A DNA stretch of 64,000 bases from the NCBI RefSeq assembly GCF_020150815.1, contig NZ_CP083723.1, positions 1,178,001-1,242,000 on the forward strand, written 5' to 3'. The stretch is from Haloprofundus salilacus (GTDB lineage: Archaea > Halobacteriota > Halobacteria > Halobacteriales > Haloferacaceae). The notes under the pieces were generated by a model. It did no database searches, was not told the DNA's origin, and saw only the letters and a program-made list of their open reading frames with translations. The position numbers were made by a program, and so were the translations under genes. Positions 1 through 64,000 of the stretch are shown in pieces; positions within the stretch are counted from its first letter, which is position 1, and every line of letters starts with the position of its first letter.

Positions 1-584
1 GCCGAGAGAAACACCGACTGCACCTGCGCGACGGCGAGCGCGTCAAGCATCGTGACCCCGAGGAGTACCAACACCGGCACGGTGACGACCGGTCCGCCGA
101 CCCCGAGCAGCCCGCAGAGAACGCCGATGGCGAACGCGAGGGCGGCGAAGACGGACGCGCCCGCTGGGAGGTCGGGGTCGACCGACCACTTCGCGCCGAG
201 TGATCGTCGCTCGCGGTAGACGATGCTCGTCCCGACGAGCACGGTGAACCCGGTCAGCAGCGATCCAAATGCGGCTGTTGAGAGGGCTGCGTTCGCGAGC
301 GCACCGACCACCGCGCCGACTACACTCGGCACCGTGACGATGGTCGCGAGCCGCTTCCCCGCCCGCGTCCGTAACTCGCCGGACCGGTAGTAGGTGTAAC
401 TCCCGAGAAGCCCTGTGACGACGAACGTCGTCAGCGCCGTTCCCGCCACGGTCGACGATGGGACGTCCGTGAACGCGAACAGCGCGACGGTAACGAAGAC
501 GCCGCCGGGCCCGACGGCGGTGATACCGATCCCTGACAGAAACGCGACGCCGACCAGGAGAACCAGCGTCGAAGTAGAGAGCAT
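1..584 (-). CDS. TSUP (TauE/SafE) family membrane permease, partial
   Basis: About 194 codons are visible from an ATG at 584; the 3' end lies beyond the left edge. The product is almost entirely hydrophobic. It shows two related Gly-rich stretches, GITAVGPGGVFVTVALF near residues 20-36 and GLLGVGGPVVTVPVLV near residues 158-173, the internal pseudo-repeat typical of TSUP permeases. Known family members export sulfite, sulfonates or related small anions. The substrate cannot be read here. The stop of the Nramp-like gene lies 13 nt upstream on the same strand, so the two may be co-transcribed. Confidence 0.8.
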   Translation of the reverse strand, partial: MLSTSTLVLLVGVAFLSGIGITAVGPGGVFVTVALFAFTDVPSSTVAGTALTTFVVTGLLGSYTYYRSGELRTRAGKRLATIVTVPSVVGAVVGALANAALSTAAFGSLLTGFTVLVGTSIVYRERRSLGAKWSVDPDLPAGASVFAALAFAIGVLCGLLGVGGPVVTVPVLVLLGVTMLDALAVAQVQSVFLS

Positions 585-597
585 ATATTCTCTGTGT

Positions 598-1863
598 TCA
601 GATTCCGCCGGTGGTCAGCGTGTCGATGAACCCCGGCAGCGACGTGGCGGCGAGGTAAATCGAGAGCAGCACGAGCATCGCGTTCACCAGTGCCAAGCGG
701 AGGCTATTCTTGTGCTCGCCCATCGTCTCCCGGTCGTTGACTGCCCAGAACAGCAACGCCGCGGCGATCGGGAGGCTGATGATGCCGTTGTACGCCGGAA
801 AGAGGATTATCATGTCGATGACGCTGAGTCCGGCGAACTGGTGGACCAGCGGCGAGAGGCAGCCGATGCCGACGCCGACAACGTAGATGAGCTTGAACTC
901 CCGACTGCTGGGGGTCGCGCTTCGGCCGCGAGCGTGTTGGACCAGGTACGACGGCGTCCACATTATCGGAATGATACTGTTGAACGCGGCGGCGATCGTC
1001 CCGAAAAGGAAGACGAACATCGCCCACCGGCCGAGCACGTCCGCGAGCGCTCGCCCTGGCGTGATGAACGTGTCGAGGTTCGTGTACCCTGCCGGGCGGA
1101 GCACCGCCGCCGCGACAACGAGGATGGCGATCGTAGTGACGCCGCCGACGAGATACCCCAGTCCGAGATCGCGGCGAACGGCCGGTAGGTCCGAGGCTCC
1201 TGTCCACCCCTTCTCGCCGACTAGATTCGATTCGAGAAAGAAGTTCGGCCACAGCGCCGTCGTTCCGACGATGGCGGCCGCGAGCGTCAGCGACCCGCCG
1301 GGAATCGACGGCACGAACCCGGACGCGATACCGGTCACCGAGGGCGCGCTCACGCCGGCGACGGTCACGTAGACGACGAGCAGTCCGAGCATCATCGCCG
1401 TCATGACGCGCTCGATTCCTTCGTAGTCCAAGACTCCGACTAAGATGGCGAGAACGCCGGTGACCACCGCGAGCGGTTGCCATCCGACAGCGCCGTCGAG
1501 GAGAATCGAGAGCCCCATTCCGACGGCCGCCGTGAGTTCGAGCGCCCACGCGACACATCCCGCCGAGAGAAGCACAGCCAGCAGTGTCGAGCTCGTTTTC
1601 CCCAGTTTGCGTCGGGCGAACTCCATCAAGGGTACACCGAAGATACCCAGACGTGCGCTCATGTCCTGCCCGATGAAACCGATGAGTGCACCACCGACGA
1701 CGGCCCAGATGAGCGCGTACCCGAACTTGACTCCGGCCTGACTCGCGATAAACACTGAGCCGGAGCCGAAGTAACTAGCAACCATCACGAACGCGAGACC
1801 GTACTTCTGGAAGAACCCCTTCGCCGTACTCCGGAGTCCACCAGTGTATGATCCGAATGACAT
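598..1863 (-). CDS. Nramp-related transporter lacking the metal-binding motifs
   Basis: A 421-residue integral membrane protein with about 11 hydrophobic helices and the overall pattern of the Nramp (SLC11) fold. The TM1 site that reads DPGN in metal transporters is FGSGSVF here (about residue 33), and the TM6 MPHN site reads [10 protein letters not shown]. The Asp, Met and His metal ligands are therefore absent. I chose ATG 1863 because the sequence before it in frame is basic and Ser-rich and unlike a transporter N-terminus. The family is certain; metal transport is doubtful, and an organic or other substrate is possible. It is a distant paralogue of the gene at 15648. Confidence 0.82.
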
Positions 1864-2080
1864 TTGTTGAGAACCGAGTATCTGCGTCGAACGAACTTTT
1901 CGGCACGATAACAGTCCGGATTCAGAGGGATTGTTCTGGTGCTTGTCAAAGAAAGCACGATGTTGAGTCGGCGCTGACGGTGCGTTCGAAGGGCGGTGAG
2001 GCGACTGCGCAGTCGGAGGCCGTTGCGGTCGGCAGCGGCGAGAAATCCGCGAGAAGAGACCACCGAGAAACGAACCGCGC

Positions 2081-3286
2081 TCAGAACGTCGAGATGTCGC
2101 CTTTGATGACCGATCGAGTGACATCGGTCACGTCGGCGAGTTCGCGGTCCACGATGGTTTCGACTTCGTCGCGAATCTCGTCGATGTCGACGCCCTCGTC
2201 GGTGACGACCTGCGCGTCCGCGACGTGGGGGTGGTCGATGGGGCGGCCGATCTGCGAGAGGAGTCGGACCTGCAGGTCGCGGATGCCGTCGACTTCGTCG
2301 ACGACGCTCTCTGCGATTTCCGTCGATAGTAGGTTGTATATCTTCCCGATGTGGTTGACGGGGTTCTTTCCGCTCGTCGCCTCCATGCTCATCGGGCGGT
2401 TCGGCGTGATGAGACCGTTGGCGCGGTTCCCGCGGCCAACGGAGCCGTCGTCACCCTGCTCAGCGCTCGTGCCGGTCGTCGTGAGGTAGATGGAGCCGTC
2501 CTCGTAGTCGTCGGCGGTGTTGACCTCGACGTTCACCTCGCGGTCGGTGCGCTCGCGCGCGAGACCGGCGACGAACTCCTGAACCCGGGTGACCGCGGCG
2601 TCGTAGGCGTCGAGATCGGCGACGTACGAGTCGACCATCGCGGCGGCGACGGTGATGTCTATCCGGTCGCCCTCACGCTTACCCATTATCTTCACGTCGG
2701 GACCGAGTTCGGGGTGGTCGGCGGCGTACGCGCCGTTGAGTTCGCGCTCGGCGGCGAGCACTATCTCCTCGGTTTCGGTCAGCGGCGCGTGACCGACGCC
2801 GAAACTCGTGTCGTTGGCCATCGGCACCTGTACCTCCTCCTCGCCGAACACGTCCTGCAGGTCGCCGGAGCCTTCGCCGAGTTTCACGTCGACGACGACG
2901 TCGCGGCCGTACTCCAGTTCCGGGATGTTCTCGTCGAGATACTCGCGGGCGGCAGACAGCGCCGTCGACCCGACGGGCAGTTTCTGGCCGTCGTACTCCT
3001 TGGTCGCGCGGCCGACGATGAGAATGTAGATGGGTTCGATGACCTCGCCGCCGCCGAAGGCGGGCGCGGCGGTTCCGGCGACCAACTGCGTCTCGTCGGT
3101 GTTGTAGTGGAGCACCTTGCCGACGCGGTCGAGATACAACTGGGAGAGCGCCCGCGAGACGCTCTCGGCGATGCCGTCACAGATGGAGTCCGGGTGACCG
3201 ATACCTTTCCGCTCGACGATTTCGACTTCCTGGTCCTCGACTGCGAGTCGGTCGATTCCCTCGACTCGAATGTTCCGGTCGCTCAT
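2081..3286 (-). CDS. mat: S-adenosylmethionine synthetase, archaeal type
   Basis: A 401-residue cytosolic enzyme that makes S-adenosylmethionine from methionine and ATP. It belongs to the archaeal MAT family, which is only remotely related to bacterial MetK. Support includes the N-terminal [18 protein letters not shown] segment (residues ~24-41), the substrate-site stretch [20 protein letters not shown] (~284-303), and [14 protein letters not shown] (~305-318). Length matches the family. It starts with ATG 3286 and stands alone between a longer gap (1864-2080) and the oppB-like gene. Confidence 0.97.
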
Positions 3287-3423
3287 TGTTCGGCGTTCTT
3301 CGCGGCAGATGCTATAACTTGCGGTAGTAATCGGGTGTGGTCGTTATTATCGCGGTGTCGGCGGGCGACGAGGTTTGCCGAGTCGCTCGTCGCTCGCGCT
3401 CCGCGACTCTCCACTTCCTCCCG

Positions 3424-4395
3424 TCACCGCTTGATTCGCGGGTCGACGAGCGGGTACACCGTATCCTGCACGAGATTGCTCACGACGCCGACGATGACGA
3501 CGAGAAACGTCGTTCCCAACAGAAGGGGCAGGTCGCGCTGGAAGATGGCGTCGTAGCTCAGCGTCCCGAGACCCGGAATTCCAAAAACGTACTCGACGAC
3601 GTAGACGCTCACGACGACGATGCCGAGCAGATCCGAGAAGAACAGGGTCAGAAGCGGAACCGCCGCGTTCCGCAGCACGTGCTTGATCGTGCGGCGCGGA
3701 CCGACGCCCATCGACCGCAGTAGCCGCACGAACGTCGCGTTCAGGTGGATGACGCTCTGCGAGCGGGCGTGCTGTAACTGTCCGGCGGTCAGCCCCGACG
3801 CGAACACCGCCGTCGGCAACACGTACCGCCTGAGGTTCTGCTCGGTCAGCGCGCCGTCGGCGAGCGAAAACCCCGTGCTATCCCACCCAAACGCCGGACC
3901 GACGAGCAGCAGCAACACGAGCGCCAGCCAGAACGACGGCACGCCGAAGGCGAGGTACGCCAGCAGCGTCACCACCCTGTCGACGAGACTGTTGTGTCGA
4001 AACGCGGCGAACACGCCGCCGGAGACGCCGACGGTGACGCTAACGAGGACGCCCGGGATGAGATACAAAAGCGTGTACGGCGCGCGCTCGGCGATGAGCG
4101 TCGTCACCGGTGCACCCATGCTGTGCGAGCGTCCCCAGTCCAGCGTCACGATGTCGGTCATCCACTTCACGTACCGCTCACCGAGCGGGTCGTCGAGGTT
4201 CCGCGACGCCCGATACGCGTCGACGGCGGCTTGCTGGGCCTCCGCGTCGCCGCCGCTGGCGGCGACTCCCCACCGCACCGCGGCGACGTTCGGGTCCGAG
4301 GTGAGCGAGATAACCGCGAACGTGAGCGAGACGACGAGGTATACCGTGAAGAGGGCGAACGCGACTCGCGCGGCAACTCTCGGCCAGTCAGCCAT
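3424..4395 (-). CDS. ABC transporter permease, OppB/DppB type
   Basis: A 323-residue membrane subunit of a peptide/nickel-type ABC importer. It has an N-terminal helix, the periplasmic-type loop between TM1 and TM2, five further helices, and the EAA coupling segment near IKHVLRNAAVPLLTLFFSDL. It ends in the family-typical YPLVDPRIKR. ATG 4395 gives the usual MADWPRV-like start; ATG 4419, eight codons earlier in frame, is the alternative. Unusually, its likely partner permease (4508-5668) is on the opposite strand, and no ATPase or binding protein is encoded nearby. Confidence 0.88.
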   Translation of the reverse strand: MADWPRVAARVAFALFTVYLVVSLTFAVISLTSDPNVAAVRWGVAASGGDAEAQQAAVDAYRASRNLDDPLGERYVKWMTDIVTLDWGRSHSMGAPVTTLIAERAPYTLLYLIPGVLVSVTVGVSGGVFAAFRHNSLVDRVVTLLAYLAFGVPSFWLALVLLLLVGPAFGWDSTGFSLADGALTEQNLRRYVLPTAVFASGLTAGQLQHARSQSVIHLNATFVRLLRSMGVGPRRTIKHVLRNAAVPLLTLFFSDLLGIVVVSVYVVEYVFGIPGLGTLSYDAIFQRDLPLLLGTTFLVVIVGVVSNLVQDTVYPLVDPRIKR

Positions 4396-4507
4396 CGCTC
4401 TCGCTTCGAGAGCTGCCATCTGCGAGACGTTTGCCGGGAACCAGTCGCATCTCTCTGTCCAAATCGTTCAGCATAGTTTATGACTCTTGCGTCGACAACT
4501 CCCTGAC

Positions 4508-5668
4508 ATGCCCCCCAGCGACGACCCGTCGGATGTCACGCAGTCCTCGCACGTTCGGGGTGTCTTCTCGCGGGGGCGGTCCGTCGACGTGCCGCGCCGT
4601 CTCCGGCTGTTCGTCGCCGCCGTTATCTCGTTCGTCGGCGTCTACGCCTACGATTTACTGGTGCACCCCTCCGACTCGCCGCTCGTCGCCGACTGGCGCC
4701 CCACGGTGGTCGACCTCCTCTTTGCGGTCTCGCTCGTCGGGTTCGCGCTGTTCGTCGTTGCGCCGCTGTGGACCGACCGCGAGCGAACAGCGCGGTACTG
4801 GCGTCGACTCCACCAGAACCGCCTCGCCGTCGCGAGTTTCGCGTATCTGGTCGTCGTCTTCGTTCTGGGTCTCGTCGGCCCCTTGCTGTTCGAGTCGGCC
4901 GCGGACCCCACCCGAACGTTCCAACCACCGGTCGGAGTCGGTGCATCGCGCTACGTCGTCCCGAACTGCGTCGGACCGACGACCGATGCACTCTGTTACG
5001 GATCGCTTCGACATCCGCTCGGGACGGGTCCCTACGGCAGAGACATGTTCGCACTCGTCGTCGAAGGGATGCGTGTCGCCGTCGTCATCGGTTTCGTCAC
5101 GTCGATGTTCGTCGTCCCCATCGCCACCGTCGTCGGCGTGGCGTCGGGCTATCTCGGCGGATGGGTCGACACGCTGACGATGCGGTACGTCGATATCCAG
5201 CAGACGCTTCCCGCGTTCGTCGTCTACCTCATCGCAATCTACGTCTTCGGCCGGAGTCTCTTCCTGTTCCTTCTCGTGTTCGGCCTGCTGGGGTGGGGTG
5301 GTGTCGCCCGCGTCGTCCGCAGCGAGGTGTTGTCGCTGCGCGAGGAACCGTTCGTCACCGCCGCTCGCAGCGCCGGCGTGAGGCGGTGGAACGTCGTCCG
5401 GAACCACATCCTCCCGCACGTCCGCGAGACTGTCGTCGTCGCGGCGACGCGGCAGATTCCCCTGCTGGTTCTCGTCGAGGCGGCGCTCTCGTTCATGAAC
5501 CTCAACGACATGAGCCTGCTCTCGTGGGGCGAGACCATCGCGCGCGGCACGCAGGGCGTTCCCACGGTGACGTGGTGGATTTCGACCGTGCCCGTGGCGT
5601 TTCTGACGCTCACCGTCGTCGCGCTCAGCGTCTTCGGCGACGCGCTACAGGACGTTCTCGACGCTTGA
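4508..5668 (+). CDS. ABC transporter permease, OppC/DppC type
   Basis: A 386-residue membrane subunit of an Opp/Dpp-type importer. A long N-terminal part carries two extra helices (residues ~25-85) before the usual OppC_N region. The core helices follow, with the EAA loop AARSAGVRRWNVVRNHILPH near residue 285 and the conserved EAALSFMNL segment. A TATA-like AGTTTATG lies about 33 nt before ATG 4508, which favours this start and a leaderless transcript. It is divergent from the OppB-type gene. Substrate unknown. Confidence 0.88.
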   Translation: MPPSDDPSDVTQSSHVRGVFSRGRSVDVPRRLRLFVAAVISFVGVYAYDLLVHPSDSPLVADWRPTVVDLLFAVSLVGFALFVVAPLWTDRERTARYWRRLHQNRLAVASFAYLVVVFVLGLVGPLLFESAADPTRTFQPPVGVGASRYVVPNCVGPTTDALCYGSLRHPLGTGPYGRDMFALVVEGMRVAVVIGFVTSMFVVPIATVVGVASGYLGGWVDTLTMRYVDIQQTLPAFVVYLIAIYVFGRSLFLFLLVFGLLGWGGVARVVRSEVLSLREEPFVTAARSAGVRRWNVVRNHILPHVRETVVVAATRQIPLLVLVEAALSFMNLNDMSLLSWGETIARGTQGVPTVTWWISTVPVAFLTLTVVALSVFGDALQDVLDA

Positions 5669-5682
5669 GATCGGACGAGGAT

Positions 5683-6246
5683 TCACTCCCGCTTCGCGAG
5701 CAACAAGCCGAGATACGAGGTTCGAATCTGTTCGTCGGGGTCTAAGCCCAACTGTCGAAGCACCGCCGCCGCCCCCTCGCGCACCGTTTCGAGTTCCGAC
5801 TCCTCGGCCTCTCGTTCGACTTCGACGAACTCGCCGAGGCCCGCTACGTCGTCGAGAACGACCGTGTACTCGTCGACGCGGAAGTACTCCCGCTCCTTCT
5901 CGACGACCGCCGCCGGTTCGAAGCCCAGTCCCCCGAGCACACCCGCCATCGTCTCCCCGTCGTCGACACCCGTCTCAAACTCCTCGCGCGTCTTCGACTC
6001 GCGCTCGACGAGCGGTCCCTTGTAGGTCACTTTCGCCGTCTCCGCGGCGTCCTCGTCGACCACGGCGTCGGTGCGACGCTCCCGGCGGATGCGGAGTGCC
6101 TCGTCGGTCTCCGCGAAGTCGCGATGCGGCGCGTCGTAGTACGTGTCTGCCTGCGCGACGCCGCCGAGTTCCTTCGCGTCGAGCGCTTCGAGTCGTTCCC
6201 GAACGTCGTCGTGGTCGGCGCGAACTTTCAGTTCGACTTCGTACAT
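5683..6246 (-). CDS. CYTH domain protein (class IV adenylate cyclase/thiamine-triphosphatase-like)
   Basis: A 187-residue protein beginning MYEVELKV, the ExExK signature of the CYTH fold that binds triphosphates and metal in a beta-tunnel. Further charged strand motifs follow: ALRIRRERR (~48-56), KVTYKGP (~75-81), EYFRVDEYTVVLDDV (~119-133) and the E-rich FVEVERE. Family members hydrolyse or cyclise triphosphates; archaeal homologues are often annotated as CyaB-type adenylate cyclases, but the activity cannot be assigned from sequence. ATG 6246 is the only sensible start. Convergent with the permease that ends 14 nt away. Confidence 0.88.
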   Translation of the reverse strand: MYEVELKVRADHDDVRERLEALDAKELGGVAQADTYYDAPHRDFAETDEALRIRRERRTDAVVDEDAAETAKVTYKGPLVERESKTREEFETGVDDGETMAGVLGGLGFEPAAVVEKEREYFRVDEYTVVLDDVAGLGEFVEVEREAEESELETVREGAAAVLRQLGLDPDEQIRTSYLGLLLAKRE

Positions 6247-6410
6247 GGGCGAAAATCGACGGTTCGACTCAAAAGCGTGGCTGTCGGCGGCGTCTCTCGT
6301 CCTTTCGCTCCTTGTGGCGCACCCGTCGCCTATCGCTGACGCGGCGACTGTGACGCCGTCACAACCCTCACGCCACGGAGGCTGTCGGTTCCGTGGGTAC
6401 GAAACGTGAT

Positions 6411-6418
6411 TCTTATAG
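6411..6418 (+). promoter_or_regulatory. TATA box of the FKBP gene
   Basis: TCTTATAG sits 24-31 nt before ATG 6442, at the spacing expected for a leaderless haloarchaeal transcript. It also rules out the earlier in-frame ATG at 6406, which lies upstream of the box. Confidence 0.6.
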
Positions 6419-6441
6419 GGCGCACGGGAGACGTAGCCTAC

Positions 6442-7446
6442 ATGAGCGATGATCAACAGGCGGAATCGGCCGACGAGCCGGTAGACGCCGACACACCCGA
6501 GGACGTTGAGGACACCGACGCGGAGACCGAGGAGAGCTCCGGAGTACAGGACGGCGACTTCGTCCGCCTGGCCTACACTGTCCGAACGAAAGACGACGGC
6601 ACCGTCGTCGACACCACGAGCCAGGAAGTGGCCGAAGAGGCCGAAATCGACACCGAGAACTACGACTTCGAACCGCGCGTCGTCATCGTCGGCGCGGGTC
6701 ACGTGTTCGAGGCCGTCGACGACGAACTCATCGGCAAGGAAGTCGGCGACGAGGGCACCGTCGACGTGCCCGCCGCCGAAGCGTTCGGCGAGTACGACTC
6801 CGACAACGTCCGCACGGTGAGCGCGGACAAAATCTCCGAGGACGACCGTTACCCCGGCGCGCACGTCAACGTCGACGGCGAACAGGGCCACATCGAGACC
6901 ATCATCGGCGGCCGCGCCCGCATCGACTTCAACCACCCGCTCGCGGGCGACGACCTCGAGTACGAGTACGAGATTCTCGACGTCGTCGACGACCGCGAGG
7001 AGCAGGCGAAAGGGCTGCTCGGCATGTACCTCCAGCAGAGCCCCGAGCTCTGGATTCAGACCGACGAGGTCGAAGAGGAGATGCCGCTCGAAGGCGGCGA
7101 CGACGTCGACCCCGAGGAAGCTGAGACCGAGACGGTCACCGAGGAGAAGGAGACGCTGTACATCGAGGCCACGCCGCAGATGACGATGAACCAGCAGTGG
7201 ATGTTCTCGAAGCAGCAGATCGCCCAGGACGTGATGAACCGTCTCGACATCGACCGCGTCATCGTTCAGGAGACCATCGACGGGATGGGCGGCATGGGCG
7301 GTATGATGGGTGGCATGGGCGGTATGGGCGCCGGCGACATCGAGGACGCACTCGACGACGTTGATGTCGACGCCGACGAAATCGTCGACGAACTCGAAGC
7401 CGAAGGCGACGACGGTCACGATCACGACCACGACCACGACCACTAA
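6442..7446 (+). CDS. FKBP-type peptidyl-prolyl isomerase with Met/Gly and His tails
   Basis: A 334-residue SlyD-like FKBP that catalyses Xaa-Pro isomerisation and probably acts as a chaperone. A very acidic leader (~1-32) is followed by the FKBP core beginning GDFVRLAYTVRTKDDGTVVD (~36-55). The insert-in-flap region and GGRARIDFNHPLAGDDLEYEYEILDVVD (in pieces, ~155-185) follow, then a C-terminal extension domain. Near the end are GMGGMGGMMGGMGGMGAGD (~281-299) and a His/Asp tail, HDHDHDHDH. The tail is a plausible metal-binding segment like that of bacterial SlyD; that is inference. Start set by the TATA box at 6411. Confidence 0.93.
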   Translation: MSDDQQAESADEPVDADTPEDVEDTDAETEESSGVQDGDFVRLAYTVRTKDDGTVVDTTSQEVAEEAEIDTENYDFEPRVVIVGAGHVFEAVDDELIGKEVGDEGTVDVPAAEAFGEYDSDNVRTVSADKISEDDRYPGAHVNVDGEQGHIETIIGGRARIDFNHPLAGDDLEYEYEILDVVDDREEQAKGLLGMYLQQSPELWIQTDEVEEEMPLEGGDDVDPEEAETETVTEEKETLYIEATPQMTMNQQWMFSKQQIAQDVMNRLDIDRVIVQETIDGMGGMGGMMGGMGGMGAGDIEDALDDVDVDADEIVDELEAEGDDGHDHDHDHDH

Positions 7447-7503
7447 CCGCGCTGCCCGTCGCGAATCCCCGATTTCTTTACTCCCGACGCGTCACTGGCG
7501 AGC

Positions 7504-7752
7504 ATGAACGTTCCCGACGACCTGAAAGTCGCCGCCGTCGCTTCGGGGTGTGCCGTCGGTCTCTCGCTGCTGCTCCGCTACGGTCTCGGCGTCGACGCGA
7601 GCCTCTTCGTGCGCCTCCTGCCGATTTTCGTCTATTTCGTCTACCTGTTCTCGAAGGACGCGCTCTCGGAGACGGCGCTCGGAGAACCGCCGACGTGGTA
7701 CGCCGTGACCGTCACGGTGACGGTGGCGACGCTGATATTCTACGCGCTATAG
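7504..7752 (+). CDS. Small membrane protein, unknown function
   Basis: An 82-residue protein with three likely helices (about residues 8-26, 32-49 and 63-82) and almost no soluble part. It starts at ATG 7504, 57 nt after the FKBP gene, and may be read through from it. I recognise no family and assign no function; composition and codon use look like real coding sequence. Confidence 0.7.
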   Translation: MNVPDDLKVAAVASGCAVGLSLLLRYGLGVDASLFVRLLPIFVYFVYLFSKDALSETALGEPPTWYAVTVTVTVATLIFYAL

Positions 7753-7773
7753 CTCTGCCGCGACGAGTTCGAC

Positions 7774-8400
7774 TCAGGCGATGTCGCGGCTGGTGTCGAT
7801 GGTGACCTCTTCGGTCAGGCGGAGTTTGATCGTTTCCTCCAGCGCCCGCCCGCCGCGGAACTTCGGAATCGCCAGCCGATTCTCGATTTCGGAGCCTTTC
7901 ACCTGCGTCTGCAGCTCGAAGACGGCGTCGGACATGTGTTCGGTCATGTCCCGGTTGTCGGGCACCGCCCGGCCGTTGAGCGCGTGCAACACGGCGATGC
8001 CGCCGGTGTTCATCACGTGCGTCTGCAGTTCGTTGAGGAAGTTCCGGTAGCGCGTCGGTTCCGTGCGCTCCAGTACGTCCACGACGTCGACGATGAGGTT
8101 CGCTCCCTCCGGGAGCGCCTGAACCAGTCGGTTCGCGTGGTCCAGCGCCGCGTCGCCGCCGATGTCGCGCACCGTCGGACGTCCGACTTTGGTCCTCACC
8201 CGGTCGAGTGCGTCCTGTACCGCCTGGTCGGAGCGGACCGTCGTCAGGTACAGCGTGCCGCGCGTCGACGTGAGTTCGTACAGCAACAGCTCCGACTGAC
8301 TCGCCGGCGTCGCCGCGAGCGTGACGATGCTTCCGGCCGGGATACCGCCGCCTAGCTGGCGGTCGAGTACCGTGATACCGGTCGGAAGCCTATTTGCCAT
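7774..8400 (-). CDS. RecA/RAD55-like ATPase-fold protein with degenerate Walker A
   Basis: A 208-residue RecA-superfamily protein. It opens like KaiC/RadA-type domains (LPTGITVLDRQLGGGIPAGS, residues ~5-24), but where GxxxxGKT is expected it reads LAATPASQSELLL, so the Walker A Lys is missing. A Walker B-like strand, NLIVDVVDVLE, is present near residue 101. It is therefore likely to have lost or reduced ATP hydrolysis and may act as a scaffold or regulator. The stop of the ParA/MinD gene lies 19 nt before its ATG on the same strand, suggesting an operon. Confidence 0.75.
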   Translation of the reverse strand: MANRLPTGITVLDRQLGGGIPAGSIVTLAATPASQSELLLYELTSTRGTLYLTTVRSDQAVQDALDRVRTKVGRPTVRDIGGDAALDHANRLVQALPEGANLIVDVVDVLERTEPTRYRNFLNELQTHVMNTGGIAVLHALNGRAVPDNRDMTEHMSDAVFELQTQVKGSEIENRLAIPKFRGGRALEETIKLRLTEEVTIDTSRDIA

Positions 8401-8419
8401 ACTCTCTCACTGGCACGAA

Positions 8420-9048
8420 TCATAATATGTCTTGCTCACGAGAGAGCGCGCTGGCCGAGCGGGCGTACGCCGCTCGTCCGCCGTCCGTCGGACGGCCGAC
8501 CTTCTTCGGATTCTCGCGTTCCGGCACCGCCGCGACGACGGGGCAGTCGAGTAACTCCGAGACGCCCGCTGGGGCAAGGCGCGTCCGGTTGAGGACGACG
8601 CCGACCACGCGCGTTCCGAGCGCGCGCGCATCGCCGCGGTCTTCGCCGTGTCGCGCAGCGCGGGCGCGCAGAGCGTCGTCACCAACACCGCTGCGTCGGC
8701 GACGCGCAGCGGACCCGCGGCGTCGGGTCCCGCCCCCACCGGGCAGTCGACGAGCGTCGTCGTGTCCATCGATTTGACGCGAGGGAGTTGCGTCGCTGTG
8801 TCGCCGTCGGGACCGCTGGGCGCGGCCGGGAGGACGGATAGCTCACACGACGACTCGTGCGCAGTCGACAGCGGGTCGCCGCTCACGTCGGCAACCGTCG
8901 TTTCGCGAGGCACGCCTGCGAGTGCGTGGAGGTTCGGCATATCCCGGTCGGCGTCGACGACGAGCACCTCGCCGTCGAGCGCCGCCGCCACCCCGAGCGT
9001 CGTCGTCGTCTTTCCACACCCACCTTTCCCGCCAGCAATTGCGAGCAT
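8420..9048 (-). pseudogene. ParA/MinD family ATPase, interrupted by a one-base frameshift
   Basis: The N-terminal part from ATG 9048 is a clear deviant-Walker ParA/MinD ATPase: AIAGGKGGCGKTTTT (residues ~3-17), VLVVDADRDMPNL (~29-41), and TTLVDCPVGAG (~96-106). Around 8629 the reading frame shifts. The continuation, with VVGVVLNRTRLAPAG and CPVVAAVPEREN, is in another frame and ends at 8420. Inserting one G (restoring ATG GCG CGC in place of ATG CGC) rejoins both parts into a normal MinD-like protein of about 209 residues. MinD-type ATPases position or partition cell components. It could be a genuine mutation or a base-calling error. Confidence 0.78.
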
Positions 9049-9189
9049 GGCGACTCTGGCCGCGCTCTCGGATTTGAACGTTCGGGCGGCGGCGCGGATG
9101 TGGTGGCGTCGCGGTGCTGAGAGTGGGCGGTGTTGGAGGTAGTGGGCGGTGCGGAAGGCGGATGCGGTGCGGAAATCGAGACCCTCGCT

Positions 9190-9313
9190 GTACCGCGAGC
9201 GGGGCCGTGAGGCCGAGCGAGCAGGCTGAGGAACGAACGGAGTCGCCGCGAACGAAGTGAGTGACGAATGCTTTTGGTCCAGCTTTTACCGAGCGGACGG
9301 CGAAGCCGTCCGC
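9190..9313 (-). repeat. Dispersed hairpin-plus-box element, copy A
   Basis: Read on the minus strand, starting 20 nt after the YlbF stop. A perfect 9-bp stem GCGGACGGC/GCCGTCCGC is closed by TTC (9293-9313), then TCGGTAAAAGCTGGACCAAAAG (in two parts, 9292-9271), about 69 nt of CTCG-rich spacer, and the terminal CGCTCGCGGTAC (9201-9190). The same order occurs in copies B (52960-53078) and C (57223-57313). The region is otherwise non-coding. Confidence 0.7.
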
Positions 9314-9333
9314 GCAGCGTAAATGGTGGGTGC

Positions 9334-9708
9334 TTAGTCGTGACAGCAACCGCCGGCTTCGCCGCCGAAGTCGACGGCGAGCGTTTCGGAGATCGCCTCG
9401 TTGATCTCTTCGAGACGGTCCTGCAGGCGGTCCTGCGCTTCCAGATACTCGGCCATCGTTGGCAGCGAGTGGAGTTCCTGCTGGGCGCGCTGAACTTTCT
9501 GTAACTGCTGCTGGTTCGCCTCGCCCATCTGGCGGGCGACCATGAACTCCTCGCGGAGCTGTTCGAACTCCGAAATCTGCTGTTGGACTTCTTCGTCGTC
9601 CTCGACTGCGGCTTTCGCCTCCTCGAACGCTTCGTACTCGGGGAGGGCCGCGATAGCGTCGCCGAGTTCGCGGCCGAGTTCGTCCGTTCGCGCCGTCTCG
9701 ATGCTCAT
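9334..9708 (-). CDS. YlbF/YmcA family (DUF964) helical protein
   Basis: A 124-residue, almost wholly alpha-helical, Glu- and Gln-rich protein matching the YlbF/YmcA family. In Bacillus, relatives are part of an Fe-S-containing complex affecting RNase Y processing and development; the archaeal role is unknown. It ends GGEAGGCCHD, a Cys-Cys-His tail that could bind metal. This is interesting because Cys residues in bacterial YmcA/YlbF coordinate Fe-S clusters. It begins at ATG 9708 and is followed by repeat copy A. Confidence 0.8.
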   Translation of the reverse strand: MSIETARTDELGRELGDAIAALPEYEAFEEAKAAVEDDEEVQQQISEFEQLREEFMVARQMGEANQQQLQKVQRAQQELHSLPTMAEYLEAQDRLQDRLEEINEAISETLAVDFGGEAGGCCHD

Positions 9709-9773
9709 GGCCGCGCTTGGGCCCGAAGCGGTTTAGGCTTGCCGAATTTGGGTATCGACGTCCGTCTCTCCCC

Positions 9774-10190
9774 TTATCTCTCGTCGCCGAGGACCGCGCG
9801 GAGTTCGTCGTACACCTCGTGCCGGTTCGTCCCCTCCCACTGGTTCGACGCGGGCCAGAGATCGTATCCGTCGACCTCGCGCCGCGGTGCGAGGTGGACG
9901 TGGAAATGCGGAACAGACTGCTGGGCGGCCTCGCCGCTGGCGTGCAGCAGATTGACACCTGCGTAACCCGCTGTCTGCAGGCGGTGGGCGGCGCTCTGGG
10001 CGTGTTGGACGACGCCCGAGAGAACTTCCTCGGGGATATCGAAGAGATTCCGGTAGTGGTCGCGCGTGACGACGAGCACGTGGCCGGGCGTCTCCGGCGT
10101 TCGAGGCACGACGACGAGTGACTCGGACCGCTCGTCGAGGACGACGCCGGGGTCGTCGCCGTCGACGATAGCACAGAACGGACAGCTCAT
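9774..10190 (-). CDS. HIT family nucleotide hydrolase/transferase
   Basis: A 138-residue histidine-triad protein with the catalytic HxHxH motif in VPHFHVHLAP (residues ~93-102) and an N-terminal CPFC pair (residues 3-6), which with a downstream His can hold zinc in many HIT proteins. Family members hydrolyse nucleoside phosphoramidates or dinucleoside polyphosphates. Length is typical. It is 27 nt downstream of the esterase gene on the same strand. Confidence 0.93.
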   Translation of the reverse strand: MSCPFCAIVDGDDPGVVLDERSESLVVVPRTPETPGHVLVVTRDHYRNLFDIPEEVLSGVVQHAQSAAHRLQTAGYAGVNLLHASGEAAQQSVPHFHVHLAPRREVDGYDLWPASNQWEGTNRHEVYDELRAVLGDER

Positions 10191-10217
10191 CGCCCCAACG
10201 ATTCGGAGGTGAGTAGT

Positions 10218-10937
10218 TTACTGTTGCGGGACCTGTCGCTCGACAAACGAGACGAGTTCGTCGAGTTCGTCGCGCCCGACGCCGTGACCGGCCTCGTACA
10301 CCGAGAACGAGACGTCTGCACCGAGTTCTTCCAGCCGTTCTGCGGCCGCCTCGGCCCGCTGTGCGGGGATTATCTGGTCGGAACTACCCGCGCCGACGAA
10401 CACCGGCTTTCCGGTGAGATTCGGGGGTTCGAGGTCCGCGTGCGACTCGGCGAGGTAGCCGTGGAGCGCGACGACCCACGCGAACCGGTCGGGATTTTCC
10501 AACAGCAGCGCGAGACTCGTAATCGACCCCTGGCTGAACCCGAACAGTCCGAGGTTCCCCGTGTCGAGGTCGTACGCCTCGACGGCGGCGTCGATGCTCT
10601 CCGAGACCAGATCTATACTCCGGCGGAACTCTTCGGCGTGCGGTTGACTCCGGTGGAGACCGCCTGCGGACATATCGAGTTCGTACCACGTGTACCCGCC
10701 GCGGTACTGCTCTGCAGCACCGCGAGCCTCCGCCTCACTCTGCTCGGCGGAGACACCCATCAGCCGGTCCGGAGCGCGTAAGCTGACGACGTGCAGCGTG
10801 TCGGGCAACTGTCGGGCGATGGGGAGCAGGTCCTCTTCGTCGGCACCGCGACCGTGGAGGACGAAGACGGCGGGCGCGGGACTGTCGCTCGACGATTCGG
10901 GTTCGACGTGTACGTGTTCCAACGGAATGTTGGCCAT
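10218..10937 (-). CDS. Alpha/beta hydrolase, phospholipase/carboxylesterase family
   Basis: A 239-residue serine hydrolase. VFVLHGRGADEEDLLPIA (residues ~25-42) holds the oxyanion HG motif, GLFGFSQGS (~131-139) is the nucleophile elbow with the catalytic Ser, and GAGSSDQIIP (~187-196) and AGHGVG (~217-222) supply the Asp and His. This is the carboxylesterase/acyl-thioesterase-type family (COG0400). ATG 10937 is preceded by non-coding sequence. It probably shares a transcript with the HIT gene. Substrate unknown. Confidence 0.9.
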   Translation of the reverse strand: MANIPLEHVHVEPESSSDSPAPAVFVLHGRGADEEDLLPIARQLPDTLHVVSLRAPDRLMGVSAEQSEAEARGAAEQYRGGYTWYELDMSAGGLHRSQPHAEEFRRSIDLVSESIDAAVEAYDLDTGNLGLFGFSQGSITSLALLLENPDRFAWVVALHGYLAESHADLEPPNLTGKPVFVGAGSSDQIIPAQRAEAAAERLEELGADVSFSVYEAGHGVGRDELDELVSFVERQVPQQ

Positions 10938-11037
10938 CGAGCCGACCTATGCACGCGCCGCCCTTCAATCGGGGAGTGACGCGTACGTAACCGGTCGCCA
11001 CCTCTCGGGGACGCCTCGGCGAGACTTTCGCGACAGT

Positions 11038-11229
11038 TTAGCTGACGCCGAGCACCCTCCCGCAGCTCTTGCAGCGCCAGAGGTCTTTCGTCCCCGCGCC
11101 GAGAATCACGCGCGGCGGGTCCACGGCGTCGTCGAGTTCGAGATCAGCGACTTCGTGTTCGTGCTCGACGTCGTCGGTCGTCTCGATGCCTGCCCCGCAG
11201 TCTGGACACTGAACTGGTTCGGTGGACAT
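11038..11229 (-). CDS. Small zinc-ribbon protein
   Basis: A 63-residue acidic protein with two CxxC pairs, CPDCGAG (residues ~8-14) and CKSCGR (~53-58), separated by a His/Glu-rich segment (DDVEHEHEVADLELDD). The spacing fits one zinc ribbon formed by the two ends of the chain. It starts at ATG 11229 with MSTEPVQ. The in-frame sequence further upstream is Arg-rich and not convincing. Function unknown; such microproteins may bind nucleic acid or protein partners. Confidence 0.75.
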   Translation of the reverse strand: MSTEPVQCPDCGAGIETTDDVEHEHEVADLELDDAVDPPRVILGAGTKDLWRCKSCGRVLGVS

Positions 11230-11385
11230 GTGACTACTACGACATGCGTGCTCATGATATCCACGGTGTCTGGTGCCACTGCCGAACATCCGTCGTAGTC
11301 GACCGCGCGGGTAAGCGTACCGCAGCGACTGCGCTCGAACCACAGAAACGCCGAGGTTAAACGTCCCGACGCGCAAGAGTGGCCA

Positions 11386-12432
11386 ATGAGCCAGGACGCC
11401 TACTCCGAGGGGGACCTCCGGAACACAGGCATGGCCCTCCGCCACGACCGCGAGTGGGACTACGAACTCGAACGCATCATCGACGAAATCGAGAAACGCG
11501 ACGCGACGAAAGTTGGGTTACAGTTCCCCGAAGGCCTGAAACGCCGCGGCCCGGCCGTCGCGGACGACCTTCGGCAACTCTGTGACGACGACGTGACGTT
11601 CCTCCTCTCCGGACAGCCGTGTTACGGCGCGTGCGACCTCGACACCTACCTGATGCGCCGAACCGACGTGTTCGTCCACTTCGGTCACTCGCCGATGAAG
11701 GAGTCGGACAAGATCATCTACGTGCCGCTCTTCTCGAATGTCGATCCCTTCCCCATCATGGAGGAGTCACTAGAGGAACTCGACGACCCCGGGGAGAACC
11801 CCGACGTGGGTCTCGTCACGACGGCCCAGCACATGAACCTCTTCGGGGACATGTGCGAGTGGCTCGAAGAACGCGGTTTCGAGGTCCACACCCGCCGCGG
11901 CGACGACCGACTCACCCACGAGGGGCAGGTATTGGGCTGTAACTACGCCTCCGCCGACATCGACGCTGATCAGGTGCTGTACGTCGGCGGCGGAAAGTTC
12001 CACCCGCTCGGACTGGCGATGGAACACCCCGACAAGAACGTCGTCATCGCCGACCCCGTCAACAACGTCGTCACCATCGCCGACACCGAGAAGTTCCTCA
12101 AGCAGCGCTACGGCGCGGTTCACCGCGCGATGGACGCCGAGAAGTGGGGCGTCATCTTCTGCACCAAAATCGGGCAGGGTCGCTGGGAGATCGCCGAGGA
12201 AATCGTCGAGGAGAACGACAACGCCTACCTCATCACCATGGACGAGGTGACGCCGGACCGCCTGCGCAACTTCGACATGGACGCGTTCGTCAACACCGGC
12301 TGTCCGCGCATCACCACCGACGACGGCCCGCGCTTCCACAAGCCGATGCTGACGCCCGGTGAGTACGAGATCGCCGTCGGCAACGAACCGCTCGAAAATC
12401 TGGAGTTCGACACGTTCCACGGCACGTGGTGA
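11386..12432 (+). CDS. dph2: Diphthamide biosynthesis enzyme Dph2 (2-(3-amino-3-carboxypropyl)histidine synthase)
   Basis: A 348-residue non-canonical radical SAM enzyme that transfers the 3-amino-3-carboxypropyl group of SAM to a histidine of elongation factor 2, the first step of diphthamide synthesis. The three Cys for the [4Fe-4S] cluster lie in GQPCYGACDL (residues ~75-84), LGCNYAS (~184-190) and NTGCPRI (~303-309), in the three-domain order of archaeal Dph2. ATG 11386 gives MSQDAYS. It is monocistronic, flanked by gaps. Confidence 0.95.
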   Translation: MSQDAYSEGDLRNTGMALRHDREWDYELERIIDEIEKRDATKVGLQFPEGLKRRGPAVADDLRQLCDDDVTFLLSGQPCYGACDLDTYLMRRTDVFVHFGHSPMKESDKIIYVPLFSNVDPFPIMEESLEELDDPGENPDVGLVTTAQHMNLFGDMCEWLEERGFEVHTRRGDDRLTHEGQVLGCNYASADIDADQVLYVGGGKFHPLGLAMEHPDKNVVIADPVNNVVTIADTEKFLKQRYGAVHRAMDAEKWGVIFCTKIGQGRWEIAEEIVEENDNAYLITMDEVTPDRLRNFDMDAFVNTGCPRITTDDGPRFHKPMLTPGEYEIAVGNEPLENLEFDTFHGTW

Positions 12433-12516
12433 GGTTGGCACTCCCCCTTCGCAGTCGAGTGAGCACCTGCCCGTAGGTCCACAACACATTTCACCCCGCT
12501 GTTCTTTTCCTCACGT

Positions 12517-13059
12517 ATGGTCTCCAGACGCAGCCTCCGTCTCGCGGGGTCGGTGACGGTCGCGCTCGCCGCGCTCGCCGGCGTTGCCGCCGCACAACAG
12601 CCACCCTCGACTCCCAGTGCACCGCAGATCTCGCCGCTCGCGACCTTCGCGGCTTCGCTAATCATCAACCTCCTCATCGGCGGACTCGTCATCGCCGTCG
12701 CGCCGAACTACCTCCGCCGAACCACCGCCCGCGTCCGCAACGACCCCGTCTCGACGTTTCTCTGGGGTCTCCTCACGTTCGTGGCGCTGCTCGTCGGTTC
12801 CATCCTCATCATCACGATGATCGTCACGATTCCGGCGATGCTGATACTCGGTATCGTCGGTAATGTCATCGTGAGCGTCACTCTCGGGATGGTCGTCGCG
12901 GGCGGCGTGGTCGACGATAGCCTGTTCAAGGCGCTCGTGGTCGGCGTTCTCATCGTCTCGCTCGTCGGTCTCATCCCGATTCTCGGCGGCCTCGTAAACT
13001 TCGTCCTCGGGATGATGGGCGGCGGCGCGATGGTCAACGAGTTCCGCGACGGCCGCTGA
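12517..13059 (+). CDS. Predicted membrane protein with signal peptide
   Basis: A 180-residue protein with an N-terminal signal-like segment (SLRLAGSVTVALAALAGVAAA, in pieces within residues ~6-26), a short Pro/Ser/Gln-rich linker, and four hydrophobic helices (about 45-65, 80-103, 105-130 and 135-165). A soluble RRTTARVRNDP loop follows the first. Its organisation resembles halobacterial polytopic proteins placed near bactofilin genes, but I do not recognise a named family. It starts at ATG 12517. Confidence 0.75.
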   Translation: MVSRRSLRLAGSVTVALAALAGVAAAQQPPSTPSAPQISPLATFAASLIINLLIGGLVIAVAPNYLRRTTARVRNDPVSTFLWGLLTFVALLVGSILIITMIVTIPAMLILGIVGNVIVSVTLGMVVAGGVVDDSLFKALVVGVLIVSLVGLIPILGGLVNFVLGMMGGGAMVNEFRDGR

Positions 13060-13100
13060 ACGCGGGTTTAGTTCCCGTTTTCCGAACTTCCCCTCTCGAC

Positions 13101-13532
13101 TCAGTAGCGTTCGCCCTCGTACTCGACGGTGTACGGTCCGCTTACGTCGAAAAAGGAACCAGTCATTATCGACTTCGCCGGTAAGTCGGACCGTCTCGAC
13201 GCTATCCTCGAAGAACGGAAGCGTGTTACGCAGTTCGGACCGCCGGACCGCCTGTTCGGGGACATCTCTTTGCACCTCTTCGTCGGCTTCGTCTTCCAGC
13301 CGCGAGACGACGTACGCGGCCCGATAACTCTCCTCACCCTGTATCGCCTCGGGTTCAACGGTCACCGTCTCGCCGTCGCGGGCCAGTTCGACGACACCCT
13401 CGGTCGGTACCAACGCCAGCGAGTCCCGACCGACTCGAACCGGGCGGCGAGGCCCGTCTTGTTCTCGTAGCTCTGTCCTTCGAACCAACCGTCGGTCTTG
13501 AAGGCATACTCGCTGCCGCCGAGTCCGCCGGC
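13101..13532 (-). pseudogene. Degraded gene with frameshift, haloarchaeal hypothetical
   Basis: One minus frame (start TTG 13488) carries protein-like acidic sequence, such as GVVELARDGETVTVEPEAIQ and NTLPFFEDSVETVRLTGEVD, ending in DNDWFLF. The natural C-terminus FDVSGPYTVEYEGERY lies in another frame and stops at 13101. Removing one A from the A5 run at 13150-13154 joins them. The 5' end is unclear: a third frame just upstream (13532-13450) also looks protein-like (SEYAFKTDGWFEGQSYENK), but it has no start codon. I recognise no function. Confidence 0.6.
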
Positions 13533-13542
13533 TCAGAAATCT

Positions 13543-13692
13543 TCAGTCCGTCTTCACGAACTCAACGAGGTGAACCATCGGTTCGCTGCCGCAGTTCGAT
13601 TGGTGTCCTTTGATAGCGTCGTACACGTCGTCGACGTCACCCGCTATCGTCGTCTCGAACGAACACCCGGTACACTCCAGTTCGTACGGCAT
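13543..13692 (-). CDS. 49-residue zinc-finger-like microprotein
   Basis: It starts MPYELECTGCSFETT and ends EPMVHLVEFVKTD. The CxxC at residues 7-10, followed by GHQSNCGSE (~33-41), gives a C-C-H-C metal site reminiscent of DUF1059-type small proteins. Its ATG shares one base with the TGA of the HalOD1 gene (TGATG overlap), which indicates translational coupling. No function is known. Confidence 0.75.
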   Translation of the reverse strand: MPYELECTGCSFETTIAGDVDDVYDAIKGHQSNCGSEPMVHLVEFVKTD

Positions 13693-13976
13693 CAGCGTGG
13701 CGACGACAGTTCCGAGTCCGGCCTCTCCGGCTGTTTCGAGATGTCTACCGTGTCTCCATCGACAGTCACCTCGTAGCCGTGGTAGGTGAACGAGTGGGAC
13801 GCCGATGGCCGGCCGACGTTTTCGGATGCCGATGCAAACAGCGATCGGCGCGGCTCCGGACCGACCGCCTCGTACAGCGGAACGAGGTCTAGTGGATCGA
13901 CTCCCTCACGGTCGGCGACTGCCGTAACGATCTGTTCGCAAATGCTCTCTGAATGGCGTTCGGCGGAGGTACTCAT
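13692..13976 (-). CDS. HalOD1 output-domain protein
   Basis: A 94-residue single-domain protein. AVADREGVDPLDLVPLYEAV (residues ~19-38) and SHSFTYHGYEVTVDGDTVDI (~60-79) match the halobacterial output domain 1, found alone or as the output module of haloarchaeal response regulators. It starts at ATG 13976 and overlaps the zinc microprotein gene. It probably works in signal transduction; the partner is unknown. Confidence 0.85.
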   Translation of the reverse strand: MSTSAERHSESICEQIVTAVADREGVDPLDLVPLYEAVGPEPRRSLFASASENVGRPSASHSFTYHGYEVTVDGDTVDISKQPERPDSELSSPR

Positions 13977-14152
13977 AGCAACTAATCACACTTCAGTTCA
14001 GTAAATAGTTTACCGATAGGAACGTTCAGTATGTGTCGCAAGAAACATGGTTTACGCTCGTTTCTGGCGCACCGAACGAATCTGTCGAGTATCTCAGCTT
14101 CAACGACAGAATCTGAACTGATGTCCGTCGGTCGACCGTCGTCGACGACGGT

Positions 14153-14620
14153 TCAGTCTCCGAAGAGCGTCGAGGGACGCGCGTACTCGCTTCGGATGAG
14201 AATCTCGTCGTTGACAACGAGGTCATAGCTGTCGATGGTCTCTGCGATGCGAGTGATATCGTCGTTCGACGCGCCGACGACCTGCACGTGGATGTTTCCC
14301 TCGCCGGTCATCATCTCGAGGACGTTCACCACGCCGTCGACTTCGAATATCTTCTCGATGAGCGCGCTTCGATTGGCGATGGGTGCGGTACAGACGAACA
14401 GCACTCGAAGCGGTTGCCCGGCCTTCTCGTAGTCGATTTCGGTGTGATATCCCTTGATGATGCCGTTCGCCTCCAGTCGCCTGATTCGCTTTCCGACCGT
14501 GCTCGCCGACACCCCGACACGCTCGCTGATGTCCGCGTTCGTGTTGTTTCGTGCGTCATCCTGTAACGCGTGGAGAATTTCGCGGTCTACTGTATCTAAT
14601 TCGGCGTCGGTCACATACAA
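14153..14620 (-). CDS. Lrp/AsnC family transcription regulator
   Basis: A 155-residue regulator. The N-terminal HTH (residues ~6-55; ILHALQDDARNNTNADISER, then VSASTVGKRIRRLEANGIIKGY) is followed by a RAM/AsnC ligand-binding domain (~65-145; RVLFVCTAPI, NVLEMMTGEGNIHVQVVG). Such proteins sense amino acids or related metabolites as octamers. It starts at ATG 14620. The intergenic region before it contains a phased GTTCGA-word array shared with the divergent RHH gene. Confidence 0.93.
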   Translation of the reverse strand: MYVTDAELDTVDREILHALQDDARNNTNADISERVGVSASTVGKRIRRLEANGIIKGYHTEIDYEKAGQPLRVLFVCTAPIANRSALIEKIFEVDGVVNVLEMMTGEGNIHVQVVGASNDDITRIAETIDSYDLVVNDEILIRSEYARPSTLFGD

Positions 14621-14720
14621 ACACGTTCGACGCAGCGTAAAAATAGTGCCCTGGTTCTATCAAGCCCGACGTTTTTCGACGAGCAACGGGCCGTTTCTCC
14701 GGTCTGTCTATGCGCCCCTC

Positions 14721-14829
14721 GTTCGACCCTCGTTGACCTCGTTCGGCACTGTTCGACCCCCGTTCAACCCCCCCTTCGACTCCGTTCGAACCTGTCAGGA
14801 CCTGTCGGGTCTCGTTCGATCTTTCGACG
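14721..14829. repeat. Phased GTTCGA-like word array
   Basis: Between the divergent Lrp and RHH genes, GTTCGACC-like words begin at 14721, 14732, 14741, 14751 and 14762. Weaker or further copies occur near 14775, 14784 (palindromic GTTCGAAC), 14814 and 14823. The spacing is mostly 9-12 bp, close to one helical turn. The rest of the 312-bp gap has no gene. It may be a regulator-binding array or simple low-complexity DNA. Confidence 0.45.
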
Positions 14830-14932
14830 CCTCTCCACGGGTCGCTCGCGCGACCGCCACCGCAGAACTCGGGCAGGAGCACCGCTGCTGTCGAGGAAAC
14901 AGCTTTACCCCCGGCCACTCGTAGCGGAGGGC

Positions 14933-15502
14933 ATGCCGACGAACCGGTTGACGATCTCGCTCGACGAGGAGGCGGAGGCGGCGCTCGACGACCTGGTCGG
15001 ACGGACCGACACGTCGCGAAGCGAGGTCGTCCGCCGGGCGCTAACGTTCTACGCCGCGAACTTCGAGGCGGCGACCGCCGACGCCGGGCCCAACCTCGAA
15101 GCGTACCACCAGTTGCTCTCCTCGGGCGAACACGTCCTGCTCGACGTGGACTTCCTGCACTGTTTTCTCGACTACGTCGAAGCCGAGGACGGCACGCCCG
15201 ACCCCGACTTTCTCGCCGCCGCCAACCGCGTCGCCGACTACCACGCCCACGAGTACGAACGGCGGTTCGTCTCTCTCGGCGAACTGCTCGACTGGCTCTC
15301 GTTCTGCGGATTTCTCACGGTCCGCCGGACCGAAGGGAGCGTCGACGGCCGCACCTACCACGTTGTCTTCCCCTCGGAGTCGGTCAAGTGGTTCATGCTC
15401 GGGTTCATCGACCGCTCCACCACCGACCTCTCGTTCGACCTCGCCATCAACGAGGGCGTCTCGAAGGTGCTGTTGACGGAGACGCGAAAGTCGAGAACGT
15501 AA
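14933..15502 (+). CDS. Ribbon-helix-helix (CopG-like) regulator with C-terminal domain
   Basis: A 189-residue protein. Residues ~4-45 (RLTISLDEEAEAALDDLVGR, then TSRSEVVRRALTFYAANF) form a CopG-type ribbon-helix-helix DNA-binding domain. Residues ~55-185 are a separate alpha/beta domain with LLSSGEHVLLDVDFLHCFLD and VFPSESVKWFMLGFIDRS, which I cannot name but which resembles the sensing domain of haloarchaeal RHH proteins. The phased array upstream is a candidate target. Confidence 0.8.
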   Translation: MPTNRLTISLDEEAEAALDDLVGRTDTSRSEVVRRALTFYAANFEAATADAGPNLEAYHQLLSSGEHVLLDVDFLHCFLDYVEAEDGTPDPDFLAAANRVADYHAHEYERRFVSLGELLDWLSFCGFLTVRRTEGSVDGRTYHVVFPSESVKWFMLGFIDRSTTDLSFDLAINEGVSKVLLTETRKSRT

Positions 15503-15647
15503 CGAGGACGCGACGGCGGGGAGCGGAGACACGACCGACGGAGCCGGCAGGGACGTTCACAATCGTTCATACTGGACGCGCATTCGGTGTTCGCCTGTCT
15601 CAACAACCCTTTTGAGGCGGAACGGGGACTGTGGCAGTGTATCTCGC

Positions 15648-16856
15648 ATGTCATTCGTACGCAGACTCCGTTCGATAGGTCCCGGCGCGATGGTCGCAGC
15701 GGCGTTCATCGGTCCGGGGACGGTAACGACGGCGAGCGTAACCGGCGCGCAGTTCGGCTACGCGCTCGTCTGGACGATCCTGTTTTCCATCGTCGCGACG
15801 ATAATCCTCCAGGAGATGAGCGCCCGGTTGGGTCTCGTCTCCCGAGAAGGACTCGGCGAGGCGCTGCGCAACCAGTTCGACAACGAGGTGGCCAAGTGGA
15901 CTTCCATCGTGCTCGTCGTCTCGGCCATCGGCGTCGGCACCGCCGCCTACGAGGCCGGGAACATCCTCGGCGGCGCGGCGGGGTTGGAGACGATTACAGG
16001 CGTGAGCGCGACGGTGTGGGGCGTCCTGATAGGTGTCGTCGCGGGCGCGCTCCTCTACACCGGCAAGTACAAGTTCATCGAGCGGGCGCTCGTCGGTCTC
16101 GTCGCGCTCATGGCCGTCTCGTTTCTCGCCTCGGCGGTGCTCATCGGTCCCGACCTCGGCGCGCTGGCGCTCGGCTTCGTCCCGGCCGTCCCCACCGGGT
16201 CGCTGGTTCTTATCACGGGTCTCATTGGGACGACCATCGTCGGCTACAACCTCTTTCTCCACGCGAGCAACGTCCAGGAACGCTGGGCCGGTCCCGGAGA
16301 GCTCTCGGAGTGTCGAACGGACACGGTGCTGTCCATCGTCGTCGGCGGACTCATCACCGTCGCCATCCTCGTGACGGCGGCCGCCGCGTTCCCCGTCGGC
16401 ACGGAGATAGACGACGTCGGCCAGATGGCCGAACAGCTCCGACCCATCGCCGGTCCGTACGCGACGTTGTTCTTCAGCATCGGCCTGTTCGCGGCAGGGT
16501 TCACGAGCGCGACGACCGCTCCGCTCGCGGGCGCGTACGCCACCGCGGGAGCGCTCGGCTGGGAGGCGGACCTCTCCGACACGAAGTTCCGCGCCGTCTG
16601 GGCGGTCATCCTCCTCGTCGGCGTCTCGTCGGTCCTCCTCGGCGGGAGTCCGGTGCAGATAATCCTGTTCGCACAGGTCGTCAACGGGGTCCTGCTCCCC
16701 ATCGTCGCCATCTTCCTCATCGTGGCGATGAACTCCGATTCGCTGCTCGGCGAGTACACGAACGGGACAACGGCAAACGTCCTCGGCGGCATCGTGACCG
16801 CAATCGTCGTCTGGCTCGGGATTCGGACGCTGCTCTCGGTGGCGGGGGTGCTCTGA
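15648..16856 (+). CDS. Nramp-related transporter, hyuAB-linked
   Basis: A 402-residue, 11-helix protein of the Nramp fold, starting MSFVRRLRSIGPGAMVAAAF at ATG 15648. The TM1 DPGN motif reads GPGTVT (residues ~22-27) and the TM6 MPHN motif reads VGYN in TTIVGYNLFLHASN (~196-209), so the acidic, Met and His metal ligands are replaced. Its TGA is immediately followed by the GTG of hyuA, so the three genes form one operon. I infer uptake of the HyuAB substrate or its product rather than a divalent metal. Confidence 0.85.
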   Translation: MSFVRRLRSIGPGAMVAAAFIGPGTVTTASVTGAQFGYALVWTILFSIVATIILQEMSARLGLVSREGLGEALRNQFDNEVAKWTSIVLVVSAIGVGTAAYEAGNILGGAAGLETITGVSATVWGVLIGVVAGALLYTGKYKFIERALVGLVALMAVSFLASAVLIGPDLGALALGFVPAVPTGSLVLITGLIGTTIVGYNLFLHASNVQERWAGPGELSECRTDTVLSIVVGGLITVAILVTAAAAFPVGTEIDDVGQMAEQLRPIAGPYATLFFSIGLFAAGFTSATTAPLAGAYATAGALGWEADLSDTKFRAVWAVILLVGVSSVLLGGSPVQIILFAQVVNGVLLPIVAIFLIVAMNSDSLLGEYTNGTTANVLGGIVTAIVVWLGIRTLLSVAGVL

Positions 16857-18875
16857 GTGGCCTCACGCATCGGCGTCGACGTGGGCGGCACGTTCACCGA
16901 CGTGGTCCTGCTGACCGACGACGGGTCGCTCGTCACTGCGAAAGTTCCCAGCACCGACGACCAGAGCGTCGGCGTGATGGAGGGCATCGAGAAAGCCTGC
17001 GCCGAAGCGGGGATCGACCCCGCCGACCTCGACACGTTCTCGCACGCGATGACGGTCTCCGTCAACGCGCTGCTCGAATCGAACGGCGCGAAGACGGCGC
17101 TCGTCACCACTGAGGGCTTCCGCGACGTGCTCGAAATCAGGCGACAAAATCGGCCGAGCCTCTACGATTTGGACGCCGAACTGCCCGAACCGCTCGTCCC
17201 GCGTCGCCGCCGCTTCGAGGTCGACGAGCGCGCGACCACCGAGGGAGTCGAACGCGCTGTCGACGCCGACGAGGTTCGCGAACTCGCCCGCGACATCGAC
17301 GCCTCGGGCGCCGAGAGCGTCGCCGTCTCGCTGCTCCACGCGTACGCAAACCCCGAGAACGAACGGGCCGTCACGGACGTCCTTCGGGAGGAACTCGACG
17401 TGCCGATTTCGGCCTCTCACGAGGTGCTCGCGGAGTTCCGTGAGTACGAGCGGACCTCCACGACCGCCGTCGACGCCTACGTCACCCCGGCCATCGACGC
17501 CTACGTCGGTCACCTCGAAGAGCGAGCGAGCGACGCGGGCGTGCCGACGCCGCGAATCATGCAGTCGAACGGCGGCATCGCGTCGGCTGAAACTGTCCGG
17601 GAGCACGCGGTGACGACGGCGCTCTCCGGACCGGCCGCGGGCGTCGTCGGCGCGGGCGCGACGGTCGAAGCCGCCGGTTCGCTCCGCGGTCTCGTCACCT
17701 TCGACATGGGCGGCACCTCCAGCGACGTGAGCCTCGTCCGCGACGGCGAGGTGGAGCGAACCACCGACGTCGAGATAAACGGCCACCCCATCCGCGTTCC
17801 GATGGTCGACGTACACACCGTCGGCGCGGGCGGCGGGAGCGTTGCGTGGGTCGACGCCGGGGGCGCGCTCCGCGTCGGTCCCGAGTCGTCGGGCGCGAAC
17901 CCAGGCCCGGCGTCGTACGGCCGCGGGGGCGAGAAACCCACCGTCACCGACGCGAACGTCGTCCTCGGCTACATCGGCGCCGACACTGCCCTCGGCGGGG
18001 AGCTCTCGCTCGACGTCGACGCCGCCCGCGAGGCGCTCTCGCGACTCGCCGACAAGGCGGACCTCGACGACGCGCTCGCCGCCGCACGGGGCGTCTACCG
18101 CATCGCCAACGCGAACATGACTCGGGCGATTCGCACCATCACCGTCGAACGCGGCCACGACCCCCGACAGTTCGGTCTCGTCGCGTTCGGCGGCGCGGGA
18201 CCGATGCACGCTACCGCCCTCGCCGACGACCTAGGGGTCGAGACGGTCGTCGTCCCTCGCGCGTGCGGCGTCCTCTCGGCGTACGGTCTTCTCGCCGCCG
18301 ACGAGAAGCACGACTCCGTCCGAACCGTGCGGACGCCGCTCGCCGACGTAGACCTCGACCGTGTCGAATCCGCGTACGACGACCTTCGGGCGGACGTGCT
18401 GGCCGACGTCGAGCGACCCGAAGACGCGACCGTCGACCGCGTCGGCGACCTCCGCTACGTCGGCCAGAGCTTCGAACTCTCCGTCCCCGTCGGGGGGTCG
18501 TTCGACGCCGAGGCGGTCGCCGACCGCTTCACCGCGGCGCACGAGGAAGCCTACGGCTACGCCCTCGACGACCCCGTCGAACTCGTCAACCTCCGCTCGA
18601 CGGCGACGGTCGAGCGCGACCCGCTCACCGTCGGATACGAGGGTGCGGACGACCCCGTTCGCGGAACGCGGGAGGCGTTCTTCGGATTCGGCGGCGACGG
18701 CGAGTTCCGCGAGACCACCGTCTACGACCGCGAGGCGTTCTCTCCGGGGACGACGTTCGACGGTCCCGCGGTTCTCGAACAGGACGAGAGCACCGCCGTC
18801 GTCCCGCCGACGTGGAGTGGAGAAGTCGACGTCGACGGCACCGTCGTCCTCACGAAAGGAGGTGAGAACCGATGA
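16857..18875 (+). CDS. hyuA: Hydantoinase/oxoprolinase subunit A
   Basis: A 672-residue ATP-binding subunit of the N-methylhydantoinase/5-oxoprolinase family. This family opens cyclic amides (hydantoin, 5-oxoproline) at the cost of ATP; some members are acetone or acetophenone carboxylases. The actin-like phosphate loop IGVDVGGTFTDVVLLTDD (residues ~5-22), RIMQSNGGIAS (~235-245), LVTFDMGGTSSDVSLV (~278-293) and GRGGEKPTVTDANVVLG (~356-372) are all present. The start is GTG 16857, abutting the previous stop. The 3' end overlaps hyuB by 4 nt. Confidence 0.93.
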   Translation: MASRIGVDVGGTFTDVVLLTDDGSLVTAKVPSTDDQSVGVMEGIEKACAEAGIDPADLDTFSHAMTVSVNALLESNGAKTALVTTEGFRDVLEIRRQNRPSLYDLDAELPEPLVPRRRRFEVDERATTEGVERAVDADEVRELARDIDASGAESVAVSLLHAYANPENERAVTDVLREELDVPISASHEVLAEFREYERTSTTAVDAYVTPAIDAYVGHLEERASDAGVPTPRIMQSNGGIASAETVREHAVTTALSGPAAGVVGAGATVEAAGSLRGLVTFDMGGTSSDVSLVRDGEVERTTDVEINGHPIRVPMVDVHTVGAGGGSVAWVDAGGALRVGPESSGANPGPASYGRGGEKPTVTDANVVLGYIGADTALGGELSLDVDAAREALSRLADKADLDDALAAARGVYRIANANMTRAIRTITVERGHDPRQFGLVAFGGAGPMHATALADDLGVETVVVPRACGVLSAYGLLAADEKHDSVRTVRTPLADVDLDRVESAYDDLRADVLADVERPEDATVDRVGDLRYVGQSFELSVPVGGSFDAEAVADRFTAAHEEAYGYALDDPVELVNLRSTATVERDPLTVGYEGADDPVRGTREAFFGFGGDGEFRETTVYDREAFSPGTTFDGPAVLEQDESTAVVPPTWSGEVDVDGTVVLTKGGENR

Positions 18876-20482
18876 GTTCTCCCGACGCCAAAATCGACGC
18901 AGTGACGCTCGAAATCGTCCGCAACCAACTGGAGGGCGTCGCCGACGAGATGGGGCAGGTGCTCATCACCTCCTCGTACTCGCCGAACATCAAGGAGCGC
19001 CGCGACTGCTCGACGGCGCTGTTCGACGCCGAGGGTCGACTCGTCGCGCAGGCCGAACACATCCCGGTCCACCTCGGCGCGATGCCCGCCTCCGTCGCGG
19101 CCATCCTCGACCGAGACCCGAAACCGGGGGACGTGTTCGTGCTCAACGACCCGTTCGAGGGCGGCACGCACCTGCCGGACGTGACGATGGTCTCGCCCGT
19201 CGCCGTCGACGGCGAGATTCTCGGCTACGCCGTCTCCCGCGCCCACCACGCCGACGTGGGCGGGATGACGCCCGGGAGTATGCCCGCTGGCGCGCGTGAA
19301 ATCTTCCAGGAAGGTCTCCGCCTGCCGCCCGTCCGACTCGTCTCGGAGGGCGACTTTGTCGACGACGTGATGAACCTCCTGTTGGCGAACGTCCGGAGTC
19401 CAAGCGAGCGACGCGCCGACATCCGCGCCCAAATCGCGGCCAACGACCGCGCCCAGTCTCGAATCTCGGACCTCGTCGCCGAACACGGCCGCGACCGCCT
19501 GCTCGCCGCCTTCGACACGGTCATCGACTACTCCCGACAGCGCATCACGGCCGAAATTGCCGACCTCCCGGACGGCACCTACCGGGCGACCGACGCAATG
19601 GAAGGCGACGGCGTGACGGACGACGACGTGCCCATCGAGGTCGAAGTCGAAGTCGACGGCAGCGAGGTCCGCGTCGACTTCTCAGGCACCGCAGACCAGG
19701 TCGCGGGCAACGTCAACGCGCCGCTGGCCGTCGCCAAGAGCGCGGTCTACTTCGTCATCCGCGCGGTGACCGACCCGGACATCCCGCCGAACCAGGGCTG
19801 TTACGACCCGATTTCGGTTTACGTCTCCGAGGGATCGCTCCTCAACCCCGTTCCGCCGGCGGCGGTCGTCGGCGGCAACGTCGAGACCAGCCAGCGCGTC
19901 ACCGACGTGGTGCTGACCGCGCTTGCGGACGCCGCCCCTGACCGCGTCCCCGCGCAGGGGCAGGGGACAATGAACAACCTCATCATCGGCAACCGCGAGG
20001 CGGGCGGCTTTACCTACTACGAGACCATCGCGGGCGGGTTCGGCGCGCGCCCGACCAAAGACGGGATGGACGGCGTCCAGGTCGGGATGACCAACACCCT
20101 GAACACGCCCGTCGAGGCGATGGAAGCCGAGTACCCGCTTCGCGTCGAACGCTACGCGCTCCGCCCGGACAGCGGCGGCGACGGCGAGTTCCGCGGCGGT
20201 CTCGGTATCGAACGCGCCGTCACCGTCGGCGTCGACGCCACCGTCTCGCTGCTTACCGAGCGACGACGCACCGCTCCTGCGGGCGTCGCCGGTGGCCAAC
20301 CGGGTGCAGTCGGCGAGAACCTCGTCGCCGACGAGTCGATTCCGGCGAAGACCACTCGGGAGATCTCCGCGGGAACGACGGTCACTGTCCGGACGCCGGG
20401 CGGCGGCGGCTACGGCGAACCCGACGACCGCGACCCCGAGGCGCGCGAACGCGACCGGACGGACGGGAAAACGAGCGAGTAG
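18872..20482 (+). CDS. hyuB: Hydantoinase/oxoprolinase subunit B
   Basis: A 536-residue partner of HyuA, starting at ATG 18872 in an ATGA overlap that implies coupled translation. Family markers include DAVTLEIVRNQLEGVADEMG (~7-26), NDPFEGGTHLPDVTM (~91-105), HHADVGGMTPGSMP (~126-139) and the late GGFGARPTKDGMDGVQVGMT (in parts, ~388-408). HyuAB-type enzymes are heteromers, and both are needed for ATP-dependent ring opening. The exact substrate is not set by sequence. Confidence 0.93.
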   Translation: MSSPDAKIDAVTLEIVRNQLEGVADEMGQVLITSSYSPNIKERRDCSTALFDAEGRLVAQAEHIPVHLGAMPASVAAILDRDPKPGDVFVLNDPFEGGTHLPDVTMVSPVAVDGEILGYAVSRAHHADVGGMTPGSMPAGAREIFQEGLRLPPVRLVSEGDFVDDVMNLLLANVRSPSERRADIRAQIAANDRAQSRISDLVAEHGRDRLLAAFDTVIDYSRQRITAEIADLPDGTYRATDAMEGDGVTDDDVPIEVEVEVDGSEVRVDFSGTADQVAGNVNAPLAVAKSAVYFVIRAVTDPDIPPNQGCYDPISVYVSEGSLLNPVPPAAVVGGNVETSQRVTDVVLTALADAAPDRVPAQGQGTMNNLIIGNREAGGFTYYETIAGGFGARPTKDGMDGVQVGMTNTLNTPVEAMEAEYPLRVERYALRPDSGGDGEFRGGLGIERAVTVGVDATVSLLTERRRTAPAGVAGGQPGAVGENLVADESIPAKTTREISAGTTVTVRTPGGGGYGEPDDRDPEARERDRTDGKTSE

Positions 20483-20512
20483 TTCGCGGGCGATCGTCCG
20501 CCCACGTTCGGT

Positions 20513-20647
20513 TCACTGGATGTGTTCGTCTTCGAACTCCGACTGGTGTTCGACGCTGCAGAAGTAGTACGTCTCGTCCTGGTAGTGACCCTGTGTGGTC
20601 GGGTTGTTCTCGTCGACCAACGACTCACAGATTGGACACATCGCCAT
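20513..20647 (-). CDS. Small YHS/zinc-type microprotein
   Basis: A 44-residue protein starting MAMCPICESLVDENNP and continuing HYQDETYYFCSVEHQSEFED. The CxxC near the N-terminus plus YYFCS..H is the TRASH/YHS metal-binding pattern. These domains bind metals, often in metal sensing or handling. The in-frame sequence before ATG 20647 (Arg/Lys-rich) is not convincing. It is convergent with hyuB, 30 nt away. Confidence 0.8.
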   Translation of the reverse strand: MAMCPICESLVDENNPTTQGHYQDETYYFCSVEHQSEFEDEHIQ

Positions 20648-20833
20648 GGTTCGTTCGAATCGACGGTCGCCACGCCCCTCGTTCGTCCGCTTGTATTTTC
20701 CAGGTGAGGAGTCACCCGCGTGCATCTTCGACCATTGGACGTGAGCCACGCGCCCCCGACAGCGACCAACCGTGCGACGGAACCGCGCTGACGACTTTTG
20801 TCCGTCGGGTCAGGTCGCCTCGGCCGCGTCCGC

Positions 20834-21607
20834 TCAGACGTCCGGCGACTCCATCACCTGGGGAACGCCCCGGGCGGTGATGGTCTCGCCGACGACGTAC
20901 GACGACGCGGGCGAGGACAAAAATTGTGCAATGTCTGCAATTTCTTCGCTGACGCCGATGCGCCGTTTCACCTCGTCGCGGTCGATATCGTCGCCGGAGA
21001 CGCCCATCTGACTCTCGACGCCGGGCGTCGCGACGAACCCCGGCGCGATGCAGTTGACCCGTACGTCGTGGTCGGCCCACTCGTACGCCAGCGAGGTGGT
21101 GAGGTTGATGATGCCGGCTTTGGCCGCGCCATAGTGGCTCATATACGGCGATCCCTGCTGCCCGGCGACGCTGGAGAGGTTGACGACGCTGCCGCCGCCG
21201 TTATCACGCATGTGCTCGCCGGCGACCTGCGTGCAGTGGAACGTACCGGTGAGGTTGATGTCGACAATGGTGTTCCAGCCGTTCTCCGAGATGTCCTCGA
21301 AGGAGGCCATGAACGACGCGCCCGCGTTGTTGACGAGCGCGTCGACGCCGCCGAACTCCTCGACGGTCGCTTCGACGAGCGCCTCGACGGCCTCGCGGTC
21401 GGTCACGTCGCACTCGACGGCCAGCGCGTTTCCGCCCTCTTCGCGGATTCCCTCGGCGACGGGATCGACGTTTTCCTGCTCGCGCGAGCAGACGACGACG
21501 CTCGCGCCGTCGGCGGCGAACGTCTCCGCGATGGCCTTCCCGATGCCGCTCGACGCGCCGGTGACGATGGCGGTCTGGCCGGTGACGCTGAACCTGTCAG
21601 TGGACAT
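20834..21607 (-). CDS. Short-chain dehydrogenase/reductase
   Basis: A 257-residue SDR enzyme with the cofactor motif TGASSGIG (residues ~16-23), NNAG (~93-96), the catalytic Ser in NLSSVAG, and YGAAKAG (~158-164, the YxxxK pair). Oxidises or reduces a carbonyl/hydroxyl with NAD(P). It resembles glucose dehydrogenase/3-oxoacyl-reductase types, but the substrate is unknown. ATG 21607 (MSTDRFSVTGQ) is the start; the in-frame region before it overlaps the divergent gene. Confidence 0.93.
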   Translation of the reverse strand: MSTDRFSVTGQTAIVTGASSGIGKAIAETFAADGASVVVCSREQENVDPVAEGIREEGGNALAVECDVTDREAVEALVEATVEEFGGVDALVNNAGASFMASFEDISENGWNTIVDINLTGTFHCTQVAGEHMRDNGGGSVVNLSSVAGQQGSPYMSHYGAAKAGIINLTTSLAYEWADHDVRVNCIAPGFVATPGVESQMGVSGDDIDRDEVKRRIGVSEEIADIAQFLSSPASSYVVGETITARGVPQVMESPDV

Positions 21608-21707
21608 AGCAAATCTCACGGCTGCCGGGTAAATAAAGGTGACAGCGCGGACTTCGTCGAGAGACCGACCAAGCTTCTTCCGTCGACTGGTTGTACCATC
21701 TCCAGTC

Positions 21708-22700
21708 GTGACTGAGCGAGATACGAGCAAGCAAGCACTGTCCGAAATAAGCGAACGGTCTCGAATCATCCGCCTCCGGTCTTGGTTACTGCTGCAGGGC
21801 AACAGAGTTGTCCTCGCGGGTCTGATCCTGTTCGGACTGCTCGCCGTATTCTACCTCCTCGTCGCCCTCCGAGTCGTCAGATTCCGACGCCTCCAGCCAG
21901 TCTACTACGTCTTCGGCGGGTTGATAAGCGGAAATCTCACGCTCATCACCGTCGTCGTCTCCATCAACCAACTGCTGCTGTCGCGGGAACTACAGACGCC
22001 GGGGGAACTCGAATCGCAGATACAGAACGTCGGCGAGTTCAAACACCGTGTCGAGGACGCGGCCGGTCGCATCGCGCCCGTGCGGCCGTCGCCGTTTCTG
22101 GATCTCCTCATGGAGAACATGCGCCAAGAACCCCAGCGACTTGGCGGTCTCGGCATCGGTCCGGACAGTGACGACGCATGGGACGAGATAGACGATCTCG
22201 TCACGTCGGTGACGCGCCACGTCGACTCGGTGACGGAACTCCTGACGTCGCCCGAGTCGAGCACGTTTCGCGCGCTCTCGGCGACGTTGACGACCAACTA
22301 CGCCGAGCAGATATACCGGGCGCGGAAGATCCAGTCGGCGCACGACCTCTCGGCGGAGACCGACGAAGCGCTCGACCGACTCGTCGACCGGTTCAAGGAG
22401 GTCGACATCGCCCGGCAGTACTTCAAGAGCGTCTACCTGCAGGAGGAACTGTCGTCGCTGTCGCGGGTCCTTCTGTACGCGGGGGTTCCGGCCGAGGTTA
22501 TCTCGGTTCTCGTACTGCTGTCACTGACCACGTCGCCGGGCGACATCCCGCCACTCGTCCGCTTCGCGGTGCTTCCGGTCACCGCGGTCGCCGGATTCGT
22601 ACCGTTGGTCCTCCTGTTCTCGTTCATCCTCCGGACGGCGACGGTCACGCAACGGACCGCCGCGACCCTCCCGTTCACGACGCCGGGACAGGAGCGGTAG
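21708..22700 (+). CDS. Haloarchaeal four-helix membrane protein, unknown
   Basis: About 330 residues from GTG 21708 (VTERDTSKQ), which I prefer over ATG 21639 because that upstream stretch is Arg/Ser-rich and overlaps the SDR promoter area. Two helices near the N-terminus (~32-52, ~68-86) and two near the C-terminus (~265-285, ~295-315) bracket a long soluble helical middle with charged heptad-like sequence (VGEFKHRVEDAAGRI, VTSVTRHVDSVTELL). Neither domain nor function is recognised. Confidence 0.7.
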   Translation: MTERDTSKQALSEISERSRIIRLRSWLLLQGNRVVLAGLILFGLLAVFYLLVALRVVRFRRLQPVYYVFGGLISGNLTLITVVVSINQLLLSRELQTPGELESQIQNVGEFKHRVEDAAGRIAPVRPSPFLDLLMENMRQEPQRLGGLGIGPDSDDAWDEIDDLVTSVTRHVDSVTELLTSPESSTFRALSATLTTNYAEQIYRARKIQSAHDLSAETDEALDRLVDRFKEVDIARQYFKSVYLQEELSSLSRVLLYAGVPAEVISVLVLLSLTTSPGDIPPLVRFAVLPVTAVAGFVPLVLLFSFILRTATVTQRTAATLPFTTPGQER

Positions 22701-22794
22701 CCGTTGTGGTATCCGCTCTCGACGGTCGTGTCGGTCGCCGACGACTCTGACTCGCCGCGTCGCGGTTCTCGACCGCCGTTCGACCGGCCGAAAC

Positions 22795-23547
22795 TCAAGC
22801 CGTTTCGAGTGTCCGTACCAACGTGGGCAACACCTCGGTCACGTCTGAACGAAAGACGTAGTCGGCGAGGCCGTCGCAGGGCGTCTCGTCGAGATTCACG
22901 ACGGCGAGGGATCCACTCCGCGTCGCCGCCGTTGGAAGCGACGCCGCAGGTTCGACCTGCAGCGACGACCCGACAGCCAAAAACACGTCGCTCTCCTCGG
23001 CCAGCGTCCGCGCCTCGCCGAGCGTCTCCCTCTTGAGTTGCTCGCCGAACAGCACGACGTCGGGCTTGAAGACGCCGCCGCAGTCGCAGTGCGGCGGGTT
23101 CTCGCCCTCGCGGACTCGCTTGCGCACCGGTTCGGCGGCCGTTCGCTCGCCGCACCGCTGACAGACGACGCGCTCGGCGTTGCCGTGCAGTTCGACGACT
23201 CGCTGGGTACCCGCCTCGGCGTGCAGTCCGTCGGTGTTCTGCGTGACGACGGCGTCGAGGAATCCCTCGCCTTCGAGCGTCGCCAGCGCCTCGTGGGCGA
23301 CGTTCGGTTCGACGCCCGGCGGGCGCATCGCGTCGTGCAGGTCGAGGCGATCGGCCCAGAACCCGGCGGGGTCGCGCTCGAAGCGCGACCGGTGAAAGGT
23401 GGCGGGATCGAACTGGTCGCCCCAGATGCCGCCGTCGCCGCGGAACGGCGGGATTCCGGATGGGACGCTGATTCCCGCGCCGGTGAGCGCGACGGACTTG
23501 TCTGCGTCGCGGAGCTCCGAGGCGAGCGAAGCGAGTCGGTCGGTCAC
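22795..23547 (-). CDS. Sir2-family NAD-dependent protein deacylase
   Basis: A 250-residue sirtuin from GTG 23547. It has the NAD-binding ALTGAGISVPSGIPPFRG (residues ~22-39), VVTQNTDGLH (~105-114), the catalytic His in VELHGN (~125-130), the zinc site CQRC...CDC (~134-137 and ~160-162), and AVGSSLQVEPAASLP (~193-207). Removes acyl groups from lysines using NAD. It stands alone, divergent from the DJ-1 gene. Confidence 0.93.
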   Translation of the reverse strand: MTDRLASLASELRDADKSVALTGAGISVPSGIPPFRGDGGIWGDQFDPATFHRSRFERDPAGFWADRLDLHDAMRPPGVEPNVAHEALATLEGEGFLDAVVTQNTDGLHAEAGTQRVVELHGNAERVVCQRCGERTAAEPVRKRVREGENPPHCDCGGVFKPDVVLFGEQLKRETLGEARTLAEESDVFLAVGSSLQVEPAASLPTAATRSGSLAVVNLDETPCDGLADYVFRSDVTEVLPTLVRTLETA

Positions 23548-23682
23548 GAGGGCGCATTGGAGACGGAGTGAGATGAATCGACTGTTCCGACATCCACCAC
23601 CGGCCGGAAAACGCTGCCTCCGGCGTTGCTTGTATTCCCCGACACGCCGTTTACACATGTGGACGCAGACCGCTAGCACACG

Positions 23683-24246
23683 ATGGCAGACGTACTCACC
23701 GAGACGAACGTCGCGATGTTCATCGCACAGCGGGGCACCGAACAGGTCGAGTTCACCGAACCCAAGCAGGCCGTCGAGGACGCCGGCGCCGACGTCGACG
23801 TAATCAGCAGTCAAACCGACGAGGCCCAGGCCGTCAACAACGACCTCGACGCGGGCGACAGCTTCGAGGTGGACGAGACGTTCGCCGACGTCTCAGCCAA
23901 GGAGTACGACGCGCTCGTCGTTCCGGGCGGCTGCGTGGGAGCGGACCGACTCCGCGCCGACCACGACGCGGTGACGTTCGTCCGCGAGATGTTCGAGGCG
24001 GACAAACCGATGGGCGTCATCTGCCACGGTCCGTGGACGTTCGTCGAGGCGGGCGTCGTCGATGGACGGACGCTCACCTCCTACCCCAGCCTGCAGACCG
24101 ACATCCGCAACGCAGGCGGCGAGTGGGTCGACGAGGAAGTCGTCGTCGATGCTGGCGTGGTGACCAGCCGAAACCCGGATGATCTGGACGCGTTCTGCGA
24201 GAAAATCGTCGAGGAGTTCGAGGAAGGGATCCACGAACGAGACTGA
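23683..24246 (+). CDS. DJ-1/PfpI family protein
   Basis: A 187-residue class I glutamine amidotransferase-like protein. The nucleophile elbow is GVICHGPWTF (Cys near residue 112), and YDALVVPGGCVGADRLR (~69-85) is the typical preceding strand-loop. Relatives are called intracellular proteases or deglycases/glyoxalases that repair or remove methylglyoxal adducts. It starts at ATG 23683. Its neighbours on both sides are NAD and thiol redox enzymes, which fits a stress role. Confidence 0.9.
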   Translation: MADVLTETNVAMFIAQRGTEQVEFTEPKQAVEDAGADVDVISSQTDEAQAVNNDLDAGDSFEVDETFADVSAKEYDALVVPGGCVGADRLRADHDAVTFVREMFEADKPMGVICHGPWTFVEAGVVDGRTLTSYPSLQTDIRNAGGEWVDEEVVVDAGVVTSRNPDDLDAFCEKIVEEFEEGIHERD

Positions 24247-24330
24247 GCGTCGCCCCGTCGCGTTCGCCGCCGACAGGGCGAGAGTCGCTGTCCGAGCGTC
24301 GGCCGAGGGGCGCGGACCCCGCCGCACAGA

Positions 24331-24338
24331 ACTTATTG
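24331..24338 (+). promoter_or_regulatory. TATA box of the disulfide reductase gene
   Basis: ACTTATTG lies 26-33 nt before ATG 24364 in an otherwise GC-rich gap, consistent with a leaderless transcript. Confidence 0.5.
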
Positions 24339-24363
24339 GGACCTCTGTGTCATACTGCCTCCC

Positions 24364-25755
24364 ATGAACGAGTACGACCTCATTGTGCTCGGTGGCGGGA
24401 CAGGAAACATCGTCGCGTCGGCGGCGGCAGACGAAGGACTCGACGTCGCGCTCGTCGAACGCGACCGACTCGGGGGGACGTGTCTCAACCGCGGCTGCAA
24501 CCCCTCGAAGAAGCTCATCCACCGTGCGAGCGTCGTCGAGACGGTCCAGCAGGCGAACTCGCTCGGCATCGACGCCGCAGTGAACGACATCGCGTTCGCG
24601 GATATCGTCGACGACGTAATCTCGTCGGTCACCGACGAGGCCGATCGGAAAGCCGAGGACGCCCGCGAGCACGAGCACATCACCTTCTATCAGACCGAGG
24701 GCCGGTTCGTCGACGAACGGACGGTCGCGGTAGCGACCGACGACGGTGACGCGGAGTTGACCGCCGAGAACGTCGTCCTCGCGGGCGGGTCGCGGCCGCT
24801 GGTCCCCGACTCCATCGACGGCACCGACGAGGTGTCGTTTCTGACCAGCGACCAGGCGCTCCGTCTCGACGAACGACCCGACCGCCTCGTCGTCGTCGGC
24901 GGGGGATACATCGCCGTCGAGATGGCGCACTTCTTCGGCGCGATGGGCACCGAGGTCGCCATCGTCGGCCGCGGGGACGTGCTCGTCGCCCGCGAGGACC
25001 GCGACGTCGCCGAGCATCTGACCGACGTCTACGCCGAGAATTACGAACTCCGCCTCGGCTACTCGGTGACGGCGCTGGCGGCGGACGGCGACGAGACGGT
25101 TGTCGAAGCCGAGTCGGAAGACGGCGAGACGGTCGAACTCCGGGGCGACGAGGTGCTCCTCGCCACTGGGCGACAACCCAGCAGCGACCGCTGGAACGTG
25201 GCCGCCGCCGAAATCGACACCGACGAGAAGGGGTTCGTTGAGACTGACGACTACCTCCGAACGTCGGTCGACGGCGTCTGGGCGATCGGCGACATCGCGG
25301 GCAACTACATGTTCAAACACTCCGGCGACAAGGAGGCTGAGTACGTCGTCGAGAACGTCGTTCACGGCTGTCGCGCCGAGGTGGCGTATCCGGGGATGGC
25401 GCACGCGGTGTTCGGCTCTCCACAGGTTGCGAGCCTTGGCGAGACCGAGGAGGAACTCGACGACGGGGCCGACTATGCGGTCGGTACGTACGCCTACGAC
25501 GACACCGCGCTCGGGTCGGCGCTTCACAACGACGGCGGTTTTGCGAAGGTCATCGTCGGCTCCGACGGGGCGGTTCTCGGCTGCCACATCGTCGGCCCGC
25601 ACGCATCGATACTTATCCACGAGGTGAGCACCGCCGTCGCCGCCGACGCCGACGCGAAAACTATCGCCGAGACGATTCACGTCCACCCGGCGCTGTCAGA
25701 GGTCGTCCAGGGAGCGTTCCGAGAGGTCAGAGACGTCGCTCCCTCAGGAATCTGA
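24364..25755 (+). CDS. FAD-dependent pyridine nucleotide-disulfide oxidoreductase
   Basis: A 463-residue flavoenzyme of the dihydrolipoamide dehydrogenase/mercuric reductase/mycothione reductase class. The FAD site is DLIVLGGGTGNIVAS (residues ~5-19), the redox disulfide is GGTCLNRGCNPSKK (~39-52), the NAD(P) site is LVVVGGGYIAVEMAHFFGAMG (in parts, ~177-197), AIGDIAGN (~304-311) contacts FAD, and the C-terminal HVHPALSEVV (~439-448) holds the catalytic His-Glu pair. It could be the bis-gamma-glutamylcystine reductase that keeps haloarchaeal thiols reduced; that is inference. Confidence 0.93.
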   Translation: MNEYDLIVLGGGTGNIVASAAADEGLDVALVERDRLGGTCLNRGCNPSKKLIHRASVVETVQQANSLGIDAAVNDIAFADIVDDVISSVTDEADRKAEDAREHEHITFYQTEGRFVDERTVAVATDDGDAELTAENVVLAGGSRPLVPDSIDGTDEVSFLTSDQALRLDERPDRLVVVGGGYIAVEMAHFFGAMGTEVAIVGRGDVLVAREDRDVAEHLTDVYAENYELRLGYSVTALAADGDETVVEAESEDGETVELRGDEVLLATGRQPSSDRWNVAAAEIDTDEKGFVETDDYLRTSVDGVWAIGDIAGNYMFKHSGDKEAEYVVENVVHGCRAEVAYPGMAHAVFGSPQVASLGETEEELDDGADYAVGTYAYDDTALGSALHNDGGFAKVIVGSDGAVLGCHIVGPHASILIHEVSTAVAADADAKTIAETIHVHPALSEVVQGAFREVRDVAPSGI

Positions 25756-25979
25756 GTCGCCCGTCCGAACTCGCCCCTATCAGCCGAATCGCTGTTCGGA
25801 GACGGAACTACCGAAGCGCACATCTCGCCGCGACAGACGCCACGCTCGGAACGGAACGGCTGCCGAAAAATTGCGTGATACGTGGCACTCGATGCGCGTT
25901 CGACTGGTCGGCGGCCCCCGGCGTCGATTCAGCTTAGAGGGATTCTCGCGTCGTGACGACCGACGGAGTACGAACTTCA

Positions 25980-26384
25980 TTAGCTCTCGACCGGCGGCGA
26001 GCGAGGCGGTTCCTCGGCGTACTTCTCGTTGAACTCGCCGATGAGTTGGCCCATCTTCGCGTACCAAGCGTTGAGCATCCGCTGCAGTTCCTGCGAGATC
26101 TCGTCGGCGTTGCGCGGGCGGTAGACGTGGTAGTAGCCGCCCTGCTCGTAGTTGACCTGCTCTTTCTGGAGGAACCCGGTCTGCAGCAGTCGCTGGACGG
26201 AGCGGTAGGCCGTCGACCGTTCGCGGTCGATTTCGTCGGCGATCTCGTCGACCGTGAGCGGATCGTCGGTCTCGTTCAGCAGTCTGAACACGTCTTTGTC
26301 GATCTCCTTGAGATCGTGGAAACACTCAAGCAGCCCCTCGCACTGCATATCCTGTCGGAGCATCTCGCCCATCGAGTTAGCCAT
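25980..26384 (-). CDS. HTH transcription regulator (TrmB-like)
   Basis: A 134-residue regulator with a winged helix (residues ~22-90; DVFRLLNETDDPLTVDEIAD, then RSTAYRSVQRLLQTGFL) followed by a helical C-terminus (ISQELQRMLNAWYAKMGQLI). It contains C15 and C21 (MQCEGLLECF) near the N-terminus, which may sense redox state or metal. It starts at ATG 26384 (ATG 26372 is possible). The palindrome 27-42 nt upstream suggests autoregulation. Confidence 0.85.
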   Translation of the reverse strand: MANSMGEMLRQDMQCEGLLECFHDLKEIDKDVFRLLNETDDPLTVDEIADEIDRERSTAYRSVQRLLQTGFLQKEQVNYEQGGYYHVYRPRNADEISQELQRMLNAWYAKMGQLIGEFNEKYAEEPPRSPPVES

Positions 26385-26410
26385 CGGTTAGCGGCGGTAC
26401 GGGACGAGCG

Positions 26411-26426
26411 TGCAAAATTGTTTGCA
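26411..26426 (-). promoter_or_regulatory. Palindromic operator candidate of the HTH gene
   Basis: TGCAAAATTGTTTGCA has 6-bp perfect arms (TGCAAA/TTTGCA) around ATTG. It is centred about 34 nt before ATG 26384, that is on the core promoter. It is AT-rich in a GC-rich gap. It is the obvious binding site for the HTH protein itself. Confidence 0.55.
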
Positions 26427-26757
26427 TGATCAGCGCAATACTGTCTCTACGACGAGACAAACCGACGTCGACGTCCAACAGCTCGTTTGAACTCGCGTCG
26501 GTTTCGTCAGCCTCTCGATCCGCAGCTACGCCGTCGCATCGGCCAGCGAGCGATTGCCCCGTTGGGTGCTGTGCCCTCGACAGACGAAGCTGACACACGC
26601 CTTCTCCTCCTTCGACAGAGGGAAGTGAGTCGCTTTGTCGTCCCAACTTTCCGACCGGCGCGAAACCGCCTCTCGACTGGCGTATCGGCGCTCGATTCGG
26701 TCCGGAAAAGCGGGTCGACACGGTATTTTCTTTTGTACTGGTGGTTTCGGTACGCTC
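26427..26757. other. Gap with no gene recognised
   Basis: About 330 bp between the HTH gene operator and the small membrane protein. Open frames here are short or Arg/Ser-rich. The only signal I see is a TATA-like GGTATTTTC near 26722-26730, some 30 nt before ATG 26758. Confidence 0.5.
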
Positions 26758-26928
26758 ATGAATCGACGCACGCTCGCGGGAATCGGTCTGTTCGTCGCTG
26801 GACTCGCCGGGTACGTCGTCGGCATCTCCACCGCGTATCCCGGTCGGGCGTTTTCGATCACCGCGGTGATGCTCGGCATCGCACTCGCGGCGACCGGACG
26901 GCAGTCGGCATCAAGGAGAGACGCATGA
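26758..26928 (+). CDS. 56-residue membrane protein, cotranslated with corA
   Basis: It starts MNRRTLAGIGLFVAGLAGYV and has two hydrophobic helices (about residues 6-23 and 30-46). A short tail ends QSASRRDA. Its TGA overlaps the corA ATG (ATGA), so it is the first gene of a two-gene operon. The tight coupling suggests a role with CorA, but no family is recognised. Confidence 0.7.
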   Translation: MNRRTLAGIGLFVAGLAGYVVGISTAYPGRAFSITAVMLGIALAATGRQSASRRDA

Positions 26929-27911
26929 GCCTCCACGCGATGGTCTACACGGCCGACGGTGTCGAACGGTACGACGACCTCGACACCGCGCTCTCTGCGA
27001 GGGGCGAGACGTGGATCCACGCGGACGATATCGAATCGGCCGAGATGAAGGCGCTCAGAGAACGCTTCGACATTCACCAGCTGGCCGTCGAAGACGTCCT
27101 CTCCGAGAAAACGCGGCCGAAAACGGAGGCGTACGACGCACACACGTTCATATTGATGAAAACGGCTCAGCTCAGCCAGCGCGAGGACGTCGCATTTCAC
27201 AAAGAGGTGAGAACGCACCCCGTCGGGTTCTTCATCGGCGAGGATTGGTTGGTCACGATGTCGACCGTCGACGTCGATGTCGTGGACCCCGCTTCCCCCC
27301 AGTGGACGAAGAACGGTTCACGGTTCGCGAACCGCGGGACGGATTTTCTCGCGTACCGAATCATCGACGCCATCGTCGACGAGTACTTCGACGTCCTCGA
27401 CGATATCGAAGACGACATCGAAGGGGTCGAAGAACGCGTCCTCGAGGACCCGAACCCGCAAATGCTGGTGACGCTGAACGGCGTTCGTCGAGACCTCCTC
27501 GCGTTCCGAAAAGTCGCCTGGCCCGCTCGGGAAGCGATTTCGGAGCTCTCTCGCGGTGACATCTCGCAGGTCGCAGAACAGAACGAGAAGTACTTTCGCG
27601 ACGTGTACGACCACCTCGTCCAGGTCGTCGACCTCATCGAGACATACCGCGATCTCACCGGCGGGTCCCGGGATATCTACCTGAACGCCGTCACGCGATC
27701 GACCAACGAGGTGATGAAGACGCTCACGGTCGTCGCGACCATCTTCATTCCGCTGACCTTCGTCGTCGGGGTCTACGGGATGAACTTCGCCGACACCCCG
27801 TTCGCAATGCCGGAACTCTACTGGACGTACGGCTATCCGGCGACGATGCTCGGGATGGGACTGCTCGCCGGCACGATGCTCGTCCACTTCCACCGTCAGG
27901 GGTGGATCTGA
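26925..27911 (+). CDS. corA: CorA-type Mg2+/Co2+ transport protein
   Basis: A 328-residue CorA. A long cytoplasmic domain (residues ~1-265; HQLAVEDVLSEKTRPKTEAY near 50-69) leads into two C-terminal helices with the pore signature YGMNF (~284-288). The periplasmic loop after it (ADTPFAMPELYW) is acidic, as expected. CorA forms pentameric Mg2+ channels. ATG 26925 overlaps the preceding stop. Confidence 0.96.
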   Translation: MSLHAMVYTADGVERYDDLDTALSARGETWIHADDIESAEMKALRERFDIHQLAVEDVLSEKTRPKTEAYDAHTFILMKTAQLSQREDVAFHKEVRTHPVGFFIGEDWLVTMSTVDVDVVDPASPQWTKNGSRFANRGTDFLAYRIIDAIVDEYFDVLDDIEDDIEGVEERVLEDPNPQMLVTLNGVRRDLLAFRKVAWPAREAISELSRGDISQVAEQNEKYFRDVYDHLVQVVDLIETYRDLTGGSRDIYLNAVTRSTNEVMKTLTVVATIFIPLTFVVGVYGMNFADTPFAMPELYWTYGYPATMLGMGLLAGTMLVHFHRQGWI

Positions 27912-28174
27912 GTCGCCTTGTACGCGACGACTGCCGACCACTCCGTAGACACGCTCCACGTGCCTTCTTACTCCACTCCACAACGCCTCTCTGAACGTAC
28001 CTTCGGTGGCTAGACGTCGACCCAATTCTATACAGCGAAATATAGTTTATCTGTTCGTCGACGAACGTCGATTCTCCCGGAAACCGTCGCCGAGGAGGAA
28101 TGCCCCGGCCAGTGTTCGGCTTTCGCACCGCCCCAACGCACAGTTATTCATGCCTTCGATGTACGTGTACACGT

Positions 28175-29248
28175 ATGACACGCGAGGGCGACTACTTCAC
28201 CCGTCTCGTCGACACTGAACGCCTCCGCGAGTATCTCGCCGCAGAACTCGGTTCCGTTGACGAGGGCGCGTACGCCGTCGACCACCACCAGGAGGGCCAT
28301 TCCAACGAGACGTTGTTCGTCACGTGGGGCGACCGCGAACTCGTGATTCGCCGGCCGCCTCCGGGTGAGACGGCCTCCAACGCCCACGACGTGCTTCGCG
28401 AGTACCGCGTCACCGACGCGCTGCAGGAGACCGACGTTCCGCTGGCGAACACCGTCCTCGCCTACGAGGACCACGAGGTTCTCGGCAGCGACTTCTACGT
28501 GATGGAGCGCGTCGAGGGCGACGTGCTCCGCGAGTCCGAACCCGAGCGGTTCGCCACTCCCGAGCACCGCGAACGAATCGGGACGGAACTCGTCGACACG
28601 CTCGTGACGATTCACGCCATCGACCCCGAATCCGTCGGTCTCGACGAGTTCGGTTACCCCGACGGGTTCACCGAGCGGCAAGTCGAGCGGTGGTCCGAAC
28701 AGTTGACGTGGGCGTTCTCGCGGACGACCGACGAACGGGAAGTTCCCGTACTTTACGACGTCATGTCGTGGCTTGCCGACAACGTACCGGAGGAGTACCC
28801 CCACACGCTCGTCCACGGCGACTACAAGTTGGACAATGTGATGTACTCCCCCGGCACGCCGCCCGATATCACCGCCGTCTTCGACTGGGAACTGTCGACG
28901 CTCGGCGACCCGCGGACGGATCTGGGGTGGATGCTCTCGTACTGGCGCGACGCCAAGGACCCCGCCCCCGCGGTTCCGGACCTGACGACGACGTTCATGG
29001 AACATTCCGACTATCCGACGCGCCGCGAACTCGTCTCGGGGTGGGAGGACGCGACCGGCTTCGAGTACGAGCACGACCGGTTCTACCGGGCGCTCGCGGT
29101 GTACAAACTCGCGGCGCTCGGCGAGATGTTCTTCCGGCGCTACCTCGAAGGCAACTCCGACGACGACCTCTACCCGCAGATGGAGACGCAGGTGCCCGCG
29201 CTCGGCGAGCGGGCGATGCGCATCATCGAGGGCGGCGAACCGCTCTAA
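28175..29248 (+). CDS. Phosphotransferase family protein (APH/ACAD10-like)
   Basis: A 357-residue kinase-like protein. GHSNETLFVTWGDRELVIRR (in parts, ~residues 41-60) is the nucleotide-loop strand and VERVEGDV is in the hinge. LVHGDYKLDNVMY (~211-223) is the catalytic loop and AVFDWELSTLGDPRTDLGW (~232-250) the metal-binding segment. Related proteins phosphorylate small hydroxyl compounds, and ACAD10 homologues act on hydroxyacyl-CoA. The start is ATG 28175; the in-frame sequence before it is Cys- and Arg-rich and unlikely to be translated. Confidence 0.88.
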   Translation: MTREGDYFTRLVDTERLREYLAAELGSVDEGAYAVDHHQEGHSNETLFVTWGDRELVIRRPPPGETASNAHDVLREYRVTDALQETDVPLANTVLAYEDHEVLGSDFYVMERVEGDVLRESEPERFATPEHRERIGTELVDTLVTIHAIDPESVGLDEFGYPDGFTERQVERWSEQLTWAFSRTTDEREVPVLYDVMSWLADNVPEEYPHTLVHGDYKLDNVMYSPGTPPDITAVFDWELSTLGDPRTDLGWMLSYWRDAKDPAPAVPDLTTTFMEHSDYPTRRELVSGWEDATGFEYEHDRFYRALAVYKLAALGEMFFRRYLEGNSDDDLYPQMETQVPALGERAMRIIEGGEPL

Positions 29249-29299
29249 CCGGCAGCCAGGTCCACAACACTTAGCCCGTTTCCCCTCGCATGGAGAGAT

Positions 29300-30133
29300 A
29301 TGACCGGTAGTGACTGGGGTGACTGGCTGCCGCGCGCCGTCGCGACGGCCGAACCCGAGACCGTCGCCGTCTGGTATCTCGGCTGTAACGGCTTCGTCGT
29401 AAAGGGGAATCAGGGAACGACGCTGCTCATCGACCCGTACCTCGGCGTCGGCGACCCGCCGCGGACGGTCCGGATGATTCCGGTTCCGTTCGACCCCGAG
29501 GACATCGAGGAAGCCGACGCGATTTTCGCGACCCACGAGCACACCGACCACGTCCACGGGCCGAGTCAGGCCCCGATTCTCGAAAACACGGGCGCACAGT
29601 TCTACGCACCCGACGACAGCCTCGCCGTCGCACAGGAGGAGGAAAACTGGACCGACGTTTGGAACGTGAGCGACGACCAGTTCACCGAGGTGTCGGAGGG
29701 CGACACGTTCGAGGTCGGCGAGTTCACCGTCCACGTCGAACTGGCCGCGGACGCGGACGCGACGCACCCGGTGAGCTACGTCGTCGAGCACGATGCAGGA
29801 ACGATATTCCACGGCGGCGACACGAAACCGAGCGACGCGTTCGACGACATCGGCGAGCAGTACGACATCGACCTCGGCATCCTCGCGTTCGGTTCCATCG
29901 GCAACATCCCGAACAAGGAGACCGGCGAGATGGTCCGCACGAAGTGGTACAGCACCGAAAACGAGATAATCGAGACGGCCAGCAGCCTGCAGTTCGACCG
30001 CCTCCTGCCCAGTCACTGGGACATGTGGCGCGGGATGACCGCCGACCCGACGGCGCTGCACGACCACGCCGCGAGTTACGCGTACCCGCGGGCGCTGACT
30101 ATCGTCTCCATCGGCGACCGCGTCGACCTCTGA
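29300..30133 (+). CDS. MBL-fold metal-dependent hydrolase, UlaG-like
   Basis: A 277-residue metallo-beta-lactamase-fold protein. The metal motif ATHEHTDHVHG (residues ~75-85) is followed by IFHGGDTKPSD (~170-180) and a late LPSHWDMWRGM (~235-245), the arrangement of UlaG-type lactonases. UlaG opens L-ascorbate-6-phosphate lactone; haloarchaeal substrates are not known. It starts at ATG 29300, 51 nt after the phosphotransferase, and is probably co-transcribed. Confidence 0.9.
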   Translation: MTGSDWGDWLPRAVATAEPETVAVWYLGCNGFVVKGNQGTTLLIDPYLGVGDPPRTVRMIPVPFDPEDIEEADAIFATHEHTDHVHGPSQAPILENTGAQFYAPDDSLAVAQEEENWTDVWNVSDDQFTEVSEGDTFEVGEFTVHVELAADADATHPVSYVVEHDAGTIFHGGDTKPSDAFDDIGEQYDIDLGILAFGSIGNIPNKETGEMVRTKWYSTENEIIETASSLQFDRLLPSHWDMWRGMTADPTALHDHAASYAYPRALTIVSIGDRVDL

Positions 30134-30220
30134 ACGCCCGCCGCGAGACGCCTTTTTCCGCTCGGTTCCGTCCGTATCGACTGCGCCTAGTTTCGTTGAT
30201 ACCGATAAATTCGCCGGTTG

Positions 30221-30228
30221 TTTTATGT
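30221..30228 (+). promoter_or_regulatory. TATA box of the coiled-coil protein gene
   Basis: TTTTATGT lies 25-32 nt before ATG 30253. It supports that start over the longer open frame reaching back into the UlaG-like gene. Confidence 0.55.
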
Positions 30229-30252
30229 AGCACCTATGGGATTACCCGGTAT

Positions 30253-31860
30253 ATGAGTCAAGAGCCAGACCACGGCGAATCGCTGACGGTGTCGGCGGGG
30301 GGCGTGACCGTCGAGAAAACGTTCGCAGCCGACGAATTTCCGGTCCCCGCCATCAAGTTCGTCGTCCGTTCGGAACGCGAAGACGCCGTCGACGTCCGCC
30401 TCTCCGACGATATTCCCGAGTCGTTCTCGATGGAACGCGTGGGTTTTCACCCCGACTACGAGAGCGCGAACTGGACCGCCTACGAGGACCAGTTCGTCGA
30501 GTACGAACGCTCGCTCGAACCGTCCGAAGAGGTACTGACCGTCTACGGGATTCGTCTCGACGACGATCACGATCCGACGGCGTTCCTCACCGAACCGATG
30601 CTCGAGACCATCGTCCCTGGAGACGGCAGCGACACCGTCGAAGACGTGATCGGATCGGACAGTTCTCGCCCCGTGCGCAACGCTCTGGCTGACGACGCGA
30701 CCGGCTTACCCGGATTGGACGGCGACGACCCGCTGGCAGACGGCCTCGAATCGGGTGACGACGACGAACCTCCGGAACCAATCGAACTCGCCGACCCATT
30801 AGCCAACGACCCGCTCGCGGACGACACGTTAGCCGACGTTCCGGACGTCGAGACTGACGGCGACTCAGGTGAGGCGGCCGAAGACGACGAATCCGAGCCG
30901 ATTGCGCTCGAAGATCCAGTTTCGGCACCCGACGAGGACGACCCGGACCCCGAACCGCTCGATTCGCCGGAGACGGCCGAACCGTCCGACGATCACGCTG
31001 CGGCGGACGCGGAGACACTCGACGACTCTAAGGATTTCGACGACACCGACGCTCTCGACGCCGACGCGGGCGACGAACCTGCCTCCACGCCGCGTTCGCT
31101 CTCGTCGGACCTCACACCCGCCGTCGTCTCCTATCAGGCGGATTCAGACCCACTCGGCGCGCAGTTCGACGCCGAACCCGAGCCAGAACCGGTCGAAGTT
31201 AACGAATCTGCCGAATCCGCCGAATCCGCCGAAGTGGTCGAAGCGGCGGTCCCCCGGCAGGAAACGGGCGTCGCGGCCGCGCTCGCCGACGAGATTCGCT
31301 CCGGAAGCGTCGACGACGAGGACCTCGAACTCCTCCGCGAGGAACTCGACCTCGGGGTTCCGCGGAGCGTCGACGTCCGAATCCGGCGTCTCCAGTCGAA
31401 GATGGACGACCTCGAAGCGTACTCCGACGCGCTCGCGGCGTTCCTTGACGAGAACGGCACCGCCGAGGAACTCGTCACCGAACTCCGGTCGGACCTCGAA
31501 TCGCTGTCCGCGGCGACCGACGAACTGGAGACCGAACTCGACGGCCTTCGCGATGAGCGCGACGATCTCGATTCGGCGGTCGAAGACGTAGACGGACGCG
31601 TCGAACGCGTCTCCGGTCGGCTCGACGGCGTCGACGAGACCGTCACCGCCGTCGCCGCCGACGTCGAATCGCTGGACCACGAGATGGGAGAGGTGAGAGG
31701 CGACCTCGCGGACCTCGACGCCCGCATCGTCTCCGTCGAGGAACTCGGCGCGGACGAGCGGGCCGAACTGGAAGCCGAACTCGACGCGATTCAGGACGAG
31801 CTCGAAGCGCTTGACGCGTTCCGCGACCGTCTCAGCAGCGCCTTCGGCGGCGAACAGTAA
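30253..31860 (+). CDS. Acidic coiled-coil protein with N-terminal beta domain
   Basis: A 535-residue, strongly acidic protein in three parts. Residues ~1-118 form a beta-rich domain (SAGGVTVEKTFAADEFPVPA, VGFHPDYESANWTAYEDQ) of a type seen in haloarchaeal conserved proteins. Residues ~119-340 are a disordered Asp/Glu/Pro-rich linker with recurrent DPLAD/LADP words. Residues ~345-535 form a long coiled coil (LREELDLGVPRSVDVRIRRL, DELETELDGLRDERDDLDSA). There is no signal peptide or membrane segment. It could be a structural or scaffold protein; function unknown. Gene 31941 follows in the same direction. Confidence 0.75.
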   Translation: MSQEPDHGESLTVSAGGVTVEKTFAADEFPVPAIKFVVRSEREDAVDVRLSDDIPESFSMERVGFHPDYESANWTAYEDQFVEYERSLEPSEEVLTVYGIRLDDDHDPTAFLTEPMLETIVPGDGSDTVEDVIGSDSSRPVRNALADDATGLPGLDGDDPLADGLESGDDDEPPEPIELADPLANDPLADDTLADVPDVETDGDSGEAAEDDESEPIALEDPVSAPDEDDPDPEPLDSPETAEPSDDHAAADAETLDDSKDFDDTDALDADAGDEPASTPRSLSSDLTPAVVSYQADSDPLGAQFDAEPEPEPVEVNESAESAESAEVVEAAVPRQETGVAAALADEIRSGSVDDEDLELLREELDLGVPRSVDVRIRRLQSKMDDLEAYSDALAAFLDENGTAEELVTELRSDLESLSAATDELETELDGLRDERDDLDSAVEDVDGRVERVSGRLDGVDETVTAVAADVESLDHEMGEVRGDLADLDARIVSVEELGADERAELEAELDAIQDELEALDAFRDRLSSAFGGEQ

Positions 31861-31940
31861 CCTCTCGCGAGCTGTCGCGAACTTTTCGGAGAATCTCTCG
31901 AAACGTAATCGGTATACGACGCCACCCCCTTGAGCGGACA

Positions 31941-32843
31941 ATGAGACAGATCGTGTCCGTCGCCGTCCCACGGAAGGGACGCCCGCTCGAAGCGGTACTC
32001 GAACGCCTCGCGACTGTGGCGGGCACGCATTCGCATTCGGTCGCCGACGACATCTCCTCAACGCTCCGGTACGAGAAGTCGGTCACGAAAGGAAACTCCG
32101 AGGACGACCGAACCGTCTACGAGCGACTCGCCGAGTACAGCGACCTCTCTGACCCGAAACGCCCCGAGTACACCCTCCTGCGGGACGGTCGCGCCGGACA
32201 TCCGCGCCGAATCGTCTTCGACAGCGTGACGCTCTCGCTCGACGGCGTCGACGTGCAACTCGTCGGCCGCGAGGAACCGTTCCGCGCGCTTCGAACACAC
32301 GAGTTCGCTCTCGGATTCGACAGTGCGGACCTCGTCCTCGAAGAGGTGGTCAGCCTCGAATCCGACGGTATCGGCAGTATCGACGACATCAACGCCCGCA
32401 TCGATCCGATGGAGTCGGACGTTCGCGTCGTCGCCGGGCTCGGCGACACCGTCTACCACACGCTGATGGCGACGCCGGAGGTTCTCACCGCCGGAGCGAC
32501 GCTCGACCGGTCGTTCGTCGCCGACTACGAGGGCCCGCTGTGCATCTCCCCCCGGTACGAACGACTCGTCGAGGCCGTCCTCGGAACCGACGCCATCGAA
32601 GACGTGGAGTTCCGGTACCCCGACGACGAGCGGGAGGAGGAAGCCGCCATCGCCGACACCGGTCTCGGCGTTTACCTCACGATGACCGGGTCGACGGCGC
32701 GCGACCACGGTCTCGTCCTCGGCGACCACCTGTTCCCGAGCGAAACCGTGCTGATGGAGAACGACGCCGAGCGGAGCAGCGCGGCCGACCAGATCAAGGC
32801 GCTGCTGTCCGAAACGTCGGCGGAGACGGCGCTTCGAGTGTAG
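31941..32843 (+). CDS. Conserved haloarchaeal protein, possible HisG-like fold
   Basis: A 300-residue soluble protein that I do not recognise by family. Residues ~235-275 (DTGLGVYLTMTGSTARDHGL, then LFPSETVLMEND) have the order seen in the HisG/periplasmic-binding-like fold, where a Thr/Gly/Ser phosphate-binding turn precedes an LxxNGL-type stretch. This is a weak resemblance only. The N-terminal third is basic and Ser/Thr-rich. It lies 80 nt after the coiled-coil gene and may share its function. Confidence 0.65.
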   Translation: MRQIVSVAVPRKGRPLEAVLERLATVAGTHSHSVADDISSTLRYEKSVTKGNSEDDRTVYERLAEYSDLSDPKRPEYTLLRDGRAGHPRRIVFDSVTLSLDGVDVQLVGREEPFRALRTHEFALGFDSADLVLEEVVSLESDGIGSIDDINARIDPMESDVRVVAGLGDTVYHTLMATPEVLTAGATLDRSFVADYEGPLCISPRYERLVEAVLGTDAIEDVEFRYPDDEREEEAAIADTGLGVYLTMTGSTARDHGLVLGDHLFPSETVLMENDAERSSAADQIKALLSETSAETALRV

Positions 32844-33007
32844 CGGCCGATAGCTGTTTTCGGCGCGTTGGTGGTTCGAATCGTTTCTCGGACTCTCTCC
32901 TCAGCGATTTTTGACCTTTCCGCCTCGAGCTGCTGTCGACGAAACTCTACTCCGGTGTTGCTTTGGGATACTCGGCGCAGAAACACTAGCTACGCACCTC
33001 TAGACAC

Positions 33008-33058
33008 AGATTGAATTATGGGGCTATTTTGGGGGAGGGTAGTGATATAACTCAATCT
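33008..33058. repeat. Inverted repeat 1 before the DUF5805 gene
   Basis: AGATTGAATTAT (33008-33019) and ATAACTCAATCT (33047-33058) are reverse complements at 11 of 12 positions, separated by 27 nt. Confidence 0.6.
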
Positions 33059-33096
33059 TTTGTGCGTCTCGCCTGCCGAATGAGGGTACTACGTGA

Positions 33097-33118
33097 GAAT
33101 CTTAGTGGGCTAAGATTC
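33097..33118. repeat. Perfect 9-bp inverted repeat before the DUF5805 gene
   Basis: GAATCTTAG, then TGGG, then CTAAGATTC. The exact palindrome lies 45 nt upstream of GTG 33163. It is a candidate operator for the RHH-like protein or a recombinase binding core. Confidence 0.65.
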
Positions 33119-33162
33119 GTGTGTAGGGATACGTTGATGTACCGCCGGTCCGACCACGAACC

Positions 33163-33558
33163 GTGAGCGAATCGGACACCAGTCGGTCGTCGGTGAAGAC
33201 GTACGTGCCTACGTACCAGAAAGAACAGTGGACTGATCACGCCGAACGACTCGGGATGACCCAGAGCGAGTTCGTTCGGACGATGGTACAGGCGGGTCGA
33301 CGAGACTTCGATCTCGACGCGCCGGACGAGAATCCGGAGGGGTGTGTTCACCCCTCGAACCCCCGGGGTAACGCGCTTGAAGACCGGGTCCAAGAAGTGC
33401 TCCATCGGCGCGGGGTCATGTCGTGGGACCAACTCGTCGACGCGCTCTCGGGCGACTTCGAGAGTCGCCTCGAAGACGCTCTCGACTCGTTGCAGTCGGC
33501 GAACCGAATTCGGTACAACGGACGCGAGGGTGGGTACGTGGTGACCGATGGCGAGTGA
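33163..33558 (+). CDS. DUF5805-type protein with RHH-like N-terminus
   Basis: A 131-residue protein from GTG 33163. Residues ~10-45 (SVKTYVPTYQKEQWTDHAER, LGMTQSEFVRTMVQAGRR) look like a ribbon-helix-helix module. The C-terminal half (~70-128; LEDRVQEVLHRRGVMSWDQL, LQSANRIRYN) looks like a winged helix. It overlaps the recombinase gene by 11 nt, so the two are coupled. It may regulate or direct recombination. The family name is from memory and moderately sure. Confidence 0.78.
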   Translation: MSESDTSRSSVKTYVPTYQKEQWTDHAERLGMTQSEFVRTMVQAGRRDFDLDAPDENPEGCVHPSNPRGNALEDRVQEVLHRRGVMSWDQLVDALSGDFESRLEDALDSLQSANRIRYNGREGGYVVTDGE

Positions 33559-34600
33559 GTCGGCCGGGGAGACCGACGACCCCGTCGGCTACTTCCTACA
33601 AGATATGGTGTACCACGGAAAGTCCGAACGAACGCGGACCGAGTACGAACGAGTGCTCCGTCGATTCGAGTCATTTCTCGCCGACCCCGAGACGAACCCG
33701 ACGGGCCGGTCGGTCGCGCCCGCCGACGCGACGCACCGCGACTGCATGGCGTGGGTGCACTCGCTTCGCGGTACCGTCGCGTCGAGTACGGTCGCAATTT
33801 ACGCGGCGTACCTCCACCGATTCTACGGCTACATGACCCAGGTCGGCGTCTTCGAGTCGAATCCGATGACACTCGTCACCGAGGAGATGGACGAGTCCAT
33901 CGAGAAAGACCCGACCCGTCGCGACATCGACGTGCCGACGATGCGGGCGTTCGTCGCCGATGTCCAACATCCGCTGCACCGTGCGCTCGTCGGAGCGTTC
34001 CTCAAGACGGGTATCCGGGTGGGCGAACTCTGTAACCTCGACCTCCGAGACGTGTCGCTCGACGACCCCCAGCTGACGAACGCCTACGACCTCGGCGGTC
34101 GGCCCCAGTTGGACGCCCGCCCGAACTCGCTTTTCGTCTCCGCCGAACCGACAGTCGGTGAACGACACAACGGCGAGGTTCGGTCGGCGTCGAACAAACG
34201 AAAGCGCGACACAGTGATCCCAATCGACGAAGAGCTCTCACACCTCCTGAAGTCGTGGTTGGCGATTCGGCCGGACACCGTCTCGCCCGCCGACCCGCTG
34301 TTCGTCGGAACGAGCGAAGGATGGGGCGAACGGCTGACGCCCAACGCCGTCCACAACGTCGTCACCACCTACGCCGACGAGGCAGGGTGGTACCGCTCCG
34401 GCGGCGGCGCGACGGAGAACGTCACCCCGCACTACTTTCGACACTTCTTCACCACCCACCTCCGCGACCGGACCGGCGACCGCGGTATCGTGAAATATCT
34501 CCGGGGCGACGTCGCCACAGATATCATCGACACTTACACGCACAACTGGGGTGGACAGGTTCGAGAGACGTACGAGTCGAACATCTACTCGATACTCTGA
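33548..34600 (+). CDS. Tyrosine recombinase (XerC/D-like integrase)
   Basis: A 350-residue site-specific recombinase. The SAM-like core-binding domain spans ~10-105. The catalytic domain has the first Arg in FLKTGIRVGELCNLD (~154-168), a Lys-rich beta hairpin NKRKRDTVIPID (~216-227), HYFRHFFTTHL (~296-306, His-x-x-Arg), and the nucleophilic Tyr in DTYTHNW (~328-334). It lacks phage or plasmid neighbours. With its DUF5805 partner it looks like a chromosomal resident system. ATG 33548 lies inside the previous gene. Confidence 0.92.
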   Translation: MASESAGETDDPVGYFLQDMVYHGKSERTRTEYERVLRRFESFLADPETNPTGRSVAPADATHRDCMAWVHSLRGTVASSTVAIYAAYLHRFYGYMTQVGVFESNPMTLVTEEMDESIEKDPTRRDIDVPTMRAFVADVQHPLHRALVGAFLKTGIRVGELCNLDLRDVSLDDPQLTNAYDLGGRPQLDARPNSLFVSAEPTVGERHNGEVRSASNKRKRDTVIPIDEELSHLLKSWLAIRPDTVSPADPLFVGTSEGWGERLTPNAVHNVVTTYADEAGWYRSGGGATENVTPHYFRHFFTTHLRDRTGDRGIVKYLRGDVATDIIDTYTHNWGGQVRETYESNIYSIL

Positions 34601-35054
34601 GTCGGCATCGAGTCTGACCGACACCTTCGACTTTCCGTGAAACCGGTGGTCGGACGCGCTCGACCGCTGTTTCGACCGCAGGTTCGGTAGATATCTGAAT
34701 ATCTGTGCAGATATATTTCTAGATGGTTGTCTGTATGGCTAGCTAGTTAAATGGCTGTCCCGGTGATTTGTTAGAATAGCTGGCGACGAACTGCCTCGCA
34801 CTCTCGAATCGGACCTGAGAGACACCTCTCGAACCTTCCGACGCAGGTCGTCACGTTCGGGGGTCGCTACGCGACACCGACCAGTCTATCCCCTCTTCGC
34901 TGCAACCGACTCGGCCTCGAAGGCTCCGACCCGTCCTTTCGCCCGTCCAGTCGATATCTTCTGTCGAACGCACCGCCGATCCAAAGGTACCGTCCGTCGC
35001 CACGCGAACGTATGTACTGTATGTCGCTATATCTAAACTGGTGCAGTCCCCCCG
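34601..35054. other. AT-rich non-coding stretch after the recombinase
   Basis: No credible gene in 454 bp. Two islands depart from the GC-rich background: 34689-34790 (ATATCTG words, CTAGCTAGTTAA) and 35010-35040 (TATGTACTGTATGTCGCTAT). It may be a recombination scar, an attachment region or an untranslated RNA; nothing decides between them. Confidence 0.5.
34689..34714. repeat. Overlapping ATATCTG palindromes
   Basis: AGATATCT (34689-34696) is a perfect 8-bp palindrome. ATATCTG-TG-CAGATAT (34699-34714) has perfect 7-bp arms. ATATCTG thus occurs twice directly and once inverted within 26 bp, starting 89 nt after the recombinase stop. Confidence 0.6.
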
Positions 35055-35759
35055 TCACGCCGAGTTCACTTTTTCGACCAACGCCGAAGAGTCGTTCGCC
35101 GGGCTGTTCACCCGCGTCGAGACCGGATACGCGCGCATCTCGGCTTCGGGATACGGGTCCAACAGCGTCGACGCCACGTCTGTATCGGCGGTGAACCAAT
35201 CGTTTTCCTCTTCCGGAGCGAGAACGACGGCCATCCGGTCGTGCAGCGGCGAGACTACCCCGTTCGGTTCCGTCGTGATGATTGCGAACGTCTCTATCGG
35301 CTCGGGGTCGCCCGCGCCGCCGTCGGTGAACTCGTCGAGACCGGTTTGGGTCTCCGGCGGCATCCACCGCTCCCAGATGCCGGCCATCGCGAACGGTCGG
35401 TCGTCCTCGAATGCCACTCGATAGGGTTGCTTGCCGTCTCCGTTTTCGCGCTGAGTCCACTCGTAGAAGCCATCGGCGGGAACGAGACAGCGCCGGTGCT
35501 CGAACGAGTCACGGAAACTTCGCTTCTCGGCGACGCTCTCGGCGCGGGCGTTGATGAACGACTTCGAGCGCGAATCCGCCCACGACGGAACGAACCCCCA
35601 CTGGACCAACCGAAGCGCGTCGGGGGCGTTGTTCGTGATGATCGGCAGTTGCTGGCCGGGCGCGCAGTTGTACCGCGCGTCGAGCGAGCGCTCGGCGGTC
35701 ACGTCGAACCGATCTTCGAGTTCGGGTTGCGGGGTGAAGAGGCTGTACCGACCACACAT
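35055..35759 (-). CDS. HMCES/YedK-type SOS response-associated peptidase
   Basis: A 234-residue protein starting MCGRYSLF, so Cys2 becomes the N-terminal nucleophile that crosslinks to abasic sites in single-stranded DNA. HRRCLVPADGFYEW (residues ~88-101), AMAGIWERW (~128-136), TFAIITTEPN (~155-164) and the HDRMAVVL active-site His segment (~173-180) are all typical. It shields abasic sites from breakage. Confidence 0.94.
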   Translation of the reverse strand: MCGRYSLFTPQPELEDRFDVTAERSLDARYNCAPGQQLPIITNNAPDALRLVQWGFVPSWADSRSKSFINARAESVAEKRSFRDSFEHRRCLVPADGFYEWTQRENGDGKQPYRVAFEDDRPFAMAGIWERWMPPETQTGLDEFTDGGAGDPEPIETFAIITTEPNGVVSPLHDRMAVVLAPEEENDWFTADTDVASTLLDPYPEAEMRAYPVSTRVNSPANDSSALVEKVNSA

Positions 35760-35874
35760 ACGCTAGTCGACGACGCCGAGCGAGTTAGGTCGTCGGGTCG
35801 GTGCGGGTCATCTGGCCGTCCGCGCGTCGTGACGGTGCGACGGGTTTAGGTTCGCCCGTATCCGTCGTACTGGC

Positions 35875-36627
35875 GTGCGAATCGAGAACAGCTTCATTCC
35901 CGTCCGCGGCGTCGGCGAGAAGACCGAACGCCAACTCTGGGAGGCGGGCATCACCCACTGGGACGAGTTCGAGCGCTCGGCAGTCGGCGAGACCACCGCC
36001 GACCGCATCGAGACCTACATCGCGGAGGCGACCGACCGCCTCGACGCCGGCGACTCGCGCTATTTCGACGCGTCGTTTCCGAGCAGCGAGCGCTGGAGAC
36101 TATACGAGAACTTCCGCGAGGAGGCGTGTTTCTTCGACATCGAGACGACTGGACTCGACTCGTCGTACGCCGACGTGACGACGGTGAGCATCCACCGACG
36201 CGGCGAGACGACGACGCTCGTCCGGGGGCAGGACCTCTCGGCGGAGGCGCTTCGAGAGCATCTCGCCGACGCGCCGCTTCTCGTCTCGTTCAACGGCATC
36301 CGATTTGACGCGCCCTTCTTGGAGGACTCGTTCGGAATTGACGTCGACGCCCCGCATCTCGACCTCATGTACCCCTGCAAGCAACTCGGGTTCTCCGGCG
36401 GTCTCAAGCAAATCGAGAAAGACGTCGGTATCGAGCGCGACCGGCCGGACCTCTCGGGTCGCGACGCAGTCCGCCTCTGGCGACAGTACGAACGCGGCGA
36501 CGACGAGGCACTCGACACGCTCGTCTCGTACAACCGCGACGACACGGTGAACCTTCGGACACTCGCCGATGACGTTTCCTCCCGCCTCCACGACGACGTA
36601 TTTGCGGACGTACAGTCCCCGTTGTGA
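35875..36627 (+). CDS. Ribonuclease H-like exonuclease (YprB type)
   Basis: A 250-residue protein from GTG 35875. An N-terminal helix-hairpin-helix region (residues ~1-45; IPVRGVGEKTERQLWEAGIT) precedes a DEDD-type 3'-5' exonuclease fold: FFDIETTGLDSSYADV (~85-100, Asp-Glu), VSFNGIRFDAPFLE (~137-150) and SYNRDDTVNLRTL (~219-231, the last Asp). Probably a DNA or RNA processing nuclease (COG3359). It is monocistronic. Confidence 0.88.
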   Translation: MRIENSFIPVRGVGEKTERQLWEAGITHWDEFERSAVGETTADRIETYIAEATDRLDAGDSRYFDASFPSSERWRLYENFREEACFFDIETTGLDSSYADVTTVSIHRRGETTTLVRGQDLSAEALREHLADAPLLVSFNGIRFDAPFLEDSFGIDVDAPHLDLMYPCKQLGFSGGLKQIEKDVGIERDRPDLSGRDAVRLWRQYERGDDEALDTLVSYNRDDTVNLRTLADDVSSRLHDDVFADVQSPL

Positions 36628-36634
36628 GCAGACC

Positions 36635-37315
36635 TCAGTTCGCCCGCGTGTCCTCCTGCCGTCCGTCGCGCCGTTCGTCGCCGGGTCGCCGGCGCTCGTC
36701 GTCCGGGCGGAGCGTGTTCTCGATCAACGTCTTCGCCGCTCGGCGGAACCGCTCCGACGCCGCGTTTCCGGAGACACCCAGTTCGTCGGCCAGCCCCGCC
36801 AACGACTGTTCGCGCGGAATCTCGAGGTAGACCTCCTTCACTGCCGTGACGAGCGTCTCGCGTTGGGTGGTCGTCAGCCCGTACTCCTCGACGGTCGACA
36901 CCTCTCGTTCCTCGAAGAGCCGGTGAAGTTCGAAGTCGACGCCGCGTTCGCGGCAGAACGCGTAAAATCGGGCGAACGATTCGCGGTCGGGGAACCCGGC
37001 ACGAAACTGCCACCCCTCGTGCGTCGCCGTGAGGGTGTGGACGACGTCCCCTTCCTCGACCAACAGCGGATAGATGCTCGACTCGAGACCTTCGCCGCGC
37101 AACTCCGTCTGATAGAGACGAGAACCGGGGGTGGCGACTTGCGACAGCGAACCGACGGTCGAGTCCTCTTCGGCGACCCGTTCGAAGGCTTCGAAGTCGT
37201 CGGTCTCCGCCCACACGAGAATACGCACCCGGTCGTCGTCGACGGCGTCCGACCGTTCCCACACGATTTTCGTCTCGGACGTTTGCTGCAACGTCCGTCG
37301 CAGTATCGGATGATC
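36635..37315 (-). pseudogene. Bat-type HTH regulator, 5' end truncated
   Basis: The body is a clear bacterio-opsin-activator-like regulator. It begins mid-domain with RRTLQQTSETKIVWERSDAV and continues through ILVWAETDDFEAFERVAEED and LVTAVKEVYLEIPREQSLAG to the HTH_10 motif LADELGVSGNAASERFRRAA, ending near the charged tail EDTRAN. The first strand of the usual N-terminal domain and a start codon are missing. The frame stays open upstream to 37492, but that part is the antisense of a different gene fragment. It could still be expressed from an unusual start; I judge it rearranged. Confidence 0.65.
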
Positions 37316-37464
37316 GAGGGTATCACGTCCACCTCCCGAAGTTCGACGAGGCGGGGCTCGTCGAGTTCGACGCCGACGAACGGACGGTCCGCCCACGTTC
37401 GATACCGCCGTTAGAGGACGTGGTCGGGTCGGAACCCGGCGTTTCGGTCGCGGAAACAGACTGA
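37306..37464 (+). pseudogene. 3' fragment of a DUF7344-domain gene
   Basis: On the plus strand YHVHLPKFDEAGLVEFDADE (from about 37321) is the signature end of a DUF7344 winged-helix domain, followed by a tail ending VSVAETD and TGA 37464. No N-terminal part or start exists upstream; that DNA is the Bat-type gene on the other strand. The fragment therefore marks a junction between two regulator genes. Confidence 0.6.
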
Positions 37465-37472
37465 GACGTTGC

Positions 37473-37670
37473 TTACGCCAGGATGTCGCCAATGCGTCGC
37501 GGTTCGCCGTTCAATTCGGGTTGTTTCTCGACTATCTTCAGCACTTCGTGGTCGGTGACGTCGGGGTAGGACTTCTGCGTCGCGTCCTCGATGAGCTTCT
37601 TTTCGAGACGGAACTCGGTTCCGTCGTAGACGACGTCGACGCCTTGTTCGTCGAAGGAAAGGGCGGTCAT
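37473..37670 (-). CDS. DUF5800 family protein
   Basis: A 65-residue protein, MTALSFDEQGVDVVYDGTEF at the start and EPRRIGDILA at the end. The sequence is highly typical of the small DUF5800 family conserved across haloarchaea. It has no Cys, is acidic, and is likely a single alpha/beta unit. Function unknown. It starts at ATG 37670, divergent from the bactofilin-like gene. Confidence 0.85.
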   Translation of the reverse strand: MTALSFDEQGVDVVYDGTEFRLEKKLIEDATQKSYPDVTDHEVLKIVEKQPELNGEPRRIGDILA

Positions 37671-37756
37671 ACCCCGCCGTTGGCCACCGTCACGTAAAAG
37701 CGTGGCTCGTCGTCTGCCGCGCGTCTTGCGGACTGTTTATTATCCCCTACGTTCTG

Positions 37757-38620
37757 GTGCGCACTGTGCCACCCGGTCAGGACCCGCTCGACGCCCTCCG
37801 CATCCCCGACGGAACGACCGTCGAGGAACACGACTTGGTGACCGACGGCGACGTCATCGTCGGGAGCCAGGCCACCGTCGACTTCGGCGTCCGCGGCCGG
37901 AACCTCGCTGCCGGCGAACGCGCGTCGTTCGGCGGCGACATCGAAGCGGACGGCGACTGCCGACTCGATATGTGGTGCGACGTCGCCGGTAACGTCCTCG
38001 TCGGCGACGACGCTTACCTCGGCGAGCGCGTCCACATCGGCGGTCGGCTGATGGTGTCGGGCGACTTGGACATCGGCGACGACGTCGAGATAGACGAGGG
38101 GTTCGAGGCCAGCGGCTGGATCGTCATCCGCAACCCGGTGCCGACGCTCGTTTTCTACTTCATCGTCCTCTCGCAGTTGTTGAAACTCGGCGAACGCGAC
38201 GCAGCCAACGAACTCGCGGCGGCGATGGCTGACGGCGACGAACAGCGCGACCCGCTCGTCGTCCCCCGCGGCGGCCACGTCTCCGACGACGCGTGGCGCG
38301 TCTCGACGCCGGCCCGCATCGGCGACGACTGCCGACTCCACGGCAACGTCCGCGCGGAGTCCGTCGACGTGGGCGAGCGAAACAACATCTTCGGGAGCCT
38401 CCGCGCGCGAGAGGACATCTTCGTCGGGTCGGAGAGCCGCATACACGGCGATGTGACTACCCGCACCGGAACCGTCCGCATCGACGAAGGCGCGCGCATC
38501 CTCGGCGACGTGGTCTGTTCGGACCTCGTCGTCCACGAAGGTGCGACCGTCGACGGGTCGATGCGCGCCCGAGGCGAGGTGCGCCTCGTCCGCAGCGACA
38601 TGACGCGTGAGATCGAGTAG
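37757..38620 (+). CDS. Bactofilin-like polymer-forming protein with central hydrophobic segment
   Basis: A 287-residue protein (GTG 37757, or GTG 37766 three codons later; TATA-like TTTATTA near 37735). It has short beta-helix turns on both sides: VIVGSQATVDFGVRGRNL, DVAGNVLVGDDAYLGERVHI, and at the end SRIHGDVTTRTGTVRIDEGA and ILGDVVCSDLVVHEGATVDG. Between them (~125-150) is a hydrophobic stretch, ASGWIVIRNPVPTLVFYFIV. Bactofilins and haloarchaeal halofilins polymerise on the membrane and affect cell shape; this is a reasonable assignment. Confidence 0.75.
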   Translation: MRTVPPGQDPLDALRIPDGTTVEEHDLVTDGDVIVGSQATVDFGVRGRNLAAGERASFGGDIEADGDCRLDMWCDVAGNVLVGDDAYLGERVHIGGRLMVSGDLDIGDDVEIDEGFEASGWIVIRNPVPTLVFYFIVLSQLLKLGERDAANELAAAMADGDEQRDPLVVPRGGHVSDDAWRVSTPARIGDDCRLHGNVRAESVDVGERNNIFGSLRAREDIFVGSESRIHGDVTTRTGTVRIDEGARILGDVVCSDLVVHEGATVDGSMRARGEVRLVRSDMTREIE

Positions 38621-38671
38621 GTTTCCCGACGTAACCGAAAGGAAATTCCCCGAGACGACGGAACGGAGCGT

Positions 38672-39847
38672 ATGCTCACTATCGCGCTCGCGGGCAAGCC
38701 GAACGCGGGCAAGTCGACATTCTACACCGCGGCCACGATGGCCGACGTGGACGTGGCGAACTACCCGTTCACCACCATCGACGCCAACCGCGGCGTCACG
38801 TACGCGCGGACCGACTGTCCCTGTCTCGAACACGACGAGCGCTGCGGCAACTGCGAGGCCGGCAAGCGCTACGTCGCCGTCGAACTGCTCGACGTGGCCG
38901 GACTCGTTCCCGGTGCGCACGAGGGGAAGGGCCTCGGCAACCAGTTCCTCGACGAACTGACGAACGCCGACGTCATCGTCAACGTCGTCGACGCCTCCGG
39001 CGGCACGAACGAGGAGGGCGAACCCGTCGAAGTCGGGACGTACGATCCGCTCGACGAGGTCGACTTCATCGAGGAGGAGATGGACCAGTGGCTAGCGGGC
39101 ATCATCGAGCGTAACTGGGAGTCGATCGAGCGCAAGTCGCGCTCGCCCGACTTCGACATCGACGACGTGCTCGCGGAGTTGCTCACGGGGTTCGGCGCGT
39201 CGGAGTACGAAGTCGCCGCCAGCCTCCGGGAACTCGACTACCCCGCCGACCCGATGCAGTGGACCGACGACCACCGCGAGGCGCTGGCCCGGGACGTGCG
39301 CGCGCGCACGAAACCGATCGTCCTCGTCGCCAACAAAGTCGACATCGCCCCCGAGGAGAACGTCGAACGGCTGCGCGAAACGGAGAATCTCGTCGTCCCG
39401 GCGACGGCGGACGGTGAACTCGCGCTTCGGCGCGCCGCCGAAGCGGGCATCGTCGACTACGACCCCGGCGACGAGGACTTCGAACTCGTCGGCGACGTGA
39501 ATGACGCTCAGCGGAAGGGACTCGAGCAGATTCGCGACGTGATGGCCGAGTACGGCGGCACCGGCGTTCAGCAGGCGATAAACACGGCGGTGTACAACCT
39601 ACTCGACCACCTGACGGCGTACCCCGTTCAGAACGAGTCGAAGTGGACCGACGGGCAGGGCAACGTCCTCCCCGACGCGTTTCTTCTCCCTCGCGGGTCG
39701 ACGCCCGCGGACCTCGCCTACGCCGTCCACTCCGACATCGGCGACGGCTACCTCCACGCCGTCGACGCGAAATCGAAGCGACGCATCTCGGATTCCTACG
39801 AGTTGACGGAAGGCGACGTCATCAAAATCGTCAGTACGGCGAAGTAG
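38672..39847 (+). CDS. YchF/Ola1-like GTP-binding protein (archaeal)
   Basis: A 391-residue translation-factor-related P-loop GTPase/ATPase. G1 is AGKPNAGKSTF (residues ~7-17), G3 is LLDVAGLVPGAHEGKGLGNQ (~71-90), G4 is VLVANKVD (~216-223), and a C-terminal TGS domain (~310-391) includes DAFLLPRGSTPADLAYAVHS. An insert with four Cys (CPCLEHDERCGNC, ~50-62) could bind zinc, as in archaeal members. The upstream bactofilin-like gene is 51 nt away and may be co-transcribed. Confidence 0.93.
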   Translation: MLTIALAGKPNAGKSTFYTAATMADVDVANYPFTTIDANRGVTYARTDCPCLEHDERCGNCEAGKRYVAVELLDVAGLVPGAHEGKGLGNQFLDELTNADVIVNVVDASGGTNEEGEPVEVGTYDPLDEVDFIEEEMDQWLAGIIERNWESIERKSRSPDFDIDDVLAELLTGFGASEYEVAASLRELDYPADPMQWTDDHREALARDVRARTKPIVLVANKVDIAPEENVERLRETENLVVPATADGELALRRAAEAGIVDYDPGDEDFELVGDVNDAQRKGLEQIRDVMAEYGGTGVQQAINTAVYNLLDHLTAYPVQNESKWTDGQGNVLPDAFLLPRGSTPADLAYAVHSDIGDGYLHAVDAKSKRRISDSYELTEGDVIKIVSTAK

Positions 39848-39998
39848 CGGCGGACGGACTCGAAGCGTATCTCGAAAACGCGTAACGTACACTAGCGGGT
39901 CTCAGTGAGCTGCTACTTCGACTTTCGAGGAGAGGAATCCGAGACCGACACCTCGCTCGATCCACTGCGACGCTCAGAAAGGGCTCGGGAGACCGCGC

Positions 39999-40319
39999 TC
40001 AGTCGGCGCTGCTGCCGACCGTCGTGTCGTTGCTCGCGTCCGACGCGCGGTTGTGCTGGCGCCGCTCCCACGCCCAGCGCTGGCGGATGGCGCGACGGCC
40101 CGTCTCGGTCAGTTCGTAGTAGTTCGTCCGCTGGTCCAAGGTTCCTTTCTCGACAAGTCCCGCGTCGACGAGGATGTCGAGGTTCGGGTAGAGACGCCCG
40201 TTGTTGACCTCGCCGCCGAGGTACTCCTCGATGTGGACTTTGATCTCCTGCCCAGAGGGGTGGTCCTGTCCCGCGCAGACGAACAGTAGGTCTCGTTGGA
40301 AGCCAGTTAGGTCGTTCAC
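39999..40319 (-). CDS. PadR family transcription regulator
   Basis: A 106-residue winged-helix protein: DLTGFQRDLLFVCAGQDHPS, GQEIKVHIEEYLGGEVNNGR, LYPNLDILVDAGLVEKGTLD. I chose GTG 40319, giving the family-typical VNDLTGFQRD, over TTG 40367. PadR proteins are small dimeric repressors of stress or metabolic genes. The promoter-side region contains a GTTCGA-like word array (40407-40480). Confidence 0.9.
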   Translation of the reverse strand: MNDLTGFQRDLLFVCAGQDHPSGQEIKVHIEEYLGGEVNNGRLYPNLDILVDAGLVEKGTLDQRTNYYELTETGRRAIRQRWAWERRQHNRASDASNDTTVGSSAD

Positions 40320-40406
40320 ATCAACGCGGACGACACTCAGGATGTTAGTTATCGGGCTGCTAAGCAATCTGACGCCGAAATCGCCGCGAAATTAGTAACT
40401 CCTTGC

Positions 40407-40480
40407 GTTCGTCGCCGACCGTTCGTCGCGGTTCGTCTCGGACCGTTTCGACCGTTTCGAACCGTTTCAACCCCGTTCAG
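40407..40480. repeat. Phased GTT(T)CG word array upstream of PadR
   Basis: GTTCG or GTTTCG words start at 40407, 40421, 40431, 40445, 40454, 40464 and 40475, including the near-exact tandem ACCGTTTCGA ACCGTTTCAA. Most spacings are 9-11 bp. It lies about 90-160 nt upstream of GTG 40319 in a gap with no other gene besides the small membrane pseudogene that follows. Confidence 0.45.
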
Positions 40481-40612
40481 TCGGGCGATTTTCGAAAACG
40501 GTCGCTCGGCATCGGTTCAGGTGGTCGGGGGGTGTGAGGAGGAGTTCCTGTCGGCACCCGCCGCTGCCGACCGTTCTCCGATCTCGAACCCGACGACGAC
40601 CGTCGAACGCGG

Positions 40613-40827
40613 TTACGCGTTGTACGTTCCCGCACCGACGGCCAACCGCAACAGCACCGCCGAGAAGATGAGTATCCAGCAGGCGAAGAACACGACCGCG
40701 ATGGTCCCCAGATATCGACCTCCGTCCCCCTGAGTTGCACCTCCTTTAGCTGCCAGAGGTACACCGTCGACTCGACGCCCATCACAACCAACAGAACCGC
40801 GATCACTCTAATCGCAGTCGTCGACAC
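40613..40827 (-). pseudogene. Two-helix membrane protein with one-base frameshift
   Basis: From GTG 40827 the frame encodes RVIAVLLVVMGVESTVYLW, one helix, and LKEVQL. The continuation, QGDGGRYLGTIAVVFFACWI and a hydrophobic end finishing AGTYNA at TAA 40613, is in another frame. One extra base near 40735 joins them into a normal two-helix protein of about 71 residues. Either a recent mutation or a base-calling error. Function unknown. Confidence 0.65.
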
Positions 40828-41077
40828 GTGGTGTCCTCCCGTCGGATTCGCTCACTCCGTTCGCTCTCCAACGACGTTCGCAAACGCGCGACGTCTGCTC
40901 GCTCGGGGGCAATCCGACCGGTTCGTGGCTCACTGTTCTCATCGCTCTCGCTGTTTTCGATTCGACGACCCTCGGTCACGCGTAAAATATATTATAGTTC
41001 TGTTAATTCACAGAAAGTAACTTGAACGACGCTACACGGACCGACGTTTCAAGTATCTCCTCGTCCGCTGTTATCGT

Positions 41078-41257
41078 ATGTACAGAGCAATCCTCCCCGA
41101 CGGCGACATGGAGTGCGCCGACTACGAACGCGACGAGTACGGTGTCAACATCTTCACCGACGACGAGGAGTTCATCGCGTTCATCCCGTACGCGAATCTC
41201 GTCGCGATAATCAACGAGAACGTCCAACTCGGCGACGAGCCCTCGATTGCGGACTGA
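41078..41257 (+). CDS. Small acidic conserved protein
   Basis: A 59-residue protein starting MYRAILPDGDMECADYERDE, containing EEFIAFIPYANLVAIINEN and ending PSIAD. Its composition is strongly haloarchaeal, and the regular alternation of charged and hydrophobic residues suggests a small beta-alpha fold. It is convergent with the UbiA-type gene. No family is recognised. Confidence 0.75.
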   Translation: MYRAILPDGDMECADYERDEYGVNIFTDDEEFIAFIPYANLVAIINENVQLGDEPSIAD

Positions 41258-41284
41258 ACGAACCGTTCGCGAGTCGACGGTGAT

Positions 41285-42139
41285 TCACGAGAGCGGTCGA
41301 TACCGAACGGCCACCAGGAGCAACGCCAGAAAGACGTACGACCCGCGGACCAACACCATCGTCGCGAGCGTCGGATCCGTCGTCCTAGCGGAGACGGTGG
41401 CGACGACGCCAAACGCCGCGGCGGCGACGATCGTTCCGACCGGGAACGCGCCGACCAGCGCGAACCCGACGACGAGACCCAACCCCGAAACCACGAACGC
41501 GTAGGCGAGTCGCCGGGCGTCGCGTCGTCCGAGTACGACCGCCACGGTTCGTTTGTCGATGGAGCGGTCGTACTCGTAATCCTTCGAGTCGTCGATGATC
41601 TTCACGCCCGTCAGAATCACGAGAAAGACGAGCGCGAACGCCAGCGGCGTCGACGCGAACGCGCCGGTCTGGACGTAGTACCCACCCAGGATAGCCAGCG
41701 CGATGCCGGTCGGATAGCCCAGCGTCGTCGTCACAGCGCGCATGTCCATCTGCGGCGCGTGGAGGTAACCGATCACCCAACACGGCAGTGTCACCGCGGC
41801 GGCGACGGGACCGACGAGCGACCAGAGCGCGACGAGACAGGCGGCGAACCCGAGCGTCGCGCCGGCGAGCGCGAGGCGACAGCCGCCGACCGACAGCGGG
41901 TGGTCGTCGTCCTCGCCGCGGAGGTGGAAGTCGACGTAGCCGTCCTTGACGTGGGCGGTGTAGACGGCGAAGAAGACGGCGAGCGCGTGCGTCGCGCCGA
42001 CGACAGGCGAGAACTCCCCGGCGAGGACGCTGCCGAACCACGACGCGGCGACCGGCGGTAGCATAAACACCGGATGCACCTGCGACCCGAACGCCCGAAG
42101 CGCCGCTACCGGTCCAGTTCCGTGTCGTGCGACTGCCAT
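41285..42139 (-). CDS. UbiA-family prenyltransferase
   Basis: A 284-residue membrane protein with eight or nine helices. The first Asp-rich region is KDGYVDFHLRGEDDDHP (residues ~65-81), and the second is KIIDDSKDYEYDRSIDKRT (~180-198), matching the two Asp motifs that bind prenyl diphosphate through Mg2+. It could transfer prenyl groups to quinone, lipid or heme precursors; which one is not clear. The first motif is not the standard NDxxDxxxD. It starts at ATG 42139. Confidence 0.85.
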   Translation of the reverse strand: MAVARHGTGPVAALRAFGSQVHPVFMLPPVAASWFGSVLAGEFSPVVGATHALAVFFAVYTAHVKDGYVDFHLRGEDDDHPLSVGGCRLALAGATLGFAACLVALWSLVGPVAAAVTLPCWVIGYLHAPQMDMRAVTTTLGYPTGIALAILGGYYVQTGAFASTPLAFALVFLVILTGVKIIDDSKDYEYDRSIDKRTVAVVLGRRDARRLAYAFVVSGLGLVVGFALVGAFPVGTIVAAAAFGVVATVSARTTDPTLATMVLVRGSYVFLALLLVAVRYRPLS

Positions 42140-42213
42140 AGGCTAGTCGCCATCGAACGGAGGGATAAATCCTGTCCGCGCGGGGGCGAAACCCCCTCGT
42201 CGGAACGCAGCGC

Positions 42214-43335
42214 TCAGCGGACCGCGCGCGCAGCGTCGGTCATGATTTCAATGGCTTCCTTCAGGTCCTCGGTCCTCGTCGCGTACGACAGTCGGGCGTA
42301 GCCCGCGCCGTGTTCGCCGAAGGCGTCGCCAGGGACGACGATGACGCCGCTCGAGAGCACCTCGTCGATCCAGCCGTCGGGAACCTTGGGCATCGCGTAG
42401 AACGCGCCGCCGGGCGTCGGCACCTCCAGTCCGGCGTCGGTGAGACCGTCGACGACGAGGTCGCGACGCTCGCGGAACGACGCCGTCATTTCGTCGACGA
42501 TGTCGCGCGGTCCCGACAGCGCCGCCTCCGCGGCGTACTGCGCCGGGGCGCTCGCGCAGGCTTGCACGTACTGGTGGACGCGGAGCATCCGCTCGATGCG
42601 TCGCTCGGAGCCGTACACCCAGCCGAGTCGCCATCCGGTCATCGAGAACAGTTTGGAGGCAGAGTTGACGACGACGACGTTGTCCGTCTCGGCGTACTCG
42701 ACGGGCGAGTGGAACTCGCCGTCGAAGACGGTGTACTCGTACACCTCGTCGGAGATGCAGAGCACGTCGTGTTCGTCGGCGATGCGGGCGAACTCGCGGA
42801 TGTCCTCCTCGGGAGAAACTGCCCCCGTGGGGTTACCGGGGCTATTGACGACGAACGCCGCCGTGTTCTCGGTGATGGCGTCTTCGACCGCCGCCGGGTC
42901 GAGCGTCAGGTCCTCGCGGAGCGCCACGGGGACGGGGTCGCCGCCCGCGAGCTTCGTCAGCGCGTCGTAGGAGACGAAGCCGGGGTCGGGGATGATGACC
43001 TCCTCTCCTTCGTCGACGTGCGCCTCAAGTGCGATGTGGAGCGCCTCGCTTCCTCCGGCCGTTGCGATGACCCGCTCGGGCGAGAGGCTCACGCCCTGGT
43101 CCGTCTCGTGTTTGGCGGCGATGGCCTCGCGGAGCGGAAGCACGCCCTTGTTCGGGGTGTAGCCGTCGGCCTTTCCCGACTCGATGGCGTCGACGGCGGC
43201 CGCTCGCGCGTGGTCAGGCGTCGGGAAGTCCGGTTGGCCGATGCCGAGGTTGATGGCGTCGTCGCCCGCCGCCTCGAACACCTTCCGGATGCCGCTGATA
43301 GAGATTCGCTCGACTCGCTCGGAGAACTCCGTCAT
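42214..43335 (-). CDS. PLP-dependent aminotransferase, class I/II
   Basis: A 373-residue aspartate/aromatic-type aminotransferase. The PLP Lys lies in NSASKLFSMTGWRLGWV (residues ~223-239). ATAGGSEALHIALEAHV (~92-108), VNSPGNPTGAV (~166-176) and SDEVYEYTVFDG (~198-209) are the standard substrate and cofactor contacts, and YARLSYATRTEDL sits near the C-terminus. ATG 43335 (MTEFSERVERI) is preferred to the farther in-frame codon. Amino donor and acceptor are not specified. Confidence 0.93.
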   Translation of the reverse strand: MTEFSERVERISISGIRKVFEAAGDDAINLGIGQPDFPTPDHARAAAVDAIESGKADGYTPNKGVLPLREAIAAKHETDQGVSLSPERVIATAGGSEALHIALEAHVDEGEEVIIPDPGFVSYDALTKLAGGDPVPVALREDLTLDPAAVEDAITENTAAFVVNSPGNPTGAVSPEEDIREFARIADEHDVLCISDEVYEYTVFDGEFHSPVEYAETDNVVVVNSASKLFSMTGWRLGWVYGSERRIERMLRVHQYVQACASAPAQYAAEAALSGPRDIVDEMTASFRERRDLVVDGLTDAGLEVPTPGGAFYAMPKVPDGWIDEVLSSGVIVVPGDAFGEHGAGYARLSYATRTEDLKEAIEIMTDAARAVR

Positions 43336-43491
43336 GCTCGTATCCGTGCGGGCCGTCCGCATAGTTCTTGCTTCCGCGGAAGCGAGAGCGTGGCTTGGGT
43401 CGAACGCGGTCGTGCGGGCGTCGTTCGACCGGCGAGCGGCGATTTTCTACAATCAGCTTAGCAAACGTCGAGCAGAAAAGACAGGTCGAAC

Positions 43492-45126
43492 TCAGTTGTT
43501 GCGAACGACGTTGCCGCTCGAGCCGTTACGCACAAGTATCTCACGACCGCCGTTGTTGCTAACGTCGTTGTTTTCGACGAGGTTGTCGTCGGAGTTGTCG
43601 AGTTCGATGCTCTCGTCGTCGTTGCTCACGACCTCGTTGTCGACGATGTCGTTACTGTCGGCGCGAAGGAGGTAGATACCGTCGTCACCGTTGTCGCGGA
43701 CGACGTTACCTTCGAGGGTGTTCTCGTCGGACCCGCGCACGAAGAACCCGTCGTCGCCGTTACCGGTGACGTCGTTGTCGGCGAACTCGTTGCCGTCGCT
43801 CTCGCCCACCCCGATGCCGTCGTCACCGTTGTCGCTGACGTTGTTGCTTTCGACGGTCGCGCCGTCGGTGTTCGTGAGGCCGATGCCGTCGTTACGGTTC
43901 GCGTCGACGACGTTGTCGACGACGGTGAGGTCGGACGTGCGGACAGCGTTGACGCCGTTGACGCCGTTCCCGACGATTTCGTTGCCGTCGAGCGTCGTTC
44001 CTTCGGCGCCGCGGACGAAGACCCCGTCACCGCCGTTATCGCTGATTTCGTTCTCGACGACGTCGGTGTCGATAGCACCCTCGCCGAGGCTGATGCCGTC
44101 GTCGCGGTTGTTCTCGACGAGGTTCGAGCGAACCACGTTACGCTCGGCGGGACCGTATTCGCCGTTCTCGTTGAAGCCCTGGACGCCGATGCCGTCGTTG
44201 CCGTTGTCGCGGACGACGTTGTGCTCGACGACGTTCTCGACAGTGAAGTCGACGAGGTAGATACCGTTGACGCCGTTACCGACGACCTCGTTGTCGCGGA
44301 TGACGTTCCCGTCAGAGTCGCCGAAGTCGTCGGCGCCGAGGACGAGGATGCCGTGGCGGTCGTTGTTGGTGACCCGGTTGTCCTCGACGACGGCGGCGTT
44401 GTGCGACCAGATCTGGATACCGACCCCGTTGTCGGTGACGTCGTTGTTTCTGACGACGCTCCCGCCGCCGACGGCGAAGCTGATTCCCACGCGTTCGTTG
44501 TTCTGCACGTCGTTCCCGACGATCACTCCCTGTCCCTCGTTCACTACGAGGCCCCCGCCGTTGCCCTCGACGAGGCTCGACTCGACCGTAGTCGTGGCGA
44601 ACTCCGTGTACAGGGCGACACCGTTGTCTCTGAAGGTGCTATCGCGGATAACGAAAATCCCGCCGTACCCGAACATGCCGACGGTGTTGTCTGTCAGCGT
44701 GACGTGTTCGAGCGTGAGATTCTCGGCGCCTCCTTCGGAGGAGATGCCGGTGTCCCAGTCGGAGAAGGTAACGTCGGTGACGGTCAGGTTGCCAAAGTAT
44801 CCGCCTGCCTCCAGTCCGGCCGTCCGGTGGTCGTCCTCGTCCGCGTCGGCGTCGCCACCCTGCCCGTCGACGACGTGACCGTCGCCGTCGATGACGACAG
44901 TTCCGTCGGTGTTAACGACCAGACAGGCGCTGTAGTCGTCGTACGCCAACCCTTCGCTGTTTCTCACGTCGCTCGTCAGGACGTACCGTCCCGGTTCGGT
45001 GAGGACCATACAGTCGTCTATCTCGGTTACGTCAGACTGCCCCGCGGCGACGCCGACGAACCCGCCGAACATCGAGAGGACGACAATTGTTACGACACCG
45101 AACACTAGTCCATCACGAATATTCAT
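43492..45126 (-). CDS. Secreted right-handed beta-helix (NosD-like) repeat protein
   Basis: A 544-residue protein with an N-terminal signal segment (LVFGVVTIVVLSMFGGFVGV, residues ~7-26) cut near AAGQS. A parallel beta-helix of many 22-24-residue coils follows, of the type NxVxxNGxDGI (NEIVGNGVNGVNAV, NVVRDNGDDGIYLL, NDVTGNGDDGFFVR). This is the NosD/periplasmic copper-binding/polysaccharide-lyase-like fold. No catalytic site is visible, so it is more likely a surface or binding protein. The last coil ends at Asn-Asn before the stop. Confidence 0.85.
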   Translation of the reverse strand: MNIRDGLVFGVVTIVVLSMFGGFVGVAAGQSDVTEIDDCMVLTEPGRYVLTSDVRNSEGLAYDDYSACLVVNTDGTVVIDGDGHVVDGQGGDADADEDDHRTAGLEAGGYFGNLTVTDVTFSDWDTGISSEGGAENLTLEHVTLTDNTVGMFGYGGIFVIRDSTFRDNGVALYTEFATTTVESSLVEGNGGGLVVNEGQGVIVGNDVQNNERVGISFAVGGGSVVRNNDVTDNGVGIQIWSHNAAVVEDNRVTNNDRHGILVLGADDFGDSDGNVIRDNEVVGNGVNGIYLVDFTVENVVEHNVVRDNGNDGIGVQGFNENGEYGPAERNVVRSNLVENNRDDGISLGEGAIDTDVVENEISDNGGDGVFVRGAEGTTLDGNEIVGNGVNGVNAVRTSDLTVVDNVVDANRNDGIGLTNTDGATVESNNVSDNGDDGIGVGESDGNEFADNDVTGNGDDGFFVRGSDENTLEGNVVRDNGDDGIYLLRADSNDIVDNEVVSNDDESIELDNSDDNLVENNDVSNNGGREILVRNGSSGNVVRNN

Positions 45127-45219
45127 GATAATGACGATGCTAGGTCAGGATATAACTGTATTTCAGGAGGTCGGGACGGTTCGGCGATGAAAACGGCGCT
45201 TGAACCTCGGTTCGGACGA

Positions 45220-45372
45220 TTACCCTTCGTACTCGTCTCTGAGGTCTTCGATGTGCGACTGCAGCAGTCCCAGCGCGGCGTCGGCGTCCATGTAACCCTG
45301 TTCGTACTCGCCGAGGACGTCGTCAGCGTCTTCGAGGAACGTTTCGACCGTCGATTCGAGTTCGTCTACCAT
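45220..45372 (-). CDS. 50-residue helical microprotein
   Basis: It starts MVDELESTVETFLEDADDVL and ends HIEDLRDEYEG, mostly acidic amphipathic helix with GYMDADAALGLLQ between. It is the type of small haloarchaeal protein that may pair with other regulators. It lies opposite the helicase promoter region. No function known. Confidence 0.7.
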   Translation of the reverse strand: MVDELESTVETFLEDADDVLGEYEQGYMDADAALGLLQSHIEDLRDEYEG

Positions 45373-45479
45373 ACGCGCTACGTCGGCTCGGAGCCCCTTG
45401 TCTCATCGGATTCTACCACGGTGAGAGCGCGGAGTCGCCTCCGGAGCGCCTTTACTCTCCACCCGCGAACCGTCGAGCA

Positions 45480-46826
45480 GTGACCGTCACGCTGCGCTAC
45501 GAGAACGGCACCATCCGCATCAACGCCGATGCCGACGAGTCGGTGCCGTCGCTCCCGTTCGTCGAGGACGACCCGCGGAGCGGCGTCGCCCGCGCACCCG
45601 CGTACCGCTACGCGCAACTACGGCGCGTCCTCGACGGATGCGGTGTCGGGTGCGACGACCAGGTGCTCCCCGACGCTTCGCTTAACCTCTCGACCACATA
45701 CGACCTCCGCGAGTACCAGCGCGACGCGCTCGACGCGTGGTTGTCGAACAGCCGGCGCGGAATTCTGGAACTTCCTACTGGAAGCGGGAAAACCGTCGTC
45801 GCCATCGCCGCGATGGTCGAACTCGGCGTGCCGACGCTCGTCGTCGTTCCGACAATCGACCTGCTCGAACAGTGGCGGCGCGAACTCGAAACGGAGTTCG
45901 ACGTCCCGATCGGGCAGTTCGGTGGCGGCGAGCAGACTCGGGAGGAGATTACCGTCTCGACGTACGACTCCGCGTACCTGCGCGCCGACGACATCGGCGG
46001 CGCGTTCAGCTTCGTCGTCTTCGACGAGGTCCACCACCTCGGCGGCGAAGGCTACCGCGACATCGGCCGCCTCCTGGCCGCGCCCGCACGGATGGGGCTG
46101 ACGGCGACGTTCGAGCGCCCCGACGGCGCGCACGAGGTCGTCGAGGAACTGGTCGGCAGCAGAGTGTACAGCGTGTCGGTCGACGAGTTGGCGGGCGACC
46201 ACCTCGCCGACTACGCAATTCGACGTATCGAGGTCGAACTCACGGACGAGGAGCGCGAGCGCTACGAAAAGGCACAGGGAACGTTCGTCGACTACCTCCG
46301 GACGGCGAACATTACGTTCCGAAGCGGCAGCGACTACCAGCGACTAGTCAAGCGCTCCGGAAACGACCCGCGCGCCCGCGAGGCCCTCCTCGCGAAACAA
46401 CGCGCCCGCGACATCATGATGAACGCCGACGAGAAGGTGCGCGAACTCGGTCGCATCTTGGACCGCCACCGCGAGGACCGCGTCATCGTCTTTACCGCCC
46501 ACACCGACCTCGTCTACCGCCTCTCTGAGCGATTCTTGCTCCCGGCTATCACGAACGAGACGGGCGCGCCCGAGCGCCGCGAAATCCTCCAACGGTTCCG
46601 CGACGGCACGTACTCGCGGGTCGTCACCGCGAACGTTCTGGACGAGGGCGTCGACGTGCCGGACGCGAACGTCGCCGTCGTCCTCTCGGGCAGCGGGAGC
46701 GAACGCGAGTTTACCCAGCGACTCGGGCGAATTCTGCGGCCGAAAGACGACGGACAGATGGCGACGCTGTACGAACTCGTGAGCGCCGAGACTGCGGAGG
46801 AGCGGGTGGCCGCGCGGCGACGCTAG
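45480..46826 (+). CDS. XPB/Rad25-like DEAD-box (SF2) DNA helicase
   Basis: A 448-residue helicase from GTG 45480. It has the N-terminal damage-recognition-like region, Walker A LELPTGSGKTVV (residues ~95-106), FDEVHHLGGEG (~180-190), the SAT-like LTATFER, motif VI FTQRLGRILRPKDD (~411-424), and an RGS-like linker. Archaeal XPB unwinds DNA and works with the Bax1 nuclease, whose DUF790 homologue begins at 47353. The lipoprotein gene between them is on the opposite strand. Confidence 0.92.
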   Translation: MTVTLRYENGTIRINADADESVPSLPFVEDDPRSGVARAPAYRYAQLRRVLDGCGVGCDDQVLPDASLNLSTTYDLREYQRDALDAWLSNSRRGILELPTGSGKTVVAIAAMVELGVPTLVVVPTIDLLEQWRRELETEFDVPIGQFGGGEQTREEITVSTYDSAYLRADDIGGAFSFVVFDEVHHLGGEGYRDIGRLLAAPARMGLTATFERPDGAHEVVEELVGSRVYSVSVDELAGDHLADYAIRRIEVELTDEERERYEKAQGTFVDYLRTANITFRSGSDYQRLVKRSGNDPRAREALLAKQRARDIMMNADEKVRELGRILDRHREDRVIVFTAHTDLVYRLSERFLLPAITNETGAPERREILQRFRDGTYSRVVTANVLDEGVDVPDANVAVVLSGSGSEREFTQRLGRILRPKDDGQMATLYELVSAETAEERVAARRR

Positions 46827-46827
46827 G

Positions 46828-47235
46828 TCATCCGGATCCGGCCGCCTCGACCGTCACCTGCAACTGCCCGTTTCGCTCGAACGCCTCAAACGACACCGGA
46901 ACGACCGTCTCGAACTCCGCGGTCGAATCGCCCGGTACCGTCACCTCCGTCGTCTCGACGGTCTCCTCGCCGTCGACGGTGACGCGTACGCTCACGGTCC
47001 CGGTCCGTTCCTCGGGCGTTCGATTGTTGACGGTCCCGAACGCGCGCAGTTCGTCCTCCTCCGTCCCCTCGAAGTCGAACGTCTCGACGGAGAGCGGGTC
47101 GTACTCGGGCCCCTCACCGGGGCCGGTCGTCGGTTCCTCGGGCGGGCCGCGCGGTCCGGTCGCCGACGGGAGCGAGGAGAGGCACCCGGCCGAGAGCGCC
47201 GGGAGGAGCGCAGTGACGAGCGTCCGTCGCTTCAT
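46828..47235 (-). CDS. Predicted Tat/lipobox lipoprotein
   Basis: A 135-residue secreted protein. KRRTLVTALLPALSAGCLSS at the start has an RR-like twin-arginine segment and a lipobox ending in Cys (residue ~18). A Pro/Gly/Glu-rich spacer leads to a FxxLiD-type beta sandwich (GTVNNRTPEERTGTVSVRVT, VTVPGDSTAEFETVVPVSF). It probably sits on the outer face of the membrane. It overlaps neither the helicase nor the nuclease gene but lies between them. Confidence 0.8.
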   Translation of the reverse strand: MKRRTLVTALLPALSAGCLSSLPSATGPRGPPEEPTTGPGEGPEYDPLSVETFDFEGTEEDELRAFGTVNNRTPEERTGTVSVRVTVDGEETVETTEVTVPGDSTAEFETVVPVSFEAFERNGQLQVTVEAAGSG

Positions 47236-47352
47236 AGCCGAGCGTCTGCGCGCGGGCGTATGAGCCTTGTCCTCCGTCGGTGGCGTCGGGTCGGCGGATT
47301 CCGCCGACCCGTACCCCGCGGCGCTTTTATCACCCGAGACGAAACGACACCT

Positions 47353-48858
47353 GTGCTGACGAAAGACCTCCTCCGGGTGTCGCGCCGCGGCGGCGGCTAC
47401 CGCCCGCAGTTCGTCGACTCGGCGCGGCGTCCGCTGGCGGCGACGGTGCTCGGCACCTATCAGCGTCACGTCGGCGAGCGTCGGGAGACGCTCTCCACCG
47501 CGCTGGACGACCTCGAAGCCGAGGCGGACGACTTCAAACTCGTCCGCGGCTTCGCCGCGCTCGCCGACCGGGAGGCGACGTTCGAGACCGACGCCGCGTT
47601 GCCGCCGGAGCGCGCCCGCCGCGTCGCCTTCGAGAGTGCCGAGGCCGTCGGCGGCGTCGCGACCGACGAGGAGCGAACCGCGGCGCTCGACGCGGCAGCC
47701 GACCGGTTGGGCGTCGACGGCGACGACGTCGAAACGTCGCTGTACGCCGACAGGGACGTGAACCAGCGACTTGCCGAGTTCGACTCGCGGTGGTCGCCCG
47801 ACGAACTCCTCACTCAGTACAATCTTTCGCTCGCTCAAACCGTCCTTTTCGACGCCACCGAAGTCCGCGTGCGGAGTTCGGACCCGAAGGCGCTCGTCTC
47901 GGCGGTGAAGCGACGGCGACTGATGTACGAGATTAACAAAACCGAGGAGGGCAGAGAAGTCGTCGTCACCGGTCCCGACGCGCTGTTTCGGCGGACCCGC
48001 CGCTACGGAACCGGCTTCGCGCGCCTGCTGCGGACGGTCGCCAAAGCGTCGGAGTGGTCGCTCACGGCGACCGTCGACGACCGGGGAACTGACCGCGAGA
48101 TGACGCTCACGCACGAGGACGTGTCGGTGCCGGGCGTCGAACCGGTCGCCGAACCGACGTACGACAGCGGCGTCGAAGCCGACTTCGCCGCCCGCTTCGC
48201 GGCGCTGGACCTCGACTGGGACCTCGTCCGCGAACCCGAGCCGCTTGAAACGGGGTACCGGGTGATGATTCCCGACTTCGCGTTCGACTACAAGTACGCC
48301 GACTTCCGCATCTACTTCGAGATCATGGGCTTCTGGACGCCCGAGTACGTCGAGAAGAAACTCGGGCAGCTAGAGGGGGTCGAGGGGGTAGAGATGTTTG
48401 TCGCCGTCGACGAGAGTCTCGGCGTCAGCGAACGAATCGAGGCGCGCGACCACCGGGCGATTCCGTACTCGGGGTCGGTCCGCCTGAAAGACGTTCGCGA
48501 CGCACTCAGGAGCTACGAAAAACGGTTGGTGACGGAATCGGCCTCGGAGCTTCCTGCCGAGTTACGGCCGGACGCCGACGCTATCTCCTTCGAGGCGCTG
48601 GCCGAAGCGCACGGCGTGAGTGAGGCTGCCCTCGAAGACGTCGAGTTCCCCGACCACCGGCGAGTCGGTCGAACGCTGATTCGTTTCGACGTGTTGGAGG
48701 ATATCGCGGCGGCGCTTGAACCGGGAATGTCGCTTGGGGACGCCGAATCGGTGCTGTCGAGCGAAGGCATCACCGACTCCAGTTCGGTGCTTTCGGAGGC
48801 TGGGTACGAGGTGGCCTGGGAGGGACTCAGCGGCGGGACGCTTCGGCGCAAGGAGTGA
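47353..48858 (+). CDS. DUF790/Bax1-like nuclease
   Basis: A 501-residue protein beginning VLTKDLLRVSRRGGGYRPQF at GTG 47353; the in-frame sequence before it is Arg-rich. The nuclease-like region holds MIPDFAFDYKYADFRIYFEI (in parts, ~312-330), YEIMGFWTPEY-like and KKLGQLEGVEGVEMFVAVDE segments (in parts), which match the Bax1 Holliday-junction-resolvase-like fold with conserved D and E. Bax1 pairs with XPB to incise damaged DNA. The gene is 526 nt after the helicase stop on the same strand. Confidence 0.88.
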   Translation: MLTKDLLRVSRRGGGYRPQFVDSARRPLAATVLGTYQRHVGERRETLSTALDDLEAEADDFKLVRGFAALADREATFETDAALPPERARRVAFESAEAVGGVATDEERTAALDAAADRLGVDGDDVETSLYADRDVNQRLAEFDSRWSPDELLTQYNLSLAQTVLFDATEVRVRSSDPKALVSAVKRRRLMYEINKTEEGREVVVTGPDALFRRTRRYGTGFARLLRTVAKASEWSLTATVDDRGTDREMTLTHEDVSVPGVEPVAEPTYDSGVEADFAARFAALDLDWDLVREPEPLETGYRVMIPDFAFDYKYADFRIYFEIMGFWTPEYVEKKLGQLEGVEGVEMFVAVDESLGVSERIEARDHRAIPYSGSVRLKDVRDALRSYEKRLVTESASELPAELRPDADAISFEALAEAHGVSEAALEDVEFPDHRRVGRTLIRFDVLEDIAAALEPGMSLGDAESVLSSEGITDSSSVLSEAGYEVAWEGLSGGTLRRKE

Positions 48859-48880
48859 GCGACCCGGTTTCTCCGGTCGA

Positions 48881-49201
48881 TTACGCGACTGTGTGGAGTA
48901 ACGCGACCTGCAGTCTCTCCCGGTCGAACGAAATTACTCCTAAATCGTCCATCAGCGGGAGGTGGCAGTGATAGAGGCTGACGCTCGTCCGCTCGACGGT
49001 GCTCGCGTCCGACCCACCGACGCTCGCGCTTCGTTCGGTAACGGTTTGTGCCAACTGTTCGAGACGAACCGGCGCGGTCTCCTCCGTCAAGATGTCGAGA
49101 ACGAGTCGCCGCTGTTCGGCGGCGAGCACCCGGATCCGGTCACCTTCGGACAAGCCCTCGGATGCGATCCATCGATCGACTTCGCGTTTGGGTTGATCCA
49201 T
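48881..49201 (-). CDS. DUF7344 winged-helix protein
   Basis: A 106-residue regulator-like protein. IRVLAAEQRRLVLDILTEET (residues ~23-42) and TSVSLYHCHLPLMDDLGVIS (~72-91) match the DUF7344 winged helix found in many haloarchaeal transcription regulators. It contains no ligand-binding domain. ATG 49201 is the start. A remnant of a Bat-type HTH gene follows on the plus strand. A DUF7344 fragment also occurs at 37306. Confidence 0.8.
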   Translation of the reverse strand: MDQPKREVDRWIASEGLSEGDRIRVLAAEQRRLVLDILTEETAPVRLEQLAQTVTERSASVGGSDASTVERTSVSLYHCHLPLMDDLGVISFDRERLQVALLHTVA

Positions 49202-49437
49202 GTATTAGCCTGTTCCGGCATCGTTCCGAAGATGCCCTTGAGCTGTTACAGAGAGCTACCCGGGCGTAAGCGCTGAGCATAACCAGTTAGGTATTCCCCT
49301 CGCTCCGGACACCGCTCAGAAGCGTTCTCCGCGGAACTCTCGTCGTCGACGGTTTTTCGACCAATCGTGTCGGAGCAACCGGTGATCGAGGCTCCGTCGA
49401 CGGAGGGTGTGAATTCGACCGACCCTCGTAGAGAGCC

Positions 49438-49649
49438 ATGACCGCAGCGACGTTGACCGAAGCCCTCCGAGCGCCCACCGAACCGACTTTTTTCCGAGTG
49501 GCCCCGCGAAATCCGGCGACGACATCTCGGCGTCGCTCGGCGTCTCGCAGCCGACGTTCCACCAACACCGCCGGAAAGCCGAGAAGAAGGTTTTCGACGC
49601 GTTGCTCGATCGACGCGCCGTCTCCGTCCGAGAGAAACCGCCGACGTGA
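49438..49649 (+). pseudogene. Remnant of a Bat-type HTH_10 regulator
   Basis: From ATG 49438 one frame gives TLTEALRAPTEPTFF, like the start of an HTH_10 domain. After a run of six T and two C near 49490, another frame gives EWPAKSGDDISASLGVSQPT, then HQHRRKAEKKVFDALLD and a TGA at 49649, the recognition helix and end of the same domain. One base removed there restores the frame. Upstream stops show that the N-terminal sensing domain is gone. The remaining 236 bp to 49202 hold nothing I recognise. Confidence 0.65.
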
Positions 49650-49762
49650 CGCGGTTCGACGGGTTCGGTTTCGGTCGTCGTCGCCGCGTTCGGCGGCCTC
49701 GACGCTCGTGGTTGACAATCAACCGATAAAAAGCACTTACCGCTCGCCTGCGTTCCGACGAT

Positions 49763-50485
49763 ATGACCGACTCAGTGGGACCTGCGCCGACCGAGAACGC
49801 TCGACGCGGCGAACTGATTCCCTGCACCTTCGGGGGTGACGACGCCGAGTACGAGGGGGGGATACAACCGTGGGCCGGCCGGACCGGCGGTCTCTACGTC
49901 GCGTGGCGAGTCGGGCCGGTGTTGGGTCGACTGGGTACGTTCCGCGTTTCGGGCGACGAACTCCGTTTCGGGTACAGTTCGTTCCCCGAGCGACCGGGGG
50001 CACGTCGGTACGCCGCGACGCTCTCGGATGCCGTCTCCAGCCGACTTCGCTCGGAGCTCGTCGCGCTCACCGAGTCGATGCGCTCGCCGCATCTCGGCGC
50101 GATACCCACAGTCTTCGACAGCGAGGTGTTTCTGGCTCCGCCGGACGCCGCCGCCACCGGCGAGATTCACCACCACGAACTCGTCGGTCGGAAGGGGGAG
50201 TTTCGGGGGTGGTTCCAACCGTGGCGACCGCCCGGCGGCGGCGCGGTGTACGTCGCGTGGCGTCTCGACAGTCGGGAGCACGACACCTACCCGTTCGAGG
50301 CGACGGGACACCGGTTCGGCGTCCTCTTCGACGACGCGGTTTGGCTCGGCTCGGTGTTTGACACGGTGTCGCTGTTCCGCGTCGCCTGCGGGACGACCGG
50401 CGCGCTCGACCGCCTCGGCGAGGACGTGGAGACGCTGTACGCCGACGCCCCGAAGCAACGGTTTACGGCTACCGAACGCGGCTGA
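49763..50485 (+). CDS. Hypothetical protein made of two copies of one domain
   Basis: A 240-residue soluble protein from ATG 49763. Two halves align: QPW at residues 35-37 and 152-154, YVAWR at 45-49 and 163-167, and a following Phe with RFG at 67-69 and 184-186, offset by about 117 residues each time. Each half also has GEL/GEI before the QPW. No family is recognised. The Trp/Tyr/Arg-rich core suggests a small beta-sheet binding domain. No operon partner is evident. Confidence 0.7.
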   Translation: MTDSVGPAPTENARRGELIPCTFGGDDAEYEGGIQPWAGRTGGLYVAWRVGPVLGRLGTFRVSGDELRFGYSSFPERPGARRYAATLSDAVSSRLRSELVALTESMRSPHLGAIPTVFDSEVFLAPPDAAATGEIHHHELVGRKGEFRGWFQPWRPPGGGAVYVAWRLDSREHDTYPFEATGHRFGVLFDDAVWLGSVFDTVSLFRVACGTTGALDRLGEDVETLYADAPKQRFTATERG

Positions 50486-50497
50486 TCTGAGAGTCGC

Positions 50498-51076
50498 TCA
50501 GTCGAGCGTCGGAAGCGACTCCTGTCGCCCCTTCGGGACCGTCGACCGGAGTTCGCCGTGCAGGTACAGTCCGACGCCCATCGGTTCGGTCTCGCCGACG
50601 AGTTCGTGGGCGACGACGAGATAGCCCCAATCGCCGTCCCAGTCGACTTCCTGGTCCTCTCCCGCGGCGAACCGCCTCGCCGCCTCGCCCGAGAGCTCCA
50701 CGACGTTCTTCGTCGCCTTCGTTCCGAACCGCTGAACCGCATTGGTCGTCGGCTTCCAGTGCTCCTGTCGTGTCCGGAGGAACGCCATTCCGAGACCTTC
50801 GACGCGTATCGGGTCGACGGTGTCGCCGTGGAACGTCCAGATCTTCCCCTTGCCCTTCTCCCAGAACGTGAAGCCGTCGAACGTCTCCGGCGGGACGTCG
50901 AAGCGCCCCTCCCACCAACCGACGACCTCCTCGCGCGTCGCTCTACCCGGAACGACGCGCTCGTCGGCGGTGGCGGGGAGGCGGTCGAACCGCTGGCCGG
51001 AGTTCGTCGGCGTCTCCGTACCCTCGTCGCCGTTCGTCCCGACACTGCCGTCGTCGCCCTCGCTCCCGTCGCTCAT
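50498..51076 (-). CDS. DUF7122-like PUA-type protein
   Basis: A 192-residue acidic protein whose leader (SEGDDGSVGTNGDEGTETP) is Ser/Thr/Glu-rich. Residues ~45-185 (VVGWWEGRFDVPPETFDGFT, FWEKGKGKIWTFHGDTVDPI, GWHW-type aromatic strands) match the haloarchaeal domain that follows NOL1/NOP2-type methyltransferases. It starts at ATG 51076, overlapping the methyltransferase stop in an ATGA. Probable RNA-binding partner of the methyltransferase. The family name is moderately sure. Confidence 0.75.
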   Translation of the reverse strand: MSDGSEGDDGSVGTNGDEGTETPTNSGQRFDRLPATADERVVPGRATREEVVGWWEGRFDVPPETFDGFTFWEKGKGKIWTFHGDTVDPIRVEGLGMAFLRTRQEHWKPTTNAVQRFGTKATKNVVELSGEAARRFAAGEDQEVDWDGDWGYLVVAHELVGETEPMGVGLYLHGELRSTVPKGRQESLPTLD

Positions 51077-52047
51077 GCCTCCACCTCCAGTTTCGCGCAG
51101 AAGAAGCCCCCTGTGTCGTTGTGGTGGGGGTAGACGCGGTGCGCCTTCGTCACGTCGGGGTGGTACTCGTCGCCCTCCCACTCGGTGACGCCCGGAACCG
51201 TGTCGAGCGGCGAGTCAAACTCGACCATCCGGCAGTCCTCTTCCGAGAGGACGTGGTCGAGGATGGCCTCGTTCTCCTCCGGGGCGAACGTGCAGGTGGA
51301 GTAGACGACGGTGCCGCCGGGTTTCGTCGCCTGAACCGCCCGGCGGAGGATACCTTTCTGGATGCCGGCGACGCTGTAGACGTGGTCCATCGTCCACTGG
51401 TCGAGCACGTCGGGATTCTTCCGGACCGTGCCCTCGCAGGAACAGGGCGCGTCGACGAGCGCGTGGTCGAACGCCTCTCGCGCCTCCCGCGCGGCCCCGG
51501 CGTTATCGTCGTCGACGCTCCTCTCGCCGCCGTCGAACGCGTCGGAGCCGAACGGTTTGAGCGAGAAGTTTCTCGCGTCTTGGTTCGTCACCGCGAGGTT
51601 CGTCACGCCGAGTCGCTCGGAGTTGTGCCGGAGCGCCGAGAGGCGCCCGAGGTTGTTGTCGTTGCCGACGAGGAGACCAGTGTCGTCCATCAGCGCGGCG
51701 AGTTGGGTCGTCTTGCTCCCCGGCGCGGCGCAGGCGTCCCAGACGAACTCGCCCGGTTGCGGGTCGACCGCAAGCGCCGGGAGCGCCGACACCTCCTCCT
51801 GACCGTGGAGCCAGCCGTGGAAGTACGGCCACGTGGTGCCGGGGCTTCGCCCGTCGAGTTTCAGAATTTCGTTGTGCCAACCGGCCGGTTCGTAGCCGAC
51901 GCCCTCGTCGTCGAGCGCCTCGCGGGCGCGGGCGGGCGTCGTCTTGATGGTGTTCACGCGGACGACGGAGGGAAGCGGTCGCTCGCAGGCCGCGAAGAAC
52001 GCCTCCTCGTCGTCGACGAGCGGCGCGTACCGCTCTAAGGGATTCAT
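51073..52047 (-). CDS. RNA (cytosine-5) methyltransferase, RsmB/NOP2 family
   Basis: A 324-residue SAM-dependent m5C methyltransferase. FVWDACAAPGSKTTQLAALM (residues ~109-128) is motif I. ALVDAPCSCEGTVRKNPD (~200-217) and VVYSTCTFAPEENEAIL (~254-270) hold the two catalytic Cys (PC and TC). It modifies tRNA or rRNA cytosines. ATG 52047 (MNPLERYAP) is chosen over the farther in-frame codon because the sequence before it is Arg-rich. It is followed by the DUF7122-like gene. Confidence 0.93.
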   Translation of the reverse strand: MNPLERYAPLVDDEEAFFAACERPLPSVVRVNTIKTTPARAREALDDEGVGYEPAGWHNEILKLDGRSPGTTWPYFHGWLHGQEEVSALPALAVDPQPGEFVWDACAAPGSKTTQLAALMDDTGLLVGNDNNLGRLSALRHNSERLGVTNLAVTNQDARNFSLKPFGSDAFDGGERSVDDDNAGAAREAREAFDHALVDAPCSCEGTVRKNPDVLDQWTMDHVYSVAGIQKGILRRAVQATKPGGTVVYSTCTFAPEENEAILDHVLSEEDCRMVEFDSPLDTVPGVTEWEGDEYHPDVTKAHRVYPHHNDTGGFFCAKLEVEA

Positions 52048-52199
52048 ACGGTCGACTTTCCCGGCGGTGCGTTTGTCGGTTTCGGAGTGCGCGCGCATTC
52101 GTGGTCGGAGCGCACGCACCTTCGTGACGGCCGTCCGCGACCGAGACGCCGTCACCCTCGCAGTGCGGTTTTACAACGGTGGCCGTCATCTCTCCGGCT

Positions 52200-52940
52200 A
52201 TGGCGCGAATCAACGTGCTCGCGGACGACCTCGCGTTCGACGAACCGCTGCTCGTAGAGGGGCTTCCCGGCGTCGGGTTGGTCGGCAAAATCGCCGCCGA
52301 CCACCTCGTTGAGGAGTTCGAAATGACCCACTACGCGAACGTCCACTGCGACAGCATCCCCAAGGTCGCAGTTTACCGCGACGACGACCGGGGCATCCAC
52401 CCGCCGGTTCGAATCTACGGCGACGCCGACCGGGACCTGCTGGTGCTCCAGAGCGACGTACCCATCTCGCCGCGCGCCGCCACAGAGTTCGCCGACTGCC
52501 TCGGCGACTGGTTCGACGAGGAACAACTCATGCCCATCTACATCAGCGGTCTCCCGAGAGACAAGGACGAGGAGCCGCCGGAGCTCTACGGAATCGGCAC
52601 CGGTGCGGCGGCGGCGAGACTCGACGACGCCGGCATCGACGCCCCCTCGGAGATGGGTCTCGTCTCCGGGCCGACCGGCGCGCTGCTGAACCACGCCGTC
52701 GAGAACGACATGGCCGCCGTGGGTCTCGTCGTCGAGTCGGACCCGCAGTTCCCCGACCCGGAGGCGGCCCGTGTCGTCGTCACCGAGGGGCTCAACGCGC
52801 TCACCGACTTGGACGTTCCGACCGACGACCTAGTCAACCACGCCGAGGAGATTCGCGAGGCAAAGCAGCGTCTCGCCCAGCGGCTTCGGAACGCCGAAGA
52901 CGAGAGTTCGCAGGCCCAGCCGCTGCGGATGTATCAATAA
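52200..52940 (+). CDS. PAC2 family protein (proteasome assembly chaperone-like)
   Basis: A 246-residue protein of the archaeal PAC2/COG2047 group. LVEGLPGVGLVGKIAADHLV (residues ~17-36) is the diagnostic Gly-rich stretch. It has the three-layer fold of PAC2 with SGLPRDKDEEPPELYGIGTG (~117-136) and LVSGPTGALLNHAV (~158-171). Eukaryotic relatives assemble the proteasome core; archaeal ones are usually annotated as PAC2 or 3-isopropylmalate dehydratase-like. It starts at ATG 52200. Confidence 0.88.
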   Translation: MARINVLADDLAFDEPLLVEGLPGVGLVGKIAADHLVEEFEMTHYANVHCDSIPKVAVYRDDDRGIHPPVRIYGDADRDLLVLQSDVPISPRAATEFADCLGDWFDEEQLMPIYISGLPRDKDEEPPELYGIGTGAAAARLDDAGIDAPSEMGLVSGPTGALLNHAVENDMAAVGLVVESDPQFPDPEAARVVVTEGLNALTDLDVPTDDLVNHAEEIREAKQRLAQRLRNAEDESSQAQPLRMYQ

Positions 52941-52959
52941 CCACGACCTTTTGAACTAC

Positions 52960-53078
52960 GGGCGCGCGAAGCGCGCCCTCGGCAAAAGCTCGACCAAAAG
53001 CACAGCGTCACCCCATCGGGCGCTACGCGCCTTTGAGGGTTCCTCGGCCCACTCGTTCGTTTCACTCGCTCGCGGTAC
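52960..53078 (+). repeat. Dispersed hairpin-plus-box element, copy B
   Basis: Begins 19 nt after the PAC2 stop. GGGCGCGC/GCGCGCCC (8 bp) is closed by GAA (52960-52978), then TCGGCAAAAGCTCGACC with AAAAG (52979-53000), a CACTCG-rich spacer, and CGCTCGCGGTAC (53067-53078). The last 19 nt, TTTCACTCGCTCGCGGTAC, are identical in copy C. The region 53079-53184 before grpE is otherwise simple-sequence CA/CC-rich DNA. Confidence 0.72.
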
Positions 53079-53184
53079 GACCGGTGCTGCTACCACTCCG
53101 CACCGCAGACCGCATCCACCCCTGCCTCCGCCACCGCCGTTTGTTTCTGCAATCCTTAAGCCGAACCAGCGGCACAGTCCGACT

Positions 53185-53865
53185 ATGACCGACGACGCAC
53201 CCGACGAGTCAGCGGTAGAGCAAGATACCGAGGAGCACACCGAGAAATCGGTTGCGGACGCGTCGACGGCGGACGCCGAAGTGACTGAAAGCGGCGAGTA
53301 CGCCGGCGAATCCGCCGAGGAGGAACCGACGCGCGACGCGCTCTCCGCACGCGTCGCCGAGTACGACGAGGAACTCGCCGCCGAAGTCGGCGAATTACAG
53401 AGCCGCACCGACGAACTCGAGGCCGAACTCGCCGAGAAAGACGACCGCGTCGATGAACTGGAGGCGGGTCTCCGCCGCACGCAGGCGGACTTCCAGAACT
53501 ACAAGAAGCGCGCGAACAAGCGACAGGACGACATCCGCGAGCGCGCGACGGAGGATCTCGTCTCGCGCCTCGTCGGCGTCCGCGACAACCTCCTGCGCGC
53601 GCTCGACCAGGACGAGGGAACCGACATCCGACCCGGCGTCGAGTCGACGCTCAAGGAGTTCGACCGCGTCCTCGACGACGAGAACGTCGAACCCATCGAA
53701 CCCGACCCGGGCGAGTCGGTTGACCCGCAGCGCCACGAGGTGATGATGCGCGTCGACAGCGACCACCCCGAGGGGACCGTCGCAGACGTCTACCAGCCGG
53801 GCTACGAGATGGCCGATAAGGTGATTCGTGCGGCGCAGGTCACCGTAAGCAAGGGCGACGAGTAG
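53185..53865 (+). CDS. grpE: GrpE nucleotide exchange factor
   Basis: A 226-residue chaperone cofactor. A long acidic leader (~1-70) and coiled coil (~70-115; LQSRTDELEAELAEKDDRVD) come before the core, which includes DFQNYKKRANKRQDDIRERA (~101-120) and the family C-terminal QPGYEMADKVIRAAQVTVSK (in parts, ~203-222). GrpE drives ADP release from DnaK. It begins at ATG 53185 (MTDDAPDES), whereas the earlier open frame is the repeat region. First gene of the grpE-dnaK-dnaJ cluster. Confidence 0.96.
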   Translation: MTDDAPDESAVEQDTEEHTEKSVADASTADAEVTESGEYAGESAEEEPTRDALSARVAEYDEELAAEVGELQSRTDELEAELAEKDDRVDELEAGLRRTQADFQNYKKRANKRQDDIRERATEDLVSRLVGVRDNLLRALDQDEGTDIRPGVESTLKEFDRVLDDENVEPIEPDPGESVDPQRHEVMMRVDSDHPEGTVADVYQPGYEMADKVIRAAQVTVSKGDE

Positions 53866-54003
53866 TCGACGACCGGGGTCACCGAGACAGTCTCCTCCGA
53901 AAGCGCGTCGATAAAAAGCCGCCGACCTCGTTCGGCGCGCCGAGACGAAATCGCACGAGGGGAGCGGGGTATTTTCGTCGCGGCCGCCGTTTAGTCTAGT
54001 AAC

Positions 54004-54009
54004 CTTTAA
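54004..54009 (+). promoter_or_regulatory. TATA-like element of dnaK
   Basis: CTTTAA lies 28-33 nt before ATG 54037, so dnaK can be transcribed from its own promoter besides read-through from grpE. Confidence 0.5.
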
Positions 54010-54036
54010 CCGGCGCAAACCGGTAGGTGTGGGCAA

Positions 54037-55929
54037 ATGGCGAGTAACAAGATTCTCGGTATCGACCTCGGTACCACGAACAGCGCGTTCGCGGTGATGG
54101 AAGGTGGCGACCCCGAAATCATCGTCAACGCCGAGGGCGACCGCACGACACCCTCCGTCGTGGCGTTCACCGACGACGAGCGACTCGTCGGTAAACCGGC
54201 GAAGAACCAGGCTATCCAGAACCCGGAACGGACGTTCCGTTCCATCAAGCGCCACATGGGCGACGAGGAGTTCACCGTCGACGTCGACGGCGAGGAGTAC
54301 ACGCCCGAGCAGATCTCGGCGATGATCCTCCAGAAGATCAAGCGCGACGCCGAGGAGTACCTCGGCGACGACGTGGAGAAGGCCGTCATCACGGTGCCAG
54401 CCTACTTCAACGACCGACAGCGACAGGCGACGAAGGACGCCGGCGAAATCGCTGGCTTCGACGTCGAGCGCATCATCAACGAACCGACGGCGGCGTCGAT
54501 GGCGTACGGTCTCGACGACGACTCCGATCAGACGGTGCTCGTCTACGACCTCGGCGGTGGTACCTTCGACGTCTCTATCCTCGACCTCGGCGGCGGCGTT
54601 TACGAGGTCGTCGCCACGAACGGTGACAACGACCTCGGCGGCGACGACTGGGACGAAGCCATCATCGACTACCTCGCTCAGGAGTTCAAAAACGACCACG
54701 GCATCGACCTCCGCGAGGACCGACAGGCGCTCCAGCGCCTGAAGGACGCCGCGGAGGAGGCCAAAATCGAACTCTCCTCGCGAAAGGAGACCGACATCAA
54801 CCTCCCCTTCGTCACGGCGACGGACTCCGGCCCGGTCCACCTCGAACAGTCGCTCACCCGCGCGAAGTTCGAGAGTCTCACCTCCGACCTCATCGACCGC
54901 ACCGTCGAACCGACCGAGCAGGCGCTCTCGGACGCCGGCTACTCGAAGTCCGACATCGACGAGGTCATCCTCGTCGGCGGCAGCACGCGGATGCCGCAGG
55001 TCCAGGAGAAAGTCGAAGAGCTCGTCGGTCAAGAGCCGAAGAAGAACGTCAACCCCGACGAGGCCGTCGCGCTGGGCGCGGCGATTCAGGGCGGCGTTCT
55101 CGGCGGCGAAGTCGACGACATCGTACTTCTCGACGTGACGCCGCTCAGCCTCGGTATCGAGGTCAAAGGCGGCCTGTTCGAGCGCCTCATCGAGAAGAAC
55201 ACGACAATTCCGACGGAGGAGTCGAAAATCTTCACCACGGCGGCGGACAACCAGACCTCGGTGCAGGTGCGCGTCTTCCAGGGCGAGCGCGAGATGGCGC
55301 AGAACAACGAACTGCTCGGCGAGTTCCAACTGACAGGCATCCCGCCGGCGCCCGCCGGAACGCCGCAGATCGAGGTGACGTTCAACATCGACGAGAACGG
55401 CATCGTCAACGTCGAAGCCGAGGACAAAGGCTCCGGCAACAAGGAGGACATCACTATCGAAGGCGGCGCGGGTCTCTCCGACGAGGAGGTCGAAAGGATG
55501 CAGCAGGAGGCCGAACAGCACGCCGAGGAGGACAAGGAGCGCCGCGAGCGTATTGAGGCCCGCAACGAGGCCGAGGGTGCGGTCCAGCGCGCCGAGAAAC
55601 TGCTCGACGAAAACGAAGAGAACATCGACGACGACCTCTATGCCGACATCGAGGCGGCCATCCAGGACGTCGAGGCGACGCTCGAAGACGAGGACGCCTC
55701 CACCGATGAACTCGAGGACGCGACCGAGAACCTCGCGCAAGAGCTTCAGGAGATCGGAAAGCAGATGTACCAGCAGCAGGCGCAGGCCGGTCCCGGCGGC
55801 GCGGGCGGCGCCGCGAGCGGTCCGGGCGGCGCAGGACCCGGCGGCATGGGCGGCGACGAGTCGGGCGACGGCGACGAGTACGTCGACGCCGACTTCGAGG
55901 ACGTGCAAGACGACGAGGACGAGCAGTAA
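54037..55929 (+). CDS. dnaK: Chaperone DnaK (Hsp70)
   Basis: A 630-residue Hsp70. The nucleotide-binding domain has [19 protein letters not shown] (residues ~6-24), [19 protein letters not shown] (~170-188), [17 protein letters not shown] (~310-326) and the interdomain [14 protein letters not shown] (~366-379). A substrate-binding domain and an acidic, helical lid follow (~500-580). The end is Gly/Pro-rich ([19 protein letters not shown]) and acidic. ATP-driven folding of client proteins with DnaJ and GrpE. Confidence 0.98.
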
Positions 55930-56017
55930 CTCGACCTTCGCGCGCCGAACGACACTCGTCTCGTTCCGTGCCGAGCCATTCCGTTCAAGTAGTTCCCCGA
56001 ATAACGAGAGATAACTG

Positions 56018-57175
56018 ATGAGCGAGGACTTCTACGACGTACTCGGGGTGTCGCGCGACGCCGACGAGAACGAGATAAAACAGGCGTACCGGAAGAAAGC
56101 CGCCGAGTACCACCCGGACGTGAGCGACGACCCAGACGCCGACGAGAAGTTCAAGAAGGTCAAGAAAGCCAAGGAGGTGCTCACCGACGACGAGAAGCGC
56201 CGGATGTACGACCAGGTGGGCCACGACCGGTTCGAGGAGGCCCAGAAGCGCGGCGGCGTCGGCGGCGGCGGTGGCGGCTTCGGCGGCGGCAACCCCTTCG
56301 GCGGCGCGGGCGGCGGAGGCGGCTTCGAGGACATCTTCAACCAGTTCTTCGGCGGCGGCGCCGGCGGCAACGGGCGCAGACAACAGAACCGCCCGCGGCA
56401 GGGTCGCAACCTCCGGACGAACCTGACGCTCGACCTCGAAGACGTGTACGAGGGCGTCTCGAAGCAGGTGACTATCACGCGGCCCGAGCGTTGTTCGGAC
56501 TGCGACGGCGAAGGACACCCCGCCGACGCTGACGCCCGGACCTGCCCCGAGTGCAACGGGCAAGGACAGGTCACGCAGGTGTCGCAGACGCCGTTCGGCC
56601 GCGTCCAGCAGACGACGACCTGTCGGCGCTGCGGCGGCGACGGCGAACTGTACGACGAGACCTGCGCCACCTGCAGCGGCGACGGCGTCGTCCGCGAGGA
56701 GGTGACGCTCACCGTCGACGTGCCCGCGGGCATTCAGAACGGGCAGACCCTCCGGATGGAGCGCGAGGGCGCACCCGGCGAGAACCGCGGGCCGAACGGC
56801 GATCTGCTCATCGACGTACAGGTTCGCCCGCACGACGACTTCGAGCGCGACGGCGACGACCTCCACTACCAGCACCCCATCTCGTTCCCGCAGGCGGTGT
56901 TCGGCGCGACCGTCGAGATTCCGACGCTCGGGAGCAGCGTCGAGATGGATATCCCCGAGGGAACCCAGAGCGGCGAGACGTTCCGCCTCAAAGGGAAGGG
57001 GATGCCACGACTCCGCCGCCGCGGCGAGGGCGACCTCTACGTGCAGGTGCAAGTCGTGACGCCCGAACAGATGAGCAAAGAACAGCGCGAGGCGCTGGAA
57101 GCGTTCGCCGAGGCCGGCGGCGAGGAAGTCGACGTGAAGGAAGGCTTCTTCGAGAAGATAAAAAATTCATTCTAG
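56018..57175 (+). CDS. dnaJ: Chaperone DnaJ (Hsp40)
   Basis: A 385-residue type I J protein. The J domain is FYDVLGVSRDADENEIKQAY (~4-23) with HPD in EYHPDVSDDPD (~32-42). A Gly/Phe-rich stretch (~73-120) follows. The four zinc repeats read CSDCDGEG (~159-166), CPECNGQG, CRRCGGDG and CATCSGDG. The C-terminal substrate domain ends near GFFEKIKNSF. It activates the DnaK ATPase. Repeat copy C begins 47 nt after its TAG. Confidence 0.98.
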   Translation: MSEDFYDVLGVSRDADENEIKQAYRKKAAEYHPDVSDDPDADEKFKKVKKAKEVLTDDEKRRMYDQVGHDRFEEAQKRGGVGGGGGGFGGGNPFGGAGGGGGFEDIFNQFFGGGAGGNGRRQQNRPRQGRNLRTNLTLDLEDVYEGVSKQVTITRPERCSDCDGEGHPADADARTCPECNGQGQVTQVSQTPFGRVQQTTTCRRCGGDGELYDETCATCSGDGVVREEVTLTVDVPAGIQNGQTLRMEREGAPGENRGPNGDLLIDVQVRPHDDFERDGDDLHYQHPISFPQAVFGATVEIPTLGSSVEMDIPEGTQSGETFRLKGKGMPRLRRRGEGDLYVQVQVVTPEQMSKEQREALEAFAEAGGEEVDVKEGFFEKIKNSF

Positions 57176-57222
57176 ACCGACCTTTTATGCTGCGCTCGCT
57201 TTGCTCGCTCGGTGAAAACTCT

Positions 57223-57313
57223 CTTCGCGGCGAAGCCGCGAAGGCTTAGCAGACGCTTCGCGTCTGCTCTCGGACCAAAATCCCTCGTCGCTCGTTTCAC
57301 TCGCTCGCGGTAC
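57223..57313 (+). repeat. Dispersed hairpin-plus-box element, copy C
   Basis: Two perfect 9-bp stems: CTTCGCGGC/GCCGCGAAG with GAA loop (57223-57243) and AGCAGACGC/GCGTCTGCT with TTC loop (57248-57268). Then CTCGGACCAAAA (57269-57280), a shorter spacer, and TTTCACTCGCTCGCGGTAC (57295-57313). It sits 47 nt after the dnaJ stop and before the cupin gene, in the same orientation as copy B. Confidence 0.72.
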
Positions 57314-57378
57314 AGCGAAGGTGACGGAGGCCAGCCCCCGCGACAAACTCTCTTCCAACTGGCGGCCGATTCGTCCGT

Positions 57379-57698
57379 GTGTCCTACTCGAAAGTCAACT
57401 ACCGAGACGTCGAACCGAATGCCGACGGGATGTACTTCCTCCGCGACGCGCTCGACGCCGACGACCTCGGCGTGACGGTGCTCGACTGCGAATCGGGCTG
57501 GTCTGGGATGGAGCACGACCACGAGGAACAGGTCACGAGGAGATTTATCTGCTCGTCGACGGTGACCGTCGCCGCACCGTCGACGGTGACGACGTGACGC
57601 TCGAACCCGGCGACACCGTCCGTATCCCGCCGGACGCGACACGGCAGATTCGGGTCGGTGACGAGGCGAGTACGCTCGTGCTCGCAGGCGCACCCTAA
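57379..57698 (+). pseudogene. Cupin-domain protein with one-base frameshift
   Basis: From GTG 57379 the frame encodes [38 protein letters not shown], then leaves the cupin. The next frame carries GHEEIYLLVDGDRRRTVDGD, DVTLEPGDTVRIPPDATRQI and ends LAGAP at 57698. Adding one G near 57531 joins EEQ to GHEE and gives a complete cupin of about 107 residues with the metal-site pattern HDHEE...H. Enzyme or binding role unknown. Confidence 0.7.
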
Positions 57699-57791
57699 CG
57701 GAGCCGTCGGTCCCGTCTCGTTCGCATAGGTGAGTGTCACCATCCGATGGCGGTGCTAGACGCTACGTTACTCGGTACCGTTTAACAGTCT

Positions 57792-58985
57792 ATGAGTACC
57801 TCCGACGCCGACCGAATTCCGGTCACCGTCGTTAGCGGCTATCTCGGTGCGGGGAAGACGACGCTCGTCAACCACGTCCTCCAGAACCGACGCGGCATGG
57901 AAGTCGCCGTCGTCGTTAACGACATGGGCGAGGTGAACGTCGACGCCGAACTGCTCGCCGATGCAGCGGACAGCAGTGACGGGAACGACAGCGAGGAGAG
58001 TATCCTCGACCTCTCGAATGGCTGCATCTGCTGCGAGCTGCAGGGTGATCTGCTCGAACAAACAGCGAAACTCGCGGAGACGCGGTCGTTCGACTACCTG
58101 CTCGTCGAGTCGTCGGGTATCAGCGAACCGCTGCCGGTCGCGCGGTCGTTCGTCGAAGGGTCGCCCGAGAGCGACGTCGACCCGACCGACTACTATCGGC
58201 TAGACACCACCGTCTCGGTCGTCGACGCCTACGGCTTCTGGAAGGAGTTCGATCCGACGACTCGTAAGGAGTCGGCCTCGGTGGACCGGCCGCTCGCCGA
58301 CGTGTTCGTCGACCAGATCGAGTTCTGCGACGTGCTGCTGTTGAACAAGTGCGACATGGTGCCCGACGACGAACTCGACCGCATCGAGGCGGTGGTTCGG
58401 GAACTGCAACCCCGCGCGGACCTCACCCGGACGACGCACTCGGAGGTCGACCCCGAGCGAATCCTCGGCACCGGCCGGTTCGACGTGGACGAGGCTCGAC
58501 GGAACGTCGGCTGGAAACGCCGCCTCGCCGAGCACGAAGCGGGCCACGGCCACGACGGGGAAGGCGGCCACAAGAGCGGCGAGAGCCACGACGGCCACGA
58601 CCACGGCGATTTGACGGCCGCGGAGGCCCACGGCGTGTCGTCGTTCGTGTACGCCACGGAGGTGCCGTTTCACCCCCAACGCTTCGAGGCGTGGCTTCGA
58701 GACTGGGACGGCAGCATCGTCCGCGCGAAAGGCTTCTTCCTGCTCGCCGGACGCGAGGAGTCCGTGATGGGGTTGAGCCAGGCGGGACCGTCGGTACAGG
58801 CAGGTCCCATCGGCGAGTGGGACGACGCGGATACGCCGCGGACGCGACTCGTCTTCATCGGGAGCGAGATGGACGAGGAACGACTCCGGGCGGAACTCGA
58901 CGACTGTCTTTTAGACGAACACGAACACGCCGAACCGGCGGCACGCGACGACCCGTTCCCACTCGCGGTGACTGTCGACGAGTGA
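57792..58985 (+). CDS. CobW/G3E-family GTPase, putative metallochaperone
   Basis: A 397-residue GTPase. Walker A is VSGYLGAGKTTLVNHVL (residues ~14-30), with SNGCICCELQGDLLEQ (~75-90) the CxCC metal motif, YLLVESSGISEPLPVA (~102-117) and LLLNKCDMVPDD (~183-194). A His-rich linker (GHDGEGGHKSGESHDGHDHG, ~254-273) separates the GTPase from the C-terminal CobW_C domain. Such proteins deliver zinc or cobalt to enzymes. The His tract would buffer the metal; that is inference. Two zinc-type microprotein genes lie within 300 bp downstream. Confidence 0.92.
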   Translation: MSTSDADRIPVTVVSGYLGAGKTTLVNHVLQNRRGMEVAVVVNDMGEVNVDAELLADAADSSDGNDSEESILDLSNGCICCELQGDLLEQTAKLAETRSFDYLLVESSGISEPLPVARSFVEGSPESDVDPTDYYRLDTTVSVVDAYGFWKEFDPTTRKESASVDRPLADVFVDQIEFCDVLLLNKCDMVPDDELDRIEAVVRELQPRADLTRTTHSEVDPERILGTGRFDVDEARRNVGWKRRLAEHEAGHGHDGEGGHKSGESHDGHDHGDLTAAEAHGVSSFVYATEVPFHPQRFEAWLRDWDGSIVRAKGFFLLAGREESVMGLSQAGPSVQAGPIGEWDDADTPRTRLVFIGSEMDEERLRAELDDCLLDEHEHAEPAARDDPFPLAVTVDE

Positions 58986-59001
58986 ACTCGCTCGATTCCG
59001 C

Positions 59002-59154
59002 TCAGGCGAACTCCTCGCGGAGTTCGTCCCACGACTCGTCGAACCCGTAGTTCGCGTTCGCGGCCTTCTGCTTCCCGACCGCGTCTTGGTAGACGGCGTC
59101 GTACTGCAGCAGTTCCGTCCAGCCCTCCATCGCGTAGTTACAGTACTGGCACAT
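59002..59154 (-). CDS. 50-residue zinc-type microprotein
   Basis: It starts MCQYCNYAMEGWTELLQYDA and ends DESWDELREEFA. Its only Cys pair is CxxC at residues 2-5, so it may bind zinc or Fe-S as a dimer. It is convergent with the CobW gene, which ends 16 nt away. The promoter at 59181 is nearly the same as that of the ADH gene. Confidence 0.7.
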   Translation of the reverse strand: MCQYCNYAMEGWTELLQYDAVYQDAVGKQKAANANYGFDESWDELREEFA

Positions 59155-59180
59155 TGTCACGATAGGTACGTCCCGTTGAG

Positions 59181-59190
59181 GTTTATATCT
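59181..59190 (-). promoter_or_regulatory. TATA box of the CxxC microprotein gene
   Basis: Plus-strand GTTTATATCT (AGATATAAAC on the minus strand) lies 27-36 nt before ATG 59154. The same 12-mer GTTTATATCTAC occurs before the ADH gene. Confidence 0.6.
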
Positions 59191-59265
59191 ACCACTAGTG
59201 ACGCTTTCGCCCCGACGAAATAAGAAAATTGATAAGTAGGAGCTCGTGAGAGTCAGTCACCGACT

Positions 59266-59388
59266 GTGATAACTGGACGCTGCGACCACTGTAACTGGTC
59301 GATGCTCGCTACGTCGCACCCGGAGATGGTGCAGGCGTTTCAGACGCACCTCAGAGAGAACCACCACGACGTGTGGGTTCGCACGTAA
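59266..59388 (+). CDS. 40-residue zinc-finger-like microprotein
   Basis: From GTG 59266: VITGRCDHCNWSMLATSHPE, then MVQAFQTHLRENHHDVWVRT. The CxxC, His 18 and the HLRENHH segment form a classic Cys2His2-like site. A TATA-like TTGATAAG lies about 30-37 nt upstream. No function is known; it may bind DNA or RNA. Confidence 0.7.
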   Translation: MITGRCDHCNWSMLATSHPEMVQAFQTHLRENHHDVWVRT

Positions 59389-59417
59389 AAAAGAAGGAAG
59401 TTCGACGGTCCGTCGCC

Positions 59418-60584
59418 TTACGGTTCCAGAAGCACCTTCGTGACGCCTTCCTCGCGGTTGTCGAACCGCTCGTACATCTCCGGCGCTTCGTCGATGCCGA
59501 CGCGGTGAGAGACGACGAACGTCGGGTCGGCGCGACCTTCGATTATCATGTCACGTAGCTGTCGGTTGTACCGCTTGACGTTACACTGGCCGGTGCCGAG
59601 CGCGATGCCCTTCTCGAACAGTTTCCCGAAGTCGATGCCGAGGCGGCCCTGCGCGGCCATCTCGTCAGGCGCACCGGGGTCCGAGGGGACGTAGAGTCCG
59701 GGGATACCGAGTTTCCCCGTCGGACGGACGGTCTGAATGAGCTGATTGAGGACGACTGCCGGATTCTCCCGCGCCGGGTCGTAGGCGTCGTCGGTGACGT
59801 CGGTCTCTGGGTCGATGGCCTGATAGCCGACGGCGTCGACGCCCTTGTCGACTCCACCGCCGTGAGCGTCCTTGATCTGTTCGATGGGGTCCGAGTCCTC
59901 GAAGTTGATGGGCATCGCGTCGCAGTGCTGCTCTGCGAGTTCGAGGCGACTCGGAACTCGGTCGACGACGTAAATCTCGGACGCGCCCTGAATCTTTGCG
60001 CTGTAGGCCGCCATCAGGCCGACCGGACCCGCGCCGAAGATGGCGATGGACTCGCCGGGTTGGAGGTCGGCGAGTCGGGTTCCGTGCCACCCAGTCGGGA
60101 AGATGTCGGCGAGAAGCGCGAACGCATCCTCGTGTTCGTCGCCCTCGGGGAGCTTTAGCGCGTTGAAGTCGGCGTACGGGACGCGGAGTTTCTCGGCCTG
60201 TCCGCCCTTGTACGGTCCCATCGCGACGTAGCCGTACGCCCCGCCCGCGAAGCCGGGGTTGACGTTCGTACAGAACCCGGTGTATCCGTTCTCACAGTTC
60301 CGACAGAAGCCGCAGGCGACGTTGAACGGCAAGACGATGCGGTCTCCTTCTTCCAACGTGTCCACACCGTCGCCGACTTGCTCGACGACCCCCATGTTCT
60401 CGTGGCCAAAGACGATACCCGGATCCGCGGAGGTTCGACCCTCGTACATGTGGAGGTCCGAACCACAGATGGCCGACGTCGTAATGTCGATAACGACGTC
60501 GTTCGGGTGTTCGAGTTCCGGTTCGTCTACTTCCTCGACCGCGACTTCGTGTGGCCCTTTGTAAACCACTGCGTTCATTGACAT
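59418..60584 (-). CDS. Glutathione-independent formaldehyde dehydrogenase-type zinc ADH
   Basis: A 388-residue medium-chain dehydrogenase. The catalytic zinc ligands are in TSAICGSDLHMYEGR (residues ~36-50) and GHENMGVVE (~60-68), with the structural zinc in CGFCRNCENGYTGFC (~91-105). The NAD fold is SIAIFGAGPVGLMAAY (~178-193). YGYVAMGPYKGGQAEKLRVP and the length match the FDH group. It oxidises formaldehyde or other aldehydes with NAD. ATG 60584 starts it; a GTGAGG about 10 nt before could aid ribosome binding. Confidence 0.92.
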   Translation of the reverse strand: MSMNAVVYKGPHEVAVEEVDEPELEHPNDVVIDITTSAICGSDLHMYEGRTSADPGIVFGHENMGVVEQVGDGVDTLEEGDRIVLPFNVACGFCRNCENGYTGFCTNVNPGFAGGAYGYVAMGPYKGGQAEKLRVPYADFNALKLPEGDEHEDAFALLADIFPTGWHGTRLADLQPGESIAIFGAGPVGLMAAYSAKIQGASEIYVVDRVPSRLELAEQHCDAMPINFEDSDPIEQIKDAHGGGVDKGVDAVGYQAIDPETDVTDDAYDPARENPAVVLNQLIQTVRPTGKLGIPGLYVPSDPGAPDEMAAQGRLGIDFGKLFEKGIALGTGQCNVKRYNRQLRDMIIEGRADPTFVVSHRVGIDEAPEMYERFDNREEGVTKVLLEP

Positions 60585-60620
60585 TCGTTAGAACCTCACG
60601 TGGTAACCCATCAGACAACC

Positions 60621-60630
60621 GTTTATATCT
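60621..60630 (-). promoter_or_regulatory. TATA box of the zinc ADH gene
   Basis: Plus-strand GTTTATATCT (minus AGATATAAAC) lies 37-46 nt before ATG 60584, so this transcript has a short leader. The core is shared with the microprotein promoter at 59181. Confidence 0.6.
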
Positions 60631-60775
60631 ACTTCACGACAAATTGAGTTACTCGACGGATGTTAGCATCGAACGCAGTTGCATTACCATCAACGGTGGC
60701 CATAGTGGTAAACTCGAACCGGTCGTCCGTCGTCTCTCCTCCTCTCGGTGTGTTTTTCTTCGGTCTCTCCGTACG

Positions 60776-61513
60776 ATGACCGTGAACGCTCTCGGCGAGA
60801 TCGTCGCGCGCGAACGGCGGACCGACCGTCCGGCGGTCCACCTCCCGGCCGCCGACCGAACGATGAGTTACCACGATTTCTGTACGACGGCGTGGAAAGC
60901 CGGGAACGTCTTTCGCCATCTCGGGGTCGCCGCCGGGCGGCGCGTCGAACTCCAACCGGTCGCGTCGCCGGAGTCGCTGCTCGCCTTTTTCGGTGCGGCG
61001 CTGCTCGGGTCGCCGGTTCGGTTCGAGGCTCGCGGCGAGGACGAGACGCGCGTCGTCGTCGCCACCGCAGAGCGCGAGGACGAACTCGACCCGAGAGCGG
61101 GGACGAAACTCGTCGTCTACGGCGGTTGCCCGAAACGACCGACGACGACCCACTGGGAGACGGAGGTCTGGAGCGAGAACCCGGCGATTCCGCCGTACGA
61201 GGTGGAGCCGTCTACGCCCGCGCTCGTTGCCGACGACGCGACGTACGCGCACGCGGAACTACTGACCCTCGCCGAGCGCGTCGTCAACGACTACGACCTG
61301 ACCGACGCGTCGCGCGTCGTCGTCCGCGGGTCGCTCTCGCACCCCGGCGTCATCGTCGCGGGCGTCGTCGCCCCGCTTCTCGTCGGCGGGACGGTAGTTC
61401 TCCCCAGCGACGACGGAGCGACGTCCTCCGGCGACATCGCCGTCACTGCGGTTGATGCTGTCGACGTCGTTCCGGAACCCGTCGCCGTCGATCCGTCGGA
61501 CGTAGTCGCATAG
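60776..61513 (+). CDS. AMP-binding-enzyme N-terminal-like protein, short
   Basis: A 245-residue protein that looks like the first part of acyl-CoA synthetases: LGEIVARERRTDRPAVHLPA, ADRTMSYHDFCTTAWKAGNV, and later SHPGVIVAGVVAPLLVGGTV. Full enzymes are 500-650 residues; here the P-loop signature and the whole C-terminal lid are absent, so it cannot adenylate by itself. The ATG at 60776 and an in-frame stop at 61513 mark it as a standalone unit, not a truncation by the window. Confidence 0.75.
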   Translation: MTVNALGEIVARERRTDRPAVHLPAADRTMSYHDFCTTAWKAGNVFRHLGVAAGRRVELQPVASPESLLAFFGAALLGSPVRFEARGEDETRVVVATAEREDELDPRAGTKLVVYGGCPKRPTTTHWETEVWSENPAIPPYEVEPSTPALVADDATYAHAELLTLAERVVNDYDLTDASRVVVRGSLSHPGVIVAGVVAPLLVGGTVVLPSDDGATSSGDIAVTAVDAVDVVPEPVAVDPSDVVA

Positions 61514-61594
61514 CGGTTACGTCGCTCCATGCTTTTGTCTTTCTCCGTCAATCGAGGAACTAAAAACTGTGGTATAACGACGCATATCTTGTTC

Positions 61595-62905
61595 ATGGGA
61601 GTGACGACATCGACAGCGCGCGCGTGGCGACGGTATCGGGTCGTCCCTATCGTCTATCGAATCGCCGCCGCGTTCGTCCTCGGTTCGATTTTCGGACTCG
61701 TGGTCGGAGAACCGGCGACGCGGCTCCAACTGCTTGGCGATCTCTTCGTCCGACTGCTGAGCATGCTCATCATCCCCATCATCGTCTTCACGCTCCTGAT
61801 GGGGGTGCGAAACCTCACGCCGAGCCAACTCGGCCGCGTCGGGGTCCAAGTCGTAGGGCTCTACGCGGTTACCTCGGCAGTCGCCGTCCTCATCGGGCTC
61901 ACAGTGGGGAACCTGATCAACCCCGGAACCGGCCTGACGCTGACCGGCGGTGAGGCCGAAACCGCGGAGGCGCCGGACCTCGTAAGTGTCCTGCTCAACA
62001 TCGTCCCGAAGAGTCCACTCGGCGAGATGGCCGCGGGTGACGTGCTGCCGACTATCTTCTTCGTCGTCGTGTTCGGCCTCACGCTCGCACTCCTGCAGGA
62101 GACGGCCGAAGAGGAGTCCGTTCGGCGAGGTGTCGAGACGTTCTTCGACCTCGCTGAAGCGGGCGCGGAGGCGATGTTCAAACTCGTCTGGGGCGTGATG
62201 GAGTACGGTGTTATCGGCGTGTTCGCGCTGATGGCGGCCGTCTTCGGCGAAGCAGGCGTCGACGCCATCGTCCTGTTCGCGATGCTCATCGCGACGGTGG
62301 CGCTGGCCTGCGCGATTCACATCGCCGTCGTCCACCTCGGTCTCTTCGTCGGACTGCTCGCCGGCCAGTCGCCGGTGGCCTTCCTCGTCGGGGTGAAAGA
62401 CGTGCTCGTCACGGCGCTCAGTATCCGTTCGAGCAGCGGGACGCTCCCCGTGTCGATGACCGACGCGTAGGACAACCTCCGCATCGACGAGGGAATCTAC
62501 GGCTTCTCGCTCCCGCTCGGCGCGACCATCAACATGGACGGGACGGCGATGTACCAGGGCGTCGTCGCCATCTTCGCGGCGAACCTCGCGGGCGTGACGC
62601 TCTCGATCAGCCAGCAACTCACGGTCGTCGTCATCGCCGTCCTCGCGAGCATCGGCGCCGCGGGCGTGCCCGGTACCGGCCTCATCATGCTGACGCTCGT
62701 CCTCACCCAACTCGGCCTCCCGCTGGAGATCGTCGGCTTCGTCGCGGGCGTCGACCCGTTTCTCGACCGTATGCGGACGATGACGAACGTCTTCGGCGAC
62801 CTCTCGGTCGCGACGGTCGTCGGCAAGTGGAACGACGCCGTCGACTTCACCGCCGGCGTCTGGTCGGATACGACCGCTCGCTCGGCCGTTTTCGGCGACG
62901 ACTGA
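61595..62905 (+). pseudogene. Dicarboxylate/amino acid:cation symporter with internal TAG
   Basis: From ATG 61595 the frame encodes GltP-type helices (PIVYRIAAAFVLGSIFGLVV, LSMLIIPIIVFTLLMGVRN) and IRSSSGTLPVSMTDA. A TAG at 62468-62470 follows. The same frame continues with FSLPLGATINMDGTAMYQGV, the substrate-binding NMDGT signature, to a TGA at 62905. One base (GAG to TAG) would restore the usual 436-residue transporter. Sodium-coupled dicarboxylate or glutamate uptake is the expected role. Confidence 0.8.
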
Positions 62906-63002
62906 GGGGACAGCCGGTCTCGTTTCTCTCCAGACGAGTGCGGACGACTGCGCGAACTGCCGGACACCCAAACGCTACGTTCGTCGGGCGGAATCTCCGA
63001 GT

Positions 63003-64000
63003 ATGACCGACGTAGCCGACCGCAAACGCCGGGCCGTCGAGGCCATCGACGCCCGCGCCGACGACATCGTCGACTTCGCGAAAAACGTCGAAGCCGAACC
63101 GGAACTCGGGTTCAAAGAGACCGAGACGACTCGCAAGGTCGTCGCCGAACTCGAAGGGATGGGACTCGACGTCGAGGAGAACATCGCCGTCACCGGCGCG
63201 AAAGCCCGATTGGGAGCTAGCGACGCGAGCGAGTTCGTGGTCGTGGTTCTCGGCGAACTCGACGCGCTCGTCAACCCTGCACATCCGAAGGCGAACCCCC
63301 AAACGGGCGCGTGTCACGCCTGCGGCCACCACGCCCAACTCGCGAACTTGGTCGGTGCTGCCTACGGTCTCACCGCGGCGGGCGTCACCGAGGACCTCGA
63401 CGGCGCTATCGACTTCATCGCCGTGCCCGCCGAGGAGTATCTCGACCTAGGCTACCGCCGAAAACTGGTCGAGAGCGGCGAAGTGGAGTTCCTCGGCGGC
63501 AAACAGGAACTCATCCGACGCGGGCACCTCGACGACGCGGACTGCGCGATGATGATTCACGCCGGGAGCGACACGCCCGAGCGCGTCGTCACGAGCGATT
63601 TCTCCTCGAACGGCTTCGTCGGCAAGTTCGTCACCTACGAGGGCAAGGAGTCGCACGCGGGGGCTGCCCCCGAGGAGGGCGTCAACGCGCTCAACGCGGC
63701 GATGCTCGGGATGAACGCCGTCCACGCTAACCGCGAGACGTTTGCCGACGACGACCACGTCCGCGTCCACCCCATTGTCACCAACGGCGGCGACGGTGTC
63801 AACGTCGTCCCGAGCGACGTGCAGATGGAGTCGTACGTCCGCGCGAGCACCGTCGAGGCCGTCGAGGACGCCAACGAGAAGACGAACCGCGCACTCGAAT
63901 CGGGTGCGATGGCCGTCGGCGCGAACGTCGAAATCGAGGATTACCCGGGCTACATGCCGCTTCGCACCGACGAGACTATGGTCTCGACGTACGACGCGAA
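63003..64000 (+). CDS. M20-family amidohydrolase (AbgB-like), partial
   Basis: 332 residues from ATG 63003 run off the right edge. The M20 metal ligands start at VVLGELDALVNPAH (residues ~82-95), GACHACGHHAQ (~101-111) and VPAEEYLDLG (~143-152). SNGFVGKFVTYEGKESHAGA (~202-221) is the dimerisation-lid start, and the frame is still open at 64000. Relatives hydrolyse aminobenzoyl-glutamate or indole-amino acid conjugates and N-acyl amino acids. The substrate is not known. Confidence 0.9.
   Translation, partial: MTDVADRKRRAVEAIDARADDIVDFAKNVEAEPELGFKETETTRKVVAELEGMGLDVEENIAVTGAKARLGASDASEFVVVVLGELDALVNPAHPKANPQTGACHACGHHAQLANLVGAAYGLTAAGVTEDLDGAIDFIAVPAEEYLDLGYRRKLVESGEVEFLGGKQELIRRGHLDDADCAMMIHAGSDTPERVVTSDFSSNGFVGKFVTYEGKESHAGAAPEEGVNALNAAMLGMNAVHANRETFADDDHVRVHPIVTNGGDGVNVVPSDVQMESYVRASTVEAVEDANEKTNRALESGAMAVGANVEIEDYPGYMPLRTDETMVSTYDA

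Follow-up and report, generated by a model that had tools for sequence, protein, structure and literature searches.

What does a transporter of the Nramp family do when other residues stand in place of its metal ligands and its gene lies in one operon with a lactam-opening enzyme? The question is raised by a locus of Haloprofundus salilacus, which is studied here in a window of 64,000 nucleotides (contig NZ_CP083723.1, positions 1,178,001 to 1,242,000; the coordinates below count from the first letter of this window). The genes of the locus, all on the plus strand, encode a ribbon-helix-helix (RHH) protein, the Nramp-related transporter, HyuA and HyuB, and we give a probability of about two in three to the reading that together they are a regulated module for the uptake and hydrolysis of 5-oxoproline (pyroglutamate).

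The Nramp fold and the residues at the metal-ligand positions

The transporter gene (15648-16856) encodes 402 residues; an in-frame TTG is present upstream at 15612, and the orthologues begin at the ATG at 15648. The Nramp fold, as proposed in a preliminary description of this DNA, is retained: the protein scores 338 bits against the Nramp family (PF01566) in the Pfam search, and its AlphaFold2 model (pLDDT of 87) superimposes on the structures of DraNramp and EleNRMT with TM-scores of about 0.84-0.88, with AdiC and LAT1 being among the weaker structural matches. The replacements of the DPGN motif of TM1 and of the MPHN motif of TM6, read from the same description, are also confirmed, as are their positions. 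The unwound segment of TM1 is G22-P23-G24-T25 (15711-15722) and that of TM6 is V198-G199-Y200-N201 (16239-16250). In HMMER alignments to DraNramp and BfraNramp, G22, T25 and V198 occupy the positions of the canonical Asp, Asn and Met, respectively, and Y200 that of the His. These replacements are preserved throughout the GPGT clade (n = 61), in which G22, P23 and G24 are invariant: the Asp position is glycine in all 61 members, the Asn position is threonine in 60 and serine in one, the Met position is valine in 60 and isoleucine in one, and the His position is tyrosine in 60 and histidine in one. Residue 199 of TM6 is a glycine in haloarchaea and mostly a proline in bacteria. The NCBIfam model NF037982, named "Nramp family divalent metal transporter", accepts the protein with 95.7 bits (cut-off 50). 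The genome of H. salilacus has just two Nramp-family genes, neither of which is canonical; the paralogue, at 598-2124, adjoins metK only inside the genus, and no functional link is drawn from this.

In the phylogenetic tree, the protein falls in the GPGT clade (support 100/98), and the DPGN sequences form a separate clade (100/100), such that canonical MntH/Nramp proteins such as DraNramp and BfraNramp share the fold with it, but differ in having the DPGN and MPH ligands. The NRMT proteins, which were discovered via Mg riboswitches (PMC4072509), are Nramp-related like the window protein, as seen when superimposing it on EleNRMT (TM-score of 0.88, with 30% of the structurally aligned residues identical), but they too form a separate clade (100/100), and neither the DAGG-type TM1 nor the Asp retained in it is found in the window protein. 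Judged from the alignment, the GPGT clade has departed more from metal ligation than NRMT has, because EleNRMT keeps the TM1 Asp in that same alignment. The missing ligands are by themselves insufficient to exclude a metal substrate, since NRMT, an Nramp relative without the Asn and the Met, still moves metal. In recent structural work, Nramp-related proteins are treated as likely metal transporters, mostly of unknown specificity (PMC13060092).

The clade of YcsG (Bacillus subtilis), PxpT (Corynebacterium glutamicum) and PxpG (Clostridioides difficile), which are grouped together by the identities given in PMC13274462, is the nearest precedent. YcsG/PxpT is an Nramp homologue needed for growth on 5-oxoproline, a requirement that for PxpT is complemented by its own gene (PMC13274462), and it shares with the window clade the Nramp fold and the linkage to a 5-oxoprolinase (pxpABC and D-glutamate cyclase for the bacterial members of the window clade; hyuAB, with 5-oxoproline as its putative substrate, for the window member). 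The YcsG-like proteins L168-L175 also have GPG in TM1, Gly-Tyr in TM6 and no Asp, Asn or Met. The pxpABC neighbours first suggested that the window protein is a YcsG/PxpT orthologue, and this idea was rejected, as it is the second PxpABC-linked group, L168-L175, with about 21% identity to the window protein, that structure searches showed to be the YcsG clade. Its clostridial, PxpABC-linked member L174 is 62% identical to YcsG and 21% identical to the window protein, and the window protein is 21% identical to YcsG (the YcsG identities are Foldseek values against entry 9a52). The two clades also differ in that the pairing with HyuAB, found in archaea and Actinobacteria for the window clade, is not seen for the YcsG clade. 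With a branch length near 5, the YcsG clade is placed uncertainly in the tree, and a sister relationship of the two 5-oxoproline-linked clades is not claimed. The window protein belongs to a separate Nramp-related clade, in which no characterised member was found.

The lactamase operon and its counterparts in bacteria

The close packing of the operon noted earlier is borne out by the coordinates: hyuA (16857-18875) begins with a GTG immediately after the TGA of the transporter gene, and the ATG of hyuB (18872-20482) overlaps the hyuA stop codon as ATGA. HyuA, the ATP-binding subunit of an ATP-dependent lactamase of the 5-oxoprolinase/hydantoinase family, matches PF05378, PF01968 and PF19278 (Hydantoinase_A, 319 bits; Hydant_A_N, 183 bits) and has all of the ATP motifs DxGGTxTD, DMGGT and GANPGP. 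HyuB, the metal-site subunit that opens the lactam, matches PF02538 (Hydantoinase_B, 695 bits) and carries the metal-site motifs, an Asp and His-x-x-Asp/His, at the site positions described in PMC8453981. In these motifs, the pair is like the 5-oxoprolinase OplA, the hydantoinase HyuAB and the caprolactamase CapAB; it differs from CapAB in that the vicinal Cys-Cys, which forms a disulfide in CapB, was looked for in HyuB and is absent, and from the family in having an Nramp-type transporter as its partner; in the literature searched, no description of such a transporter together with a hydantoinase was found.

It is possible, though rather unlikely, that a different cyclic amide, such as hydantoin, N-methylhydantoin or another lactam, is the compound imported by the transporter and opened by the enzyme. 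The solved structures closest to HyuA and HyuB are those of N-methylhydantoinase (E-values of 5e-142 and 5e-84), followed by caprolactamase, and the lactamase family is known to act on diverse lactams (PMC8453981). The nearest NCBIfam model for HyuA is also caprolactamase, so that 5-oxoproline cannot be assigned as the substrate from the family alone; the caprolactamase scores, 535 bits for HyuA and 279 bits, do not reach the cut-off of 1000. This explanation is opposed by the absence of the caprolactamase Cys-Cys and of any hydantoin racemase or carbamoylase gene in the window operon. The reading with 5-oxoproline gains from the distribution of PxpA, the other prokaryotic marker of 5-oxoprolinase: it is absent from the genome of H. 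salilacus and from 107 of the 119 genomes of the family, which leaves HyuAB to do the reaction.

The linkage between transporter and enzyme is tight in haloarchaea. The hyuA gene lies directly downstream of the transporter gene in 68 of 70 named haloarchaeal loci, and all 21 transporter orthologues in the 119 family genomes are linked to hyuAB. The converse does not hold: a HyuA of at least 60% identity is encoded in about 60 of these 119 genomes, with the transporter beside it in just 21, and HyuAB often occurs alone. The operon linkage is far beyond chance, even if the genomes, being related, do not count as independent. The 70 haloarchaeal loci share a common descent, and an accident of operon inheritance with no functional tie would also place these genes side by side; it is hardly credible, as the cassette is located on plasmids as well as on chromosomes, and the same pairing recurs in Actinobacteria, with a pxpABC pairing in Clostridia and Bacteroidota.

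These bacterial relatives, 45-61% identical to the window protein, carry the main evidence on the substrate. PxpABC is the ATP-dependent 5-oxoprolinase, and D-glutamate cyclase (PF07286) makes 5-oxo-D-proline. In Clostridia, Bacteroidota and some Actinobacteria, the transporter genes adjoin pxpABC and the gene of D-glutamate cyclase; pxpABC is found beside members of the GPGT clade in Maledivibacter, Dethiosulfatibacter, Petromonas, one Clostridium bin and two Bacteroidota bins, and also in additional members of the Clostridia and Actinobacteria. Elsewhere in the Actinobacteria, the gene order is D-glutamate cyclase-Nramp-hyuA-hyuB, hyuAB being beside the clade in Actinobacteria and haloarchaea, and the cyclase thus accompanies the PxpABC as well as the HyuAB versions. 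HyuA, Pxp or YcsI is encoded within 1.5 kb in 39 of 51 GPGT loci, as compared with none of 15 canonical DPGN loci, none of seven GSGS paralogues and no NRMT-like locus. One transporter clade thus has either of two unrelated lactam-opening enzymes beside it, with 5-oxoproline as their common denominator. It is this alternation in four phyla, together with the D-glutamate cyclase, that points to 5-oxoproline rather than to another cyclic amide. Two more distant subclades adjoin other enzymes (named by eye), agmatinase-like and racemase-like proteins and a creatininase-like protein, and the substrate may therefore vary, which agrees with the explanation by another amide.

The proposal made from the sequence, that the transporter moves the substrate or product of HyuAB rather than a metal, is supported in part by these data, and the alternation narrows the probable substrate to 5-oxoproline. 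The proposal was to fall if the clade were found as often without hyuAB as with it, and here the answer is mixed. In haloarchaea, the transporter gene hardly ever lacks hyuAB; among the Clostridia and Bacteroidota that were sampled, hyuAB was not seen beside a GPGT transporter, and pxpABC is frequent there, which strengthens the link to the substrate. About a quarter of the sampled members (12 of 51) have none of HyuA, Pxp and YcsI within 1.5 kb.

The same linkage could reflect cofactor supply, the transporter providing Mn2+ or Zn2+ to HyuB, or to PxpA in bacteria. The conserved metal site of HyuB would fit such a role, as would the transport of Mg2+ by EleNRMT, in which the canonical Asn and Met are missing. 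For YcsG, overexpression is reported to raise the cellular Mn2+, and an mntH mntA ycsG triple mutant was not obtainable without an extra copy of ycsG (PMC10448178). We consider this improbable, because essentially all 61 members have Gly, Thr and Val at the Asp, Asn and Met positions, including the position of the Asp that NRMT keeps, because many HyuAB copies manage without the transporter, and because growth on 5-oxoproline itself depends on PxpT (PMC13274462). Even less probable is a role in export, in which the product, be it glutamate or a different amino acid, would leave the cell through the transporter, either alone or in exchange for the substrate. Carriers of the APC fold include antiporters, and AdiC and LAT1 are among the weaker structural matches, but a catabolic operon normally needs import, loss of PxpT blocks the use of external 5-oxoproline (PMC13274462), and nothing in the present data indicates export.

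The probable upstream regulator and the promoter

Upstream of the transporter gene is the gene of a CopG-type RHH DNA-binding protein of 189 residues (14933-15502; PF01402, RHH_1, 36 bits), the probable regulator of the operon, and such a gene is present within 1.2 kb upstream in 62 of 70 haloarchaeal loci. It persists in locus L055, where hyuAB is absent, and in locus L246, where the transporter is absent. The intervening promoter has a predicted tandem operator, TTCACAA (15556-15562) followed by TTCATAC (15566-15572), with a period of 10 bp. Among 48 dereplicated haloarchaeal promoters, TTCAYAC occurs at 74 sites, versus 2.6 (SD 1.6) in dinucleotide shuffles, and at seven sites on the reverse strand; at least one copy is present in 44 of the 48, and 27 of 30 neighbouring pairs are spaced by exactly 10 bp. 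A conserved inverted repeat was sought in these promoters and none was found, a direct repeat being present instead. Of 20 hyuA promoters at loci lacking the transporter, 18 have no such motif, such that the operator and the RHH gene track the transporter and not the lone hyuAB. We infer that the RHH protein binds the TTCAYAC operator. A TATA-like sequence, CAACCCTTTT (15604-15613), is conserved further downstream, the overlapping 8-mers AACAACCC, CAACCCTT, ACAACCCT and AACCCTTT recurring in 19-25 of 64 promoters, and may work as a promoter element.

The logic of regulator, Nramp-type transporter and ATP-dependent 5-oxoprolinase is the same in the pxpTABC and pxpAGBC operons, which differ in the enzyme, in the transporter clade and in the regulator, GntR-type (PxpR) versus RHH in the window. 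Searches of the literature on haloarchaeal 5-oxoproline or hydantoinase found nothing on an RHH-Nramp-HyuA-HyuB operon.

The proposed module and its meaning

In the proposed mechanism, the RHH protein would bind the tandem operator and so control the nramp-hyuA-hyuB transcript, and the LeuT-type transporter of the Nramp fold, having no metal-ligating Asp, Asn and Met, would take up 5-oxoproline, probably importing this cyclised glutamate as food. The glycine-rich break of TM1 (GPGT) probably holds the carboxylate via backbone amides, by analogy with the Gly-x-Gly loops in amino-acid carriers of the same superfamily. HyuA would then phosphorylate the lactam with ATP, and the metal site of HyuB would hydrolyse it, yielding glutamate. 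The cassette is open to direct testing, since it occurs in culturable haloarchaea, such as on pHME505 of Haloferax mediterranei and pNG700 of Haloarcula marismortui.

A wider reading, which we offer tentatively and hold to be more doubtful than not, is that at least two separate clades (YcsG/PxpT and GPGT) import 5-oxoproline via a Gly-Pro-Gly break in TM1, that transport of organic solutes is widespread among deeply branching, non-canonical lineages of the Nramp (SLC11) superfamily and that metal transport is a later specialisation. If so, the role in Mn2+ handling that has been claimed for YcsG would be indirect. For the window clade itself, uptake of 5-oxoproline would add a distantly related second case on which to test the dispute over YcsG (Mn2+ versus 5-oxoproline), and it would mean that many archaeal and bacterial "metal transporters" are misnamed. 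5-Oxoproline forms spontaneously from glutamate and glutamine, and haloarchaea would gain a defined route for its use.

The transporter and its metal-ligand positions

The transporter gene (15648-16856, + strand) encodes a protein of 402 residues whose Nramp domain (PF01566, 338 bits) is full-length. Its TGA is abutted by the GTG start of hyuA at 16857, and the start of hyuB at 18872 overlaps the hyuA gene in an ATGA. The coordinates and motifs in the preliminary description are correct. In alignments to solved Nramps, G22, T25 and V198 align with the Asp, Asn and Met of canonical Nramps, and Y200 with the His. The proposed loss of the Nramp metal ligands is borne out across the clade of the window protein (the GPGT clade), where, over 61 archaeal and bacterial members, G is found in 61/61 and T, V and Y in 60/61 each. 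In the same alignment, the Mg transporter EleNRMT still has the TM1 Asp, whereas the GPGT clade has Gly there and has therefore gone further from metal ligation. The TM3 acidic residue of canonical Nramps (E134 of DraNramp; position assigned by eye from the alignment) is Asn in 58 and Asp in three clade members.

The predicted structure (pLDDT 87) has TM-scores of about 0.84-0.88 against DraNramp and EleNRMT, with weaker matches to the amino-acid carriers ApcT, LAT1 and AdiC of the same superfamily and to the hydantoin carrier Mhp1. In APC amino-acid carriers, the Gly-rich TM1 break binds a carboxylate via backbone amides, and by analogy the GPGT motif may bind a carboxylate in the same way. 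The NCBIfam equivalog NF037982, 'Nramp family divalent metal transporter', takes in the window protein well above its cut-off despite the missing ligands, so that the metal-transporter name passes to the whole clade.

The 3.73 Mb genome has only two PF01566 matches, neither of them canonical DPGN, and Mn2+/Fe2+ uptake must therefore go by other means. The second match, at 598-2124 (- strand), has FGSGS in TM1, of which the GSG recalls APC amino-acid carriers, and TTALWPNF in TM6; its orthologues occur at about 60-90% identity in other haloarchaea, and its adjacency to metK is confined to the genus.

Genomic neighbours and the likely substrate

An orthologue of the transporter (63-100% identity) is present in 21/119 same-family genomes, with hyuA adjacent in 21/21. 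At 70 named haloarchaeal loci, hyuA lies directly 3' on the same strand in 68, hyuB follows in 65 and the RHH regulator gene is upstream in 62, these loci being mutually related and the counts not independent events. The two exceptions for hyuA are a contig end and a locus with hyuAB 3 kb off in opposite orientation. In L055, which is more divergent (54%), the RHH gene is present but hyuAB is not. Cassette copies are often on megaplasmids, e.g. pNG700 and pHME505. Two copies with identical match coordinates occur in Haladaptatus pallidirubidus (L079, L080) and in Haloterrigena sp. H1 (L127, L128), the transporter gene of the latter being interrupted (two separated matches).

In bacteria, relatives with 53-59% identity (Maledivibacter, Dethiosulfatibacter, Petromonas, a Clostridium bin and two Bacteroidota bins) directly adjoin LamB/YcsF (PxpA), CT_C_D (PxpB) and CT_A_B (PxpC), which form the ATP-dependent 5-oxoprolinase PxpABC (PMC13274462). 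D-glutamate cyclase also adjoins most of these relatives. At seven actinobacterial loci (L125, L131, L205-L209), HyuA comes after the transporter (56-60% identity), with D-glutamate cyclase upstream of the transporter in all except L207; these six have the cassette D-glutamate cyclase-Nramp-HyuA-HyuB, the contigs of L125 and L131 ending before hyuB. The product of D-glutamate cyclase (PF07286) is 5-oxo-D-proline, and the actinobacterial gene order suggests that D-glutamate would be converted via this compound. PxpABC and HyuAB, two unrelated systems for lactam opening, thus alternate beside the transporter while D-glutamate cyclase is constant, and 5-oxoproline is the compound common to all three.

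HyuA, Pxp or YcsI is found within 1.5 kb of 39/51 GPGT loci, versus 0/15 canonical DPGN loci, 0/7 GSGS paralogues and no NRMT-like locus, in a contrast set drawn by similarity to the GPGT clade, so that the percentages are not population estimates. Besides L166, a fragment of the GPGT clade, the only other linked group is the YcsG clade. The neighbours of more distant clade members (L219, L249 and L220; 40-45% identity to the window protein), as identified by eye from sequence, are either an IclR-type regulator together with agmatinase-like and Asp/Glu-racemase-like proteins or a creatininase-like protein, and in a SAR324 member (L124:7423-8193) a carbon-nitrogen hydrolase (PF00795) and a GntR-like regulator replace pxpABC/hyuAB.

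The ATP motifs DVGGTFTD, DMGGT and GANPGP are intact, as are the metal motifs of HyuB, whose sequence does not contain the Cys-Cys of caprolactamase. HyuAB is likely the 5-oxoprolinase of these archaea, because PxpA is not found in the genome itself nor in 107/119 family genomes. Among solved structures, an N-methylhydantoinase and caprolactamase are closest, and the substrate is therefore not fixed by sequence alone.

Relation to YcsG and PxpT

Nramp-type 5-oxoproline transport as such has already been reported: growth of C. glutamicum on 5-oxoproline needs the Nramp homologue PxpT, which shares 50% identity with YcsG, and the gene complements (PMC13274462). Our literature search found no paper with both 'Nramp' and 'hydantoinase'. 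Membership of the window protein in the YcsG/PxpT clade is ruled out by its 21% identity to YcsG (Foldseek, 9a52), versus 62% for L174, from a pxpA-nramp-pxpB-pxpC operon; the YcsG-like group (L168-L175) is 20-21% identical to the window protein. Tree support is 100/98 for the GPGT clade and 100/100 for each of the YcsG-like, canonical and NRMT-like groups; the branching order of the four is unsure because the branches between them are very long. The YcsG-like and GPGT clades are alike in having Gly-Pro-Gly in TM1, in lacking the metal side chains and in their link to 5-oxoproline.

B. subtilis YcsG is also reported as a Mn2+ importer, in a study whose authors regard an earlier ycsG deletion as possibly polar (PMC10448178). 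The earlier proposal that the transporter moves a HyuAB substrate or product rather than a metal is supported in part, and is narrowed to 5-oxoproline; that the transporter instead supplies metal is a less likely alternative.

The putative operator and a proposed optional uptake module

The heptamer TTCAYAC recurs 5' of the transporter with a 10-bp period, with 74 sites in 48 dereplicated promoters versus 2.6 expected (SD 1.6; dinucleotide shuffles), only seven sites on the opposite strand and a spacing of exactly 10 bp in 27/30 neighbouring pairs. The window copies, TTCACAA (15556-15562) and TTCATAC (15566-15572), lie upstream of a conserved CAACCCTTTT element. The heptamer is not found before 18/20 hyuA genes without the transporter, and few RHH genes have it in front of them (6/68). 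Such helically phased direct repeats suit an RHH protein, and we infer that the RHH protein encoded upstream (14933-15502, + strand) binds them. At L246 (6188-10495), an RHH gene lies directly 5' of hyuAB, as would result from loss of a transporter gene between them, and a creatininase-like gene follows hyuB.

A HyuA homologue is present in 117/119 family genomes, about 60 of them at 60% identity or more, with the transporter alongside in only 21. Three congeners have a HyuA that is 88-91% identical and lack the orthologous transporter; in one of these (L230), the counterpart of the upstream Lrp-type gene of the window (14153-14620) lies directly 5' of hyuA, as an empty site for the transporter module would. 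Given the wide occurrence of HyuAB and these transporter-free congeners, the RHH gene, operator and Nramp gene make up a predicted uptake module that only some genomes add to a common enzyme, and the locus is most likely an RHH-regulated operon for 5-oxoproline uptake and hydrolysis that uses an uncharacterised Nramp-related clade.
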